Assembly (NCBI GenBank): GCA_015485355.1
Contig: WFTQ01000004.1
Coordinates: forward strand, 1-64,000
Length of the DNA: 64,000 nt
Origin: a bacterium
Lineage (GTDB): Bacteria; Calditrichota; Calditrichia; RBG-13-44-9; J042
Reading direction: 5' to 3'
Positions within the stretch are counted from its first letter, which is position 1, and each line of letters opens with the position of its first letter. Below are positions 1-64,000 of the stretch, one piece after another. Under the pieces are notes generated by a model. The model saw only the letters and a program-made list of their open reading frames with translations. It was not told the DNA's origin and made no database searches. Both the position numbers and the translations under genes were made by a program.

Positions 1-22
1 CGGCGCTAACTTGATGGGTTAA
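1..22 (+). CDS. possible 3' end of an upstream gene
   Basis: One frame (bases 2-22) is open to a TAA at 20-22 and encodes only six residues. An upstream gene ending just before tatD would fit the usual metG-tatD-rsmA order seen in many bacteria, but six residues cannot identify it. Confidence 0.2.
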
Positions 23-44
23 AAGGTTGGTGAATTCAACGGTC

Positions 45-830
45 ATGATATTCGTCGATTCGCACACCCATTTGCATTTCGACTCATTCGACGCAGACCG
101 GGATGCGGTCATCCAGCGGGCCCGGCAGGCCGGTGTGGGGGCCATTTTGACGCTGGGGACCGATTGGGCGTCCAGCCGGTGCACCCTGGAAATCGCCCAA
201 CGCTATGATTTCATCTTTGCGGCGGCCGGCATCCATCCATCCGAAGCGCAACGGGCCCGCAGCGAAGACCTGCGCCGCATCCAGCATCTGGCCCAAAACC
301 ACCCGAAAATTGTTGCCATCGGAGAAATCGGGCTGGATTTCTACCGGAACAACGGGCCACCCGAGAACCAGTACCGCGTGTTCCGGGACATGCTTCTGAT
401 CGCCCGGGAACTGGACTTACCTGTGGTCATTCACAGCCGAGCGGCCATCCGCGAAATCGAGTGGTTCCTCCAGGAAGAGGGCTTTACCCGGCTCAAAGGA
501 GTCATGCACTGCTTCGAAGGCGACACCCTGGACGCCCGATTCTTCCTGGACCTGGGCATGTACATCTCTTTTGCCGGAAACATCACCTACAAAGATTTTT
601 CTCGTTCCCAGGTAGTCAAATCGGTTCCTTTAGAACGCCTGTTGTTGGAAACCGACAGTCCTTTTCTTCCTCCGGAGCCTTACCGGGGACAACGCAACGA
701 GCCGGCGCAGGTGAAAGCCGTGGCCCGCAAAATCGCCGAAATTCATCGGGTTTCTCTGGACGCCGTTGCTCAAATGACGACCCACAACGCCCGAACACTT
801 TTCCGGCTGCCGGGTCAGGAAGGAATCTGA
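45..830 (+). CDS. tatD: TatD family metal-dependent deoxyribonuclease
   Basis: TatD-type hydrolase with an amidohydrolase TIM-barrel fold; family members are Mg2+-dependent nucleases in the cytoplasm. Counting from the ATG at 45 (261 aa, normal for the family), the metal ligands are all visible: HTH at residues 7-9, Glu94 in EIGLDFY, His130 in VIHSR, His155 in MHCFEG and Asp204 in ETDSPFL. A TTG at 27 would add six residues, but its purine-rich stretch sits directly against it. The ATG has GGTGA 11 bases upstream and gives the family's typical N-terminus. rsmA follows 229 bases downstream, as in Gram-positive tatD-ksgA clusters. Confidence 0.93.
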   Translation: MIFVDSHTHLHFDSFDADRDAVIQRARQAGVGAILTLGTDWASSRCTLEIAQRYDFIFAAAGIHPSEAQRARSEDLRRIQHLAQNHPKIVAIGEIGLDFYRNNGPPENQYRVFRDMLLIARELDLPVVIHSRAAIREIEWFLQEEGFTRLKGVMHCFEGDTLDARFFLDLGMYISFAGNITYKDFSRSQVVKSVPLERLLLETDSPFLPPEPYRGQRNEPAQVKAVARKIAEIHRVSLDAVAQMTTHNARTLFRLPGQEGI

Positions 831-1059
831 AGATGATCGTTCCATAGGGATTTCCATGAATAGGGATATACGGGCAATCGGGTGGGGATTCACCCCCGAA
901 AGCACCCCGTCCTTCCGGTCGACTTTTCTCCGGCGGGAGGGCATTGCAGGAGCACCAGGGGAAAGTGCTGGGCAGAAGGCACCGCCCCAGGATGGACATC
1001 CTTACTCAAGAGCGAGCATGAAAAAGAGTCCGGCATTGACCCTACTCAGGGGAGATTGA

Positions 1060-1857
1060 ATGACACCCCGTCCCAAAAAATATTGGGGTCAGCACTTTCT
1101 GGCCGATCAGCATTTGGCCCGCCAAATCGCCGATACCATCGAAGCGCCACCGCCTGTGCTGGTTGTCGAAATCGGTCCCGGAAAAGGCATCTTAACCCGG
1201 TATCTATTGGAAAAACCGGTTCAGTATGTGGGGGTGGAAATCGATCCGGAACTGGCGGCACTGTTGCGTACCGCTTGGGCCCATCGCCCGAACTTTCGTC
1301 TGCTGGAGGAAGATTTTCTGACCCTCAACCTGGACGCCCTTTTTCAAGCCTATCCCGGCCATACGCCGGTGGTGGTCGGAAATATTCCTTACAACATCAC
1401 CGGCCCTATTCTATTCAAATTATTCGAGTATCATTCCCGGCTATTTCAGGCTACTCTGATGGTTCAAAAAGAGGTGGCCCGGCGGATTATCGCCGCTCCC
1501 GGCAGTAAGGATTATGGAATTGTGTCCATTTTCAGTCAATTGTATGCTCGCACGGAGTATTTATGGACGGTGCCTGCGGGGCGTTTTTTTCCCCGTCCCC
1601 AGGTGGACTCCGCCGTGGTACGGTTTCGCTTCCGGAACAATGCCACCCGGCAAATCCACAATCCGGCCCTTTTTCAGCGGCTTGTCCAAACGGCGTTTCG
1701 ACAACGGCGCAAGATGCTGAAAAATTCCTTATCTGTATTGTTCCCGAAAGAAGTTTTCAATAAATTGGATTTTGATTTCCATTTACGGCCGGAGCAAGTT
1801 CCAATTCGCGATTGGATCCACCTGGCCAATCAGTTAAACCGGTTGTATTCAATGTGA
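1060..1857 (+). CDS. rsmA: 16S rRNA (adenine-1518/1519 N6)-dimethyltransferase RsmA/KsgA
   Basis: Dimethylates two adjacent adenines in the 3' hairpin of 16S rRNA, using S-adenosylmethionine, late in small-subunit assembly. The SAM-binding motif EIGPGKGILT lies at about residues 37-46 and the catalytic NIPY motif at 108-111. The N-terminal KYWGQHFL and C-terminal QRRKMLKNSL segments are typical of the family, and 265 aa is the expected length. The ATG has GGGGAG just upstream. mgtE begins 7 bases after the stop, so the two are probably co-transcribed. Confidence 0.96.
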   Translation: MTPRPKKYWGQHFLADQHLARQIADTIEAPPPVLVVEIGPGKGILTRYLLEKPVQYVGVEIDPELAALLRTAWAHRPNFRLLEEDFLTLNLDALFQAYPGHTPVVVGNIPYNITGPILFKLFEYHSRLFQATLMVQKEVARRIIAAPGSKDYGIVSIFSQLYARTEYLWTVPAGRFFPRPQVDSAVVRFRFRNNATRQIHNPALFQRLVQTAFRQRRKMLKNSLSVLFPKEVFNKLDFDFHLRPEQVPIRDWIHLANQLNRLYSM

Positions 1858-1864
1858 AGGGCCC

Positions 1865-3235
1865 ATGACGCGGATTCAACTGGAGAAGGATTTCGAACCC
1901 ATTCTGGATGACATTCGTCATCTGGTGGACCAGAACCAGCTTCAATTTGTGCGGATCATTCTGGCGGACATGCACCCGGCGGACATTGCGGATTTGCTGG
2001 AGCATCTGGAACCGGAGGAACGCCAGAAGGTCTTTTCCCTGCTGCCCCCGGAAAAGGCCAGCGAAGTCTTGACCGAACTGGAAAACGTTTTGAAAGAAGA
2101 CCTGTTGGAAGCGCTGGATACCAACCGCATCGCCGAGCTGGTGAACGAAATGGATTCCGATGACGCGGCGGATGTGGTTTCCGAGCTGCCCACCGAGCGC
2201 GCCGCGGAAGTGCTGGAAAAGGTGGAGGAGGAAAGTTCCGAGGAAATACAGGAGCTGCTCCACTACGACGAGGACACCGCCGGCGGCATCATGGCCAAAG
2301 AATTTGTGGCCGTGAACGCCAACCTGACAGTGCAGCAAGCCATCGAAGAATTGCGCAAAAAAAGCGACGAAATCGAAGACCTGTATCTGGTGTACGTGAC
2401 GGATGATTTTGGTACCCTGGTGGGCATGGTTTCTCTGAAGGACCTCATTCTGGCCGATCCACACCAGAAGATCCGGGAGATCATGAGAGAAGACGTCATC
2501 GCCATCGACTCTCATGTGGACCAGGAAGAAGTCGCCCGCCTTTTTCAGAAATACGATCTGGTTTCCGCTCCGGTAGTAAACCAACGCCACAAACTGATCG
2601 GCCGCATTACCATCGACGACGTGGTGGATGTGATCAACGAGGAAACCGACGAGGACCTGGCCCGAATTGCGGGAACGGGAGAAGAAGAGATCCTGGAAGA
2701 GAGTGTGGTCAAGATCTCCCGGGCGCGATTACCCTGGTTAATCATGTCCTTTGTTGGGGAAATCTGTTCGGCCTTTATTCTGCATTTCTTTTCCGCCACC
2801 ATTGAACAGATTGTGGCCTCGGCCTTTTTTATACCCATCGTGATGGCCATGGGCGGCAGCAGCGGCCAGCAGTCCAGCATCATCGTGGTGCGGGGTTTGG
2901 CCACGGGGGAGATCAGCCTGAAAGACGTGCGACGGCGGCTGTGGCGCGAAATGCGCGCCGCTTTGATCAACGGATGGGTCCTTGCAATCCTCATTTTCGC
3001 CATTGTGAGTATCTGGCAGGGCGAGGTAAAATTCGCGACCGTGCTGGCAGGCACACTCATTATCGTCATCCTGAACGCCTCCGTTTTTGGGGCGGTTATC
3101 CCCTTCCTGTTCAAAAAGATTCACGTCGATCCCGCCCTGGCTACCGGGCCGTTTGTGGCAACCTTCAACGATGTGGTGGGATTGCTTATCTATTTCAGTT
3201 TGCTGACCCTATCGTTTCACTTCATCCTTTCGTAA
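1865..3235 (+). CDS. mgtE: MgtE family magnesium transporter
   Basis: Inner-membrane Mg2+ channel/transporter. The 456 residues follow the family order: acidic helical N domain (about 1-130), paired CBS domains (about 137-255), then five or so membrane helices to the C-terminus. The pore-region motifs IVMAMGGSSGQQSS and GPFVATFNDVVGLLIYF are clear. The N and CBS domains sense intracellular Mg2+ in characterised homologues. The gene is 7 bases behind rsmA and 1 base ahead of recO. There is therefore no room for a Mg2+ riboswitch leader, and control is probably at the protein level. Confidence 0.95.
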   Translation: MTRIQLEKDFEPILDDIRHLVDQNQLQFVRIILADMHPADIADLLEHLEPEERQKVFSLLPPEKASEVLTELENVLKEDLLEALDTNRIAELVNEMDSDDAADVVSELPTERAAEVLEKVEEESSEEIQELLHYDEDTAGGIMAKEFVAVNANLTVQQAIEELRKKSDEIEDLYLVYVTDDFGTLVGMVSLKDLILADPHQKIREIMREDVIAIDSHVDQEEVARLFQKYDLVSAPVVNQRHKLIGRITIDDVVDVINEETDEDLARIAGTGEEEILEESVVKISRARLPWLIMSFVGEICSAFILHFFSATIEQIVASAFFIPIVMAMGGSSGQQSSIIVVRGLATGEISLKDVRRRLWREMRAALINGWVLAILIFAIVSIWQGEVKFATVLAGTLIIVILNASVFGAVIPFLFKKIHVDPALATGPFVATFNDVVGLLIYFSLLTLSFHFILS

Positions 3236-3236
3236 A

Positions 3237-4001
3237 ATGGCCGATCTTTTCAAAACCCGTGCCCTTGTTATTCATACCGTCCGCTGGAGCGAATCCAGCA
3301 AAATCGTGCATCTGTTTACCGAAAGCAAAGGCTACATGAAAGTTGTGGCCAAGGGGGCCCTTCGGCCGAGAAGCCCCTTCCGGGGCACCTTAGAATCCCT
3401 GAACGAAGTGGAGGCCATCATATCGGTAAAAGAATCCCGGGAATTACAGGTTCTCACCTCGGTGGCTCTGCTCCATGCCTTCATGAACATCCGGGCGGAT
3501 TTGCCTAAAACCGCCACAGCCCTGGCGATTTTCGAACTGGTGCAACAACTCTTCCGTACCCACGAACCCGTGAAGCCGTTCTATCGTTATCTGGTGGCTC
3601 TGTTGCTGAAGCTGGACGCCGCCCAAATCCGCGAACCCTGGGGAATTCTCTGGCACTTCCTATTTCACTTCAGCCAGATATTAGGATTCGGTTGGCAACT
3701 AACCACCTGTCGTATATGCGGCGGTTCTCCGCAAGCGTTTCCGGTTTTCCTGGATCACATCAGCGGGAGCCTTTGCTGTGCCCGCTGTGCCCTTCATAAA
3801 CCGCCCAAAGGCCCGGGGTTAAATCGGGAACAATGGCAGACGGTACAACAATTACAAACTCCGGCGATCGATAAGCTGGATCAGTTTCCCGGCGCCCCGC
3901 TTCAGGGACAGGAAGAGGCCTTCACCGAAATCCTGTTAAAGCATCTGGCTTATCATACCGATATTTCTTTGGAACTTAAATCTTTGAAATGGTTCCACTA
4001 A
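3237..4001 (+). CDS. recO: DNA repair protein RecO
   Basis: Recombination mediator that binds single-stranded DNA and works with RecR to load RecA in the RecFOR pathway. An N-terminal OB-fold (about 1-80) precedes a helical domain. A zinc-ribbon pair is visible: C158xxC161 and C181xxC184. The length of 254 aa is normal. The ATG starts one base after the mgtE stop, implying translational coupling. No unusual residues were seen. Confidence 0.92.
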   Translation: MADLFKTRALVIHTVRWSESSKIVHLFTESKGYMKVVAKGALRPRSPFRGTLESLNEVEAIISVKESRELQVLTSVALLHAFMNIRADLPKTATALAIFELVQQLFRTHEPVKPFYRYLVALLLKLDAAQIREPWGILWHFLFHFSQILGFGWQLTTCRICGGSPQAFPVFLDHISGSLCCARCALHKPPKGPGLNREQWQTVQQLQTPAIDKLDQFPGAPLQGQEEAFTEILLKHLAYHTDISLELKSLKWFH

Positions 4002-4042
4002 TGTATAAATTTACGCTTCAATAAAAGCGACGAGGTGATGCA

Positions 4043-5344
4043 TTGGCCGGGAAGACATCCAACCTGATGGATAAACTGGTATCCTTATCCAAGCGACGGG
4101 GCTTCATTTTTCAGAGCAGCGAAATCTATGGAGGGATAAACAGTTGCTACGATTACGGCCCCCTGGGTGTGGAGCTGAAAAACAATATCAAACACTTGTG
4201 GTGGAAGTCCATGGTCTACGAACGCCCGGACATCGAAGGGATTGATGCCGGCATCCTGATGCACCCCCGGGTATGGGAGGCTTCGGGACATGTGGAAGGG
4301 TTTACCGATCCACTGGTGGATTGTAAAACGTGCAAAATGCGTTTTCGGGCCGATCAGATCGATCCTTCCCGGGGATGCCCCCATTGCGGCGGTGAACTCA
4401 CCGAACCCCGGATGTTCAATCTGATGTTTAAAACCTTTATGGGGCCGGTGGAAGACGAGGCCCATGTCGTATATTTACGACCGGAAACGGCCCAGGGGAT
4501 TTACGTCAACTTCCACAATGTACGAGAATCCACCCGAAAAAAACTGCCTTTCGGGATCGCCCAAGTGGGTAAAGCGTTTCGCAACGAAATCACCCCGGGC
4601 AATTTCATCTTCCGAACCCGGGAATTCGAGCAGATGGAGATGCAATATTTTGTCAAACCGGGCACCGATGAAGAATGGTTCGAGTACTGGAAAGAGCAGC
4701 GCCTTCGGTGGTACGACCGCTTGGGGATCCGAAAAGAAAATTTGCGTTTCCACCCGCACGGTAAAGAAGAACTGGCCCATTATGCCAAAGCCGCTTTCGA
4801 CATCGAATACCACTTCCCCTTTGGATGGAACGAAATTGAGGGGATTCATAATCGCACAGACTTCGATCTTTCCCGCCATCAACAATATTCCGGAAAGGAT
4901 CTGCGATATTACGATCCAGAGAACGGAGAAAAATACGTGCCTTACGTGGTGGAAACTTCCACCGGTGTGGACCGGCTGTTGCTGACCACCCTGGTGGACG
5001 CCTATACCGAAGAACCCGAACGGGTCGTCCTGAAATTCAAACCCTACCTGGCGCCCATCAAGGCGGCCATTTTCCCCCTGGTCAAGCGCGATGGCATGCC
5101 GGAAATCGCCCATAAAATCGAAGAAGAGCTGAGACAGTGCTTTAAGGTGTTTTACGACGAATCCGGTTCCGTGGGAAGGCGCTATCGTCGCCAGGACGAG
5201 GTGGGAACTCCCTTTTGCATCACCGTGGATTCTCAAACTCTGGAAGACCAAACCGTCACCATCCGCAACCGAGATACCATGCAACAGGAACGCATCGCCG
5301 TAGACCGGATCCGTGAATACTTAACACCACGGGTCTCCCTGTAA
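4043..5344 (+). CDS. glyS: glycyl-tRNA synthetase, homodimeric class II type
   Basis: Charges tRNA-Gly. This is the dimeric (alpha2) form, not the alpha2beta2 form. It has the N-terminal [12 protein letters not shown] motif, class II motif 2 around [20 protein letters not shown], motif 3 at STGVDRLLL, and a C-terminal anticodon-binding domain (about 335-433). A zinc knuckle insertion (C94xxC97 and C112xxC115) matches bacterial and archaeal homologues. The start is TTG at 4043, with GAGGTG at 4032-4037 correctly spaced. An ATG at 4038 is out of frame. It lies 41 bases after recO and ends the plus-strand housekeeping run. Confidence 0.95.
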
Positions 5345-5797
5345 ATCAATCGGAATACGCCTGATGCCGGGGGCTCCTCGACATCCAATAAAACCGATCC
5401 GGGAATCGCAGGGGAAAACGGCACATAACAATGCCCGGATCATTAAAGCCCCGGGCATTGTTCCTCGCGGTTCCATCCCTCATGGATTGGTGGGGCCCTT
5501 CGCCCTTCCTCCCTCATCTAAGCTTTATCATTTATTACAAAAACCGTACCATCCGTTGATCATACCACCGAACTTCGCCGCTATGCCGTTCATCGCAGCG
5601 CCCCTTCCTTCCAATCTGCAACCCCTACAATATTAAATCGTAAAGTCCCCGAATAATGAGCCCCCCTTCCTCGAAACTCCTTTTTCAAAAACCTCTGTGG
5701 CATTCGGCCCGCCGCTCCTCCACCGTTGCAGTGTTACAACACCCCGTTGTCAAATCGCATCCTTCGGTTTCCGAAAATTAAAAAATCCCAAAATCAT
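5345..5797. other. intergenic region without a gene
   Basis: Non-coding stretch between glyS and the secreted protein. It contains the hairpin listed at 5427-5462. The rest is C-rich, with no convincing ORF, RNA gene or repeat. Confidence 0.5.
5427..5462 (+). terminator. hairpin, probable terminator after glyS
   Basis: Perfect 12-bp stem (AACAATGCCCGG paired with CCGGGCATTGTT) around a 12-base loop, 82 bases past the glyS stop. Only two U residues follow, so it is a weak intrinsic terminator at best. The position at the end of the run supports the call. Confidence 0.5.
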
Positions 5798-5826
5798 TTG
5801 ATTATTATTCCTCCCCGCCGTATTAT
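5798..5826 (+). promoter_or_regulatory. sigma70-type promoter for the large secreted protein
   Basis: TTGATT (5798-5803), a 17-base spacer, then TATTAT (5821-5826). The gene start at 5885 is 59 bases further on, with AGAAGGAG at 5868-5875 as a good ribosome site. Confidence 0.5.
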
Positions 5827-5884
5827 TCAACAACCATTCTTTGATCTTTTCAAAACCAGTTAAAAAAAGAAGGAGACAGTTGTC

Positions 5885-8623
5885 ATGACCCGACACGCAT
5901 TCTGGGTATTTTTACTGGTATTTTCTTTACCTTTACTGGTAAACGGCCAAACCAATATTTTGAGCAACGGCGGATTTGAGAACTGGACACAGAACGGCCC
6001 GTCCGGCCCTCCCGACGACTGGTCGCTTTCCAGCGGCAGCTTAACCGCCCAACAAACAGCCGACACCACCCATGAGGGCGGCTACGCGGTGCGCTTAACC
6101 TGGACCAGCACCAGTACGGTTCGTTTGGAACAGAAAGTGGATGTAACCGCGGGATACGATTACGAATTTAAGGTTTGGGTGTTTGACGCCGATTCGGCCG
6201 GAAGGGCTCGCATCTCCATCCGCTGGCTGGACAGTTCGGGTGGGTACATCGCCACCGACTACAGCAACTATTCCACCGATTCCCATTCCTGGAGCCTGTT
6301 AACCACAGGTACCGTCAAAGCCCCAGCGGGTGCGGACACCGCCTATGTGCAAATCCGCCTCTATGATGTAAGCTCCTATTGGAACGGAAAGGCCACCCTT
6401 TATGTCGACCATGCCGCGTGTCTGGAAACGGAGGTGCAGGAAGTCAGTATCACAACCGTTTCGCGAAATCACAAAGTACCCCCCGCCGATTCTACCCTAA
6501 TCGTGGAGTGCACCGTCATCGGAGGAACAGCGCCTTATACCGTCCAACTCAATTACACCGTCAATGGGGTCCAACAAACGCCGGTAGACATGACCCACGT
6601 GCAGGGAGAGGTTTACCGGGCAAGCATAGCGCCATTAGGGAACGGCACCCGTATGGAATACTACATCGGGGTCACCGACAATGCCGGCGGCGCCGACACA
6701 TCGGCCGCCTATGGCCTGTTCTGGGGAGTCAGTCCCATTTCGAACGCCGCAGGCAGCATCAAAGAACCGGATGAGAACGGCGCTTTAGCATACGAGGATT
6801 ATTATGTGATGGTCCGCGGCGTGGCCACCGTACCCAATGGCGTTTTTTCTTCTTACAGCCTGGATATCTATGTCCAGGATTCCGAGGGGGGCATTAACAT
6901 CTACAAGAGCGGAGGGGGAAATAAATCCATAATCGTCGGCAATCTCTACCAGATCGTGGGGAAACTGGCTCATTACAAGGGAAAAAGCGAGGTCGTACCG
7001 GACGACACCAGCGAAATCGTCGACCTGGGTCCCACCACGATGGCCGACACGCTGCTCCTGAGCCTTAGCGATCTATTGGCCGATCCGGAATTGTATGAGG
7101 GGCGGTTGATTCGTATCAATCAGGTGGATACGGTTCCCGGAGGAGGCAGCTGGCCCGATGCGGGTAACAATGCCAACATCCATGTTACCGACGGCACCGA
7201 CACCATTACCCTGCGCATCGATCGGGATACCGACATCGACGGTACCCCGGAACCCGACTGGCCGATTCACTTAGTCGGCATTTTGGGACAATACGACGGC
7301 TCCTCCCCGTATACCGATGGTTACCAGATTCTGCCTCGCTTTACTACAGACCTGATCGCCATCCCCAAGGTCGACTATCCTCCGAACATTGAACTTGTCC
7401 GGCACAGCCCGAAAGTTCCTTCCGCCAACGAAAACACCCTGGTCACCGCTGTAGTCAGCGACGATAACCAACTCACCCTAATAGAGTTACGCTATCGCAT
7501 CAACGGGGGAACCCTGCAAACCATTCCCATGACCCAAACCGGCGGCGATACTTTCACCGCCGCAATCACCGCCCATTCGTACACCGACGGCGACCGGGTG
7601 CTTTACCGGGTTTATGCCCAGGACAACGCCAACCAGACTTCCACCAGTGATGAATCCGGATTTTTCGCCGGTACCACTCCCATTTCCATGACCCACGCCG
7701 CCGACTCCAATGGGGTGTTGCTTTATTCGGGTTATTATGCCCGACTTCAGGGGGTGGCAACTGTGGCCGACAGCACCTTCAACAAAACCCATCTGGATGT
7801 GTATCTACAGGACACCACCGCCGGTATCAACCTGTTTCAATTCAATATGGCTTTTATGGACATTCACATCGGGCATCAATATCGCGTGGTGGGCAAAGTC
7901 GCCCAATATCGGGGGAAGACAGAGATCATGCCGGACGAGGAAACCGATATTCTGGATATGGGGCCAACCACCCCCATAGACCCGCAAATCATCGCCATCG
8001 CCGACCTGTTGGCCTCTCCCGAAACCTATGAAGGCATGCTGGTACGATTGCAACATGTAGAGAATACCGGCAACGGTGATCCTTGGCCTCTTGAGGGAGA
8101 AAATGCCAATCTGGAAATCACCGATGACGGCACCTCGGTTCTCACCCTTCGGGTGGATAAAGACACCGATATCGATGGGACTCCCGAACCTCAGTGGCCT
8201 CGGGACGTGATCGGTATTTTTTCCCAATACGACCGTAACCTTCCTTACCTGGACAGCTATCAAATTTTACCACGTTCCATTAACGATTTCGAAACCCCCA
8301 CCTCTATCGAAAACGCAGCAGACCCACGGTTGCCCGAACGCTACCATCTGTATCAGAATTATCCCAATCCTTTCAACCCCCGCACCACCCTTCGTTTCGA
8401 TATCCCCAAGCATGTGGGCGGCGTTGAAGTGGAGTTGACCATAGTTAACCTCCTGGGGCAACGGGTGAATACTTTGATAAAGGGCAACCTGAAAGCCGGG
8501 CGGTATGAGGTGCACTGGAACGGTCGCAGCGAGGCCGGGAAGGATGTACCGGGGGGCATTTACTTCGCCGTTCTAAAGACCCGGGATTACCGGCATGCCA
8601 TCAAACTGATTTACCTGAAATAA
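5885..8623 (+). CDS. secreted multidomain protein with C-terminal Por/T9SS-type sorting domain
   Basis: Exported protein of 912 aa. Residues 1-21 form a signal peptide ending LLVNGQ. Next comes a jelly-roll region (about 22-180) resembling CBM4/9-type carbohydrate-binding modules. Then a two-part unit occurs twice: an Ig-like segment beginning HKVPPADSTL or HSPKVPSANENTL, followed by an OB-like segment with the shared signatures DIYVQDSEGGIN / DVYLQDTTAGIN and DTDIDGTPEP. The last ~90 residues, starting YQNYPNPFNPRTTLRF and ending IKLIYLK, are the FlgD-like domain used as a type IX secretion tail in Bacteroidota and found widely in Calditrichota/KSB1. No catalytic domain is recognised. It probably acts at the cell surface or outside the cell, with substrate unknown. 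Confidence 0.8.
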   Translation: MTRHAFWVFLLVFSLPLLVNGQTNILSNGGFENWTQNGPSGPPDDWSLSSGSLTAQQTADTTHEGGYAVRLTWTSTSTVRLEQKVDVTAGYDYEFKVWVFDADSAGRARISIRWLDSSGGYIATDYSNYSTDSHSWSLLTTGTVKAPAGADTAYVQIRLYDVSSYWNGKATLYVDHAACLETEVQEVSITTVSRNHKVPPADSTLIVECTVIGGTAPYTVQLNYTVNGVQQTPVDMTHVQGEVYRASIAPLGNGTRMEYYIGVTDNAGGADTSAAYGLFWGVSPISNAAGSIKEPDENGALAYEDYYVMVRGVATVPNGVFSSYSLDIYVQDSEGGINIYKSGGGNKSIIVGNLYQIVGKLAHYKGKSEVVPDDTSEIVDLGPTTMADTLLLSLSDLLADPELYEGRLIRINQVDTVPGGGSWPDAGNNANIHVTDGTDTITLRIDRDTDIDGTPEPDWPIHLVGILGQYDGSSPYTDGYQILPRFTTDLIAIPKVDYPPNIELVRHSPKVPSANENTLVTAVVSDDNQLTLIELRYRINGGTLQTIPMTQTGGDTFTAAITAHSYTDGDRVLYRVYAQDNANQTSTSDESGFFAGTTPISMTHAADSNGVLLYSGYYARLQGVATVADSTFNKTHLDVYLQDTTAGINLFQFNMAFMDIHIGHQYRVVGKVAQYRGKTEIMPDEETDILDMGPTTPIDPQIIAIADLLASPETYEGMLVRLQHVENTGNGDPWPLEGENANLEITDDGTSVLTLRVDKDTDIDGTPEPQWPRDVIGIFSQYDRNLPYLDSYQILPRSINDFETPTSIENAADPRLPERYHLYQNYPNPFNPRTTLRFDIPKHVGGVEVELTIVNLLGQRVNTLIKGNLKAGRYEVHWNGRSEAGKDVPGGIYFAVLKTRDYRHAIKLIYLK

Positions 8624-8649
8624 TCAATCCATTGTCTTTGGCTCTGGGA

Positions 8650-8677
8650 AAAGGGGCAGCGGGCCTGCTGCCCCTTT
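8650..8677 (+). terminator. intrinsic terminator-like hairpin
   Basis: Perfect 11-bp stem AAAGGGGCAGC / GCTGCCCCTTT with a 6-base loop, 26 bases after the stop at 8623. It is followed by CTCAG rather than a U-run. It lies between convergent genes and may act in both directions. Confidence 0.6.
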
Positions 8678-8757
8678 CTCAGAACCAGGAAATACTTTAC
8701 TCGATTGACGGGACGTCCCCGGTTGCACAATGTTGTCCCCGTCCTGAAAGCCTTTGT

Positions 8758-8784
8758 TCTTCCCCCCCGCGTTCCGGGGGAAGA
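8758..8784 (-). terminator. hairpin, possible terminator of the flagellar operon
   Basis: TCTTCCCCC pairs with GGGGGAAGA (9 bp, 9-base loop), 60 bases downstream of flgJ on the minus strand. No U-tract follows, so the terminator role is inferred from position. Confidence 0.35.
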
Positions 8785-8843
8785 GTAGGGACCGAATGGT
8801 GCCCTTGTATTTTGTCCAGGGGAGCCGGGCGGGCGGAGCAGGA

Positions 8844-9644
8844 CTAACGCCCATCCAGATATTTCAGGTAATTGAAAATTTTACGCACGTAGAGGCGCGT
8901 TTCCGAAAACGGGGGAATGCCTCCATATTTTTCCACAGCGGAGGGACCCGCATTATAGGCGGCCAGCGCCAGAGAGAGCTCTCCGCCGAAGCGGGCCAAA
9001 AGCTGGGCCAGATAAGCGCTGCCGGCCAGGACGTTCTCCTCGGGGTTGAACACATCGCGCACGCCCAACGCTTTTGCGGTGCCGTCCATCAACTGCATCA
9101 ACCCCTTGGCTCCCTTCGGCGATACCGCCTTCGGATCGCCTGAAGACTCCGCCAGAATGACGGAACGAATAAGATTGGCATTCAGTTTATGGATCCGCGC
9201 CGCCTTTTCGATGAAAGCTTCAAAGGGTTTCAGTCGGTGGACCGCCGGTTTTTCCAAAACATTCCCAGGCAGTCTACGGGGCGTTTGTTGCCAGGGATGC
9301 ACCGGATTGCTGGCATCTCCCTGAGGGGAAAGCGTTGGTTTCAGCTGTTGTTGGACCATCTCCGCAATACCCAGGCGGGCCGAACGCGCCACCTGCCGGG
9401 ACAGCTCCTGGTCAAACAAAGCTTGCAGAATATCGCCCTGAAGGCCGGTATCCAGGAGCCCCGATTTCATCACGGTTTTTCGCATACTCCTCAATAAAAA
9501 CTGCACGAAAAGCGCCTCAAACTCTTCACTGGCTCGGCGCAGCTCCCGGTCCGAGCCTTCGGACGGTTGCCGAACACGCTTCAACTGCTGTTCCATTAAC
9601 GACCGGGAAGTCAACAGCTTAAGTTTCCACTCCAGATCGCTCAT
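8844..9644 (-). CDS. flgJ: FlgJ-type rod-assembly protein fused to a lytic transglycosylase
   Basis: Last gene of the flagellar operon; 266 aa. Residues ~36-100 are the FlgJ rod-binding domain (FEALFVQFLLRSMRKT, DILQALFDQELSRQVA). Residues ~140-266 are an SLT lytic transglycosylase domain with catalytic Glu166 in AESSGDP, then GLMQL (181-185) and AYNAGP (229-234). It should cap or organise the rod while opening peptidoglycan for it. Gammaproteobacterial FlgJ carries a glucosaminidase in this position instead. There is no signal peptide, as expected for export through the flagellar type III system. Confidence 0.92.
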   Translation of the reverse strand: MSDLEWKLKLLTSRSLMEQQLKRVRQPSEGSDRELRRASEEFEALFVQFLLRSMRKTVMKSGLLDTGLQGDILQALFDQELSRQVARSARLGIAEMVQQQLKPTLSPQGDASNPVHPWQQTPRRLPGNVLEKPAVHRLKPFEAFIEKAARIHKLNANLIRSVILAESSGDPKAVSPKGAKGLMQLMDGTAKALGVRDVFNPEENVLAGSAYLAQLLARFGGELSLALAAYNAGPSAVEKYGGIPPFSETRLYVRKIFNYLKYLDGR

Positions 9645-9670
9645 TCAACGCTCCCGGTTTGGTGTATCCA

Positions 9671-9892
9671 TCAATGGGAATACAGCTCGTCCACTTGATT
9701 CTGTCCCCACCCATGGTACAGTCCCGAACGAGTATTGTACGACTGGGAATGTTCCTCCTGCCATTCCCCCCTCAGGAAACCGCCGGGTTCTCCCTTCATG
9801 GAAGAATAATTGATTTGCTGAGGATGCTGAATGGGATCGATAGGAGCCGAGCAGGCCAATCCGAGTAACAGTACGAACCAAAACCAACGCAT
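9671..9892 (-). CDS. small lipoprotein of unknown function, flagellar operon
   Basis: 73-aa product with a hydrophobic N-terminus and lipobox LGLAC (Cys at about residue 14), then a polar mature part of about 60 residues. The ribosome site AAGGGGG precedes the ATG, and the gene sits between flgI and flgJ (26 bases before flgJ), so it is probably a real operon member. No family is recognised. By position it may be an outer-membrane partner of the rings or of FlgJ. Confidence 0.65.
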   Translation of the reverse strand: MRWFWFVLLLGLACSAPIDPIQHPQQINYSSMKGEPGGFLRGEWQEEHSQSYNTRSGLYHGWGQNQVDELYSH

Positions 9893-10077
9893 CGTTATCC
9901 CCCTTTATACCTTTGGGTACCGTTAATTGACCCCCACACATGGTACCCCTCCGAAAGCTTGTCCCACTATCGCTCATCGGTGTCGTCCTCCCCGAAGGGC
10001 CTGCTCCTGTTTACTATTAAGCCTCGACGGGAAATTCCCGATCTTTACTATTTTATTTGTTCCCCTTGTTTTTTCTG

Positions 10078-11178
10078 CTACATAACGATCAACTCCGCCC
10101 GCAGGGCACCCGCCTCTTTCAGCGCCTGCAGTATGGCGATAATGTCTCGGGGCATTACACCCAGGGAATTTAAGGCCTGGGCCACTTCCTGTACCGTTGT
10201 GGCATTTTCGATGGTCACCATCTTCCCTTCATCCTGATAAACGGTAGCCTGGGTGTTGGGCAAAACCACCGTTTCTCCCTGGGAGAAGGGCGCCGGTTGA
10301 GAAACGATAGGTTCCGAGCGGATCTCTACGCTCAGGTTTCCATGAGCCACCGCGGCGGGAAGGATTTTTACATTGCCCCCTACCACCACAGTACCGGTAC
10401 GCTCGTTGATGACCACCCGGGCGGGTACGTCGGGCATCACCTCCAACTGTTCGATCTCAGCCAGAAAGGCATAGCGCCTATCGGCCTCGCGATAAGCCTC
10501 CGGCACCGCCACCTGAATCGTATAGGGTTGGATGGGTCTGGCTGTACCTTCGCCAAAGCGCTGGTTGATGGCCTGGAGCACTCGCTGGGCCGTGGTTACA
10601 TCTTTCTCAGTCAAGGAAAGATGGAGGGTATCCTTCAGGGCAAAGGGTTTACCGATACTTGACTGGACCACCGCGCCGTTGGGGATTCGGCCCGTCAGGG
10701 TGTGATTTTGACGAACCCCTCCGCCGCCGGTGGTGGGCACGGCAAATCCCCCCACCGAAAGGGCCCCCTGGGCCATGGCCACCACCCGTCCGGATTGATC
10801 CACCAGGGGCGTTAATAACAAAACACCCCCTTCCAGACTCCGGGCGTCGCCAATGGACGAAACCGTTACCGGAAGCCGGTCCCCTTTCTGAACATACGCC
10901 GGTACTTCCGCCGTAACCATCACGGCCGCCACATTTCGCATACGGACGTACTGTTTGGGTACATTCAGACCAAACCGTTGCAGCATGTTCAGCACCGACT
11001 GAATGGTGAAGGTCACCCGACGGGTATCTCCCGTACCATTTAATCCCGTAACCAACCCATAACCAACAATCTGGTACGTCTCCAGCCCCTGAAGACGGGA
11101 CAGGTCTTTGACACGCACCTGGGAGAGGGAATGGGTGATCCACACCAGAACGATAAAGACGGTCAACACTTTCTTCAT
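10078..11178 (-). CDS. flgI: flagellar P-ring protein FlgI
   Basis: Forms the periplasmic P-ring bushing around the distal rod. The 366 residues begin with a Sec signal peptide (cleavage near HSLSQ). They contain the family signatures RVKDLSRLQG, GYGLVTGLNGTGD and DALNSLG-like NSLGVMPRDI near the C-terminus. The length is typical. It lies 16 bases downstream of flgH. The gap of 185 bases to the next operon gene holds an inverted GGTACC pair but no clear terminator. Confidence 0.97.
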   Translation of the reverse strand: MKKVLTVFIVLVWITHSLSQVRVKDLSRLQGLETYQIVGYGLVTGLNGTGDTRRVTFTIQSVLNMLQRFGLNVPKQYVRMRNVAAVMVTAEVPAYVQKGDRLPVTVSSIGDARSLEGGVLLLTPLVDQSGRVVAMAQGALSVGGFAVPTTGGGGVRQNHTLTGRIPNGAVVQSSIGKPFALKDTLHLSLTEKDVTTAQRVLQAINQRFGEGTARPIQPYTIQVAVPEAYREADRRYAFLAEIEQLEVMPDVPARVVINERTGTVVVGGNVKILPAAVAHGNLSVEIRSEPIVSQPAPFSQGETVVLPNTQATVYQDEGKMVTIENATTVQEVAQALNSLGVMPRDIIAILQALKEAGALRAELIVM

Positions 11179-11194
11179 GACAGGGCTCCCGGGG

Positions 11195-11776
11195 TTAAAA
11201 AATCCACTGCAGCAAACGCGTCAGAATACCGGCCCGCTGGGCCCGAGAAACTTCTCCCTTGCCTTTGTACACGATTCGGGCATCGTAAATGTTGTACGAA
11301 TATACCGTATTATCGGACATGATATCTTCCGGACGCACGGCACCGGTTAAAATATAAACCTCTTTCTCATTATTGATTTCAATGACCCGCCTGCCTTCTA
11401 TGATGTAATCGCCGGCCTCATTCAATCCAACGATTCGAGCAGCAATTTTCGTCTTCAACACGCCCCGTTTGACGGTTCGCGCATCGCCCCGAAAGTCGTT
11501 TCGAACATTGCCCGAAACGCCAACTTCGGGAAGAAATTTTAGTAAACCCTGCCCATCACCCACACTCAGGCTGTGATCACTGCTTTTACGGGCCTCTGTT
11601 TGCGCATCGTTGCTGGCCTGAGAAAATTCCATTACCAGGACGGTAATCCCTTTTCCAACGCGGTCGGCCTTAATGTCTGCAAACAGACTCACACTCTTGC
11701 CCATGTCCTGCGCCGATACGAGAGAAATCAAGGCTCCGATGAACCCTATGCCCCCCAAAACGAGAATGCGTTTCAT
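11195..11776 (-). CDS. flgH: flagellar L-ring protein FlgH, without a lipobox
   Basis: Outer-membrane L-ring subunit, 193 aa from the ATG at 11776, which has AAGGAG upstream. A longer frame to 11866 exists but lacks support. The core shows SLFADIKADRVGKG, RPEDIMSDNTVYS and YKGKGEVSRAQRAGILTRLL, all typical of FlgH. Proteobacterial FlgH is a lipoprotein. Here the signal peptide ends LISLVSAQD with no cysteine, and the protein has no cysteine at all, so the ring must be anchored differently. Confidence 0.95.
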   Translation of the reverse strand: MKRILVLGGIGFIGALISLVSAQDMGKSVSLFADIKADRVGKGITVLVMEFSQASNDAQTEARKSSDHSLSVGDGQGLLKFLPEVGVSGNVRNDFRGDARTVKRGVLKTKIAARIVGLNEAGDYIIEGRRVIEINNEKEVYILTGAVRPEDIMSDNTVYSYNIYDARIVYKGKGEVSRAQRAGILTRLLQWIF

Positions 11777-11795
11777 GGCGCATCTCCTTACGTTT

Positions 11796-12512
11796 TTATG
11801 GCACCACAATAGCCAGGGCACGCCCCACCACCCGGCCTTTAACTCGTTTTCGTGTTTGGGGATCAACCAACCAGATCCGATCCCCGCGAATCCCGTTCTG
11901 CAATGCCCTCATTTGGCGTCGAATCCGCAAGGGTCCTTGCTCCAGAACCAGGGTGACGGATTCGCCCACCCGAACCAGAAAGCCCGGATGCACCAGATGA
12001 TGCGTTAAAATGGTCCCTTTCCGAAGATATCGTCGGGCGAACCAGGGTGTTGCTGTGGACAGACGCTCCAGCGGTTCGCCCTGTAGGCCGGTTGTTTCCA
12101 CCGTGTCCGGAAATACATCTTCCGGGCGGATGGCCGCCTCCCTTTCTAAGGAACGTTTTAATTTCCATACAACCTGATAAGTGCGAATCCGGGCGGATAC
12201 GGTTCGGGTTCGAACCAATCGCCCTTGTCGAAAGGCTTTCAGGATAAAAACCGAATGGCCCTTGGGACGGTTCGGGCCACGATACTCAGCCCCCACCGAA
12301 TCCACAAACGCCTCGACCTTCCAGGGACGAAGGCCGGGGGAAAATTCAATCTGAAAACGAATCGCCGTATGCGAATACCACCGCTCCACCAGCGACCGAA
12401 TGCATTGTTGTTGCACCGCCACCGGAATGATCTGGCTTTGAGCCCATAGAGAAAACGGAACCAGAATACCGATCCATACGGCCCCAAAGATGTTTGTTTT
12501 AAGCCATGTCAT
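11796..12512 (-). CDS. flgA: flagellar P-ring assembly chaperone FlgA
   Basis: Periplasmic chaperone for FlgI. The 238 residues have a signal peptide (to about FSLWAQ), a divergent N-terminal half and a C-terminal SAF-type domain. The latter shows AAIRPEDVFP, RRYLRKGTILTHHLV and RVGESVTLVL, then a final VVGRALAIVVP. It is followed by flgH after 19 bases, giving the order flgG-flgA-flgH-flgI also seen in other flagellar operons. Confidence 0.9.
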   Translation of the reverse strand: MTWLKTNIFGAVWIGILVPFSLWAQSQIIPVAVQQQCIRSLVERWYSHTAIRFQIEFSPGLRPWKVEAFVDSVGAEYRGPNRPKGHSVFILKAFRQGRLVRTRTVSARIRTYQVVWKLKRSLEREAAIRPEDVFPDTVETTGLQGEPLERLSTATPWFARRYLRKGTILTHHLVHPGFLVRVGESVTLVLEQGPLRIRRQMRALQNGIRGDRIWLVDPQTRKRVKGRVVGRALAIVVP

Positions 12513-12529
12513 GATAGAACCACCGGTGG

Positions 12530-13315
12530 TTATTTGAGACGATTCTCCACCCGGTACATATCTTCGGCCGTTTTGATCGCCTTGGAATTGATTTCGTAAG
12601 CCCGCTGAGCTTCGATCATCTGTACCATCTGTTCCACCACATCCACATTCGAAGTCTCCAGGAATCCCTGATGAATTTCGCCAAATCCTTCTTCACCCGG
12701 CAGGCCAATAAAGGGCGCACCCGAGGCGATGGTTTCTTCGAACAGATTGCGTCCCAGGCTACGAAGCCCCGCGGGATTGATGAACCGGGCCAGCTCGATC
12801 TGACCAACCGGTAAAGGCTCTTTTTCGCCGTAGACCAATACTTCCACCTGTCCATCCTGGCGAATGGTAATTTGCTGGGCATCTTCCGGGATGGTGATTT
12901 CGGGCTCCACCAGATAACCATCGGCCGTTACCAGCGTGCCGTCGGCTGTAATCTTGAGGCTGCCATCCCGGGTATAAGCGTTGCGTCCATCGGGAAGACG
13001 GACGACCAGAAAGCCCTCTCCCTGGATGGCAATGTCCAGCGGGTTTCCCGTCTCGGAGATCAAACCCTGCTGAAAACTCCGTTGCGTGGCCACCACCCGC
13101 ACGCCGTTGCCCAGTTCCAAACTGGTCGGGCGTCGAAACAGACCGTTGGTAGGTTCCCCGGCTTCCCGCAGCGTTTCGTATAACAAATCCTGAAACTGCA
13201 AATCCATCTTCTTATAGCCGGTGGTGTTGACGTTGGCGAGATTGTTGGCAATAACATCGATATACAACTTCTGGGCTTGCATGCCCGAAGCGGCAATCTG
13301 CAATACCTTATCCAT
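12530..13315 (-). CDS. flgG: flagellar distal rod protein FlgG
   Basis: Distal rod subunit, 261 aa, the usual length. The N-terminal rod motif (ASGMQAQKLYIDVIANNLAN) and the C-terminal coiled-coil motif (VEQMVQMIEAQRAYEINSKA) are nearly consensus. The central domain has GEGFLVVRLPDGRNAYTRDG. AGGAGGTT lies just before the ATG. It is adjacent to flgF (22 bases) and flgA (17 bases). Confidence 0.97.
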   Translation of the reverse strand: MDKVLQIAASGMQAQKLYIDVIANNLANVNTTGYKKMDLQFQDLLYETLREAGEPTNGLFRRPTSLELGNGVRVVATQRSFQQGLISETGNPLDIAIQGEGFLVVRLPDGRNAYTRDGSLKITADGTLVTADGYLVEPEITIPEDAQQITIRQDGQVEVLVYGEKEPLPVGQIELARFINPAGLRSLGRNLFEETIASGAPFIGLPGEEGFGEIHQGFLETSNVDVVEQMVQMIEAQRAYEINSKAIKTAEDMYRVENRLK

Positions 13316-13337
13316 GGTTGAACCTCCTGTTCAAAAG

Positions 13338-14051
13338 TTATAAGCGTCCTGCCTGATTCAGCAATTTCTCCAGGGTTTCGTTCTGGGCTTGAATACTTTT
13401 CTGCCCCAGCTCATATATCCGGTTGATATCGATCATCGTCACCAGTTCGTTTAAAACATTCACGTTGCTGGTTTCCAGATACCCTATGCGCAGCTCGACC
13501 TCATTCTCGTCCAGTTCTATCAGGGCGGCATCCCCGATGGAAAAATAGGTGTTCTCCACCCGATGCAACAGCTGGGGATCCTCAAATGTAACGATGCGGA
13601 GACGGCCCACAATCTGGCCGTCCACAAGAATGTACCCCTTCTCGGAAATCTGCATCGACTTGTCAGTAAGTTGCAACCGCCCCCCATCGGTGGCCACAGG
13701 ATAGCCGTCTGAGGTCACCAACCGCCCTTCCTCGTCCAGCGTGAAATTGCCATTGCGGGTGTACAACTCGCCCTCATTGGTTTCGACCACAAAAAACCCT
13801 TCGCCCACAATGGCCACATCCAATGGATTATGGGTTTCCTTCAACACGCCTTGAGAGAAGTCCGTTTCGGTAACGCCCCGATTCCTCTCATTTTCCGAAG
13901 CATTTAACATCGTATCCATCAGTTCTCGAAAGTATACCCTTTCTTTCTTGTAACCGATGGTATTGCTGTTGGCCAGATTAGCGGTGGCGATTTGGAGGCG
14001 ATATTGATGGGGAAGCATCCCTGCCTTGCTGATGAACAATCCTTTGATCAT
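13338..14051 (-). CDS. flgF: flagellar hook-basal body protein, FlgF type
   Basis: Proximal rod protein of the FlgF/FlgG family, 237 aa. It has N-terminal LANSNTIGYKKERVYF, central VGEGFFVVETNEGELYTRNG and C-terminal GYLETSNVNVLNELVTMIDI motifs. It is shorter and more divergent than the downstream flgG. Position directly before flgG supports FlgF rather than a second FlgG. Confidence 0.9.
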   Translation of the reverse strand: MIKGLFISKAGMLPHQYRLQIATANLANSNTIGYKKERVYFRELMDTMLNASENERNRGVTETDFSQGVLKETHNPLDVAIVGEGFFVVETNEGELYTRNGNFTLDEEGRLVTSDGYPVATDGGRLQLTDKSMQISEKGYILVDGQIVGRLRIVTFEDPQLLHRVENTYFSIGDAALIELDENEVELRIGYLETSNVNVLNELVTMIDINRIYELGQKSIQAQNETLEKLLNQAGRL

Positions 14052-14065
14052 GGAAAAAATCCCTT

Positions 14066-14596
14066 TTAAATCCCCACTTCCAGTTTAATTTTTTCTTCAA
14101 TCCATTGATTCTTGAGTATCAGGGAACCGATCAGCGTGCTGAACAACTCCAGTACCGCCAGATCGCGTTTATCGTAACTATTGGGCCGAAAACTGCCGAC
14201 CACAACCGCACCGATCAAATAACCATTGACCATAATCGGCACACCCAGAAAAGAGTTGACCACTTTTTGGGGTCGTCCCGGCAACGGTTGTCGATGAGCA
14301 TCGGGAATGAGCAGTGCTTTATGGCGATCGGTAACCCAACGCACCGCGCCCTTCCCCAGTTGAAAATGAACCGCATCCAGCAAATTTGTCGGTTGACCGT
14401 ATAAATATCGGAGCCGCAACCGACGCCTCTGATAATCGAATTGAAAGACCGACAGCACATCCAAAGCAAAAATATTTTTCATGATCGCCGGCAGCCGATC
14501 GAACAGCTCGCCGTTACGGGCATGTTTCCGCTGAATCATTCGATTGGTCTCAAACAACGCCCAGAATATATCTTTGGCTTTAACCCGTGCCAACAC
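14066..14596 (-). CDS. GAF domain protein
   Basis: 176-aa cytoplasmic protein consisting of a short helix and one GAF sensory domain (about 15-165). Signs are the central LGKGAVRWVTDRHKALLIPD, then the strand pattern LGVPIMVNGYLIGAVVVGS. No output domain is attached. The start is GTG at 14596, three bases after the HDOD gene stop, so the two are probably coupled. Being sandwiched between an HDOD protein and flgF suggests a signal input to flagellar function. The ligand is unknown. Confidence 0.8.
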   Translation of the reverse strand: MLARVKAKDIFWALFETNRMIQRKHARNGELFDRLPAIMKNIFALDVLSVFQFDYQRRRLRLRYLYGQPTNLLDAVHFQLGKGAVRWVTDRHKALLIPDAHRQPLPGRPQKVVNSFLGVPIMVNGYLIGAVVVGSFRPNSYDKRDLAVLELFSTLIGSLILKNQWIEEKIKLEVGI

Positions 14597-14599
14597 GGC

Positions 14600-15511
14600 T
14601 CATTCCATCCTTGTTTTCATTTGCTCGATCTGCTCTACAAACCGTTCCGCCTCTTCCAGATGCATATCAAAAACCTGTAACATTTCCAGCATGGGTAAGG
14701 CACTCAGCTCCGGATACTGCTGACAAAACTCCAACCATAACGGATCCTCTTCCAATCCCAGAGACGGGGGATTGGGCTCCAACGTGGCCCCCCAGATGTT
14801 GGTGATGGCATTGGCAAAATATACCAGGAGCAATAAAGGATTTTGCTCCAGGTCTTTATCCGTAACCTCGTGATGATTTAACATGACCAGGGCGATGTTC
14901 TGGGGTAAACCCCATTTTTCGGCCAGCCAGAAACCAACCTGGGCATGGGTTAACCCCAGCACCTGTTTTTCGGCCACGTAGAGGGGGAGCCGTTCTTCCA
15001 CGCTTTTCTGGAACACCTGATGGTATTGCTCCGAGAAAAAAAATTGCAACACCAGACGACCAAAGTCGTGCAACAACGCGGCGATGTACGTGGCATGGTA
15101 ACCCGGCATTTTTAAATATTTGGACAGCACCAGGGCCATTTTGGCCGTTCCCGCCGAATGGATCCAGAATTGACTGTAATCGAAATATTCGCTACGCTTC
15201 ACATTATAAAAGGTGCTATAAACGCTCATCGCAAATACCAGATTTCGAATTTCGTCCAGGCCCAGGTACACGATTGCCTGTTTAATATCTTTAATTTCTC
15301 CGGCCAAGGAATAATATCCACTGTTGATCAATTTCAGGATTTTCGCAACCAGCGGGGGGTCTTCTTCAATCCACGTGGCGATCTGTTTGAAGGAAACGTT
15401 GGGATCATCCAGCAATGTAATCAATTGAGTGGCAACATGGGGTAAGGTGGGGACATCCGAGATTTCTTCCAGCTCGTCCAACAGGGATGTTCTTTCCCGA
15501 GAATCGCTCAT
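14600..15511 (-). CDS. HDOD domain signalling protein (operon copy 2)
   Basis: 303 aa with an HDOD domain (about residues 12-215). Recognisable parts are DVPTLPHVATQLITLL, LVAKILKLINSGYYSL and YIAALLHDFGRLVLQFFF. HDOD proteins resemble HD phosphohydrolases but often act as scaffolds in motility and c-di-GMP signalling. It is paralogous to the gene at 17761-18639, sharing domain order and the H-x(2)-G-T-[SA]-x-[IM]A segment. It overlaps nothing and is 4 bases upstream of the GAF gene. Confidence 0.88.
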   Translation of the reverse strand: MSDSRERTSLLDELEEISDVPTLPHVATQLITLLDDPNVSFKQIATWIEEDPPLVAKILKLINSGYYSLAGEIKDIKQAIVYLGLDEIRNLVFAMSVYSTFYNVKRSEYFDYSQFWIHSAGTAKMALVLSKYLKMPGYHATYIAALLHDFGRLVLQFFFSEQYHQVFQKSVEERLPLYVAEKQVLGLTHAQVGFWLAEKWGLPQNIALVMLNHHEVTDKDLEQNPLLLLVYFANAITNIWGATLEPNPPSLGLEEDPLWLEFCQQYPELSALPMLEMLQVFDMHLEEAERFVEQIEQMKTRME

Positions 15512-15516
15512 ATCGA

Positions 15517-16125
15517 TTACCGTTTAATGTCCAATTCTTTTTCCAAGAGCCGGACCAACTGGTGAAACAGGCGGGCATAGGCCTGTTGCCGGAGCCGTGC
15601 GCGTTCTTTTGCCGTAAGTGCCAGATCCGGATCGGAAGGATCGAAGGCGGTCACCTGCACCCCGGAGGCGATTCCCTCCACGGCCGACAATCGCCGAATC
15701 GTTTTCCAGCCCATCTTTTCCCGATCGAATACCCGAACTTCCAGGTTCACCTTAACTTCTTTGCGGGGCAAATAGGCCACCATGGGGATGTTTTTTCCCT
15801 TCCCGACCTGTTCCGTTTCCTGCACAAAAGTTCCTGTTAAAATGTATTTGACTTCCTCCTCAATCGGGAGGTTTCTTAAGTGCCGGGCGTCCCGCCGGCC
15901 GGCGGGCGACTCTACAAGCAAAACGTCGAAGCTGCCGCTGGAAATCAGCGCCTGCATCAGATCCCGGTTTAGCGCTTCGGCATCGGGAGTTAATCGAGTG
16001 GTGGCAAAGGGAACGAAGGCTAACGGCAGGCGGTTTTCTGCCAGCGGCCGGCTGCCTCCGCAATGATACAGCGGGATCAGCCATAACCCCAGCCATACCA
16101 GCCGGATGGAGGCCACACCCCTCAC
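15517..16125 (-). CDS. lipoprotein with CsgG/FlgO-like fold, flagellar operon
   Basis: 202 aa starting at GTG 16125, which overlaps the FlhB-like gene's stop (GTGA) and has GGAGGG upstream. The lipobox is LIPLYHC (Cys at about 22). The mature part reads like the CsgG/LpoB/FlgO fold: LPLAFVPFATTRLTPDAEAL, then SSGSFDVLLVE, VKYILTGTFVQ and VNLEVRVFDREKMG. In flagellar operons such lipoproteins are often outer-membrane factors for ring stability. That role is inferred from context, because sequence similarity is only at fold level. Confidence 0.6.
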   Translation of the reverse strand: MRGVASIRLVWLGLWLIPLYHCGGSRPLAENRLPLAFVPFATTRLTPDAEALNRDLMQALISSGSFDVLLVESPAGRRDARHLRNLPIEEEVKYILTGTFVQETEQVGKGKNIPMVAYLPRKEVKVNLEVRVFDREKMGWKTIRRLSAVEGIASGVQVTAFDPSDPDLALTAKERARLRQQAYARLFHQLVRLLEKELDIKR

Positions 16126-16421
16126 GGCCGGCCCTCCAGTTGCATAAGAAAGGCGTAGACTTCGGCCACCACCTGAAACAGCGTCGCCGGTATGGTCTCG
16201 TCCACCTCCAGTTTCATCAGCAGGGCGGCCAGGGCGGCGTCCTGAATCACCGGAAGTTGGTGCTGCCGAGCCAATTCAATTATGCGTCGGGCAATCTCAC
16301 CATACCCTTTGGCCACCAGCCGGGGCGCCGCATCCCGGCCGACCTCATACTTCAATACGGCGGCGGATGTTCGCTTTGGACTCATTGGATCCAACAATCC
16401 GTGGTTTTTATCCCCATTCAT
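16122..16421 (-). CDS. stand-alone FlhB C-terminal-like domain protein (FlhX type)
   Basis: 99 aa matching only the cytoplasmic C-terminal domain of the export switch FlhB: AAVLKYEVGRDAAPRLVAKG, IARRIIELARQHQLPVIQDA and IPATLFQVVAEVYAFL. The transmembrane part is absent, as is the NPTH autocleavage motif (KRTSAAVLKY here). Similar free domains (FlhX, YlqH) can partly replace FlhB's C-terminal function. The start is uncertain, since neither ATG 16421 nor ATG 16385 has a clear ribosome site. Confidence 0.82.
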   Translation of the reverse strand: MNGDKNHGLLDPMSPKRTSAAVLKYEVGRDAAPRLVAKGYGEIARRIIELARQHQLPVIQDAALAALLMKLEVDETIPATLFQVVAEVYAFLMQLEGRP

Positions 16422-16445
16422 TATCGGAAGGCTGAAGTGGGAAGA

Positions 16446-16814
16446 TTATCCAAAATTGAGGATTTGATGAATTTTCTGTCGCATCATCTCCGGAGTAAAG
16501 GGTTTCTCTAAGTAGGTGTCGACCAATGCATACAGCCTACGCAGGAGATCGCGCTTCAATTCCCGGGTGGTGATGGCCAAAATGGGCAGATGCCGAAACT
16601 CCGGGGAAGTGCGTACGGCTTGGATGAAATCTTTTAAAGACACGTCGGGAATATTCAAATCCATGATAATCAGGTCCGGGCGGTGGGTCACCAGTTTTTC
16701 GAAACCATCCCTCCCATCGATGGCCTCAATAAAATCGTTGTAACCAAGATTTCTAAGGATCGTCAAAATGTTCTGCCGCATTGTGTAGGATTGATCAATG
16801 ACTAAAAATTTCAT
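16446..16814 (-). CDS. CheY-like single-domain response regulator
   Basis: 122-aa receiver domain from the ATG at 16814. The phosphoacceptor is Asp52 (DLIIMDLN), with Thr82/83 and Lys104 (EKPF). The usual acidic pair near the N-terminus is reduced: Asp7 is followed by Gln8 (VIDQS) where CheY has Asp-Asp/Glu-Asp, which may weaken Mg2+ binding. No output domain. It is followed 24 bases later by the FlhB-like gene and preceded by cheR, so it probably feeds the motor or its assembly. Confidence 0.85.
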   Translation of the reverse strand: MKFLVIDQSYTMRQNILTILRNLGYNDFIEAIDGRDGFEKLVTHRPDLIIMDLNIPDVSLKDFIQAVRTSPEFRHLPILAITTRELKRDLLRRLYALVDTYLEKPFTPEMMRQKIHQILNFG

Positions 16815-16852
16815 AAGAACCCGCACAATCACCTATGCAAAGACCATGAATT

Positions 16853-17746
16853 TTATTCCTTCTTGTAGGCAATGGCCTTGTTGAATAACACCAGCTTAAA
16901 CGCATGACTCACACCGTGGAGCGACTCGGAATGGCCGATAAACAAATATCCCTTTGGATGTAAAATATGATAAAGGTTCTGGATGGCTTTCTTTTTAGAC
17001 TCTTTATCGAAATAAATCAGGACATTGCGACAAAAAATCAAATCGAATATCCCCATCCGTTTTAACTGCACGCCATCCATCAAATTTGCGCGATAAAACT
17101 TCACCTTGTTTTTAATTTCCTCTTTCAACAGAAATCGATTCCCATTGCGGACAAAGTAATTCGAAAAGTACTCTTCGGGCACATTGCGAATGGAAAACTG
17201 GGAATATTCTCCCCGGAGAGCATTTTGCAGAACTTCCTGGCTGATGTCGAAACCTACAATTTCCAGTTGAAATTCCTGCAAAATGGAAAGAAAACGGCGA
17301 TGAAGAATCATGGCCAGGGTATAAGGTTCTTCTCCACTGGAACAGCCTGCACTCAGGATACGAATCTGCCGCTGTCTTCTCTCCCTCGCCAGATTCACCA
17401 GCTCCGGGAAAACCACCGATTCGAATGCCTGAAGCTGTGGCGCATTACGGAAGAAACTGGTTTCGTTGATCGTTATGGCATCCAGAAGATGGCGATATTC
17501 CTGGGCATTAAAATTTCCATTTTTCAAATGCCGCAGATACTCCTGGAAAGAGTCCAGCTTCAGGGTTTTCAGGCGCTTGACCAGCCGGGTTTCCAGGAGA
17601 TATTTTTTCTGTTCCTGAATAAAGATTCCACTTTCCCGATAGATGATATCCCTCAGATGATAAAACGTGTCATCATCCAGCGTCATCCCTTCGGGTAAAT
17701 GCCCCTTTTCCATCGGCCTCAAACCTGTTTTCAAAAGTAGTCCCAT
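16853..17746 (-). CDS. cheR: chemotaxis protein methyltransferase CheR
   Basis: Methylates glutamates on chemoreceptors using SAM. The 297 residues have the N-terminal helical CheR domain (about 20-80) and the catalytic domain with ITINETSFFRN, RILSAGCSSGEEPYTLAMI (SAM loop) and DLIFCRNVLIYFD. The start could be the ATG at 17746 or at 17713; neither ribosome site is decisive. No cheA, cheW or receptor gene lies nearby, so it is an orphan cheR within a flagellar structural operon. Confidence 0.93.
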   Translation of the reverse strand: MGLLLKTGLRPMEKGHLPEGMTLDDDTFYHLRDIIYRESGIFIQEQKKYLLETRLVKRLKTLKLDSFQEYLRHLKNGNFNAQEYRHLLDAITINETSFFRNAPQLQAFESVVFPELVNLARERRQRQIRILSAGCSSGEEPYTLAMILHRRFLSILQEFQLEIVGFDISQEVLQNALRGEYSQFSIRNVPEEYFSNYFVRNGNRFLLKEEIKNKVKFYRANLMDGVQLKRMGIFDLIFCRNVLIYFDKESKKKAIQNLYHILHPKGYLFIGHSESLHGVSHAFKLVLFNKAIAYKKE

Positions 17747-17760
17747 ACACCTGCCTATGC

Positions 17761-18639
17761 CTATGATTCGGCAATTTCAATGAACATTCTGGCTTTATCC
17801 ATTTCTTTATCTATTTGAAACAGAAAGCGCTCCACGTCCAGTTGATTGAGGGCATCGGAATGCTGGTTGAGAATTTTCCAGGCCGTGTCATCATTGGGGG
17901 AAAAGGCCCGGATATCATCATCGAATCCGATTCCCCACATCTCGCACAGGATATCCGACAGCCGTACAATAGACACCAGGCTTTTATGCGTGGGGGCCTG
18001 CTCCGGAGAATGATGAAAATGCACCGCAGCAGCGATGGAGGACGGGAAATTCCAGTGAGACAACAGCCAGGCCCCGATCTCGGCATGGGTACATCCCAGA
18101 ATCCGGCGCTCCCACATTAAAACACTATCACCATGAGAATGAGCCTTCTTAAGAATCTCCACAAACTCCCGGGAAAAAAATTGATCTAATACGATTTTCC
18201 CGATGTCATGAAGAATCGAGGCGACAAATTCTTCGCCATGAAAATTGAGTCCAATCTGCCGGGCCAGATTGCGGGCAATCTGGCTGGTACCAATACTGTG
18301 AAGCCAGAACTTTTCCCGATCAAATTCGGGATTGGGGGCCAGTTTCACAAAGGTGGTATACAGACTTACCCCAATGACGATATGCGACACTTGCTTTAAC
18401 CCCAATAACACCAGCGCCCGCTGGAGATTGTCCACCCGTCCGGAAAATCCCCACATGGGTGAATTGGCAATCCGGAGCAACTTTGCCGTGATGCTGGGAT
18501 CCTGTTCAATCACGCGGGCAATCTGACGCATAGTGGTGTTTTGCCGGCGAATTATCGAAAGGATTTCCGTCGCCACGTGCGGTAGGGTAGCAATGTTGTC
18601 CACCCGGGACAGGCGCTGCGCGATCTTTGTTGGAAGCAT
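17761..18639 (-). CDS. HDOD domain signalling protein (operon copy 1)
   Basis: First gene of the flagellar operon, 292 aa. The HDOD domain includes IATLPHVATEILSII, ITAKLLRIANSPMWGF and FVASILHDIGKIVLDQFF, and a further HxE-type segment (GCTHAEIGAWLLSHW). It is a paralogue of the gene at 14600-15511. GAGG lies 6 bases ahead of the ATG. As the promoter-proximal gene next to cheR and a receiver, it probably has a regulatory role in motility. Confidence 0.88.
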   Translation of the reverse strand: MLPTKIAQRLSRVDNIATLPHVATEILSIIRRQNTTMRQIARVIEQDPSITAKLLRIANSPMWGFSGRVDNLQRALVLLGLKQVSHIVIGVSLYTTFVKLAPNPEFDREKFWLHSIGTSQIARNLARQIGLNFHGEEFVASILHDIGKIVLDQFFSREFVEILKKAHSHGDSVLMWERRILGCTHAEIGAWLLSHWNFPSSIAAAVHFHHSPEQAPTHKSLVSIVRLSDILCEMWGIGFDDDIRAFSPNDDTAWKILNQHSDALNQLDVERFLFQIDKEMDKARMFIEIAES

Positions 18640-18684
18640 TTACGTCCTCATCTTCAAAAATCCGTTCCCTTTTCCCCGAAACTG

Positions 18685-18710
18685 TAATCGGTTAAATCCC
18701 CGAATTGTTA
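18685..18710 (-). promoter_or_regulatory. candidate flagellar (sigma28-like) promoter
   Basis: On the minus strand TAACAATT, 10 bases, then ACCGATTA, 46 bases before the operon's first ATG. The E. coli sigma28 consensus is TAAAGTTT-N11-GCCGATAA, so the -10 agrees at six of eight bases, the -35 is weaker and the spacer is one base short. It is speculative but well placed. Confidence 0.3.
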
Positions 18711-19126
18711 AGAAGAGAAAAATAAAAAAGTGCTGAATTTTGAAACAGAAGCCCGGATTTTGCTGCATATAGAAAGGGAGGCGGAAGGTTCACCCATTCC
18801 CCTTATAACGATGAGACGAGTGCCGGAAAAGCCATTCGTCCCACCCAAGTAACGCAAAAAGATAAACCTTGTCGAAGCATCCCTCACACATACCGGTTCG
18901 ATCTTCACACCCGTTGTGGGTGTTCAAGGACCGATCACCCCAACGGCATTCGGCTGGAGGTGCCCAAACGCTCCGAGGGAGCCTCGCCCATGGTTACCCG
19001 GATCAATGCTTTGAACATCGAGTTTAAAACCCCTTCTCCATCCACCAGGGGTCAACCGGATATTGATTCCAAACCGGGTTTCCCCCTTGCAAAGGGGAAG
19101 GCATTCATCCCCATTATTTCCGCGAG
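18711..19126. other. intergenic region without a gene
   Basis: No convincing ORF or RNA gene. A short inverted repeat (TTCCCCC..GGGGAA, about 19078-19098) lies downstream of the DUF1028 gene but lacks a U-tract. Confidence 0.4.
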
Positions 19127-20107
19127 TCACAGCTTTTTTAACCGTTCCAGTTGCGCGTTGGTGACTTTGAGGACCCCATTGGGAACCAGTCGGGGTATCA
19201 GCAACTGCCAGTTGCGGTTTTTTTGAAAAACAGCGGAAAAGATCGGTAGGGCGTCTTCAAAACGCCCCACATTGACAAGGGCCACGGCGTGCCAGAATTT
19301 AATTTCCAGATTGTCCGGCAGCATTTTCCCGGCCGTACCATATTCCTTAAGGGCCCGTTCCACATCCCCTTGTTCCACCGCCACATCGCCGGCGTTCATA
19401 TGTTCATAGGCTCGATGAATCTTTAACAAGCGCTTCAATTCTCTAACCGGTTCGGGATGATCTTCCACCCGCAAATCGATCAGACGGTCTTCCCAGACCT
19501 TTCCCGTGCTGTTTGCCGATACCACCAACAGGGCCGCCGACTGTTTGCCTCGAATATCGCCTCCCTGGGCCTCTGCGGCTTCCAGGGCGGCCAGCATTCT
19601 TTCCGCCAGAGGGCCGGAGGTGTTGGTAAACGCCCGGGCCATGGCCTCCCACACGGTGGCCTTTAACATCAGGTTGGCCTGTACGGAAAACCATTTCCCG
19701 GTGAGGTGGCCGGCTTCGGCAATACACTTTTTACCGGTGAAGGCGGCGCTGTTTCCTCGGGCATCGATAATGGCCACCTGGCGGAAATCCCGTCCTTCGT
19801 CCTGAGCGATCAAAAGCTCCAGCGCCTGGCGGGGGGATTTACCCGCCTTCAACAAGGCCAATCCCCGGGGGCCGAAAGAAACATTGACAAAGCTCTGGGT
19901 GGCAACGGCCCCCACACCCGCTTCGGCCCAGATCACCAGGCTCCCCACAGAAAACCAATGCGACTGCACCGCGGCACCGATCTCCCCGGTCACTGAATCC
20001 ACCGCCACAATGGAATACGTGTGCACCAGCGGCTCGCCCGCCGGTGGTTGAGCCCCTAAAAACGCCCATCCGGTTATCCCCACATACAGAGCGATCCATC
20101 TCTTCAT
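19127..20107 (-). CDS. secreted DUF1028 family protein with C-terminal helical extension
   Basis: 326 aa from the ATG at 20107, which has GGAGGAGGC upstream; an upstream in-frame ATG at 20143 is unlikely. A signal peptide (to about FLGAQ) is followed by the DUF1028 domain, an Ntn-hydrolase-like fold. This domain shows HTYSIVAVDSVTGEIGAAVQ, GVGAVATQSFVNVSFGPRGL and RGKQSAALLVV. Residues ~220-326 look like TPR-type helices (NAGDVAVEQGDVERALKEYG). The biochemical function of DUF1028 is not established to my knowledge. It follows the truncated cyclase gene and may be the last gene of the GT4-GH130 unit. Confidence 0.82.
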   Translation of the reverse strand: MKRWIALYVGITGWAFLGAQPPAGEPLVHTYSIVAVDSVTGEIGAAVQSHWFSVGSLVIWAEAGVGAVATQSFVNVSFGPRGLALLKAGKSPRQALELLIAQDEGRDFRQVAIIDARGNSAAFTGKKCIAEAGHLTGKWFSVQANLMLKATVWEAMARAFTNTSGPLAERMLAALEAAEAQGGDIRGKQSAALLVVSANSTGKVWEDRLIDLRVEDHPEPVRELKRLLKIHRAYEHMNAGDVAVEQGDVERALKEYGTAGKMLPDNLEIKFWHAVALVNVGRFEDALPIFSAVFQKNRNWQLLIPRLVPNGVLKVTNAQLERLKKL

Positions 20108-20234
20108 GATGCCTCCTCCGAAAAATGATTTTTTTTTATGCAATCATCACCACCCGGTGGCAAAAACCCCATTGTTTATTTTGAAAAGCACCCGGAGAAC
20201 GGCGCGAAAAGAATGCAACTCCGATTCCCGACGA

Positions 20235-20513
20235 TCAATCCGCCGGGGAGGTGGCGCTTCCACCACCAGGGCCGGACCCGATCAAAACAGATAAGGGAAG
20301 CGCATCCACCGTCCTCGCCCTTTCAAACACATGGAACGGAGCATCGACAAGGGTGGCCAGGTGTAGCGTCGCGTCCAGGGCGGACAGGTTCGCCGGATCA
20401 CCGCGATGCAAACGCTGGATCGACGGAAGCCTGGGCGCCGAGTCTCCGGGCCACACGGGCGTTTCCGGCGTAACGGACAAAGAAACATCGTATTTTTTGA
20501 TAATCCCATCCAT
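20235..20513 (-). pseudogene. truncated cyclase/kynurenine formamidase-like gene
   Basis: 92 codons from the ATG at 20513 to a TGA. The product matches the N-terminal part of the cyclase/KynB family: YDVSLSVTPETPVWPGD, GDPANLSALDATLHLATLVD, APFHVFERARTVDALPLSVL. The family is about 210 residues long. Similarity ends at about residue 78 and nothing resembling the rest follows downstream. The metal motif normally reads HxGTHxDAPxH. Here it is HLATLVDAPFH, with the second histidine changed to leucine. It is most likely a gene remnant. Confidence 0.65.
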
Positions 20514-20578
20514 CTCGTTCCCTGCCGTTTCGGTGGCGCTGACCATGGGGAACCATTCACCCCTCAATGCTTGCCCGT

Positions 20579-21529
20579 TTATGGCGATTTGGGCAGCAAA
20601 TCCCTTTCGAGCAGGCACAATTCCACCACCTCGTCGACTTTCGCCTCCGCCAGGGCAATACAGGTATCGGCGGCCCCATAATATACTTTCAACGTCCCAT
20701 CATCTTCGAGAATGGTTCCACATGGGAACACCACGTTGGGCACATCCCCGGTACGTTCGTAGACTTCCTCCGGTCCGAACAGAAAATGGGGAGTATAACC
20801 GACAATTTTTTCGGGATTTTCCAGATCCAGCAGCAGGGCGCCCACCCGGTAAAGGCGTCCGGAACCTGTTTCGCGAACACCGTGATAGAGCAACAACCAC
20901 CCCTTATCCGTTTTCACGGGGGGAGTGGAAATCCCCAGTTTGGCATGACTCCATCCCGGTTCCGGCGAAAGCAGCACCTTCGCTCGACCCCAATGAATCA
21001 TGTCCGGAGAATACTGGATCCAAATAGACCCCTGCTGCCCACCCCACCCACTGGGTCGATCGATCATCACGTAAACGCCGCCGATCTTCTCCGGAAATAA
21101 CACCGCATCTTTATTCTCCACTTCCGTGGCCAGGCACACCCGTTCAAAATGAACAAAATCGGTGGTCCGTCCAATGCCCACCCGCGGCCCATACGGTCCG
21201 AATGCGGTATACGTTATATAGTAGCAACCTTCAATGGGAGTGATTCGAGGATCTTCAACACCATATCGTTCATAAGGCTCGTAATCGGGATCTTTGGAGG
21301 GCACCACCCAGGGTTGCTTATCCACGGTAAAGTCGTAACCATTAGGGGAGCGGGCCAATGTTAAATGGCTGATTCCGCTGAAATCTTCCACCCTCAGGAG
21401 CAACAAATACTCTCCGTTAAATTTACAGGCGGCGGCATTGAACACGGTGTTGATGGGATAGGGGATTTCCTCCCGGGTCAGAATCGGATTGTGCCCGTAC
21501 CGCTTGAAGGGATGCAAATTGCGGTTCAT
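20579..21529 (-). CDS. GH130 family glycosidase/phosphorylase
   Basis: 316 aa with the five-bladed propeller pattern of GH130 (beta-mannoside phosphorylases and some mannosidases). Markers are YGHNPILTREEIPYPINTVF, the general-acid region RYGVEDPRITPIEG, and late motifs LGISTPPVKTDKGWLLLYHG and VYYGAADTCIALAEA. No signal peptide, so it acts in the cytoplasm. GAGGAGGGGG precedes the ATG, and the GT4 gene ends 17 bases upstream, so the two are co-transcribed. Phosphorolysis of a mannoside is the likely reaction; the exact linkage cannot be read from sequence. Confidence 0.9.
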   Translation of the reverse strand: MNRNLHPFKRYGHNPILTREEIPYPINTVFNAAACKFNGEYLLLLRVEDFSGISHLTLARSPNGYDFTVDKQPWVVPSKDPDYEPYERYGVEDPRITPIEGCYYITYTAFGPYGPRVGIGRTTDFVHFERVCLATEVENKDAVLFPEKIGGVYVMIDRPSGWGGQQGSIWIQYSPDMIHWGRAKVLLSPEPGWSHAKLGISTPPVKTDKGWLLLYHGVRETGSGRLYRVGALLLDLENPEKIVGYTPHFLFGPEEVYERTGDVPNVVFPCGTILEDDGTLKVYYGAADTCIALAEAKVDEVVELCLLERDLLPKSP

Positions 21530-21546
21530 AAGCCCCCTCCTCTATT

Positions 21547-22686
21547 TTAATCCACCCAGATGGTTTGCAACTCCAGTTGAGGGCCCTCGATGACCGAGCG
21601 ATACAATTCCAGATGGCGATCCGCCACAATGGCCCAGGAAATTTCCTTTTGAACATAATGCCGTGCCCGAGTGGAGAGTTCCATGGACAAATCCGCATCG
21701 CTCAGCAACCGAACGATCTGGGATACAAACTCCTCTTCCCGATCGGCAATCAATCCGGCGCCGGACTTTTCCAGAATTTGTTGCATGGAAGGACTGTTGC
21801 TGGTGACCACGGGCTTACCCATGGCCATGCTGTGAGCCAAAATGCCACTCTGAGAAGTGACTTTATAGGGCAACACAACGACATCCGCTGCTGAAAGAAT
21901 GGTATCGAATGTCTCCTGAGGCAATTGCCCCCGAATAAGGAAAATTCTATCCCTGACCGGCGAGCTTCGAATCAATCGGAAAAGCAGGTTGCGATAATCG
22001 ATATATTCCCTGCCCCGAATCTTTCCCGCAACGACCAGCAAGGCATCGGGGTACCGCTTCAGAATTTCCGGAAGCAACCGGATGATGAGCTCAAAATTTT
22101 TACTGGGCCGAAAATAGCCAATCATCAAGATGATTTTTTTATCACCGGGCAGCCCCAATTTCTGTTTGGCCCCCGGAACGGGTTCCACCTCTCTGGCGCC
22201 GTGGGGAATGACCTGGATTTTATCCGCATACCGAAAAGAATATTGATTATTGAGGCTGTCGCGTTGAAACGACTCGTGGACGATGATTTTATTGGAATTC
22301 AGCAAAATCGATTCCAGAATGATCCCATGATGTTCCTTGATGTGGGCATATACGGTATGTAAGGTGGTCACCACAGGAACCCCGATGAGGCGGAAATTGA
22401 GAATCAGCGGGATTACATTGACTCCGTAATTTTTGCCGAACAAACCGAACTCATGTTGAATATGCACCACATCCGGTGTAAAACGGGACATGACAGAGAA
22501 TGCTTTTTCCGGCAGATCGGCATCATCGTAATCAAAGGCCGGGAACACTTGCCTCCCTGCTCCACCCAGATGGGTCACAATGTACACATCGGTCTTTTTT
22601 TTTCTCAATGCTTCGGTCAAATACTGGGTGTATGTACCCACACCGCATTCAATGGGGGGAAAGGTGGAAATCAAACCAATTCTCAT
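21547..22686 (-). CDS. glycosyltransferase family 4
   Basis: 379-aa GT-B enzyme. It starts MRIGLISTFPPIECGVGTYT, the donor-acceptor loop common in GT4. It contains VIPHGAREVEP, a Rossmann half with ILMIGYFRPSKNFELIIRLL, and the sugar-nucleotide site with VLPYKVTSQSGILAHSMAMG. GGGAGG lies ahead of the ATG. It is the first gene of a two-gene unit with GH130. Its donor is probably a nucleotide-activated hexose, and the acceptor is unknown. Confidence 0.9.
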   Translation of the reverse strand: MRIGLISTFPPIECGVGTYTQYLTEALRKKKTDVYIVTHLGGAGRQVFPAFDYDDADLPEKAFSVMSRFTPDVVHIQHEFGLFGKNYGVNVIPLILNFRLIGVPVVTTLHTVYAHIKEHHGIILESILLNSNKIIVHESFQRDSLNNQYSFRYADKIQVIPHGAREVEPVPGAKQKLGLPGDKKIILMIGYFRPSKNFELIIRLLPEILKRYPDALLVVAGKIRGREYIDYRNLLFRLIRSSPVRDRIFLIRGQLPQETFDTILSAADVVVLPYKVTSQSGILAHSMAMGKPVVTSNSPSMQQILEKSGAGLIADREEEFVSQIVRLLSDADLSMELSTRARHYVQKEISWAIVADRHLELYRSVIEGPQLELQTIWVD

Positions 22687-23005
22687 TGCCAGGCCTCCCT
22701 TTGCTAAGGCATTTGTCCTGAAAATCTCAATCCCGAACAGGACTTCATCTATTGCGGGAAAATTTAAAAAAGTTTTTCGGCGGGAGAAAGACGGGGTAAA
22801 GATTGTTTTTACGGCACAGGGCCACCGTTACTGCCGGGAAAAAGAGAATTTCCTGCGCTGTGGGCGGGGTTTCCTTTTTCCACCCATCGGGTGGAACGGC
22901 ATCAACCGGATACGGGAAGGACGACCCAGGCAACACCCTCCTCCCTGATCATCATCCGGATCAGGAAGGAGGACAGACCACTAAAACCTTTCTTCAAAAG
23001 TGTTA
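22687..23005. other. intergenic region with a strong hairpin
   Basis: No gene seen. It holds the promoter side of the GT4 gene (not identified) and the hairpin at 22937-22972. Confidence 0.45.
22937..22972 (-). terminator. hairpin downstream of the orphan lipoprotein gene
   Basis: 14-bp stem, CCTCCTCCCTGATC against GATCAGGAAGGAGG, with one G-U type mismatch and an 8-base loop. It is 33 bases past the stop of the gene at 23006. No U-tract follows, so it may be a terminator or an mRNA-stabilising 3' hairpin. Confidence 0.4.
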
Positions 23006-23929
23006 TTATCTTCCGTAAATGCCGGTCAAGGGCCGGAAAATATCCAGCCGTTCTACGGACCGGGAAATTCCCGGAAAGCTGGTGAAAATATCCCAGCCGT
23101 AGAGATTGGGAATGCGGAACTGAAAGCGACTGACCTTTTCTCCGGCCTTAAATACATCAACCGTGGCAAAGGGAGAGCCATCCATGGCGGCGTTAGCCCG
23201 GTAGGGTTCCATATCGAGCTGAACCCCGCCCTTTAAGCGATAGCCCACCTCAGCATTTTCGTATAGAAATTGCAAATCGGTGATCGCTATGTTCACCAGG
23301 TAGTAAAACACAACATCGTTGCCATTATAAATTCCGCTCCAGACGTCATCATACTTTCCTGTAGCATTGAATGTGGGAACACCATCGACCAATCCGACCC
23401 ATTCTCCTTCGATCTGATGATCAAATCTTTCTCCGTATTTTTCGCCGTTCACAAACCCGAAATGACCGTAGACCCGGAAGAATTGATACATGTAGTCGGC
23501 ACCGTCGGAATGCATCAGGATATCGCCATTCAGGCGGGAGCGAAATTGAATTTTACGTTCGAAAGCGATGTAAAGGGTATCTTTAAAACGATTGAACTCC
23601 AGGACCCCTTTCCAGATATGAAGACCATCGACGAATTCATAGGACTGCGTATCTGCATCCTCGCCCCCCAGCAACGTGTTGACCGAAAGAGAAGGTTGAG
23701 AAGAGCTTTTTAATTTCTCGTAATCCGTTAATCCGTTTGCCGCCAGTTTCAACGTCATGTCAAAAAGGGTGGCTGCATAAGGCTGAGCCTCCTCAATGGA
23801 GGGTTGATACTTTTTACGCTCATCATCTGCAGTATTTTCCACCGGATCGAACACCCTGGTACAGGAGGTGAAAAAAAACAACAAAAAAAGAAGATAGGCG
23901 AACCGGGTTACCTGCCGTCCTTGTGACAT
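23006..23929 (-). CDS. orphan lipoprotein of unknown function
   Basis: 307 aa. The lipobox is FFFTSC (Cys at about residue 23). The mature part has a short polar linker, then a mainly beta region rich in aromatic residues (HIWKGVLEFNRFKDTLYIAF, MYQFFRVYGHFGFVNGEKYG, NGNDVVFYYLVNIAITDLQF). No family recognised. GGGAGG precedes the ATG. It is monocistronic, with 319 bases to the next gene downstream and a divergent neighbour upstream. Probably outer-membrane or periplasmic. Confidence 0.7.
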   Translation of the reverse strand: MSQGRQVTRFAYLLFLLFFFTSCTRVFDPVENTADDERKKYQPSIEEAQPYAATLFDMTLKLAANGLTDYEKLKSSSQPSLSVNTLLGGEDADTQSYEFVDGLHIWKGVLEFNRFKDTLYIAFERKIQFRSRLNGDILMHSDGADYMYQFFRVYGHFGFVNGEKYGERFDHQIEGEWVGLVDGVPTFNATGKYDDVWSGIYNGNDVVFYYLVNIAITDLQFLYENAEVGYRLKGGVQLDMEPYRANAAMDGSPFATVDVFKAGEKVSRFQFRIPNLYGWDIFTSFPGISRSVERLDIFRPLTGIYGR

Positions 23930-24374
23930 TATATACCTCCCAATTTAATTAAATTCCCTTTTTCTAAACGGATTGAATATGTTAAAAATCGATACGATGA
24001 TAAACACCGTCCTTAACCCTTTTTTTGTTATTATAAGTGCTCGGCAAGAAATATTTGCGTGATTCAATCCACAACAAGGAGAACAAAAAAATAAACTGCG
24101 TCCGCCTGAAGGTTCAAACACCAATCATTTTCTTCCGGTCATGTTCCGAAAAAGCGACGACAATTTCATTCCACCGTCGCATGGGCTTCTCCCTTCACAG
24201 AGCAACGGCGGGGCAAAAGGCATCGGCGTCGGATACGGTGCCGACAAGAATCACCGGTGTATGGCCCCAAAACGCCCCAATTCTTTACCCGTTCCCCTAT
24301 TTTCCAAAAGGGATTTGGGGATGTCTTTTTCACCATTTATTTTATTCCGGGGAAAAACACAAGGTGATCGTCGG
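23930..24374. other. divergent intergenic region
   Basis: Separates the minus-strand lipoprotein from the plus-strand oxidoreductase. A/T-rich near 23940-24040, where promoters are expected, but no hexamer pair is convincing. Open frames here look random. Confidence 0.4.
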
Positions 24375-25361
24375 ATGAAAGCTATTCTGGTGACATCCCC
24401 CGGTGGAGTGGATCAGCTGGTTCTGGGGGAATATCCCACGCCCCGTCCGGGCGAAAAAGAGATTCTGGTGGCGGTAAAGGCCACGGCCTTGAATCGCGCC
24501 GATATTCTGCAGCGGGAGGGGAAATATCCTCCCCCCTCGGGTGCCAGTCCCCTCCTGGGCCTGGAAACGGCGGGTGTGGTTCGGGAGGTAGGGCGGCAAT
24601 GCACGATGTGGAAACCGGGCGATCGCGTGTTTGCCCTGCTGCCGGGAGGAGGCTATGCGCAATACACCACCGTACCGGAAGCCATGGCGATGCCCATTCC
24701 GGAAAACCTCTCCTTTGAAGAAGCGGCGGCCATTCCGGAGGCGTTTCTGACCGCCTACCAGACATTGCACTGGATCGGCCGATTACAAAAGGGGGAGTAT
24801 GTCCTGATCCACGCCGGTGCCAGCGGCGTAGGCACGGCAGCCATCCAATTGGTAAGACAGGCACAAGCCTTCCCCATCGTCACCGCAGGATCAGAAATCA
24901 AAGTCGCTTTTTGCAAACGGCTGGGAGCTTTCGCCGGTATTTCATACCAACGACACTCCTTCCCGGAATCCGTACTCCAGGTGACGAATGCCCATGGGGC
25001 GGACATTATCATCGATCCCGTGGGAGCGCCGTACTGGCAGGCGAATCTGGCCTGCCTGGCCCAGGACGGTCGAATCATTCTCATCGCCACCATGGGAGGA
25101 ACCAGGGTTTCGGAAGTCCGCCTACAGGATCTGTTTCGGAAACGCGCTCAAATCACCGCCACCACTTTACGCGGCCGCTCCCTGGATTATAAGATTCGCC
25201 TTACACAGGAATTTCGAACACAAATGCTGCCGCTTTTTGAAAAAGGGATTCTCAAACCCGTTATCGACAGGGTTTTTTCCTGGGAACAGGTACGAGAAGC
25301 CCACCGTTACATGGAGGCCAACCGAAATATGGGCAAGATCGTCTTACGCATTACCGGTTGA
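24375..25361 (+). CDS. zinc-free NAD(P)H:quinone oxidoreductase (PIG3/QOR type)
   Basis: 328 aa from the ATG at 24375, which has AAGGTGA upstream; an in-frame ATG at 24141 would add a non-homologous stretch. Medium-chain dehydrogenase fold with LNRADILQREGKYPPP and GLETAGVV in the catalytic half and the nucleotide loop HAGASGVGTAAIQL. Zinc-binding cysteines are absent. The 'TALNRADILQR' signature is typical of the TP53I3/PIG3-like quinone reductase subfamily, which reduces quinones with NADPH. It stands alone. Confidence 0.9.
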   Translation: MKAILVTSPGGVDQLVLGEYPTPRPGEKEILVAVKATALNRADILQREGKYPPPSGASPLLGLETAGVVREVGRQCTMWKPGDRVFALLPGGGYAQYTTVPEAMAMPIPENLSFEEAAAIPEAFLTAYQTLHWIGRLQKGEYVLIHAGASGVGTAAIQLVRQAQAFPIVTAGSEIKVAFCKRLGAFAGISYQRHSFPESVLQVTNAHGADIIIDPVGAPYWQANLACLAQDGRIILIATMGGTRVSEVRLQDLFRKRAQITATTLRGRSLDYKIRLTQEFRTQMLPLFEKGILKPVIDRVFSWEQVREAHRYMEANRNMGKIVLRITG

Positions 25362-25366
25362 TCCAT

Positions 25367-25394
25367 TCGGGCGGTGGCTTTTTCCACCGCCCGA
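25367..25394. terminator. bidirectional hairpin between convergent genes
   Basis: Perfect 11-bp stem TCGGGCGGTGG / CCACCGCCCGA with loop CTTTTT, lying between the stop at 25361 and the hflC stop at 25403. The T-run is in the loop, not after the stem. Confidence 0.55.
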
Positions 25395-25402
25395 TTCCCC
25401 AA

Positions 25403-26353
25403 TTATTTACCGGCCTGCTTTTGTAAATAATGAAACAGATCGCTTCGGGTGGTGATGACCAGCCAGTCCTTGTCGGACATCGTATTTTTGTACATCTCCA
25501 GGGTCTTTAAAAAGCGGTAAAAATCGCGCGAATCTCTGTTTCGGTCGTATACCCGGGCGTAAATTTTCGTGGCCTCGGCATCGGCTTTGCCCATTATTTC
25601 CTGGGCCGTTTTGTAGGCTTCGGATTCAATCCGTTTTAATTCGCGTTCTTTATCCCCAAGAATCTTGGAAGCCTCTCCTTGCCCTTCGGAACGATACTTG
25701 TCCGCAATTCGTTTGCGTTCGGAAATCATGCGCTCAAAAATCTTTTTGCGGACCTCTTCCACATAATTGATGCGCTTAAATCGCAGATCCAACAACTCAA
25801 CTCCCAACTCGAGCAAGCGCGGTGCAGCGGCTTCAATGATCATCCGGGTCAATTTCTCCCGTCCAAATTTGATTTGCATCGTAATCTCCGGGGTCTCGCT
25901 CTCACCCAGCTCCACGTTGGGAATGTATTCCCGATTGGTGGTACGAATGAGTTCCACCAGGTTGTGGGAAGCGATGGCATTTCGGGTTTCCCCGTCCAGG
26001 ATGTCATCCAATCGGGACTGAGCACCCCGCTCGTCTTTTACCCGCTGGAAAAACAACAATGGATCTTTAATTCGCCAACGGGCATACGTATCGACCCAGA
26101 TAAAACGCTTGTCCTTAGTGGGAATCTGGTTGGGATCTCCATCCCATTCCAGAAAACGTTTGTCAAAAAAATGGGCAGTCTGGATGAAAGGGAGCTTGAA
26201 ATGAATCCCCGGCTCCACAATCGGCTGCCCCACAGGTTTACCGAATTGGGTGATGATGACCTGCTCGGTTTCGTTCACGATAAAAATTGAAGAGACCAGT
26301 AAAATAAATACCAGAAAGCCTATGGCACCCAGTACAAAATATTTTGTCTGCAT
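25403..26353 (-). CDS. hflC: HflC, SPFH/band-7 protease modulator
   Basis: Membrane-anchored SPFH protein that forms a cage with HflK around FtsH in characterised bacteria. The 316 residues have one N-terminal membrane helix (about 7-27), the band-7 domain (VNETEQVIITQFGKPVGQPI, LPFIQTAHFFDKR) and a long helical region (KSEGQGEASKILGDKEREL type). It ends SDLFHYLQKQAGK. The ATG overlaps the hflK stop (TAATG), a classic hflKC arrangement. hflX and ftsH are not in the window. Confidence 0.95.
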   Translation of the reverse strand: MQTKYFVLGAIGFLVFILLVSSIFIVNETEQVIITQFGKPVGQPIVEPGIHFKLPFIQTAHFFDKRFLEWDGDPNQIPTKDKRFIWVDTYARWRIKDPLLFFQRVKDERGAQSRLDDILDGETRNAIASHNLVELIRTTNREYIPNVELGESETPEITMQIKFGREKLTRMIIEAAAPRLLELGVELLDLRFKRINYVEEVRKKIFERMISERKRIADKYRSEGQGEASKILGDKERELKRIESEAYKTAQEIMGKADAEATKIYARVYDRNRDSRDFYRFLKTLEMYKNTMSDKDWLVITTRSDLFHYLQKQAGK

Positions 26354-27345
26354 TACGGTTTCCCCCCGGATTTTACGGTTTTATCCAATTGAAACAGCGG
26401 TAAAATACCGGTGGCTTTCTCATCGATAATTAGTTTCTTTCCCACTTTCTGGAGGACTTCTTCCATGGTTTCCAGATAAATGCGCTGGCGGGTCACTTCC
26501 CGGGCTTTCACATACTCCTGGAAGATGGATTCAAACCGCGCCGCCTCTCCACGCGCCCGATTCACCCGGGCAAGGGCATATCCACGAGCCTCTTCAATGA
26601 TGCGCAAGGCCTCCCCTTTCGCCTTGGGCACCACACGATTGTACTCCGCCCAGGCCTGATTGATGAGTTTTTCCTTTTCCTGCTGAGCTTCGTTGACTTC
26701 ATTAAAGGCCGGCTTCACCGGATCCGGCGGATTCACATCCTGCAATACCACCTGATCCACTTTAATGCCCGTCTCGTATTGATCACACAATCGCTGCAAT
26801 TTTTGCGTTACCGCGTCGGCAATCTCTTGCCGACCGATCGTCAGTACCTCGTTTACCGTCCGATCTCCAATCACCTCTCGCATCACGGCCTCGTTGATGT
26901 CTCGAAACGTTTGAATGGTATTGCGAACCCGGAAGAGGAATTTATAAGGGTCCTTCACCCGGAACTGGACAATCCATTCCACTTCGGCGGCATTCAAATC
27001 TCCCGTCAGCATCAGGGATTCCTCCTGAAAGGATCGGGTGGAATAACGGGTGCGCACCCCCGCCTCTTCCGTTCGAAAACCGAACTCCAGTTTCAACTGC
27101 CGTTCCACAGGCACCTTATACACCTGCTCAATGCCTAAAGGAAGCTTAAAATTGAGCCCCGGATTCACCACACGGTTGAATTTCCCGAATCGCAGGATCA
27201 CGCCCACTTCTTCGGGATCCACGGTAAAGAACGAAGACAAAAGCACCACCAGCAGAAAAAATCCCAGCACAATCCAGCGGATGCTACGAGGGGTAAACCG
27301 GCGGGGAATAAATTTGTTCAGATCAATCGGCATATCGTCTTGCAT
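26353..27345 (-). CDS. hflK: HflK, SPFH/band-7 protease modulator
   Basis: Partner of HflC; 330 aa. One membrane helix (about 24-42), then band-7 domain (FTVDPEEVGVILRFGKFNRV, GLNFKLPLGIEQVYKVPVER) and VNEAQQEKEKLINQAWAEYN in the coiled-coil section. It lacks the long Gly-rich N-terminus of E. coli HflK. The start may be ATG 27345 or ATG 27333; AGGGG fits both loosely. Confidence 0.95.
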   Translation of the reverse strand: MQDDMPIDLNKFIPRRFTPRSIRWIVLGFFLLVVLLSSFFTVDPEEVGVILRFGKFNRVVNPGLNFKLPLGIEQVYKVPVERQLKLEFGFRTEEAGVRTRYSTRSFQEESLMLTGDLNAAEVEWIVQFRVKDPYKFLFRVRNTIQTFRDINEAVMREVIGDRTVNEVLTIGRQEIADAVTQKLQRLCDQYETGIKVDQVVLQDVNPPDPVKPAFNEVNEAQQEKEKLINQAWAEYNRVVPKAKGEALRIIEEARGYALARVNRARGEAARFESIFQEYVKAREVTRQRIYLETMEEVLQKVGKKLIIDEKATGILPLFQLDKTVKSGGKP

Positions 27346-27505
27346 GATACATGACCCCTTTTGTTTTTATGAACTTGCATGATATTTCGGATATTTCATA
27401 TACCCTGGATTTTCTCTAAGATTCAATATAACGGTTATTGACCCGACAAACAAGCTATTGCGGAAGGACCCGGCACCGATAGCAAACGATGGGTTTTCAA
27501 ATTTT

Positions 27506-28009
27506 CTACTTCCCCAATCGAATCGTCCATTCGTTGTTGTGGGTAAAAGCCTCTCGTTCCTCTTCCAACCGGGGCAAATCGGCCCGGTAACTCACAATCA
27601 GGCGCAAATAGCGTAACCCATCCTGTAAAGTGGTTTGAATCCCAAACCGACGAGTCTCCCGGGATGGCAGGCGGAAATCCTCGTCGGCAATTTTTAAATA
27701 TTTGGCATAATAATGCTGCCGATAGTCTTCGTCGGTCTGAGTCATTCCCAGGTACAGTGCTCCTTCCCAGTCGGCCTCTCCCCGGTTGTATATCACCACT
27801 TCGAGCGTATACTCCGCCCAGGTTACTCTTGTCCCCGGGAACAGCGGATTGCGCAACACCGCGGTGCCCTGTTTATGGACATGAGCCCTCTGAATGATCA
27901 GATCCGGGAGCGGCCCACTCGCTTCCCGAGCAAGGCGGGTCGAGATACACTGAAGCACCAGGATCAGGGCCACCCCCATTACCACAGTGCCGGATGGTTG
28001 TCGTTGCAC
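27506..28009 (-). CDS. exported protein with CARDB-like domain, unknown function
   Basis: 167 aa from GTG 28009, with GGGAGG upstream. The N-terminal hydrophobic segment contains LILVLQC; the -1 Gln makes it a poor lipobox, so it may be an uncleaved or ordinary signal. The rest resembles a CARDB/Ig-like fold: LPDLIIQRAHV, then YTLEVVIYNRGEADWEGALY and a final HNNEWTIRLGK. Such domains mediate adhesion or binding. It lies just downstream of the SDR gene (26 bases), so the two may share a transcript. Confidence 0.6.
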   Translation of the reverse strand: MQRQPSGTVVMGVALILVLQCISTRLAREASGPLPDLIIQRAHVHKQGTAVLRNPLFPGTRVTWAEYTLEVVIYNRGEADWEGALYLGMTQTDEDYRQHYYAKYLKIADEDFRLPSRETRRFGIQTTLQDGLRYLRLIVSYRADLPRLEEEREAFTHNNEWTIRLGK

Positions 28010-28034
28010 CTAAGACCTCCCCAGGCGGGGATGG

Positions 28035-28898
28035 CTATCCTCCAGATGGCTTCGCCTTTTCTTTCATGGCCTGAAAAATCGTTTTTAATTTTTCCCGGGG
28101 CATAAGTTGGGTGATGAAATTGAACTGACCGCCTTGCAGACGTTCCGCACCGTCTATGGCAATACACTCTCCCGTTAAATAAGGCGCCAGGTCGGACATT
28201 AGAAAAACCGCCAGGTTGGCCAGCTCGGCTTTTTCGCCGTATCGATGCCAGGGATGCCGCTTCAGATAAAACTGCTCAAAGGTATCATCGGGCATCAACC
28301 GGGACCAGGCCCCGTGCGTGGGAAACGCTCCCGGGGCAATGGCGTTCACACGGATTCCATATTCCGCCCATTCATAGGCCAGGCTCATGGTCATGGCATA
28401 AACGCCTGCCTTGGCCGCCGCCGAGGGCATTACAAATGCGGAGCCAGTATGAACGTAGGTGGTAACAATGTTGAGGATGCTGCCGGGTTTCTTTTCCGCC
28501 ATCAAACGGCGGGCGAAATGCCGGGTACAATTGAATGTGCCGATCAACACAATATCGACAACCGCCCGAAAGGCATTGAGGGACAACGCTTCTGAGGGGG
28601 ATAAAAAGTTTCCCGCGGCATTATTGACCAGCCCATTCAGCACCCCCAGGCGGGATTCCAGTTCCCGAAACATCGCTTCAACCGCCGCATCATCCCGGAC
28701 ATCGCACACCACATATTCCACCCGGCGGCCATGCCGTTTCAATTGCTCCACGGCAACCTGCAGCTTCGCTTCGGTGCGTCCACAAATGGCCACATCGGCA
28801 CCCAGCTCGGCAAACCGGTCGGCCATGGCCAAACCCAGCCCACTGCCTCCCCCGGTCACCAGAATGGTTTTGCCTTTTAATGTTTCTTTGTGAAACAT
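28035..28898 (-). CDS. SDR oxidoreductase, 2,4-dienoyl-CoA reductase-like
   Basis: 287 aa from ATG 28898, which has GAAGGAGG; the frame extends upstream to 29027 without support. NADPH-binding GGGSGLGLAMA and VNNAAGNFL are present. The active-site region reads TGSAFVMPSAAAKAGVYAM. As in mitochondrial DECR1 (TGSGFVVPSASAKAGVEAM), it lacks the common YxxxK tyrosine, which places it in that subfamily. It likely helps beta-oxidation of unsaturated fatty acids. The C-terminal 30 residues are basic. Confidence 0.82.
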   Translation of the reverse strand: MFHKETLKGKTILVTGGGSGLGLAMADRFAELGADVAICGRTEAKLQVAVEQLKRHGRRVEYVVCDVRDDAAVEAMFRELESRLGVLNGLVNNAAGNFLSPSEALSLNAFRAVVDIVLIGTFNCTRHFARRLMAEKKPGSILNIVTTYVHTGSAFVMPSAAAKAGVYAMTMSLAYEWAEYGIRVNAIAPGAFPTHGAWSRLMPDDTFEQFYLKRHPWHRYGEKAELANLAVFLMSDLAPYLTGECIAIDGAERLQGGQFNFITQLMPREKLKTIFQAMKEKAKPSGG

Positions 28899-29120
28899 AA
28901 CACCTCCTTCGCCATACCGGCGCGATTTCCACAGCCCATTTCGAAATGACGCGATTCCTCCGGATGGTATCCCTGCCTGTCTTTTCTCCCGACAGGAAGC
29001 CGATGGGTACGTCCGGAGCCGTTCCACCGATCACCGTCCCGGGCTTCTCCCCATCGAAGAACCCGAGGGGAAAAGGCACCCCGCCCGATTCAGGAGTACC
29101 CCTGAGCCCCTATAAACCTT

Positions 29121-30590
29121 TCAAGCCGCCAATCGATCCAACAAGGCCAACAGAAAATCCCAGAATTTTTGCACCGTGGATATCTGAACCCGTTCGTCCG
29201 GGGAATGGGCGCCCAGAATGGTGGGACCGAAAGAGATCATGTCCATTCCAGGATATTTATCTCCAATGATGCCCGTTTCCAGCCCTGCATGCACGGCCTT
29301 CACCTCTGGATCCTTGCCATACAAGTTCTTGTAGACTTCCCGGGCTGATTTAAGTAGATACGAATCGGGATCGGGCTGCCAGGCCGGGTAGCCGTCTCCC
29401 CGCCGGATTTCCGCCTGAACCAATCGCCCCACCGCCGCCATCATCTCACAAATCTCATCCAGCCGGCTTTCCACCGAACTGCGCTGACTGGTCAGGATGC
29501 GTAAGGTATCCGGCTCGGTTTTCACCACGGCTAAATTGGTCGAGGTTTCCACCAGACCCGGCACAGCCAGGCTCATGTGGATCACCCCATGGGGCAGGGC
29601 ATACAGCAGGTTCAAGAGGTTTTCCTGGAACGAGGGGGTGAACACCGTTTCCGGAGTCTGGAAACCATGGTGCTGCACGGTGATTTTTACGCCGGGGTCG
29701 ATCAGGCGAAGCTCATCCCGAAAAATTTCTTGAAATTTTTCCGCCGCCTCTGTCAGTCGACCCATCTGTTCCCCGGGTAAAAACACCAGCGCGTCGGCCT
29801 CTCGGGGAATGGCATTGTGTTTATTACCTCCCTCAATGGCGGCCAGACGTAAATGCAACCCGGGGGCGACATTCCACAAGAAACGGGCAAGCAATTTAAT
29901 GGCATTGCCCCGCCCCTCGTGGATGTTCAACCCCGAATGCCCCCCCTGAAGGCCCCGGAGCACAATCAGGACCGGTTGATATCCCGAAGGAACCTTCTCG
30001 GTCTGCAACCGGAGAAAAAACTCTGTATCCCGGCCACCCGCGCACCCAATATAGATCGCCCCATCTTCCTCGGAATCCAGATTCAAAAGCAGGCGGCCTT
30101 CCAGCATATCACTTCCCAGACCATTGGCACCCGTTAAACCGGTTTCTTCATCAACGGTAAAGAGCAATTCCAGGGGACCATGGGAGAGCCGGTTACTATC
30201 CAACACGGCCAGGGCGGCGGCCACACCAATACCGTTATCTGCACCCAACGTGGTTCCCCGGGCCGTCAACCAATCGCCGTCCCGTTCCAATTGAATCGGG
30301 TCTTTGCTAAAATCGTGCTGTACATCTTTGTTCTTCTCGCACACCATGTCTAAATGGCTCTGTAGCACAACAATGGGTTTATTTTCCTTGCCTGGAGAAG
30401 CGGGTTTGCGAACAACAATGTTCCCCACATCATCCACTTGATAGTCCGCACCCTTGCGCTCGGCGACTGCGATAACATACTCCCGAACTTTCTCCTCATG
30501 CTTGGAACATCGGGGAATCTGGGCAATCTGATAGAAATGTTCCCACAGCCATTGCGGCTCCAAACCCTGAATGACATCCTTCACAATCAA
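29121..30590 (-). CDS. pepD: aminoacyl-histidine dipeptidase PepD (M20C)
   Basis: Cytoplasmic di-zinc dipeptidase cleaving Xaa-His dipeptides such as carnosine; 489 aa, normal size. Zinc ligands and catalytic residues are visible in VVLQSHLDMVCEKN (His), TTLGADNGIGVAAAL (bridging Asp), FTVDEETGLTGANGL (Glu pair) and LLNLDSEEDGAIYIGCAGG (Asp). The C-terminal His is in FGPTILGAHSPDER. Preceded by a 290-base A/T-rich region on the divergent side. Confidence 0.95.
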   Translation of the reverse strand: MIVKDVIQGLEPQWLWEHFYQIAQIPRCSKHEEKVREYVIAVAERKGADYQVDDVGNIVVRKPASPGKENKPIVVLQSHLDMVCEKNKDVQHDFSKDPIQLERDGDWLTARGTTLGADNGIGVAAALAVLDSNRLSHGPLELLFTVDEETGLTGANGLGSDMLEGRLLLNLDSEEDGAIYIGCAGGRDTEFFLRLQTEKVPSGYQPVLIVLRGLQGGHSGLNIHEGRGNAIKLLARFLWNVAPGLHLRLAAIEGGNKHNAIPREADALVFLPGEQMGRLTEAAEKFQEIFRDELRLIDPGVKITVQHHGFQTPETVFTPSFQENLLNLLYALPHGVIHMSLAVPGLVETSTNLAVVKTEPDTLRILTSQRSSVESRLDEICEMMAAVGRLVQAEIRRGDGYPAWQPDPDSYLLKSAREVYKNLYGKDPEVKAVHAGLETGIIGDKYPGMDMISFGPTILGAHSPDERVQISTVQKFWDFLLALLDRLAA

Positions 30591-30805
30591 TCTCCTTTTT
30601 TCTTTTATAGCTCAATAAAATCACCACCAAAATAAATCGATATTCACCATGGAAAGCAAGCGTTTTAATAAATGTTTCGGGTTTTATCGTCCTCCCATGA
30701 TCCTACAAATGGCTGCGGTACACGGTATAAAAAGTTCCCTTTCAACGAGAGAAAGCCTCCCCCCTTGGAATTCCAAAAAATTTTTAAATTTTTAAAACGG
30801 AAAAG

Positions 30806-30834
30806 TTGTTTTTTTTAACAAAATTGCTTATACT
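30806..30834 (+). promoter_or_regulatory. sigma70-type promoter
   Basis: TTGTTT (30806-30811), 17-base spacer, TATACT (30829-30834) in an A/T-rich stretch. It would start RNA near 30841, just ahead of the GAGGAG and GTG of the small ORF at 30882, and could also serve the aminotransferase further on. Confidence 0.5.
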
Positions 30835-30881
30835 TTGCGCTAAATTTTCGATGATCTTGATGGTTTGAATGTGAGGAGCGA

Positions 30882-31148
30882 GTGTTAGTTTTCAATTATA
30901 CGGGCAAGGAAGTGCTGAAATACTTGGCACGATCGTTGATCAACGAAGGAGAGCCTCCGGATCCGGACATCCCGCCCTTAAAAACCGTTCCAGGCCCGTG
31001 CGTTTTAACCTTTCCTCGGTATCCCTTCAGCTTTAGCCCAAATCTCAACACCCAACATCATCGACAACTTCCACCCCATCTCTCCTATCGAATCGGTGAG
31101 ATAAAAAAGATCCGTGTAGCAAAGAACTTTTATCGGAAAACTGGATGA
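30882..31148 (+). pseudogene. small ORF, possibly an AMMECR1-like gene remnant
   Basis: 88 codons from GTG 30882, with GAGGAG five bases upstream and a good promoter. Residues ~8-45 (TGKEVLKYLARSLINEGEPP, then a PPLKTVPGPCVLTF segment) loosely resemble the start of AMMECR1-domain proteins (helix, Pro-rich loop, then a GVFVTL-like strand). After that the translation looks random and rich in His/Pro. Either a decayed gene or a short unknown ORF. The family match is from memory and weak. Confidence 0.35.
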
Positions 31149-31238
31149 GCGTCAGGTGCGAATCGGGAATCACGACACTATCGGCCAACCTGGAATACGA
31201 ATGGATTTAACCGAACCATAATCACAGGGAATCGAGCA

Positions 31239-32549
31239 ATGTGTGCCGTCCGCATTAATGTGCCTCAGATTCATTTAAATCTCAATGTTCGGGGTTTAAC
31301 GCACTCCGCCACCCTGCGGATCAATGAAATCAGCAATCAATTGCTGAGAGAAGGCAGACAGATATATAAGATGGGGCTGGGACAATCCCCCTTTCCAGTC
31401 CCTCATCCGGTGCGGGAAGAGCTGCGTGCGAATGCTCACCAAAAGGATTATTTGCCCGTTCTGGGTTTGCCAGAGCTACGCGGTGCCGTGGCCAATTACT
31501 ACAACCGCACCCAGGGACTTCACTGCTCTGCCGAGGATGTGATGATCGGACCCGGCTCCAAAGAACTGATGTTCATCCTGCAGCTGGTTTATTATGGGGA
31601 TCTGGTGATCCCGAATCCCAGCTGGGTTTCTTATGCCCCCCAGGCTCACATCATCGGACGGCATATCAGCTGGTTGGAAACGCGCGTCACCTCCGGCTGG
31701 CGCATTACTCCCACCGACATCGAACGCCTTTGCCAGTCCGATCCGGAAAGACCCCGGTTAATCATCTTGAACTATCCTTCGAATCCCAGCGGATGTACCT
31801 ATCACACCGAAGAACTCAAGGCCATTGCCCGGGTGGCTCGGTATTATCGGGTTGTGCTGCTTTCCGACGAAATTTATGGCGAATTGCATCACAACGGGCA
31901 ACACGTCTCTATCGCCCGATTTTATCCCGAGGGCACCATTATCAGCGGTGGACTGAGCAAGTGGTGCGGCGCGGGAGGATGGCGGCTGGGCACGTTTTTA
32001 TTCCCTAAGTCGCTGCACTGGTTACGGGATGCCATGGCCGTGGTGGCCTCGGAAACCTTCACTTCCACCTCGGCTCCCATCCAGTATGCGGCGGTGAGGG
32101 CTTTTCAAGGGGGACTGGAAATTGAACGCTACCTGTGGCATTCCCGCCGAATTTTGCGGAGCCTGGGCCGATATCTGTATCAAAAATTGCGAGATGCGGG
32201 GGTTATCGTTCCCGAACCGAAGGGCGGTTTTTACCTGTTTCCGGATTTCAGTCCTTTCAAAGAAAGGCTTTACCGTCGGGGTATTACCACCAGCGAAGAG
32301 TTTGCCGAACGACTGCTGCAGGAAACCGGTGTGGCGGTGTTGGCCGGGGTGAATTTCGGGCGCCCCCCCGATGAATTCACCGCCCGTTTGGCTTATGTGG
32401 ATTTTGATGGAGCCCGGGCACTGACCGCCGCGGAACAGACAGCGCCGGCCAAGCCCTTAGGAAAAGATTTCTTGAAACAGTATTGCGAGAAGTGCGTGGT
32501 GGCGATCGATCGGGTTATCGATTGGCTATACAATTCAGCCCACGGGTAA
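31239..32549 (+). CDS. PLP-dependent class I/II aminotransferase
   Basis: 436 aa. Fold type I aminotransferase with the PLP-phosphate loop GPGSKELMF, substrate-binding NPSWVSYAPQ, NYPSNPSGCTY, the PLP-ring Asp in LLSDEIYGEL and the Schiff-base lysine in SGGLSKWCGAGGWRLG, followed by the Arg-containing FTARLAYVDFDG. The substrate is probably an aspartate-, aromatic- or branched-type amino acid. It stands alone, with AGGGA about 10 bases ahead of ATG 31239. It is not adjacent enough to the saccharopine genes (other strand, 4 kb away) to assign a shared pathway. Confidence 0.9.
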   Translation: MCAVRINVPQIHLNLNVRGLTHSATLRINEISNQLLREGRQIYKMGLGQSPFPVPHPVREELRANAHQKDYLPVLGLPELRGAVANYYNRTQGLHCSAEDVMIGPGSKELMFILQLVYYGDLVIPNPSWVSYAPQAHIIGRHISWLETRVTSGWRITPTDIERLCQSDPERPRLIILNYPSNPSGCTYHTEELKAIARVARYYRVVLLSDEIYGELHHNGQHVSIARFYPEGTIISGGLSKWCGAGGWRLGTFLFPKSLHWLRDAMAVVASETFTSTSAPIQYAAVRAFQGGLEIERYLWHSRRILRSLGRYLYQKLRDAGVIVPEPKGGFYLFPDFSPFKERLYRRGITTSEEFAERLLQETGVAVLAGVNFGRPPDEFTARLAYVDFDGARALTAAEQTAPAKPLGKDFLKQYCEKCVVAIDRVIDWLYNSAHG

Positions 32550-32613
32550 TCAGGCTGTCCGCTTGCCCTGCAAATACAGGATTCCCACGTTCCTTCCTTA
32601 ATCGAGTAGGAGA

Positions 32614-32848
32614 AGGGCTGGCGCTCCCCGTTCTCTCACATCCCCATACGTACGGTTCCGTATAGGGCGGTTCGCAAACCGACAGAGGGGGCAAAGTGTC
32701 ATGCTGAGGAGCGCCGGCGACGAAGCATCGGCAAAACGGCCGTGGATATGCTTCGCTGCGCTCAAAATGACAGGGGAAGAACGGTAGAGGCTTCCAGCTC
32801 CCCCTGAAACGGTCACCTCCCAGTGACAGCGCCCGGGCGGGCGCACAC
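32614..32848. repeat. composite intergenic repeat, copy 1
   Basis: About 235 bp that aligns throughout with copy 2 at 39421-39666, in the same orientation. Shared landmarks in order: AGGGCT[G/T]GCGC, [T/C]ACGGTTCCGTAT, GGCGGTTCG, CTGAGGAGCGCCGGCGACGA, GCTTCGCTGCGCTCA, CGGTAGAGG, CGGTCACCT and CGGGCGCAC. The core 32698-32771 is an imperfect palindrome (GTCATGCTGAG ... CTCAAAATGAC). It lies between convergent genes, immediately past the TonB receptor's terminator. Confidence 0.85.
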
Positions 32849-32854
32849 ATACCA

Positions 32855-32886
32855 AAAGCCCCGCAATGCGGCGATTGCGGGGCTTT
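32855..32886 (-). terminator. intrinsic terminator of the TonB receptor gene
   Basis: Perfect 12-bp stem AAAGCCCCGCAA / TTGCGGGGCTTT, 8-base loop. On the minus strand it ends in TTTT, 20 bases after the receptor's stop. Confidence 0.85.
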
Positions 32887-32905
32887 CGAAATGGCACACG
32901 GCTCA

Positions 32906-35791
32906 CTATAGCGTAAGGGACGTCCGAATGTAATAAAAACCACCATTCATTCCGTATTGGGTCACCCGCCGGCTGAACACAAACCGGCCATTGCTGTAGT
33001 TGGAAGCCTTCGTGTGAGGATCGGGAAAAGTATTCAGCAAATTATTGGCTCCCACAGAAACCCGCAGGCCTTCCATCACTTCATAGGAAACGTCCAAATC
33101 GAACAGCACCTTGGCCCCAAATACTTCGTCGTTGGCAGGGTTGGTGGGTTTGTAATAAATCTTACCATAATAATTGCTGCGCACCATGGCGGAGACCCGC
33201 CCCATACTATATCGCAAAGTAAAGGCTCCTTTTTGTTGAGGAAGCGCATCTTCCAGCCGATTCCGTTCCTCCCGATTGAACAGGGTATTCTTAACTTTTT
33301 CGATGTCACCGCCGGTAAAAATTTGAGCCATCTTCAGCGGCACATTGGTTCTTAAAACCTCGGTTCGGGTGAAGTTTGCCGATGCCGTGGCATACAGTCG
33401 GCCGGGGCCCAGGCGGGTATTGTAGGCCATGACGATATCAAGACCACGGGTGCGGGTGTCCACCGCATTGGCAAAGAACTGCGCCTGGTTGACACCGGCT
33501 TTTTTAAACGGTTCCAGAATTTGCGCCACAATGGGATCGGCATTGGTAAAGCGGCTTGTTAACACGATCCGGTCGTTGATGGTGATATAATACACGTCCG
33601 CAGTGATGGAGAGATTGGACGCGGGTCGAGCGGTAAAGCCCGCGCTGAAGTTAACCGAGGTTTCTTCCTTCAAATCGGGGACACCAAACGCGCGGGTCAC
33701 AGGGTCTTTATTGCTGGCGCTCAGCACCCGTGCCGGTTCCAGCTGACCGGTGTTGGGGTCAATAACAAACTGAATGCTGACATTATTGAACCATACCTGA
33801 TGCAAGGATGGGGCACGGAAGCCGGAGCTGACGGCGCCCCGGAAGGCCAGCTGAGGCAGCAATTCAAACCGGGCTGCCAGCTTGCCGTTCAGGGTGCTAC
33901 CAAAATCGCTATAATTTTCGAATCGTCCGGCGGCACTGACCATGAAGCGATCCGACACGTCGCTTTCCACTTCCGCATACATACCGATGCTGCTGCGATA
34001 GCGATCCACCTCGTTGGAAGGCTGGAAACCAGGAAAAACCTGAGAGCCGGGATTTTTGGGAGACCCCGAAGAAGTGGTGTCAAAATCAATTCCCGGACGA
34101 TCCCCGCCGTTACCCAAAGAATACGATTCAAATTGTCCCGCTTCAATTCGATAATTTTCCACACGAACCTCAGCACCAAAAGCCACCGACAAGGATTTGA
34201 CTGCACCACCGGTATCGATGCTTCGGAGAAAATCCAGATTCCCCACCATCTGACGAAAACGCAACGTCCCCGCATTGAAAGATAAGGGACTGGACTCCCC
34301 GATGGAGGCATTGATAGAATTTTCGATATTAAAGGTAAAGGAATTGCCCCCTACGGTTAAACTTCCATCCACAATCCATCCTTTATGAATGCCTTTCAAC
34401 CCAAAGGCCGCCGAATAGTCGCGAATTTTGGTATGGATCTCTGGCAAGAAGCCATTGGGATAGACGTTCAAGTTTACCCGGGCTTCCTGATAAGGCAGAC
34501 GGTAAAATCCGGTGGCAATACCATCCCGGTAGGTCAACCCGCCGAAAGAATAGAACTCCCCGTTATCGCTCAGGGGAATACGGGTATTGTAAAACAATGC
34601 GCCTACGCGGGCTTCCGATTGACCGGTCTTCATCGAGAAATCATCGCGACTCAATCCGCGCTTTTGCAGTTCCTGATCATCGGGTAAAAACGTCCACTCC
34701 CGTCCATCCCGGAAAACGGTGATCGGGGTGCTCTCACTGTTGAAAATTTTCCCGGTCCAGGTCGTGGAACGATTGGTCCGTCCACGCTGTAGATATTCGC
34801 CGGTGATATTAAAGAAACCGTTGCTGCCAATGCGGAACCCGTAATTCACATCAAAACTGTAAGTTTGACCGTCGATGTCATCGAATTTCACATCGGGCGG
34901 TAATCCCTTTGCGGTGCGAACGCTTTGAATTTCTGGAGACAGCTGAATACTGCGCTGAAACAAGAAATTGTTGGCCCCCGCCATGGCATTGATATTGATT
35001 TTTCCGGTGGTTTCTTTCAACACAATGTTGATGACACCGGCGATGGCGTCGGAACCGTACTGGGCAGCGGCACCGTCGCGCAATACTTCCACCCGCTCGA
35101 TGGCCGACTTGGGTATCGCGTTCAGGTCAATTCCCACGGTCCCTCGACCGAAGGTGCCGTTCACATGGACCAGCGCGCTGGGATGCCGACGCTTGCCGTT
35201 GATCAATACCAATACCTGATCGGGACCCAGTCCTCGCAAGCTGGCGGGATTGATATGGTCGGTCCCGTCGGCAATCGTCTGGTGAGACGCATTGTAAGAA
35301 GGCACCACATCCCGCAAGACCTGGTTCAGCTCGAACTGGGGCGATTCCCGAATTTCCAGTTCCGGGATGACATCCACAGGCACCGGCGTTTCCACAGCCG
35401 TGCGTTCGGCGCGCGAACCGATCACCACAATGGTTTCCCCAAACTCGGCCACACTTTCCGCAACCTCAAAATTCACCGTCACCGTCTCGCCCGCTTCCAC
35501 GGTCACTTCCTTTTCCAGGGTTTCGTATCCTAAATAAGAAACCCGGACGGTGTAATCGCCGGGATCCACTTCGAGGATAAATGTGCCATCCACATCCGTG
35601 GTGGTCCCGTGAAGCGTACCCACTAGCACAATATTGGCTGCCGGTAACGGCTCCCCGGTCTCCTTTTCAACTACCACCCCCCGGATCTTTCCCTTCTCCT
35701 GGGCCCAAACACTCAGGGCCGTTAACAAAAACATTAGGAATACAGTGCGTAACAACCCAACGATGCCCCCACGGCATGCCACAGACCACAT
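32906..35791 (-). CDS. TonB-dependent outer-membrane receptor
   Basis: 961 aa. Signal peptide (to about LSVWAQ), then a carboxypeptidase-like regulatory domain (KIRGVVVEKETGEPLPAANI, YTVRVSYLGYETLEKEVTV), a TonB-box-like GETIVVIGSR, plug domain (ASLRGLGPDQVLVLINGKRR, IERVEVLRDGAAAQYGSDAI) and a 22-strand barrel ending in an aromatic-containing strand (FYYIRTSLTL). AGGAGG precedes the ATG. There is no SusD or other uptake gene nearby, so the substrate (siderophore, vitamin or glycan) cannot be stated. Confidence 0.95.
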   Translation of the reverse strand: MWSVACRGGIVGLLRTVFLMFLLTALSVWAQEKGKIRGVVVEKETGEPLPAANIVLVGTLHGTTTDVDGTFILEVDPGDYTVRVSYLGYETLEKEVTVEAGETVTVNFEVAESVAEFGETIVVIGSRAERTAVETPVPVDVIPELEIRESPQFELNQVLRDVVPSYNASHQTIADGTDHINPASLRGLGPDQVLVLINGKRRHPSALVHVNGTFGRGTVGIDLNAIPKSAIERVEVLRDGAAAQYGSDAIAGVINIVLKETTGKININAMAGANNFLFQRSIQLSPEIQSVRTAKGLPPDVKFDDIDGQTYSFDVNYGFRIGSNGFFNITGEYLQRGRTNRSTTWTGKIFNSESTPITVFRDGREWTFLPDDQELQKRGLSRDDFSMKTGQSEARVGALFYNTRIPLSDNGEFYSFGGLTYRDGIATGFYRLPYQEARVNLNVYPNGFLPEIHTKIRDYSAAFGLKGIHKGWIVDGSLTVGGNSFTFNIENSINASIGESSPLSFNAGTLRFRQMVGNLDFLRSIDTGGAVKSLSVAFGAEVRVENYRIEAGQFESYSLGNGGDRPGIDFDTTSSGSPKNPGSQVFPGFQPSNEVDRYRSSIGMYAEVESDVSDRFMVSAAGRFENYSDFGSTLNGKLAARFELLPQLAFRGAVSSGFRAPSLHQVWFNNVSIQFVIDPNTGQLEPARVLSASNKDPVTRAFGVPDLKEETSVNFSAGFTARPASNLSITADVYYITINDRIVLTSRFTNADPIVAQILEPFKKAGVNQAQFFANAVDTRTRGLDIVMAYNTRLGPGRLYATASANFTRTEVLRTNVPLKMAQIFTGGDIEKVKNTLFNREERNRLEDALPQQKGAFTLRYSMGRVSAMVRSNYYGKIYYKPTNPANDEVFGAKVLFDLDVSYEVMEGLRVSVGANNLLNTFPDPHTKASNYSNGRFVFSRRVTQYGMNGGFYYIRTSLTL

Positions 35792-35860
35792 AGGACCTCC
35801 TTTTTAATTTTAGTGAAATAATTAATTACCTCACGGCCAACCTATAAATGACCGCAATTT

Positions 35861-35889
35861 AAGATAAACCGCCTCAATTTTAATTTCAA
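35861..35889 (-). promoter_or_regulatory. sigma70-type promoter of the TonB receptor gene
   Basis: Minus strand TTGAAA, 17 bases, TATCTT, about 70 bases before the ATG at 35791. The region is strongly A/T-rich. No Fur-box-like palindrome was recognised. Confidence 0.45.
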
Positions 35890-36551
35890 GATGAAAATTT
35901 TATTTTTTTGTATAAAATCAAGTTCGCCGTAGTCGGCTTCGAAATCCGCCATAGTACCCGAACCCAAGGTAAGTAACCGCTATATTCCCATACAGCCGGA
36001 GCCCATGAATATCGACCCAATACCCCCCATGACAAGATATTCGGGCAATTTCTATCCACAATGGTGATATTTTAAGCGATCGGAGATTACTTCCAGAGTG
36101 ACTTTTTTACCATAGAATCGGATTTTAAACCCAGCCGCTGAATCCGCAGGCTCACGAAAACCTGGTTTAAGAACAACCATCCGTCGAACTTTGCCCAGCC
36201 GCATGACCCGAAAAATACGTTTGATAATGAATACTACAGGAAATTCGCCTTTATTGCGCAGGTGAAAAGTCTTCCGCCTGGGGAATCCCTTTCTCATAAA
36301 AGTACCGTGCCTCATCCGGGCAATCGCACGGTTAAGATATTTCAAGACATCCCGCATAGAACCCGCCCATGCCCGCCACCCGGAAGGTCAAAAACACTGA
36401 TCGAACCCAATGAGAAAGCCGCCGGTCATTTTCTTTCTCCGGTCTGCGAGACGTTCTTTGGGGAGCACAATCGTTCCCGATGAGGCTGGATCGAGATGAT
36501 CAACGGTGAACAGAAGGATTCAACAGAGTTCGAACACCCAATAAGGTTTAT
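35890..36551. other. intergenic region without a convincing gene
   Basis: An open frame on the minus strand (36052-36357, 101 codons) is very basic, has no ribosome site and matches nothing I recognise. No clear terminator was found for the saccharopine dehydrogenase gene. Confidence 0.4.
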
Positions 36552-37877
36552 TTAATCGGTCACTACTTCCCGGTGCTCCCGACAACGGATACCCAAGCGT
36601 TCCAATTCTTCCAGCACCGGGAGATACAATTGGGGCCATACCGGGATATGCACACCGGGCTGCTGGAATTTCCCTTCCAGGATCAACCGGGCGGCAATGG
36701 CAGCAGGCAGAGACACGGTACGGGCCATGGCGGTATCCCCATCCGGTTGCCCATACTCAATGAGGGTGGAGGTGATCCGTTCTGTCCTATCAGGGTATTT
36801 TACCCGGAAATCGTGATACAACACCACCAGATCCTGTTCTCCGGGCTGATACTGCATTTTTTCCAGCATCAGGTGGGTCAGAAAATCGATAGGGGTGGTT
36901 TGATCTTCCGGGAACGGGGTATCGGAGAAAAAGCCCAACCACTCCAGTTTCCGCAGAACCGGATCCTGCTCTTTTATGGAAAGTCGACGAATGATAAACC
37001 GTTTTAAATCCTCCTCTTCTTCCAGGCCCAGGATCCGCTTCAATACCGACCGATAAGACAGCTGCTTAATCCCCGAGACCCCATCTTCCTTCAACAGCCC
37101 CAATGTTGCCAGGGCCTTCATCACCTGGCTCCATCCGGGATACCTTAGCGTCCCCCGAAACATGGTCCGGGTTTCCGGTATCTGATATAAATCGATATAT
37201 TGCAGGGAATCCCGATTGGTATACACCTCCAAATAGAAATCATCGATGCGAATGTTCCAGTGATAATTAAACAGATCGCTTCCGGGAATTTCCACCACTT
37301 TACCTTGCTCCAGGAATCGAGCTCCGTTCCGTCCTGCCATGAGGACTCCCCGGGGACTCCAGGAAAATTTGTAACCCAAGGGATTGGTGTTCGCCCTGGG
37401 AGCTGGAATTCCGCCGCAATAGGAACGAAACTCCAACACCTTACCGCCGTTTGCATGAACCTGATCAATAATTTGCTTTGCCGACATATGGTCGATGCCG
37501 GGATCCAGCCCGATTTCCATCAATATCACCACCTTGTGTTCCCGGGCCTTAGAGTCCAACTGCCGAATGGCCGGGGAAAGATAGGAGGTGGTGATAAACG
37601 GTTTTCGATAGGTTAAGCACAATCGAGCGAATTTTTCGTGATAGGTATAAGGTAATAAACTGATCACCAGATCGGCCCGGTCAACCAATCGATCCAATTC
37701 GGTTTCGTTATGGATGTTTAAAGGCAGCGCCTCGGCATGGGAATGATGTTGAATCAACTTTTCCGCTTTCCATACGGTGCGAGAGGCCAGAATAACGCGA
37801 TAATCAGGGAAATTCAATAAATAATTGACCATCGGGCGGGCAACCCTTCCGGCACCCAGAATGACCACATTTTTCAT
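36552..37877 (-). CDS. saccharopine dehydrogenase/reductase (LYS9/AASS C-terminal type)
   Basis: 441 aa from ATG 37877, which has GGAGGAGCGG; the open frame runs on to 37958. Rossmann motif VVILGAGRVARPMVNYLL at the N-terminus, VISLLPYTYHEKFARLC, and the family hallmark MEIGLDPGIDHMSA. The C-terminal domain (about 135-420) includes SYCGGIPAPRANTNPLGYKF. In characterised homologues it interconverts saccharopine with aminoadipate semialdehyde plus glutamate. The preceding gene on the same strand encodes the other half of the pathway. Confidence 0.92.
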   Translation of the reverse strand: MKNVVILGAGRVARPMVNYLLNFPDYRVILASRTVWKAEKLIQHHSHAEALPLNIHNETELDRLVDRADLVISLLPYTYHEKFARLCLTYRKPFITTSYLSPAIRQLDSKAREHKVVILMEIGLDPGIDHMSAKQIIDQVHANGGKVLEFRSYCGGIPAPRANTNPLGYKFSWSPRGVLMAGRNGARFLEQGKVVEIPGSDLFNYHWNIRIDDFYLEVYTNRDSLQYIDLYQIPETRTMFRGTLRYPGWSQVMKALATLGLLKEDGVSGIKQLSYRSVLKRILGLEEEEDLKRFIIRRLSIKEQDPVLRKLEWLGFFSDTPFPEDQTTPIDFLTHLMLEKMQYQPGEQDLVVLYHDFRVKYPDRTERITSTLIEYGQPDGDTAMARTVSLPAAIAARLILEGKFQQPGVHIPVWPQLYLPVLEELERLGIRCREHREVVTD

Positions 37878-38064
37878 CCGCTCCTCCTGATTCAACACAT
37901 ACACGGGGACCCGGTTGCGTCGGATCCCATCCTTTCCGGAAAATCGGGAGAACTTCAACCATAGCGGCCTGAAATCTATACCATGGGCGGCAAAAAAATC
38001 AAGCCATTTTCAAAATGGGAAAATGAATCAGGCTTCCATTTCACACCCCTGATTCGTATCGTTT

Positions 38065-39378
38065 TCACTTTAAAAAATTTTCCAGATACCGGAATTTCGG
38101 GGTTAGTTTCCCCTGATGGGCGATCACGGCACCCTGAAAGGCCGGAGGTAATTCAAGCCGCTCGAAGACCCGATCAAACTCCACCGTGGCCAATCGCGGA
38201 ACAAAGGGTAACAGGGCCTTACCGAATGCCTCGGAGGCCTCCCGCGGAAGCTCGGTGGGCAATTTATCTACCGCCAGGACCACAACCCCTCGCCCCGCAA
38301 ATCCATCCTCCACACGAGGGATCAGGGGATCGAACACATAAACCGGATGCAACGAATTGGCAGCCTTGACCGTGGTCTCCAGAGAGCCCTCAACGTCACA
38401 GGTAATATCGCCAATCACCCGCAACAACGGACGCTTTTGCCGGTTAAACAGCTGCCGTAAAAAAGCGCGGGTTAAGATTCTGGGGAAACGGGGTTCCCAG
38501 TAAATCCCATTCACGATGACGGTTAAATAGGGAACAAAATGCTCGAAACGGGAACGAAACCTTTCCGGGTGGGTCATCAACAATTCCCTATCGAAAGGGG
38601 TATCCGGATGAATAGGCTCGTATAAATGTTCTTTTAAGAAACGGACTTTATAAACCTTTTTGGAAGAGAATTGTCCGGCGGCAAAGAATGCCGGCAACTC
38701 TTCGGGTTGCAGCTCCTCATGGGGCAGCAAATCAACAATACTCTGGGCTCCTTGTGAGACATGCCCTCGTCCGGTAAATCCAACGATCAACGGTACTATG
38801 GTCCGGGGAAGGCCCGTTGCGGCGATCGTTTCCCCCACTTTCCGGACAGCCTGCCGGGCAGCCTCCAGGCATCCATATTCAATGGCCTGCCGTATTCGGC
38901 CAAAAGGCGTTTCGATCCCCTCCCATAACAGACGCCGTCCCAATGCCCAAAGGGTATCGATCATCCCGGCATATCCGGCAAAATCACTAAAGTAAATTAA
39001 TCGTTTTCCCTTTTCATCGACCACCAGCTCGTAATCCAATAACGTATCCCTTAGTTGCAGAATTCGTTTTAACATGGGCATATTGTACGGTTGGCCTTTG
39101 ATGGTATGAGAAAAAAAACAGTACACCCGTCGGGCTTGCAGATCTGTTACAGGAATTTCTTTTACTCCAAAAATAACATGGCAATCGCTTAAATCGGTCG
39201 AGATTTCCGCGCCTGCCGCCCGGTACTCCTCCTCTCTAAAAAATCGATGTTCTGAAGGTTCGACGATTACCCGTATTCGGTATTCTTCCACCAATCGTTT
39301 AACTTGTTGTGGCGTCAAGGGTGCTCTCCGTTCGGTGTGATCTTTGGTTTCCTTCCGGATTCCAATAACACCTTTCAT
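38065..39378 (-). CDS. lysine-ketoglutarate reductase-like protein (AASS N-terminal type)
   Basis: 437 aa from ATG 39378, preceded by GGAGGAAGCCAAG. AlaDH/PNT-like N-terminal domain with IGIRKETKDHTERRAPLTP and VIFGVKEIPV, then CFFSHTIKGQPYNMPML and the nucleotide loop VGFTGRGHVSQGAQS. The region RVIGDITCDVEGSLETTVKA is typical of the LKR half of the bifunctional lysine catabolic enzyme. It would condense lysine and 2-oxoglutarate to saccharopine. It is followed 187 bases later by the dehydrogenase half, so this is a split version of the eukaryotic fusion. Confidence 0.9.
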   Translation of the reverse strand: MKGVIGIRKETKDHTERRAPLTPQQVKRLVEEYRIRVIVEPSEHRFFREEEYRAAGAEISTDLSDCHVIFGVKEIPVTDLQARRVYCFFSHTIKGQPYNMPMLKRILQLRDTLLDYELVVDEKGKRLIYFSDFAGYAGMIDTLWALGRRLLWEGIETPFGRIRQAIEYGCLEAARQAVRKVGETIAATGLPRTIVPLIVGFTGRGHVSQGAQSIVDLLPHEELQPEELPAFFAAGQFSSKKVYKVRFLKEHLYEPIHPDTPFDRELLMTHPERFRSRFEHFVPYLTVIVNGIYWEPRFPRILTRAFLRQLFNRQKRPLLRVIGDITCDVEGSLETTVKAANSLHPVYVFDPLIPRVEDGFAGRGVVVLAVDKLPTELPREASEAFGKALLPFVPRLATVEFDRVFERLELPPAFQGAVIAHQGKLTPKFRYLENFLK

Positions 39379-39420
39379 CTTGGCTTCCTCCATGCTCAAC
39401 GGTTATGTGGCTGACAAAGC

Positions 39421-39666
39421 AGGGCTTGCGCCCTCGGACCACTCACACCGCCCTACGCACGGTTCCGTATCCGGCGGTTCGCCCACTGACAGGGAGCAGC
39501 GTGTCCGGCTGAGGAGCGCCGGCGACGAAGCATCTCCGAAACGGCAAGGGAGAGAGATGCTTCGCTGCGCTCAGAATGACCGAAAGGAGCTTTACCGGGC
39601 CGGTAGAGGACTTCCCGCATTCCAGAGCCGGTCACCTTCCAGGGATGGCCCCCGCCGGGCGCACCC
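39421..39666. repeat. composite intergenic repeat, copy 2
   Basis: About 246 bp, diverged copy of the element at 32614-32848, same orientation. It begins with a small hairpin AGGGC-TTGC-GCCCT. The section ACCGCC...CGTATCCGGCGGT can also pair. The palindromic core is 39503-39580 (GTCCGGCTGAG ... CTCAGAATGAC). It ends six bases before the terminator of the next minus-strand gene. Confidence 0.85.
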
Positions 39667-39671
39667 AGAAA

Positions 39672-39702
39672 AAAAGCACCCGCCGCAACGGCAGGTGCTT
39701 TT
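39672..39702 (-). terminator. intrinsic terminator of the duplicated-domain lipoprotein gene
   Basis: 14-bp stem (one G-U type pair) AAAAGCACCCGCCG / CGGCAGGTGCTTTT with loop CAA. On the minus strand a run of seven T residues follows: a textbook Rho-independent terminator 26 bases after the stop. Confidence 0.9.
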
Positions 39703-39727
39703 ACATTGGCATTGAAGGCCCTTTACC

Positions 39728-41059
39728 CTAACTCCAGCTGCCCTGGTTGACAATATTGCCGTTTTCGTCGTAAACTTTCCAGCTGCCCGAATGATCGGCA
39801 TTCCAGGTCACTTCGAATTGAAGCAGGTTATTCTTATAAAACTTCAGGGAACCCGATCCATCGGCATTTTTCTGAACTTCAACCCGGTAACCATCGGAGG
39901 TATTTAAAACCGCGCTCACGCTGCCATCGGCATCCACAGTCCATTCATAGGTGTTCAATATATTGGTGCTGTTTTGTTCGTACAGAGTGAACACACCGCT
40001 TTTCCGGTCGGCACTGATCTGGCCTTCCATAGCTTTCCAGTTTTCGTATTGATTGCCGGCCGCATCGGTACCGTCTATATAAAGCGCCCATTGCGTAGTG
40101 CTATCGGGTTTCATCGTGACTTCCAGACGAATGCTCAGATTCCCTTGATTCATTTCCCAGGTCCAGAGGGAATCCTGATGCGTCATGCTTCCCTGGTGCA
40201 TCACAACTCTCATAAAACCATGAAGGCTTGTGAATAAGTTGTGAAAACTCACATAAGGAGCACCAAAAAATTGGACCTGGCTGGGCGTATTGCTGGGTAT
40301 TGTTACCACGGCATTGTCCAGGGAAGCGGAGATATCCGGTGGGACGGTTCCACCGGCCCCCCAGCTGCCACTGCCGGTTTGTTGTCCATTTTCATCATAG
40401 CTCGCCCAGCTGCCCGATCCGTCGGCATTCCAGCTGGCTTCCAACCGTTTTACCCCATCAATGTACACCACCAGCTCTCCGGAACCATCGGGATTATTGA
40501 CAATGTCCAACCGCTGATTCTCGCCGGTCGTCAACGTCGCCCGAATGGTACCATCCTGTTCCACCGTCCAGCTATAGGTAAAGCGAAGGGTCTGCGTAAC
40601 GGGATCAAATACTTTAAAAGTCCCCGCCTTTCCATCACGACTTAAAGAAGCTTCCAAAATTTTTACATTGTTGTAGGGAGTCTCTGTTTGAGGATCGACA
40701 CCATTGAAGTACAATTCCCATTTCTGGGTACCATCGTCTTCCACCCAGGCCACCAGGCGCACCGTAAAGGTGTTGTGAGTCTGTTCCCACACCCATTTGC
40801 CGTCTTCTCGTTTGACCTGGGTACTCTGAATCAGTGTTCGCCATCGCTGGTAAATTTCTGTAAAGGAGTTGCGAAAGCTCCCCAACATCTGCCCATAAGG
40901 TCTCACCTGATCGGGAGTATCGGCGGGCACTTCGGTGACATTGGCTTCCAGGTTCGGGGGGAGTTGGGGCGGTTCCTGCTCGGGCCCGGTGGTTTCCTTC
41001 GCACACCCCAACAACAGTACCATCCCAAGTGCCAGAACGGCAAATCCTATTTTCTTCAT
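39728..41059 (-). CDS. lipoprotein with a tandemly duplicated beta-rich domain
   Basis: 443 aa from ATG 41059, which has GGAGGAGATCGAG. Lipobox LLLGC (Cys at about 19), a Pro/Glu-rich linker, then two ~195-residue repeats. Paired landmarks: VPADTPDQVRPYG / IPSNTPSQVQFFG, WELYFNGVDPQTETPYNN / WALYIDGTDAAGNQYEN, FTYSWTVEQDGTIRATL / NTYEWTVDADGSVSAVL, and WNADGSGSWASYDENG / WNADHSGSWKVYDENG. The latter resemble MORN-like or carbohydrate-binding turns. No catalytic residues recognised. Probably an outer-membrane lipoprotein of unknown role. Confidence 0.75.
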   Translation of the reverse strand: MKKIGFAVLALGMVLLLGCAKETTGPEQEPPQLPPNLEANVTEVPADTPDQVRPYGQMLGSFRNSFTEIYQRWRTLIQSTQVKREDGKWVWEQTHNTFTVRLVAWVEDDGTQKWELYFNGVDPQTETPYNNVKILEASLSRDGKAGTFKVFDPVTQTLRFTYSWTVEQDGTIRATLTTGENQRLDIVNNPDGSGELVVYIDGVKRLEASWNADGSGSWASYDENGQQTGSGSWGAGGTVPPDISASLDNAVVTIPSNTPSQVQFFGAPYVSFHNLFTSLHGFMRVVMHQGSMTHQDSLWTWEMNQGNLSIRLEVTMKPDSTTQWALYIDGTDAAGNQYENWKAMEGQISADRKSGVFTLYEQNSTNILNTYEWTVDADGSVSAVLNTSDGYRVEVQKNADGSGSLKFYKNNLLQFEVTWNADHSGSWKVYDENGNIVNQGSWS

Positions 41060-41194
41060 CTCGATCTCCTCCAATTTCAATTTTCCACATCCAGAATGTT
41101 AATATTTATTGTCCTATCGGGATGTGGTTCCCATCAAGTTCATCTTTTTTTTCCGCTCATCTGTATTCCAAAACACATTTCTTTATCCGCTGTT

Positions 41195-43225
<2,031 letters not shown>

Positions 43226-43293
43226 TCAACTTATCGTCCACACCAGAGACTTTTTACTTTCCATTGCCGGTTTGCTAAATTAAATTAAAGTTA

Positions 43294-43896
43294 ATGAGAA
43301 AAAAACTGCTTACATATTTGCTCATTTATTTTACTTTTCTTTTCTGGAAATGTACCAATCCCTTCAGCATTCGCACGGCCGAACCGCCCATTCTCACCGG
43401 AGAAAAGCAATTGTCCAAGAACCTCCAAAACCACCCCGATTCTTTGCTGGCGAAATTGCGCTATGCATTTTTACAAAAAAACAGCATCTATTATCAGGAA
43501 TGTTTAGCGGACTCCCAGGAGGTGGGCAAAAATTTTGTGTTTGTTCCCGAAAAAAACGAATCGTTCCGCTTTACGAACTGGTCCCGGCAGGATGAGATCA
43601 ACTATTTTTCGAACCTCATTAACCAGAACGATCTGGATCGCATTGAAATTGAATTTTACGATCATGCGGAATGGAACGCCGCACCCACCTCCACCGACAC
43701 CTTGTCTACTCAATTCGCCTATCGCATCAACCTGATCTTTCGGAAAAGGGTGGAGACCTATCAGGGACGAACGGTCATGAAAATCCTGCGGTCTACTTTG
43801 TCCCAATGGTATATCTACCACTGGGAAGATTTTCATCCCGGGCGAGAAGAACAAGCGACCTGGTCCACTCTAAAGGCCGATTATCGGTATAATTAA
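43294..43896 (+). CDS. lipoprotein, NTF2-like paralogue A
   Basis: 200 aa with lipobox LFWKC followed by TNPF (Cys at about 20). The mature part starts with a helix carrying LLAKLRYAFLQKNSIYYQEC. It ends with beta strands (YRINLIFRKRVETYQGRTVM, QWYIYHWEDFHPG), a pattern like NTF2-like/SnoaL folds. It is a paralogue of the next gene, which starts 2 bases after its stop. The ribosome site is weak (AAAG). Divergent promoters with ligA are expected in the 77-base gap. Function unknown. Confidence 0.72.
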   Translation: MRKKLLTYLLIYFTFLFWKCTNPFSIRTAEPPILTGEKQLSKNLQNHPDSLLAKLRYAFLQKNSIYYQECLADSQEVGKNFVFVPEKNESFRFTNWSRQDEINYFSNLINQNDLDRIEIEFYDHAEWNAAPTSTDTLSTQFAYRINLIFRKRVETYQGRTVMKILRSTLSQWYIYHWEDFHPGREEQATWSTLKADYRYN

Positions 43897-43898
43897 CC

Positions 43899-44426
43899 AT
43901 GCGCGGCGAATTCGGCAAACAGCTGTTTCTCCTGATCCTGGTCACCGGATATTTCATGCTGATCCACTGTGTAAACCCTTTTGCGCCAAAGGCCGTGGAT
44001 GAAGGGGTATCCTATTCCCGACTGCTCACCAATCAGGAAACCCCCGAAGCCGTGTTGACCAACTTCCGTTACGCATATACCTATAAAGACTCCCTGATAT
44101 ACAGTGAATTATTTGATAGCACTTTTATTTTCCGAAGCTGGGACTACAATGTGACCCCGCCCATTCCCATTGAATGGGGACGAGACATCGAACTGCGAAC
44201 AACGGCCCGCATGTTCCGGTTTTTCAATACGATCGATCTGATCTGGAACTCCACCATCTATTTGTATTACGACTCTACAAAAACAGAGGCGGAAATGAAA
44301 AAAACCTTCACCCTGACCTTCGACGGAGGGAAGAGCATTCCCACGCTCAATGGCGAAGTGATCTTTAAATTCATCAAACGAGGCAAGAGATGGTATATTA
44401 CCCTATGGGAAGATCTGCAAATTTAA
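43899..44426 (+). CDS. lipoprotein, NTF2-like paralogue B
   Basis: 175 aa with lipobox FMLIHC followed by VNPF. It parallels the gene before it: AVLTNFRYAYTYKDSLIYSE against LLAKLRYAFLQKNSIYYQEC, and RWYITLWEDLQI against QWYIYHWEDFHP at the end. Likely a tandem duplicate, anchored in the outer membrane. It sits 13 bases ahead of the PdxJ-like gene, so the three form an operon. Function unknown. Confidence 0.72.
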   Translation: MRGEFGKQLFLLILVTGYFMLIHCVNPFAPKAVDEGVSYSRLLTNQETPEAVLTNFRYAYTYKDSLIYSELFDSTFIFRSWDYNVTPPIPIEWGRDIELRTTARMFRFFNTIDLIWNSTIYLYYDSTKTEAEMKKTFTLTFDGGKSIPTLNGEVIFKFIKRGKRWYITLWEDLQI

Positions 44427-44439
44427 CCAAAGGAGAACT

Positions 44440-45168
44440 ATGGGGATGAAACGCTTGACAGTGGCTCTGGACGATATTGCTCGTATTCAAGAAATTTTTG
44501 GAAATGACGCTCTCGATCCCGTGCGTTACGGCATTTTGTGCGAAACGTACGGGGCCGATGGACTATCCGTAACCCTGACCCATTCGGCGCGAGGCATTCC
44601 GGAAAAAGACATCCGTTTGCTCAAAGACCTTCGTCGCTCCTATTTAAACCTGCATATTCCTTTCCATGCCGAGTTGTTTAAACTGGCACTCTCGATCGCC
44701 CCGGATATGGTGACCTTCGTGGAAACCCCACACAACCAACCGGATAAACTGCTTCCTCTCTCTCCATCCGTGTTGAACGAAACGCTGGGTGAAGTTTTAC
44801 CGAATTTTCAATCCAACAACATCTCCGTGGCGGTCTTGATTTCGCCGGACATTAATGTGTTAAAGTCCCTCAGCAAACTGGAAATCGATTATGTGGAACT
44901 GGATTGCACCGAATACACACATGCCACCAATACGAATGATGAGCTGGTGGCGTTAGACAATCTGAAAACCGCCGCCATGGGAGCGGCGAAATTGGGATTG
45001 GGAATCAACTGTTACGGCGGCATTGGTTATCAACATCTGGCGGACTTACGTCAGCTTCCCCATCTGGAAGACGTGACCATCGGTCAAAGCTTGATTCAGC
45101 GGGCTTTTTTAATGGGATTAGAAAAGGCGATTCAGGAGGCACGGCTGGCTCTGGGAGCCCGGGGTTAA
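44440..45168 (+). CDS. PdxJ-like protein with replaced catalytic residues
   Basis: 242 aa, colinear over its whole length with pyridoxine 5'-phosphate synthase PdxJ (GADGLSVTLTHSARGIPEKD, INCYGGIGYQHL, EDVTIGQSLIQRAFLMGLEK). Aligned to E. coli PdxJ as I recall it, key positions differ: His12 is Asp, His45 is Thr, Arg47 is Thr, Arg50 is Ala, His52 is Gly, Glu72 is His, and the His of the NAGHG motif is Gly. It probably does not make PNP by the known mechanism. The ribosome site AGGAG suits either ATG 44440 or ATG 44446. It is the third gene of an operon with two lipoproteins. Confidence 0.82.
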   Translation: MGMKRLTVALDDIARIQEIFGNDALDPVRYGILCETYGADGLSVTLTHSARGIPEKDIRLLKDLRRSYLNLHIPFHAELFKLALSIAPDMVTFVETPHNQPDKLLPLSPSVLNETLGEVLPNFQSNNISVAVLISPDINVLKSLSKLEIDYVELDCTEYTHATNTNDELVALDNLKTAAMGAAKLGLGINCYGGIGYQHLADLRQLPHLEDVTIGQSLIQRAFLMGLEKAIQEARLALGARG

Positions 45169-45342
45169 TCGCGCCCTCACCACCCCGGCATCGACCATGG
45201 GATTCAGCTATCGGTTTTATCCGGTGGTTCGGCGATGGGAGGAACACCCTTTTGAAGCCGTTCCTTCAAGGCGGCGACTCCCTGACGTATCCGCGTACCG
45301 CCCCGAACGGATATCCGATTCCTCCACCCGGCCCCATACAAC

Positions 45343-45382
45343 AGTCCGTCCCGCCTCACTAGAAAGACGTGCGGGACGGACT
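45343..45382. terminator. long-stem hairpin between convergent genes
   Basis: Perfect 12-bp stem AGTCCGTCCCGC / GCGGGACGGACT with a 16-base loop, between the PdxJ-like gene and the nicotinamidase-like gene. No U-tract on either strand. Confidence 0.5.
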
Positions 45383-45404
45383 TCGGAGGGCAAAACGATC
45401 CCGT

Positions 45405-46064
45405 TCAAGAGACGGTTTCCTTTGAGCGGAACAGGATTTCCCTTTCCACCACATCACGGGTCTGTACAATGTGTACGCCCTGTCCTTTCCACTTTCCGAT
45501 CAGTTCCCGCCCCCGCTCTTCATAAATGGGCCGCGTGGCGTCTTCGACGAGATACAAATTGAATTTCCCCAGGCGCAAGAATCCTTCCATGGCGTACCTA
45601 TCGCACACATCCAGCGCCACCCCATAAACGACAATGGTTTCGGGTTTGAGAATCTCCAAAACCGGTTCCACATTGGGATTGGAAAATACATCAAACCGTT
45701 GCTTACGGAAAATAATTTCCCCTTTATGAGCCTCGACCATCTGCTTCAGTTGACGGGATTCTATGGGACGGGAATCGATCCACAGAGGATTCCGGGGACG
45801 GGTAGCGGCAATTTTTTCCTGTCCGGCATCGCCCTTTAAACAGTGGGGGGGGAATGTTTCCTTAAAATCCGGACGATCCGAAATTTCGGGATCATCGGGA
45901 TTGTGATAATCCACCGATCCCAGAATGGGAATGCCCTTCTGACGGGCATAGTGGGTCAATTGCTCTAAGTTGGGAAGGAGTTGATCGGCACCAGGAACAT
46001 ACAGCTTACCATCGGGCATCATGAAATCGTACTGTGTATCCACATCCCAGAAGATGATTTTCAT
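45405..46064 (-). CDS. isochorismatase-family cysteine hydrolase, nicotinamidase-like
   Basis: 219 aa from ATG 46064, with GGAGG nine bases upstream; the frame stays open to 46214. Catalytic triad candidates are Asp in FWDVDTQYDF, Lys in IFRKQRFDVFSN and Cys in VYGVALDVCDRYAMEG. Metal-site residues of nicotinamidases appear as DYHN and FPPHCLKGDAGQEK. It probably converts nicotinamide to nicotinate in NAD salvage, though related amidases share these motifs. Confidence 0.82.
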   Translation of the reverse strand: MKIIFWDVDTQYDFMMPDGKLYVPGADQLLPNLEQLTHYARQKGIPILGSVDYHNPDDPEISDRPDFKETFPPHCLKGDAGQEKIAATRPRNPLWIDSRPIESRQLKQMVEAHKGEIIFRKQRFDVFSNPNVEPVLEILKPETIVVYGVALDVCDRYAMEGFLRLGKFNLYLVEDATRPIYEERGRELIGKWKGQGVHIVQTRDVVEREILFRSKETVS

Positions 46065-46400
46065 GTTCGGGCCCTCCTCGTGTTTTCGCCGTTCAAATTT
46101 AATAAATGGGACGATTCCGGGAAAGTTCCCGTGCCGGGGTTCTTCCCCTTCCAACCATCGATGGCGATCCGCCGATTTTCCACCGACCTCGGTACACCCC
46201 ATTCCGGCCGCCACGGGAAATCCGGGCGAATCGTTTTTTCCCTATATTTCGGGAAGCAGGGAGCACCAAGGCAAGACACCATTGCCCTAACCCTACCGGG
46301 AAACAATCTATCGGGGGATTCTCTTTTGTTCATCTCAACACGAGCGGCCGGGACGCTTGTGGATTTTGACCACCAACCCATTTAACCTTTTCGCCTGTAT
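46065..46400. other. intergenic region without a gene
   Basis: Spacer upstream of the nicotinamidase-like gene and downstream of the M16 pair. No clear terminator, promoter or repeat. Confidence 0.4.
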
Positions 46401-47906
46401 TTAATCCTCAAACACCCGATCCACGGGAATGATTTCTACATGCTCCGGCTTAACCCGTAAAGGATAGGCGGCAATCTCTTGGTCCTCTTCCAGGATTTCG
46501 GCTGGTTTGGGGGTGGGATACTGGATCGGGCTGGGCGTATTGTTTACCAGGGCCTGCTTTAAGGCCTGCCCGTCGGCGGTGACAAACACGGCTTTGATGT
46601 TTCGATACTGGAAATATGTCTTAATGGCCTGGTTCACCTCCTGGAGGGTCAATTCATCCATCATCTTTCGAAAGATTTCCAGGTGATGGCCTTTGATGCC
46701 GTAGAAGACATCGTCCATGGCATAGCCCAATTTCATCATGGTGGTCGGGGCAAAATGCAGGATGTAGTTTTTCAGGAATTTGCGGGTGAGTTCAAATTCT
46801 TCCCGGCTCATCCCGTTGTCCACCAGTTTCTGGAGTTCTCTCAAGGCCGCCCGGAAGGCAAACAATCGCGCTTCATTGGGTACCGGACGAATCCAGATCT
46901 GGAATATTTGCTGACGGCGGGCGATATTGGTGGGGGGAAACTGTCGGCGTCCCCCGTTGGGAAAATGTTCGATGTAGGCATAATCGCCGTAATTCAAGCC
47001 CCTCTTTTCCCGGATCACCTGATACAAGTGGGAGCTGGAGTTTCGATGTTCTCCCAACCAAGAGGTGGCCAGCGCCAGAGCATAAAACTCCCGGCTGCCT
47101 CGGGTGACCCCAATAGGATAACCAAAACTGATGGCCGTGGCGCGGGCCGCTTTCTCCACGATGCGTACGTGCAATCCCTCGAATGGACGAGGCTGGGGCG
47201 GTGGAACAGCCGGGGGATTCCCCGCCGGTAAAACCGCAAAATCGGCTTTCATTCGTTCAGGAAAAGAGGCCTCAAAACCGCCACCCAGCCCGATCAATAC
47301 ATTCTCCCGGGTATAGTATGTCCGGTAAAAATTCTTGACCTCCTCGAGCGTAATGGACTGTAAGCTTTTTACATGCCCTTCTTCCAGATGTTGGTAAGGA
47401 GTACCCTGAAAAATAAACTCATACAACACTTCCTTTCCCAGTTCTTCATCGTCCGCATAACGCAATGTGCGCTGAACATAGTTTAAAAAATTGCTTTTCA
47501 CCCGCTGAAAGTCTTTCTCATCAAATGCGGGTTCAAAAAGCACTTCTTTCAGCAACGCATAATAGTCGTCCAGATTGTCCCGATGCACCCGGCCATAAAT
47601 CACGGTCATCTCCTTGTCCACCTGACTATTGATATAGGCCGCCATGGGATACAGCAAATCCAGAATGGCTTCGTAAGAGCGTGTTTTAGTGGCTCCATTG
47701 GTGATCATGGCTGCGGTCAGAGCCGCCAACCCTTCTTTGCCCCGGGGATCGTTCTGGGAACCCACTTTAAACAGAATGCGGAAAGAGATGGTGGGATCGT
47801 CCGCAACGGGTAACAGCACCATATTCTCCTCACCTTTTTGCAACGAACAGCCCCAAAACAGCGATAGAATTACGAAAATGGGTAGGGTAATGGTTTGTTT
47901 CATCAT
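46401..47906 (-). CDS. M16-family peptidase homologue without the zinc motif, lipoprotein
   Basis: 501 aa. Lipobox FWGC (Cys at about 20), then two M16 domains. The HxxEH zinc motif is missing: the equivalent helix reads KEGLAALTAAMITNGATK. It should be the non-catalytic subunit of a heterodimer with the product of the upstream gene, as in mitochondrial processing-type pairs. The ATG overlaps the upstream gene's stop (ATGA), supporting 1:1 expression. Confidence 0.9.
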   Translation of the reverse strand: MMKQTITLPIFVILSLFWGCSLQKGEENMVLLPVADDPTISFRILFKVGSQNDPRGKEGLAALTAAMITNGATKTRSYEAILDLLYPMAAYINSQVDKEMTVIYGRVHRDNLDDYYALLKEVLFEPAFDEKDFQRVKSNFLNYVQRTLRYADDEELGKEVLYEFIFQGTPYQHLEEGHVKSLQSITLEEVKNFYRTYYTRENVLIGLGGGFEASFPERMKADFAVLPAGNPPAVPPPQPRPFEGLHVRIVEKAARATAISFGYPIGVTRGSREFYALALATSWLGEHRNSSSHLYQVIREKRGLNYGDYAYIEHFPNGGRRQFPPTNIARRQQIFQIWIRPVPNEARLFAFRAALRELQKLVDNGMSREEFELTRKFLKNYILHFAPTTMMKLGYAMDDVFYGIKGHHLEIFRKMMDELTLQEVNQAIKTYFQYRNIKAVFVTADGQALKQALVNNTPSPIQYPTPKPAEILEEDQEIAAYPLRVKPEHVEIIPVDRVFED

Positions 47907-49237
47907 TGTTCTCCCTTCAGTATGATCACCGTCCGTTGGGCTTTCACGAAATAGCGTTGTGCGGCGGCTCGAATATCTTCGGGTGTCAATTGAGCCATAT
48001 TTGCATGAAGTTGATCAACGGCCCGGAGGTCGGCAGTCAGAGCAATCCATCGAGCCAAACGCGAGGCTACATGATCGGGCGTGTCCAGACCCATCAAGAA
48101 AGAATACCGGGTGTGTTTTTTCTCCCGTTCCAATTGCTCCGCCTCCACCAGCTGGTTTCGAAAACGCCTCACCGTTCGATCAATTTCCTGACGGACATAC
48201 GGTATATCTTCCTCCTTTTTCACCATAGAAAAAATGGTCAACAGTTTGGGATCGCGATGAAAACCAAAATCGCTCTGAATAAACTGTACCTTTTGTTCCC
48301 GAATCACCAGCTTCTTGTAAATCTCACTGGTTTGCCCGAAGGCCAGGTTGCCCAGAAGATAGGCTGCCGCAATCATTTTATTCGTGGGATCAAAAGCATC
48401 CCCTTTATAGGCCACGGCGACAATCGGCAAAGTTTTTCCCGGATAGGTAACCTCTTTAAAGCGTTCCTTTTTCTGTCCCGGCTCGGGGGGAATGTCGGGA
48501 GGCACATATCCTTTCTCCCATTGACCATAATAACGATCGATCAATTTCTTGGTGGCCTCTACATCAATGTCGCCAACAATCAGCAACACCACATTATCGG
48601 GCCGGTAAAACCGTTTAAAAAAACGCCGGCTATACTGATAACCGGTGGGCATCTTCTGAATATCTTCCTCAAACCCAATCGTGGTATGCTTGTAGGTGTG
48701 CCGATCAAAGGCGGTATTCAGCAGGGCCTCGTACAAGACCGCCCACGGATTGACTCGACTTTTCCGATATTCGCCGTACACCGCTCCGGCCTCGGTTTTA
48801 AAGGAAAGCTCATCGTACGCGAGGTTCTGAAAGCGATCGCTTTCCAGATCCATGACCCTTTCCAGATTCTCCCGAGAAACCACCAGATAATAGCAAGTGT
48901 AGTCATCCGTGGTATAGGCGTTGGCGTCGGCACCCATTTCGGTGACCAACCGATCGTACACCTCTGCGGGGTAACGCTTGGTACCCCGGAACATCATGTG
49001 CTCAAAAAAGTGGGCAAATCCTGTTCGGCCGGGCTCTACTTCGTCCCGACTTCCCGTCCGCACGATGGAATAATAGGCCACCAGACCGCTGCCCGACATG
49101 GGGATCAGGATGGCTCGCAACCCATTGGGTAAATCGTAGGTTTCGTATTGATACGGAAAAAAGGCGGAATCCCCACGATCGGCCATAATGCCTCCAGCAA
49201 TCCCCAACCATAGTAAACATCCTATCCAATATCTCAT
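47903..49237 (-). CDS. M16-family zinc peptidase, catalytic subunit
   Basis: 444 aa from ATG 49237, which has AGAGGG; the frame is open to 49279. Signal peptide (to about GGIMA), zinc motif HFFEHMMF and the distal Glu within AGAVYGEYRKSR. The second domain starts near FKEVTYPGKT. A periplasmic or surface zinc peptidase acting on short peptides or unfolded segments, paired with the next gene. Confidence 0.93.
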   Translation of the reverse strand: MRYWIGCLLWLGIAGGIMADRGDSAFFPYQYETYDLPNGLRAILIPMSGSGLVAYYSIVRTGSRDEVEPGRTGFAHFFEHMMFRGTKRYPAEVYDRLVTEMGADANAYTTDDYTCYYLVVSRENLERVMDLESDRFQNLAYDELSFKTEAGAVYGEYRKSRVNPWAVLYEALLNTAFDRHTYKHTTIGFEEDIQKMPTGYQYSRRFFKRFYRPDNVVLLIVGDIDVEATKKLIDRYYGQWEKGYVPPDIPPEPGQKKERFKEVTYPGKTLPIVAVAYKGDAFDPTNKMIAAAYLLGNLAFGQTSEIYKKLVIREQKVQFIQSDFGFHRDPKLLTIFSMVKKEEDIPYVRQEIDRTVRRFRNQLVEAEQLEREKKHTRYSFLMGLDTPDHVASRLARWIALTADLRAVDQLHANMAQLTPEDIRAAAQRYFVKAQRTVIILKGEQ

Positions 49238-49365
49238 AACAGCCCTCTTCAATAATGATCCCTTGGCGTTCGGTTTCACTCAAACCCGACTTTGACAAAA
49301 ATTAAAGCTTACCAATTTAGCATTTTATCAACAGGGGGACAACCCGTGGGAGAAAAAAGCGCGTT

Positions 49366-49929
49366 TTACAGCCGTACCCCCTCCAGAGCCAGCAATCGGC
49401 GTTTAATCTCCAGTCCCGCGGCATATCCCCCCACTTCTCCGTTTCGATAAATCACCCGATGACAGGGAACAAGGATGGGGATTTTGTTTTTGCGATTCGC
49501 CTGTCCCACGGCCCGCACGGCTTTGGGTCGGTCAATCCATCGTGCCAGCTCTTGATAGGACACGACCTTCCCGTAAGGAATCTGCTGCAAAGCCCGCCAC
49601 ACCCGTTGCTGAAAAACCGTTCCCGCCTGCCAAAGGGGAAGAGAAAAATTCCGCCGTTGTCCGTGGAAATATTCCCACAGCTGAGATACCGCACTCTCCA
49701 ACAGCGGATGTTCTTCGGGAAAAACCCATTCCTCATCCCAAACTCCTTGGGCAGACTCGTCCCTCAAAAACCGGATTTCCCGCAGATGATGATCATCGGC
49801 CACCAATAGTAAGTTTCCCACGGGAGTATCCATCCGGGTGGCAAACCGACGGTTACTGGAATTCATTGAAAGATACCGTTTTCTGGTGAATGAAAGAGCC
49901 GTTTTTCCTTCCGCCACCGGGTTACTCAT
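49366..49929 (-). CDS. ogt: methylated-DNA--protein-cysteine methyltransferase
   Basis: Direct repair of O6-methylguanine. 187 aa with the helix-turn-helix region YGKVVSYQELARWIDRPKAV and the acceptor cysteine in ILVPCHRVI, followed by GYAAGLEIKRRLLALEG. The start at 49929 overlaps the preceding permease gene by 8 bases. A later in-frame ATG (49866) has no ribosome site. It appears to be the last gene of the efflux operon, a position that may be incidental. Confidence 0.95.
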   Translation of the reverse strand: MSNPVAEGKTALSFTRKRYLSMNSSNRRFATRMDTPVGNLLLVADDHHLREIRFLRDESAQGVWDEEWVFPEEHPLLESAVSQLWEYFHGQRRNFSLPLWQAGTVFQQRVWRALQQIPYGKVVSYQELARWIDRPKAVRAVGQANRKNKIPILVPCHRVIYRNGEVGGYAAGLEIKRRLLALEGVRL

Positions 49930-51145
49930 ACCTCAAGGCATCGATGACGTTTAAATAAGCCGCTTTATAGGCCGGATAAAATCCCGAAATCAAACCCACC
50001 ACCGTAGTCACCAGGACCGCCGCGATAACGGACCATGCCGGGATTGACATGGGCCATTGCAACAGGAGGGCAATCAATGCCGCCAAGACGACCCCTCCCA
50101 GGATGCCCAACAATCCCCCCAAAAGACACAGAACAATGGACTCGGTTAAAAATTGGCGAAAGATATGTCCCCTCCGGGCACCGACGGCCCGGCGGACACC
50201 GATCTCCCGAGTGCGTTCCGTCACCGAAACCAACATGATGTTCATCACCCCGATGCCCCCCACCAGGAGGGAAATGACACCCAACAGAATGCCGCCCAGT
50301 TGCACTTTCCCGGCCGTCTGGTTGAAGGATTCCACCAGCGATTCGTTGGAGAAGATATCGAAGTCGTTTTCTTCGCCGGGGGGTACCTTGCGCTCCTTCC
50401 GTAAAACACCGATCACCTCATCCTGGGCCGCCTCGAAGGACTCCGGATTGCGGGCCATTACAGTAATGGCGATGGAGCGCTTTCCATACATTTCTTGCCA
50501 GGTGGTAATGGGTATGACCACGATATTATCCCGACTTTGCCCAAAAGTGGCACTTCCTTGTTTCTCAAAGATACCCACGATTTTGAACTTTTGGCCCTTG
50601 ATACGCACGATTTTTCCCAGGGGGTCTTCGTAAGCAAACAGACGATCGACCACATCCATACCCAGAACGGCCACCCGGGAGCGGATGCGCACATCACGGT
50701 CAATCAGAAATCGGCCATCGGCGATGAAGCGGCCATTGTTGACGGCAAACTCCGGAGTGGCGCCAAAAACAAAGACGTTGGGGTTGGTTTCCTCCCCTTT
50801 ATAAGCGATGCGCACACCGCCTTCATAGACTTCGGCCCCCACAAACCTTACCGAAGGGCAACGTTCCCGAATGGCTCTGACCAGATCCAAGGTCAGTTTT
50901 TTCCGGGGTTTCACGCGCCGCCCCCCGGTACTGAATATCTGGGGCCCATATTGTTGAACCTGAAAGGTATTGGCACCCAACACGTTCAGGTCCCGCTCGA
51001 TGGAACTGCGAAACCCCTCCAACACCGAGACAATCAGAATGACCGTGCCGATTCCAATCACAATGCCCAGGGTCGTAAGCATCGAGCGGAGCCGGTTGGC
51101 AAAGAGTTGATCGATGGCCGTGCGTAATATTTCGACGAACACCAT
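49922..51145 (-). CDS. MacB/FtsX-type ABC permease (second copy)
   Basis: 407 aa: one membrane helix (about 17-40), a large periplasmic MacB_PCD domain (about 45-270) and three C-terminal helices. The hallmark GGIGVMNIMLVSVTERTREI is followed by GVRRAVGARRGHI. It is a paralogue of the upstream permease. It would pair with that protein as a mechanotransmission heterodimer driven by the ATPase at 52387-53100. Confidence 0.93.
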   Translation of the reverse strand: MVFVEILRTAIDQLFANRLRSMLTTLGIVIGIGTVILIVSVLEGFRSSIERDLNVLGANTFQVQQYGPQIFSTGGRRVKPRKKLTLDLVRAIRERCPSVRFVGAEVYEGGVRIAYKGEETNPNVFVFGATPEFAVNNGRFIADGRFLIDRDVRIRSRVAVLGMDVVDRLFAYEDPLGKIVRIKGQKFKIVGIFEKQGSATFGQSRDNIVVIPITTWQEMYGKRSIAITVMARNPESFEAAQDEVIGVLRKERKVPPGEENDFDIFSNESLVESFNQTAGKVQLGGILLGVISLLVGGIGVMNIMLVSVTERTREIGVRRAVGARRGHIFRQFLTESIVLCLLGGLLGILGGVVLAALIALLLQWPMSIPAWSVIAAVLVTTVVGLISGFYPAYKAAYLNVIDALRYE

Positions 51146-51160
51146 GGGGATGTCACCTGC

Positions 51161-52387
51161 TTATTCGTATCGTAATGCATCGATGGGATTGAGGCGGGCG
51201 GCCTTATAGGCCGGATACAATCCCGATAAAAGCCCTACCGCGGCGGCGAAAAAGAAACCGATGAACACCGTGACCGGAGAGACCCCCGTTTCCAGATGCA
51301 TGTACTTCAGGGGCACCTGAGCCGCCAGTATGCCCAATACCACTCCCAGAAAACCGCCAACCAGACTGATGGCTAAGGATTCGGTAATAAAGTGGAACAT
51401 GATCTGCTTACGAGTAGCCCCCACGGCCTTGCGGATGCCAATTTCGCGGGTACGCTCGGTAACGGAAACCAACATGATGTTCATAATACCGATGCCGCCC
51501 ACCACCAGGGAAATAGTCGCAATGATGATCACCACCAGAAACGACGTGCCGGTAAGTTTGCGGTAAAAATCGGTCAGCATGTCTTGCTGATTGATGGCGA
51601 AATTATCGTTTTCCCTGGGAGACAGTTTGCGCACCCGCCGGAGAATCCCTCGCACTTCGTCCTTCATCGGTTCCAGATCGGCGGGGTCTTTCACCTTTAA
51701 GGCAATGGTAATGCTCCGTCGATGGAAGGTATAGCCGCGAAAAGCGGTATAGGGTATAATGGCCTGATTGTCCATATTAAATCCAAAAAAGCTTCCTTTT
51801 TTTTCCAACACCCCGATAATTTTGTAAGGGAATCCATTGATTTTAATCCGCTTGCCCAAAGGATTTTCTTTGCCAAACAGTTCTTCTTTCACACTCTGAC
51901 CGATGATACACACCGGTCGGGCGCTGCGCACCTCGGTGGCGGTGAACCAACGACCCAGCTCGGTTTCGATATTATGGGTTTCGGTATACTGTTCATTGCA
52001 ACCAACGACATACACGCCCTCCAGACTCTGGTTCCGATATTCGATGGCGCGCATGGATTCAAAGACCGGCGTCATCCAGCGGGGATAGGTCGCATACCGA
52101 ACCAGTGCCTGATATTCCCGAATGGTAACGGGAGGACGATTACGCAACTCAAAATAATTACCCGTAATCACCCAGGGGAATTTGCTGACGTACACCGTGG
52201 TCGATCCCAGATTGGCGAATTCGCCTTCCACGTACTGATTGATCCCCTGAATGAGCGTTAAGATGAAAATGATGGCCGCGACACCGATGAGTATGCCTAA
52301 CGTGGTTAAAAACGCCCGGATTTTATTCGCCAGAAGCGCATCCCAGGCAAAGCGCAGGTATTCCCGTGTGCGGGACCAGAAAACCAT
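51161..52387 (-). CDS. MacB/FtsX-type ABC permease (first copy)
   Basis: 408 aa with the same layout as the following gene: N-terminal helix, MacB_PCD periplasmic domain, then GGIGIMNIMLVSVTERTREI and three helices. Its ATG overlaps the stop of the ATPase gene (TGATG), so translation is coupled. It does not carry its own nucleotide-binding domain, unlike true MacB. Confidence 0.93.
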   Translation of the reverse strand: MVFWSRTREYLRFAWDALLANKIRAFLTTLGILIGVAAIIFILTLIQGINQYVEGEFANLGSTTVYVSKFPWVITGNYFELRNRPPVTIREYQALVRYATYPRWMTPVFESMRAIEYRNQSLEGVYVVGCNEQYTETHNIETELGRWFTATEVRSARPVCIIGQSVKEELFGKENPLGKRIKINGFPYKIIGVLEKKGSFFGFNMDNQAIIPYTAFRGYTFHRRSITIALKVKDPADLEPMKDEVRGILRRVRKLSPRENDNFAINQQDMLTDFYRKLTGTSFLVVIIIATISLVVGGIGIMNIMLVSVTERTREIGIRKAVGATRKQIMFHFITESLAISLVGGFLGVVLGILAAQVPLKYMHLETGVSPVTVFIGFFFAAAVGLLSGLYPAYKAARLNPIDALRYE

Positions 52388-53100
52388 CAGGCCTTTTCCT
52401 CCACGGACTGAGTCATCGCCTCAATGTTTTCAATTTTTCCATCCCGCAGATGAATGATTTTGTGGGCATGCCGGGCGATGAAATCTTCGTGGGTCACCAG
52501 AATAATGGTGTTCCCCTGGGCGTGAAGATGGTCGAAAATTTCCATGATCTCCTCCCCGGTTTTACTGTCCAGATTTCCCGTGGGTTCATCGGCCAAGATG
52601 ATGGAGGGATCGTTCACCAGGGCCCGGGCAATCGCCACTCGCTGACGCTGCCCCCCGGAAAGTTCATTGGGTTTATGATGCATCCGGTCGCCCAGCCCCA
52701 CCTTTTCCAAAGCAAGGCGGGCTTTTTCCTTGCGTTTACCGCCGGGCAACCCGTTATAAATCAACGGTAGCTCCACATTGTGCAGCGCCGTCGCCCGCGG
52801 CAATAAATTGAATGTTTGAAACACAAACCCGATTTCCTTGTTCCGAATTCTGGCCAGAGCGTCATCACTCAACCGGCTGACATCCTGACCATTTAACAAG
52901 TAACGCCCCCGCGTGGGCACATCCAGGCAGCCGATAATATTCATCAATGTGGACTTCCCCGATCCCGAAGGCCCCATGATGGCTACATATTCTCCCCGGC
53001 CGATGGTCAAGGTGACGCCTCGTAACGCGTGCACCTGGGTCAGGCCCAGGACGTAAATTTTATGAATCTCCTGGAGACGAATAATCGGTTGATCTGCCAT
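52387..53100 (-). CDS. MacB/LolD-type ABC ATPase
   Basis: 237 aa. Walker [10 protein letters not shown], signature [15 protein letters not shown], Walker [15 protein letters not shown] and the switch His in [13 protein letters not shown]. Belongs to the LolD/MacB/FtsE branch that works with FtsX-fold permeases. It lies between the adaptor and two permeases. Confidence 0.96.
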
Positions 53101-53145
53101 CGGCGTTTTACCCGTTTTTAAGTGACGTCCTCACGCGAAAAAGGG

Positions 53146-54381
53146 TCATCGGGAATCCCGGCCCCTTTCGCGCTTGCGGTTATTGACTTTCACTCGATGC
53201 CCATCGTTCAGGGTCCGGCTCAATACGCGATACGGTCCGGTCACCACCTCCTCCCCTTCGGTTAAACCGGAAAGCACCTCGTAATAGCTATCGTCGCTGA
53301 TCCCCAGTTTTATCGGGCGCATTTCCACAATACCGTCCTTGACCACAAACACAACTTCCATCAGATCGTCTTTCGCCTTGCGCGATGTTTTCCGGGCCCC
53401 TTCGGTGTCCAGGGAGGCCTGCATGTGCTTTTCTTCGGGACTCAGCTTACGCTCCAGCACCTTGCGTTCCCTCACGGTGACGCTCTGAATGGGAACATTC
53501 AACACATTGCGGTGGGTTTCGGTAGCGATATCGGCGGTGGCCGACATGCCCGGGCGAAAATCCGGCAACCGATTCAACAACTTGACCCGAACCTCGAAGT
53601 TGGTCACTTCTTCCACCGTGCCTTGACCCTTGGTGATGGCCGAATTGGAAATTTCGGTCACGATCCCTTGAAACACGGTGTCCGGGAAGGCATCGATTTC
53701 CACCAGGGCGGTATCTCCAGGATTCACATTGATGATATCATTCTCGTTCACTTCAATGCGGGCTTCCATTTCCGACAGATCGGCCACAATCAGGATGACA
53801 TCTTCCTGGAACTGCGACCCCAGGGCAATTTCTCCCACTTCCTTATTTTTTTTGATCACCACCCCATCGATTGGGCTTACCAACACCGTCCGACGGAGAG
53901 CATCTTCGGCCTCCCGGACACTGGCTTCCATCTGCCGTAAGCGTCCCAGTGCCTGCAGGTATTTTGCCTCGGCAATATCCAGATCGGCCTTGGAGGTCAA
54001 GTCCTGTTTAAATAACTCCTGGGCACGCTGGTATTCATTTTCCGCCAGGGTCAGATTGGCCTCGGCTTCCATCAAGGAAGAACGTGCCTTTTCTAAAGAC
54101 GCTTTGTACTGGGCCTGTTCCAGTCGCACCAGTACCCGGCCCGCTTTTACCGAATCGCCCTCACCCACATAAATCGCCTCAATCTTTCCCGATATGCGGG
54201 CACTGATCTTGACCTCGGTCACCGGAAAAATCTTCCCGTTTCCGGTAACCATCTGGGTAATGTCGTCGCGGAACACCTTTTCGGTTTGCACCTCGATGGC
54301 CGCTTCGCCCCGTTGAAGGTTCAGGTAAACCATCAGCCCAATGACGAAAACGACCCCAAGAATTGTCAGAATTTTTTTCAT
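53146..54381 (-). CDS. HlyD/MacA-type periplasmic adaptor
   Basis: 411 aa from ATG 54381 (AAGGA upstream); a TTG three codons earlier is the longest start. N-terminal membrane anchor (about 3-21), lipoyl halves (GKIEAIYVGEGDSVKAGRVL and VLVSPIDGVVIKKNKEVGEI), an intervening coiled coil and a beta-barrel domain (PDTVFQGIVTEISNSAITKG). It bridges the inner-membrane ABC complex and TolC. Confidence 0.94.
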   Translation of the reverse strand: MKKILTILGVVFVIGLMVYLNLQRGEAAIEVQTEKVFRDDITQMVTGNGKIFPVTEVKISARISGKIEAIYVGEGDSVKAGRVLVRLEQAQYKASLEKARSSLMEAEANLTLAENEYQRAQELFKQDLTSKADLDIAEAKYLQALGRLRQMEASVREAEDALRRTVLVSPIDGVVIKKNKEVGEIALGSQFQEDVILIVADLSEMEARIEVNENDIINVNPGDTALVEIDAFPDTVFQGIVTEISNSAITKGQGTVEEVTNFEVRVKLLNRLPDFRPGMSATADIATETHRNVLNVPIQSVTVRERKVLERKLSPEEKHMQASLDTEGARKTSRKAKDDLMEVVFVVKDGIVEMRPIKLGISDDSYYEVLSGLTEGEEVVTGPYRVLSRTLNDGHRVKVNNRKRERGRDSR

Positions 54382-54424
54382 AGGTTCCAATCCTTACGTT
54401 TGTATGCGGTCAAACCGATCACGT

Positions 54425-55768
54425 TTAATACATTTCCGCCAATCGCCCAATGGCTTCTAACAAGCGGGCATAGTTGATGATGGCATCGTATTCTGCGCTG
54501 ATCAGGATTTGCTCGGCCCGGGTAAGATTTAACTGCGCCTCCCGCAGCTCCAGAGCCGTGCCCGAACCAATGCGGTACCGCTCCTGGGCCAGACGATATT
54601 CTTCCCGCGAAGCCTCCAGATTGTCCTGATTGATAGCGATGATCTCGTCAAAAGCCTTCAGGTTGTCATACAAGGATTTGATATTGGAAATCAGATTCCG
54701 CTGATAATCCAACAACTCTTCCCTTAGTAACTTCTGATTCACCTTCGCCTTTTGTACATTGATATAATCGGCAAAACCATTGAACAAGTTCCAACTCAAC
54801 TGCAACCCGATCGTCCAGGTGTATTCACGTTCGAGCTCGCGATAAAGCCCTTCGAACTCGGGTACCCGACGCGAATAACTAAAGAACGAACTGATCTGAG
54901 GCCAAAAGTTACTCGATGCCAGCTTGGCCTGAAGTTGCATACTTTGCAAATCCATTTTTAATTTTTTTAACTGGGGATTTTTCTCCAGGGCTTCTTGAAA
55001 AAGGTTATCGATGTTTTCCAAGTATTTTTTGAACTCCAGCTCGGTAACGATTTCCAGCGGTTCCCGGGGATCCCGTCCCATGGCAATGTTCAAATCCTGC
55101 CTGGCCTTTTCCACCAGGTTCTTTTGATTCAGATACTGGATGCGATCGTTGCCCAGATTCACCCGGGCACGGTAGACGTCCACCTGGGCAACCGAGCCCA
55201 GTTCATACATGCTCTGGGCCCGATCCAATTGCTCCTGGCTCCGACGGATCGCCTCCTCATACACCTCCAACAATTTCTGTTCCTTCAACAGGGTAAAATA
55301 GCGTTCCATCACCGTCATCACGGTTTTCTGCTTTTCGGACTCAAAATTGTAGCTTTCCGCCTTCTGATCCACCCGGGTCTTCCGAATGTTGTTCCACCAG
55401 AACCCCCCATCGTATATATTCTGATTTAAATTCAGGCTAAAACTATAGTCGGTTTGCCGGGTAATCCGGTTCAAAGCGGGGATGCCTTCGCCCACATATT
55501 CGCCTCCCAGGTAGGAGGTCGGCCCACGCTCGAAACGAAACATTCCGTAGGATATCCGCAAACTGGGCAATATGTTCTGGAATGAACCTTTGTAATTATA
55601 GCGGGCCAGACTCAATTGCTGGGAAGCAACCTTGATCTGAGCGTTTTCCCGGAGGGCAATGCGGATGCAATCCTCCAGCGTCAATGGTCGAGCCGACTGA
55701 GCAGGTAAAGTGGGTAGCCCGAATCCCATCACCAATGTCCCTACCATCCAGACCCAGAATCTTTTCAT
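54425..55768 (-). CDS. TolC-family outer-membrane efflux protein
   Basis: 447 aa from ATG 55768 (GGAGGAATT). Signal peptide to about LPAQSA, then two long helical OEP repeats: LTLEDCIRIALRENAQIKVA opens the first, and YRLAQERYRIGSGTALELRE lies in the second. First gene of the operon tolC-hlyD-ATPase-permease-permease. The pump may export a macrolide-like compound, peptide or lipoprotein-type cargo; this cannot be told from sequence. Confidence 0.94.
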   Translation of the reverse strand: MKRFWVWMVGTLVMGFGLPTLPAQSARPLTLEDCIRIALRENAQIKVASQQLSLARYNYKGSFQNILPSLRISYGMFRFERGPTSYLGGEYVGEGIPALNRITRQTDYSFSLNLNQNIYDGGFWWNNIRKTRVDQKAESYNFESEKQKTVMTVMERYFTLLKEQKLLEVYEEAIRRSQEQLDRAQSMYELGSVAQVDVYRARVNLGNDRIQYLNQKNLVEKARQDLNIAMGRDPREPLEIVTELEFKKYLENIDNLFQEALEKNPQLKKLKMDLQSMQLQAKLASSNFWPQISSFFSYSRRVPEFEGLYRELEREYTWTIGLQLSWNLFNGFADYINVQKAKVNQKLLREELLDYQRNLISNIKSLYDNLKAFDEIIAINQDNLEASREEYRLAQERYRIGSGTALELREAQLNLTRAEQILISAEYDAIINYARLLEAIGRLAEMY

Positions 55769-56137
55769 AATTCCTCCATTGTATTTACCCTTCCCCATCC
55801 CAAATGATCGATGATTTGACAACCGTACCCTTCTTGCCGGCTTGGCACAAAGATTCCCTCGTCCTCCCTTCCAGGGTTCAAACGGCGCAGGCCGTTTTCA
55901 CCGCCTCCGCAGGATCACTTCTCGCTTCTATGAAAACCGTTTAAGAGAGATCATCCTTCGGTAACCGACCGCTCATCCCTCCCTATACCCCAACCGCGGG
56001 GTTTCCGGGACATCCGTACCGCGGCCCGAATTCCCCCCGAAAAGGTTGCGGGCCTCAGGGTAACTTTTTAAAAAGGGCGGCCACGGATAAAACGATCAAC
56101 GGGAACCGGCTTTCACTTGTTCTACCCCGTTTCGGCC
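55769..56137. other. intergenic region without a gene
   Basis: Upstream region of the efflux operon. A short palindrome CTTTTTAAAAAG (about 56063-56074) lies downstream of the Yip1-like gene. No regulator-binding site was recognised. Confidence 0.4.
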
Positions 56138-57094
56138 TCATACCCCTCCGCCAATCCGACTCAACAACAGACCGCCCAGAGCCACTTTCACCAATACCCA
56201 GGTCAACCAGGTGGAAAATACGACCGCTATTCCCTTTTGTTGTGAGAAGCGATACAGAGTGGCAAAACCGATCCCAAAAACCACCAGGAACCAGAGGGTA
56301 AACACATCGAAATTGGACAGAATGGTATACAATGTCGTTTTGTTTTGCGTCGTTGGCAATAGAATCGCCAGGCTGGTTTGCACCTTCAGGGTCTTTTGGG
56401 TCAACCATAACGGCACTTTTACCAGATTCCCGGCGATGGCCAAGATCAAATAGGCATACAAATAAATCGAAAACATTTGCTTAAATCCGGCCGCACCCCC
56501 CAGCACAAAGTTCCCGATTCCCAGAAACACCCCCGTTACCACAAGCAGAACAATCATGGTGGTGAGGACGGGGATAATCGATGTATAAAGAAAGCGGGAA
56601 CTTCCCGTTCGAGATGCCTCCATCCGATCGATGATAAGGTCTTTTTGATCGTCCGGGATGGTTTCGTTTTGTTCAATCTGACGAATCTGATCGTTGATAG
56701 CAATATCCACCACCAGATTGGAAACGACCACGGTAACGACGGCTACCAGGATTAACGGTACCACAATGTCGGGCTTGCGGCGTAAAGATTCGAAGACTTT
56801 CGCCGGCCGAAAAAAGACGCCGATAATGCGTTGGAACACCCCCATCGCTTCACCCGCGGTTTCTTCCGGCCGTTCAGAAAGTTGTTCCAGAATGGCTTCC
56901 ACACCCTCTGTTGCGGACTCTTCTTCGGCGGGCGAAGATGAAGGCGAGGGGGTTTGAGCAACACGGCCAGGCTCCTGTTTTCGGGGTGTCTCTTCGGTTC
57001 CACCTTTTTCGGAAAGTTGATCCAGAATGTCATCCAAGTCCTTTTTAATGTCTTCCTCGGGTTTCTGCCCCTTCTGGTCTTTCTTTTCCTCCAT
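56138..57094 (-). CDS. Yip1-family membrane protein with acidic N-terminal tail
   Basis: 318 aa from ATG 57094, which has AAGGAGG; the frame is open to 57202. Residues 1-95 are charged and repetitive: DDILDQLSEKGGTEE and EAILEQLSERPEETA form a duplicated motif separated by a Ser/Pro stretch. Then a Yip1 domain starts at about GVFQRIIGVFFRPAKVFESL with five membrane helices. The function of bacterial Yip1 proteins is poorly defined. It lies 55 bases downstream of the CCA enzyme gene on the same strand. Confidence 0.78.
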   Translation of the reverse strand: MEEKKDQKGQKPEEDIKKDLDDILDQLSEKGGTEETPRKQEPGRVAQTPSPSSSPAEEESATEGVEAILEQLSERPEETAGEAMGVFQRIIGVFFRPAKVFESLRRKPDIVVPLILVAVVTVVVSNLVVDIAINDQIRQIEQNETIPDDQKDLIIDRMEASRTGSSRFLYTSIIPVLTTMIVLLVVTGVFLGIGNFVLGGAAGFKQMFSIYLYAYLILAIAGNLVKVPLWLTQKTLKVQTSLAILLPTTQNKTTLYTILSNFDVFTLWFLVVFGIGFATLYRFSQQKGIAVVFSTWLTWVLVKVALGGLLLSRIGGGV

Positions 57095-57149
57095 CGGGAT
57101 CCTCCTTACGATTATGATTGCAATGGACGTGTATCTTACAAATTTTGTT

Positions 57150-58595
57150 TCATTTCGATTGTTTCTTTTCCGGCTGTTCCAGAGCATCGATATGGGGCCC
57201 AAGGAATCGATCCTTGATTTGCATCAAGTAGTCGTAACAGGCCGCATATTCGTTGGGAATCCGTCCATCCAGGATGGCATCCACAACGGCCTGTTTGATC
57301 TGACCCACCAGCGGCCCCGGAGGAATCCCCAGAATCTTCATGATATCGTTGCCCGTCATCGCGGGTTTAAATCGGCGCAAGCGATCCTTTTCTTCCACCT
57401 CCTTCATCCGCTGTTCCACCCGGTCAAAATTCTGGAGAAACTGCTTTACTTTATTGGGATTTTTGGAGGTAATGTCGCACCGGCACAGCAGCATCAGGTC
57501 TTCGATGTCCTCGCCGGCTTCGACCATCAATCGGCGAATGGCGCTATCGGTCACCGTCGCGTCGGCCAGTTGAATGGGACGCAGATGGAGCCGAACCAGT
57601 TTTTGCACATATTTAATGGTGCTCCTGGGCAGACGCATTCGGCGTCCGATCCGTTCCACCATACGGGCTCCCAGTTCTTCGTGCCCATGAAAGGTCCAGC
57701 CAATCCCCTCGATGAAACGCTTGGTCTGAGGCTTGGCGATGTCGTGCAACAGCGCCGCCAGCCTCAACTCGAACTTATCCGTTTTCCGGGCGATGTGGTC
57801 CACCACCTGAAGGGTATGTTTGAATACATCTTTATGATGGTACTCCTGCCGCTGCTCCACACCGGAAAGCAAATCCAGCTCCGGAAAAATCATTTTTAAA
57901 ATCCCGGTCTCTTTCAAGAGCATGAGCCCGATGGAGGGTCTGGAAGCCGATAAAATCTTTTTGAACTCCTCCGTGATCCGTTCCTGAGAAACGATTTTCA
58001 GCCGCTCCCGGGTAGAAACAATGGCCCGATAAGTGTTTTCTTCGATCTGAAATTCCAGTTGGGTGGCAAAGCGAATCGCTCGAAGAATCCGCAAAGGGTC
58101 ATCATTAAACGTCACCACCGGATCCAGCGGGGTACGAATGATGCGCTTTTCGATGTCCTGTATGCCCTGAAAGATATCAATGACTTCTCCCATACGTTGG
58201 GGATCGATGCGCATGGCCAGGCAGTTGATGGTAAAATCCCGCCGGCTTAAATCGGAAAATAAATCCGCCTTACGAACATGGGGTTTGCGGGAATGGGGAT
58301 CGTAATGCTCTTCCCGGGCGGACACAAACTCCAATTTATAACCTTCCAGAATCAGCATGGCGGTGCCAAAGCGGGGATAGGCCACCACACGGGCGGTGCC
58401 ATGGCGTTTTTGCACAACGCGGGCAAAGGCAATCGCATCGCCCTCGACCACAAAGTCGATATCGGTGCCTTCTTTTCCCAGATACAGGTCTCGAACAAAT
58501 CCACCTACCGCATACACCTTCAGGCCGAGCTCCCCGGCCACCTGGTGAATCTTTTCCAGAATGCGCCGTCCTTTCTTTACATCCAGTTTGATCAT
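57150..58595 (-). CDS. cca: CCA-adding enzyme / poly(A) polymerase family with HD domain
   Basis: 481 aa, class II nucleotidyltransferase. GGFVRD (31-36) and the catalytic DID (45-47), RRDFTINCLAM, the neck motif DDPLRILRAIRFATQLEF, then an HD domain (HHKDVFKHTLQVVDHIA, LAALLHDIAKPQT). A tail region follows. The HD domain is common in bacterial tRNA nucleotidyltransferases and may remove 2',3'-cyclic phosphates. A-adding-only or poly(A) activity cannot be excluded. Confidence 0.92.
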   Translation of the reverse strand: MIKLDVKKGRRILEKIHQVAGELGLKVYAVGGFVRDLYLGKEGTDIDFVVEGDAIAFARVVQKRHGTARVVAYPRFGTAMLILEGYKLEFVSAREEHYDPHSRKPHVRKADLFSDLSRRDFTINCLAMRIDPQRMGEVIDIFQGIQDIEKRIIRTPLDPVVTFNDDPLRILRAIRFATQLEFQIEENTYRAIVSTRERLKIVSQERITEEFKKILSASRPSIGLMLLKETGILKMIFPELDLLSGVEQRQEYHHKDVFKHTLQVVDHIARKTDKFELRLAALLHDIAKPQTKRFIEGIGWTFHGHEELGARMVERIGRRMRLPRSTIKYVQKLVRLHLRPIQLADATVTDSAIRRLMVEAGEDIEDLMLLCRCDITSKNPNKVKQFLQNFDRVEQRMKEVEEKDRLRRFKPAMTGNDIMKILGIPPGPLVGQIKQAVVDAILDGRIPNEYAACYDYLMQIKDRFLGPHIDALEQPEKKQSK

Positions 58596-58696
58596 GTACT
58601 TTTACCCGCTGGACTCGAAAATATTCAATAACATATAAATTTAAGGCCAAAAGCGGATAAATCATAGAAGGATTATGGAATTCGAACGGCCTGCGA

Positions 58697-59668
58697 TTAA
58701 AGGGCAGGGGAGTCCTCCCGGCGGACATAGCGAAGGTATAAATCTTCCAGGATGCCCCGCGACCGAATCCGATGAATGGTCACCCGTTGATGTTGCAAAA
58801 GATGTAAAATGCGCTGAAAGTCCCCGGCCGAGGCATGCACCTCAACCACCACCCGATCGGAATCCTCCCGCAACAGCCGGGCTCGCCAGGGCTGTAACCG
58901 GGGAAGCACCGAAAGGATTTTTTGATCCGCGGTGATCTGGAAAATTTCCTGTTGCATTTCGGTAAACTCCAGGACGGCCTGGATTCGTCCCCGATGCAGG
59001 ATAATTCCCGCATCACAAAAGGCCTCGATCTCATCCAGCCGATGGGTGGCAAGCAGAATGGTACGATCATGAATCCGATCCAGCATCCGCCGCACGTCAG
59101 CCTGTCCCTGGGGATCCAATCCCGACAGGGGTTCGTCCAGCAACAGTATGGGCGGATCATGGAAAAGGGCTAAAGCTATCTGCAACCGCTGCATCATCCC
59201 TTTGGAGAAACCTTCCACCAGATCGTCGGCCACGTGGGTCAGACCGGAGAAAGCCAACATTTCCGCGGTGCGGCGTCGGGCCCCTTGCCCGGCGATGCGA
59301 TGCATGCGAGCGGCAAAGGTAAACAGTTCTCGGGGCGTGAAATTTTCCAGACCCACTGGGTGCTCGGATACATATCCCAAATATTGACGAGCGTTTTCCA
59401 AATCCTCACTGCCCAGAATGCGGACCCGTCCCCCGTCGGGACGCAGAAAACTCATCACCACTTTTAAAAGGGTACTCTTTCCGGAACCATTGGCGCCCAT
59501 CAGGCCCACCCGCTGTCCCCTTCGTATCTGGAAAGACACCGCATCCAGCGCCGGGGTGGGCTGTCCCCGATAAGTTTTACTAACCTTCTGGCATTCGATG
59601 ACGATCGAAGGAATTTTTTTCAACGGTTCAATCACTCTTCCCGCCCATTCCTGTGTGGCAAAATCCAA
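58697..59668 (-). CDS. orphan ABC transporter ATPase
   Basis: 323 aa. The ATPase core (about 22-225) has Walker A GANGSGKST, signature FSKGMMQRLQIALAL, Walker B PILLLDEPLSGLDP and switch His in LLATHRLDEIE. The following ~90 residues form an extra C-terminal domain (VVVEVHASAGDFQRILHLLQ), as in CcmA/NatA-type exporters. No permease gene is adjacent. The start is TTG 59668 or possibly GTG 59635; neither has a strong ribosome site. Confidence 0.9.
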   Translation of the reverse strand: MDFATQEWAGRVIEPLKKIPSIVIECQKVSKTYRGQPTPALDAVSFQIRRGQRVGLMGANGSGKSTLLKVVMSFLRPDGGRVRILGSEDLENARQYLGYVSEHPVGLENFTPRELFTFAARMHRIAGQGARRRTAEMLAFSGLTHVADDLVEGFSKGMMQRLQIALALFHDPPILLLDEPLSGLDPQGQADVRRMLDRIHDRTILLATHRLDEIEAFCDAGIILHRGRIQAVLEFTEMQQEIFQITADQKILSVLPRLQPWRARLLREDSDRVVVEVHASAGDFQRILHLLQHQRVTIHRIRSRGILEDLYLRYVRREDSPAL

Positions 59669-59848
59669 CTCTTCGCTGTCCCAGCGCCGGGAGGAAAACG
59701 CCCCTCCGGGCTTTATAATGCGTACGAAGAAGCACCGATGCCCGCCTCGTTTTTGTCATGGGATTGTCCGACCGACATTTACGATGGTCGGGTGCGATTT
59801 ATTCCCAACGGTCCACCCCGGCAAGGGAATGGACCGTGAAACCGGAGA

Positions 59849-60361
59849 TCAATCTTTAAAGTATTTCCCGATCATTTGATCGAAAAATTGAAAATTGCGG
59901 CTGCCGACAATATCTTCCACAATTTTACCGTCCCGATCCAGCAAAAATGTGCGGGGGATGGCATTGATCTCGCCAAATTGCGCCAGGGCCTCCGGAGTCC
60001 CCCACAGGATCGGATAATTGATCTTCATCTGTTTGACCATGGCGTGCACATCCCGGGGTTTAGAAGACACAACCACACCCAGAACCTCAAAACCTTTCTC
60101 CTTGTATTTGTTTCGCACTTTGATCAAGTCGGGGATTTCTACCCGGCAGGGTCCACACCAGGTGGCCCAGATGTTAATCAATACCATTTTACCGCGATAA
60201 TCTTTCAGAGAAATTTCCTTGCCTTCCAGGTCTTTGAGGGTAAAATCGATTACCGTGGCCGAATCCGTTTCCTCCGACCACACCGCCGCCGAAAAACCGG
60301 CCCCAAAGATCAATAAGCCCGCCGCGAATACAACGCCTATGGAAAACAATCGATTTTTCAT
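59849..60361 (-). CDS. TlpA/ResA-like thiol-disulfide oxidoreductase
   Basis: 170 aa with an N-terminal anchor or signal (about 8-28) and a thioredoxin-fold domain: DLEGKEISLKDYRGKMVLIN, active site WATWCGPC and cis-Pro region INAIPRTFLLDRDGKI. A periplasmic reductant carrier for disulfides or cytochrome c maturation. The dsbD gene starts 76 bases upstream on the same strand and would supply electrons. Confidence 0.93.
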   Translation of the reverse strand: MKNRLFSIGVVFAAGLLIFGAGFSAAVWSEETDSATVIDFTLKDLEGKEISLKDYRGKMVLINIWATWCGPCRVEIPDLIKVRNKYKEKGFEVLGVVVSSKPRDVHAMVKQMKINYPILWGTPEALAQFGEINAIPRTFLLDRDGKIVEDIVGSRNFQFFDQMIGKYFKD

Positions 60362-60436
60362 GCTTGATTCCTCACCGTTTAGTTAACATTCCCAATTTAC
60401 TGACATTTGGTCCTCAGGTTTCCCATCACCGCGATG

Positions 60437-62302
60437 TTATGGGCCCGCCGAAACGGCTTGCAAGGCTTTTTGCATGATGGGGAGTATGGCATCGGCACTC
60501 AGGAAACCGATGATCCGTGTTCCAGGAATTTCTTTCCCGTCGGGGGTAAGAAACACCAGGGTAGGCACACCTTTAATGTGAAATCGCTGACGCAGGGCCT
60601 CCACTTCCGGATCATTGAATTGGGTCAGATCGGCCTTCAGGTTAATGAAGTTACGGGAGAGAGCAATGACCCGTTCGTCGGTAAAAGTAAATTTATCCAG
60701 CTCTTTGCAGGGGATACACCAGTCCGCATAAAAATCGATAAAAACAGGTTTTCCCAGGTCTCGGGCTTGTTGCAACGCTTCGGCACTGTAGGGTTGCCAC
60801 TGAATTTCATCCCGGGTTACCTGCACCCCTCCTTCCAGAGATCGGGCAAACCGGTCCAGCTGTTCGTCCACATAGCCTTCCACACCGGCGATGGCCAGAT
60901 ACAGACCCACCACCAGAAAGCCGATACCCACAAGATTCCGTATCAGCAAAAATACTTTTCCCGTTCCCGGGGAAGGATCGATCCAGGCGAGGTATCCCCC
61001 CCCAATTAAGAAAGTGAGGCTCAAGCCCCACAGATACCACAGGTTGTTGTCCAGCAGAGGACTGATATAATAGATGGCCACAGCGATCAAGACAAACCCA
61101 AAGATTTTTCGAACCCATACCATCCAGGCACCCGATCGGGGCAATCGATTGAGCGCCCCGCTAAAAGTAGCCAGCAGCAGGAAGGGAATTCCCAACCCCA
61201 GCGCCAATACAAAAAACATCCAGAAGCCTAAAAATGCATCGCCTTTCTCCCCCACGTACGTAAACAGGGCCAGCACAAAGGGCCCAATACAGGGGGCAGC
61301 GATGATGCCGACGGTTAACCCCATAAAAAGCGTGCCCCCATAGCCCTGTTTACTCTGGCCGGCGAAATTGGCCAGCCGGGCGGGTACTCGAATTTCGTAC
61401 AGGCCGAACATGCTCATGGCCAACACCACCATCACCCCGGCGATAAATATCAATACCCCCGGATTTTGCAACCATCCTCCGAGAATGCTGCCGGTCAGGG
61501 CGGCAAAAACGCCCAGGGCCGAATAGGTTACCGCCATACCCAACACGTAGACAACGGCATGGAGGATCAAATTGCCTTTCTTCCCCCCGGCCTGTCCACC
61601 AAAATAGCTGACGGTAATGGGAATCAGCGGATACACGCAGGGAGTCAAATTCAGGGCCAAACCACTCACAAAGATTACCAGGAACGCTACCAGCATGCCC
61701 TTGCTCTCGATAGTACGAGCCAATTGAGACGATTCTTCCACCGCCCCCACAGCAGTCTCTGCAGGAGGGGGTGCCGATTCGAAAATGGTTGGATGCAGGG
61801 CAGCGATAGGCTCTCCCGGTGCCGCCACCGGCAACTCCTTAGAGAAGGCCATCTCTGCCGGGGCTAAGCAGGTCTGATCATCACAAGCCTGATAAAACAG
61901 CGTTCCTTTAATCGGAACCGTGGGTTTCGGATAATCCGGCGCCACCGCCACGGTGGTGTATACATAAATGGTTCCCTCGTATACCGCCATGGGCACTTCG
62001 GAGAATTCAAACTTTTTTTGCAGCGCCGGAGGAAATTCCCAACGCCCAAACGTTACCCCTTCGACGGCGTCGAAACTCACCCGAGTGGGAATTAAAAACT
62101 CTTCGTTGGGAGAAACGGAGTTGATATGCCATCCATCGGCCATCTGGATCCGCAGGGCCAGCCTTGCACTGGAACCCCGCTGGAGTTTATCGACCGAACT
62201 GAACAGTTCGACCTTCACAATATCCTGAATGGGCTGGGTAAAGACGGTCACCGCCAGAACTGTACTGACCCACAAACCCATCATCCAATGCCACCTTCTC
62301 AT
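60437..62302 (-). CDS. dsbD: thiol:disulfide interchange protein DsbD
   Basis: Moves electrons from cytoplasmic thioredoxin to the periplasm. The 621 residues have a signal peptide, an alpha domain with the Cys pair in YQACDDQTCLAPAE, an eight-helix membrane domain starting near FLVIFVSGLALNLTPCVYPL (Cys) and with GIIAAPCIGPFVL (Cys), and a C-terminal thioredoxin domain with active site ADWCIPCKE. All six redox cysteines are present. It is co-directional with the TlpA-like gene downstream. Confidence 0.96.
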   Translation of the reverse strand: MRRWHWMMGLWVSTVLAVTVFTQPIQDIVKVELFSSVDKLQRGSSARLALRIQMADGWHINSVSPNEEFLIPTRVSFDAVEGVTFGRWEFPPALQKKFEFSEVPMAVYEGTIYVYTTVAVAPDYPKPTVPIKGTLFYQACDDQTCLAPAEMAFSKELPVAAPGEPIAALHPTIFESAPPPAETAVGAVEESSQLARTIESKGMLVAFLVIFVSGLALNLTPCVYPLIPITVSYFGGQAGGKKGNLILHAVVYVLGMAVTYSALGVFAALTGSILGGWLQNPGVLIFIAGVMVVLAMSMFGLYEIRVPARLANFAGQSKQGYGGTLFMGLTVGIIAAPCIGPFVLALFTYVGEKGDAFLGFWMFFVLALGLGIPFLLLATFSGALNRLPRSGAWMVWVRKIFGFVLIAVAIYYISPLLDNNLWYLWGLSLTFLIGGGYLAWIDPSPGTGKVFLLIRNLVGIGFLVVGLYLAIAGVEGYVDEQLDRFARSLEGGVQVTRDEIQWQPYSAEALQQARDLGKPVFIDFYADWCIPCKELDKFTFTDERVIALSRNFINLKADLTQFNDPEVEALRQRFHIKGVPTLVFLTPDGKEIPGTRIIGFLSADAILPIMQKALQAVSAGP

Positions 62303-62664
62303 ACATCGTACCTCATTATTAGTGAATTCTGCACCTTTATTAACCCGCCTTCATCAACCCATAAACAGACTGTGGGATTCCTATCCCGCACATTCGTTTT
62401 CCGCCATGCTTTTCTGTTTCAACGGGAGCACCATGCCCGGACACCCATGGCCTTCTCAGATTTTTGAACGCCTCAATTTTTAACTATCAAAAATTCTGTA
62501 AACACTAACAGAATCCGCCGTCGAAAGGTTCCCTGCGGTCCGCATTCTTCCCGCGGGCATGGTTTCAGGGATTGCCAAACGGGCAAACCCAACGGGGCGT
62601 TTCCGGGAAAATTGTGAATGCTGTGGGGCTGGCCTCCATTGCTTCCTCTGCTGATCTGCCGAAA
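62303..62664. other. intergenic region without a gene
   Basis: Upstream region of dsbD and downstream of hutI. A small hairpin ATTCTGT / ACAGAAT (62493-62514) is the only structure noted. No clear terminator after hutI. Confidence 0.4.
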
Positions 62665-63897
62665 TCACTCCCGAACTTGATAAACGACCCGGCCGTGACG
62701 AATCACTTTTTTAACATGATTCATGGCGTAATGGTAGGGCAAGTAATCCACATTGGGGATGTCCAGAACCACGATATCGGCTTTTTTACCCGGTTCCAGG
62801 GTACCGACCTGCCGGTCCCTCTGAACGGCCCGGGCTGCATGGTAGGTAGCGGCTATCAGGGCTTCCCGGGGCAACATTTTCATGTATATGCCCGCCAGCG
62901 TCAGGATGAACTGCATGTTGTGAGTGGTGCTGCTGCCGGGATTATAATCGGTCGCCAGGGCTACGGGGAGCCCCGCGGCAATCATTTTGCGTGCCGGGGC
63001 ATATTCGGTTTTTCCCAGAAAAAAAGCGGTGCCGGGTAACAGAACCGGAATCACACCCGCGTCCTTCATGGCCTGTATGCCGGCATCCGATACCCGTAAC
63101 AAGTGATCGGCCGAAACGGCCCGCACCCGAGCCGCCAATTCCGCCCCACCGGTATAGGTCAGCTCGTCCGCATGCAACTTAGGCAGCAACCCATGATCCC
63201 GCGCCGCCAGTAAAATTGTTTCACTTTCTTCCACAGTGAACACATGTTGCTCGCAGAAGACATCGCAAAAAACGGCCAGTTTCTCTTCGGCCACCCGGGG
63301 AATCATTTCTTTAACAATCAGCTCCACATATTGGTCCCGTCGGTCCCGATATTCGTCGGGAATTTCGTGGGCCCCTAAAAAGGTAGGGACAATGGTTATG
63401 GGAACCAGCTGCTGCACTTTTTTTAAAATCCGGAGGCTACGAATTTCATCTTCGACGGTTAATCCATAGCCGCTTTTGGCCTCGATGGTGGTGGTTCCAT
63501 ATTCCAGAAACTTCCGTACGCGTTTGTAGGTTTGTTCGGTGATTTCGTCCGTGGAGGCCTGCCGAAACGCGCGCACGCTGTTGCGAATCCCCCCGCCCGC
63601 GGCGGCGATTTCCTCATAACTCTTCCCCTGAATGCGCATCACAAACTCCGCTTCCCGGGTTCGGTAAAACACCGGATGCGTATGAGGATCCACAAAGCCC
63701 GGACAAGCCCATCCACCCATTCCATCAATCGCCTGAGCCTCGCTATACCTGCGCTCCAGCTCCCGCAAGGGGCCCACCTCCACAATCCGGTCGTCGTCAA
63801 ATACCACGGTGCCTCCCTCCAGCACCAGAAGCTCCCAGCTCGAAACCGATGCGGCCGGGGTCATCACACCCTGCAAGTTTTTGAATATCCGAATCAT
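62665..63897 (-). CDS. hutI: imidazolonepropionase HutI
   Basis: Third step of histidine degradation: opens imidazolone-5-propionate to N-formimino-glutamate. 410 aa, amidohydrolase fold. Metal ligands are in CPGFVDPHTHPVFYR and GAHEIPDEY. Other conserved stretches are KLHADELTYTGGAELAARV, VLLPGTAFFLGKTEYAPARK and LATDYNPGSSTTHNM. The ATG overlaps the stop of the previous gene (ATGA), implying a hut operon that continues beyond the window. Confidence 0.96.
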   Translation of the reverse strand: MIRIFKNLQGVMTPAASVSSWELLVLEGGTVVFDDDRIVEVGPLRELERRYSEAQAIDGMGGWACPGFVDPHTHPVFYRTREAEFVMRIQGKSYEEIAAAGGGIRNSVRAFRQASTDEITEQTYKRVRKFLEYGTTTIEAKSGYGLTVEDEIRSLRILKKVQQLVPITIVPTFLGAHEIPDEYRDRRDQYVELIVKEMIPRVAEEKLAVFCDVFCEQHVFTVEESETILLAARDHGLLPKLHADELTYTGGAELAARVRAVSADHLLRVSDAGIQAMKDAGVIPVLLPGTAFFLGKTEYAPARKMIAAGLPVALATDYNPGSSTTHNMQFILTLAGIYMKMLPREALIAATYHAARAVQRDRQVGTLEPGKKADIVVLDIPNVDYLPYHYAMNHVKKVIRHGRVVYQVRE

Positions 63898-64000
63898 GAG
63901 CCCCCTCCGGGTTCAAGGCGATCAAAAGCCACTTTTAATTTATCATAAGTCTTGTCCAGTGCCTCGGAAATGACTTTCGTATGGGCGATTACGGGCATGA
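63894..64000 (-). CDS. 3' end of the gene upstream of hutI
   Basis: An open minus-strand frame enters from beyond the window and stops in the ATGA overlap with hutI. The visible ~34 residues (ending KLKVAFDRLEPGGGS) are helical and charged. A hut-pathway gene is expected by context, but the fragment is too short to identify. Confidence 0.6.
   Translation of the reverse strand, partial: MPVIAHTKVISEALDKTYDKLKVAFDRLEPGGGS

Follow-up and report, generated by a model that had tools for sequence, protein, structure and literature searches.

The locus at positions 43294-45168 of the DNA analysed here (the window, 64,000 nucleotides of contig WFTQ01000004.1, from a bacterium of the phylum Calditrichota) raises the question of whether a protein built like the PNP synthase PdxJ, and encoded behind two lipoprotein genes, still serves vitamin B6 synthesis and, if it does not, what it has become. 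The unit consists of three codirectional genes separated by intergenic gaps of 2 and 13 bases (Table 1), and a second start of the PdxJ-like gene, at 44446, coincides with the start in most relatives. The ligA-like gene is the divergent upstream neighbour of the unit in most Calditrichota. Scans for promoters and terminators gave a yield no higher than that obtained with shuffled sequence. Elsewhere in the window, positions 39728-41080 encode a lipoprotein with two similar halves, which is found nearby elsewhere only in the nearest relative (L033), and positions 46401-49279 hold two adjoining M16-peptidase-like genes; a similar pair directly follows pdxJ in locus L121.

Table 1. Features of the locus in the window.
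Feature	Coordinates	Strand	Remarks
Lipoprotein A (lipoA), 200 aa	43294..43896	+	Lipobox Cys followed by TNPF; Calditrichota-wide
Lipoprotein B (lipoB), 175 aa	43899..44426	+	C-VNPFAP; predicted NTF2-like fold; paralogue of lipoprotein A
PdxJ-like (beta/alpha)8 barrel, 242 aa	44440..45168	+	PNP-synthase catalytic residues replaced
ligA-like gene (NAD-dependent DNA ligase, named from sequence)	41195..43216	-	Outside the unit
AAAGGAG, ribosome-binding-site-like, 5' of the PdxJ-like start	44429..44435	+	Sequence read directly

The family of the protein is clear. It matches PF03740 over residues 5-235 of 242 with an E-value of 2.5e-42 and 145 bits (cut-off 24.5), and the nearest solved sequences are PdxJs (E 5e-23); it falls below every cut-off of the NCBIfam PdxJ equivalogs, the best score being 122 vs. 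the 190 bits required. The AlphaFold2 model, built from a 21-sequence alignment, is a barrel (pLDDT 90, pTM 0.89) for which Foldseek ranks solved PdxJs first (TM 0.81-0.92). An earlier note, made from the sequence, had described the protein as colinear with PdxJ and as keeping its length and barrel, and both the end-to-end PF03740 match and the TM of about 0.9 bear this out. With PdxJ (PF03740; PDB 1M5W, 1HO1 and 6RG0) the protein thus has in common end-to-end homology, length, barrel and a place in the ancestral gene order described below; unlike PdxJ, it has its acid/base histidines, Glu72, the arginine set and the lid loop all replaced, in a genome that carries PdxS-PdxT and in which PdxA was not found.

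The replacements were followed in an alignment of 34 Calditrichota proteins, 34 canonical PdxJs (21 from other phyla, 12 lipoprotein-linked and that of E. coli) and 11 divergent PdxJs. Compared with E. coli PdxJ, the window protein carries N9A, H12D, H45T, R47T, R50A, H52G, E72H and H193G, and none of N9, H12, R20, H45, R47, R50, H52, E72 and H193 is kept. With the exception of R47, these residues are kept in 0 of the 34 Calditrichota proteins and are invariant or nearly so in the 34 canonical PdxJs, strictly invariant in the case of H12, H45, H52, E72 and H193. The earlier list of replaced residues (His12, His45, Arg47, Arg50, His52, Glu72 and His193) is therefore correct for the window protein, but does not hold phylum-wide for Arg47, which is kept in 18 of the 21 Calditrichota outside the window's taxonomic order. 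The active-site lid loop of PdxJ comprises residues 95-105 (PMC10471632), and in this region P95, E96, E100, T102, T103, E104 and G106 are lost in all or nearly all Calditrichota. Asp11 and Glu153 are kept in the window protein and in 97 and 91% of Calditrichota, respectively, G193 and I195 are kept in all of them and N190 and G215 in most; of the positions with at least 94% invariance among the canonical PdxJs, those of a structural kind (A14, P27, G38, D57, N70, V94, G226 and A230) are mostly kept as well.

Comparison with the nearest relative gave a dN/dS of 0.037 for the PdxJ-like gene and 0.053 for ligA, with saturated dS. The gene is under purifying selection (dN/dS about 0.04) and the protein, therefore, does something. 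Since the losses are common to all 34 aligned relatives and selection is purifying, chance or decay is excluded, and the preference expressed in the earlier note for a new activity or a pseudoenzyme over random decay is still the best reading. That the gene is a decaying, functionless relic is hardly credible: one relative (G027, locus L050, about 9004-9711) does have an in-frame TAA that splits the gene into parts of 145 and 87 aa, a pseudogene or a sequencing error, but across the class the gene is single-copy and full length, with the low dN/dS just given.

The window genome, 98.7% complete, has a single PF03740 match, no PdxA in a search with PF04166, and PdxS with an adjoining PdxT-like gene, so that neither a second, canonical pdxJ nor the accompanying pdxA, whose presence the earlier note had thought worth checking, was found. 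PdxS occurs in 36 of 39 relatives and PdxA in 14 of 39 (families f4 and f5), none of them in the window's order, in which the PF04166 search found PdxA in 0 of 15 other genomes. Because the catalytic residues are gone, there is no other PdxJ and no PdxA, and PdxS-PdxT is present, it is very unlikely that the window protein is a B6 enzyme; as 14 Calditrichota do have PdxA, a B6 link is still conceivable for those. It is barely plausible that the protein continues to act as a PNP synthase by means of other residues, as the retention of D11 and E153, the intact fold and the PdxA of these 14 genomes might suggest, given that Glu72 and every essential histidine are missing, that no substitute in register is shared across the phylum, that the lid loop is lost, and that the window's order has PdxS and lacks PdxA. 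A 2023 survey of 21,105 genomes, which takes pdxJ to mark the DXP-dependent pathway, names Caldithrix abyssi as one of ten bacteria that appear to have both B6 routes and suspects that the DXP-dependent one is incomplete (PMC9997740). The altered PdxJ of Calditrichota probably explains this two-pathway entry.

Alteration of PdxJ is not confined to this phylum. Among 385 genomes, 11 outside Calditrichota have a full-length divergent PdxJ, and in most of these proteins the greater part of the catalytic residues is missing, in a pattern that differs from one protein to the next. G150 carries a further copy of more canonical type, and G227 keeps several of the residues. Of these 11 genomes, 8 carry PdxS, vs. 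3 of the remaining PdxJ-bearing genomes, which number about 218 once two fragment-only genomes are set aside (Fisher p 1.6e-10, calculated on related genomes that are not independent). At least one of these three, G094, itself has an altered PdxJ, canonical by score (260 bits) and yet with H12Y, H45R, R47M, R50K, H52Y and H193R; it keeps E72 and E153, in a genome with PdxS and without PdxA, and possibly represents an early stage of active-site loss. The other two, G127 and G267, combine PdxS with a strong PdxJ score and no PdxA. Of the 11 divergent genomes, 9 either lack PdxA or show a weak fragment of it; 32 of the 33 canonical genomes tested alongside have it, the exception being G368, whose completeness is 79%.

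In trees built with the catalytic columns left out, the Calditrichota PdxJ-like proteins form one clade (support 87/90 and 99/89 in two trees, both of which are troubled by long branches), so that the substitutions do define a clade, as the earlier note had wondered, and a lipoprotein gene accompanies the PdxJ-like gene in every locus of this clade for which upstream sequence is present. The other altered PdxJs scatter, but a single altered clade was not rejected in AU tests (p 0.47 and 0.48); a grouping of Calditrichota with G094 obtained p 0.34. The genomic contexts are two, with altered pdxJ following glmM in L113 and L118 and not the lipoproteins, and they favour at least two losses; adjacency of glmM and pdxJ is common for canonical pdxJ. 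Among the recovered loci that bear a name, nearly all are from Calditrichota. L082, filed as Caldisericaceae, and L090, filed as Deltaproteobacteria, have PdxJ-like genes of the Calditrichota type and are probably mislabelled assemblies.

The lipoproteins themselves are a pair of related proteins. Nearly all members of both groups have C-x-N-P-F after a hydrophobic N-terminal leader, by which lipoA and lipoB are predicted bacterial lipoproteins, and the two are homologous to each other (E 1e-8). The NTF2-like pattern attributed to them earlier finds agreement in lipoB, which models as an NTF2-like fold (pLDDT 77.5; the best PDB matches have NTF2-like or cystatin-like folds, with a query TM of at most about 0.67); the likeness to NTF2-like proteins lies in this predicted fold, whereas the lipoproteins match no Pfam family. 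Searches of Pfam and NCBIfam gave no real family for them, only a weak Thg1 match (E 0.06) under its cut-off, and no description of a C-x-N-P-F lipoprotein pair was found.

At least one lipoprotein gene adjoins the PdxJ-like gene in 34 of 36 Calditrichota loci, the other two of which begin at a contig edge. The profile of lipoprotein A has matches in 82 of the 385 genomes. In other phyla, about a dozen genomes have lipoA and/or lipoB directly upstream of a canonical pdxJ (L122-L129, L131-L133 and probably L149), in most cases separated from it by the gene for a divergent polysaccharide deacetylase (PF04748). The lipoA-lipoB-(deacetylase)-pdxJ order is also found with an altered PdxJ in L110 and L116, and the deacetylase is absent from the Calditrichota locus. 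As other phyla have a canonical pdxJ within this very order, the altered gene derives from a canonical pdxJ that occupied the same position; the lipoproteins are not, as the earlier note had supposed, odd company specific to the altered protein, and their linkage, being ancestral, is by itself no pointer to a new function. A chance association of pdxJ with the lipoproteins was rejected, as the order holds across phyla. A long ORF in L149 that might have been a fusion of deacetylase and PdxJ was judged an artefact, the two genes lying in different frames. Downstream, a gene for a beta-eliminating lyase (PF01212, tryptophanase-like, PLP-dependent) follows canonical and altered pdxJ in L110 (8696-10075), L112, L125 and L129. 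Outside the window's order, in L060 (3620-9664) and about 20 Calditrichota loci, the gene that comes next after the PdxJ-like one encodes a protein of 820-860 aa with membrane helices and weakly matching glycosyl hydrolase 2 domains, and an SMC-like gene stands behind it.

This shared gene order allows a different account, in which canonical PdxJ would already have performed a second task, accessory or without catalysis (structural, regulatory or protein-binding), in connection with the ancestral lipoprotein-deacetylase locus, and this task alone was kept after PdxS-PdxT took over. The linkage with lipoproteins and deacetylase spans canonical and altered pdxJ, and many PdxS-bearing lineages retain pdxJ rather than delete it. 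Furthermore, the most divergent PdxJ-like proteins, those of L119 and L120 (genomes G367 and G093; 61-69 bits), which come from genomes with PdxS, still have a PF04748 deacetylase and an asparaginase-like gene as neighbours. However, lipoproteins are also present in genomes without PdxJ, and therefore do not need it, the Calditrichota locus has lost the deacetylase, the lipoproteins are exported and PdxJ is without a signal peptide, some altered genes lie elsewhere (L113 and L118, after glmM), and gene order may persist without function. On balance, we consider such a second role somewhat unlikely.

Our preferred explanation, to which we give as a whole a probability of about 0.45, is that a former pdxJ was altered in place and that its product now binds a phosphorylated ligand in a role outside B6 metabolism. 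The in-place change from a PNP synthase to a protein that is not one is, taken separately, highly probable, and the phosphate-ligand role is tentative. The pdxJ of the lineage would have been altered while lying in its ancestral gene order; PdxS-PdxT would have taken over PLP synthesis and thereby freed the active site of PdxJ, probably in this sequence of events. The acid/base histidines, Glu72, the arginine residues and lid loop 95-105 are replaced, and the barrel, Asp11, Glu153 and a phosphate-binding pattern (N190-x-x-G193-x-I with G215), which we take to resemble the general phosphate site of TIM barrels, are retained, presumably with phosphate binding itself. The product would most likely bind a phosphorylated small molecule as an enzyme other than PNP synthase or as a sensor, unrelated to B6. 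Sugar-phosphate barrels come next after the PdxJs in Foldseek, and phosphate-binding TIM barrels such as ribulose-phosphate 3-epimerase, 3-keto-L-gulonate 6-phosphate decarboxylase and HisA/TrpF are alike in fold (TM about 0.65-0.7) and presumably also in a Gly-rich loop 7/loop 8 pattern; they differ in having only 11-16% identity in structural alignments.

Conservation at the former catalytic columns bears on whether the pocket was re-specialised. In Calditrichota outside the window's order, D9, Y45, R72, S192 and G193 are newly fixed at these columns, beside D11 and E153, and conservation there is 0.84 vs. an average of 0.68 (p 0.012), as might be expected of a new Calditrichota enzyme with a re-specialised active site and a substrate of its own. 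In the window's own order, the same columns stand at 0.61 vs. an average of 0.61, so that the case for a re-specialised pocket does not extend to this order; this order lacks such a shared set (T45, H or R72, D12, P74), and other phyla differ again, so we regard a new enzyme of this kind as unlikely. The relaxed pocket columns of the window's order, with other positions conserved, would also suit the second, accessory role considered above, and the data from this order fit a scaffold or sensor role about as well as they fit a phosphorylated ligand.

PDX1.2, a plant pseudoenzyme of the PdxS family, offers a parallel, in that it too is related to a barrel of PLP synthesis, is altered in its catalytic residues and is maintained by selection. 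PDX1.2 belongs to the other B6 enzyme family and is a paralogue beside an active PDX1, whereas in the present case the only PdxJ copy is the altered one and PLP would come from a different system. PDX1.2 is cited in PMC6385983. Among open-access papers, no report was found of a PdxJ pseudoenzyme, of moonlighting by PdxJ or of PdxJ with a divergent polysaccharide deacetylase.

The presence of altered PdxJ across a phylum and in scattered bacteria that have B6 by another route means that PdxJ-shaped genes are no proof of the pathway. Pathway calls made from pdxJ alone are unsafe in PdxS-bearing genomes, for which the set of lost residues offers a simple filter. It may even be, although we hold it to be unlikely, that PdxJ has a second conserved job besides B6, tied in many phyla to an envelope-related cluster of the lipoprotein pair and the divergent polysaccharide deacetylase, and that PdxS-PdxT lineages dropped the enzyme activity several times independently and kept that job. 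The same locus, carrying canonical PdxJ in some phyla and stripped PdxJ in others, is a natural experiment that makes a second function of PdxJ directly testable.
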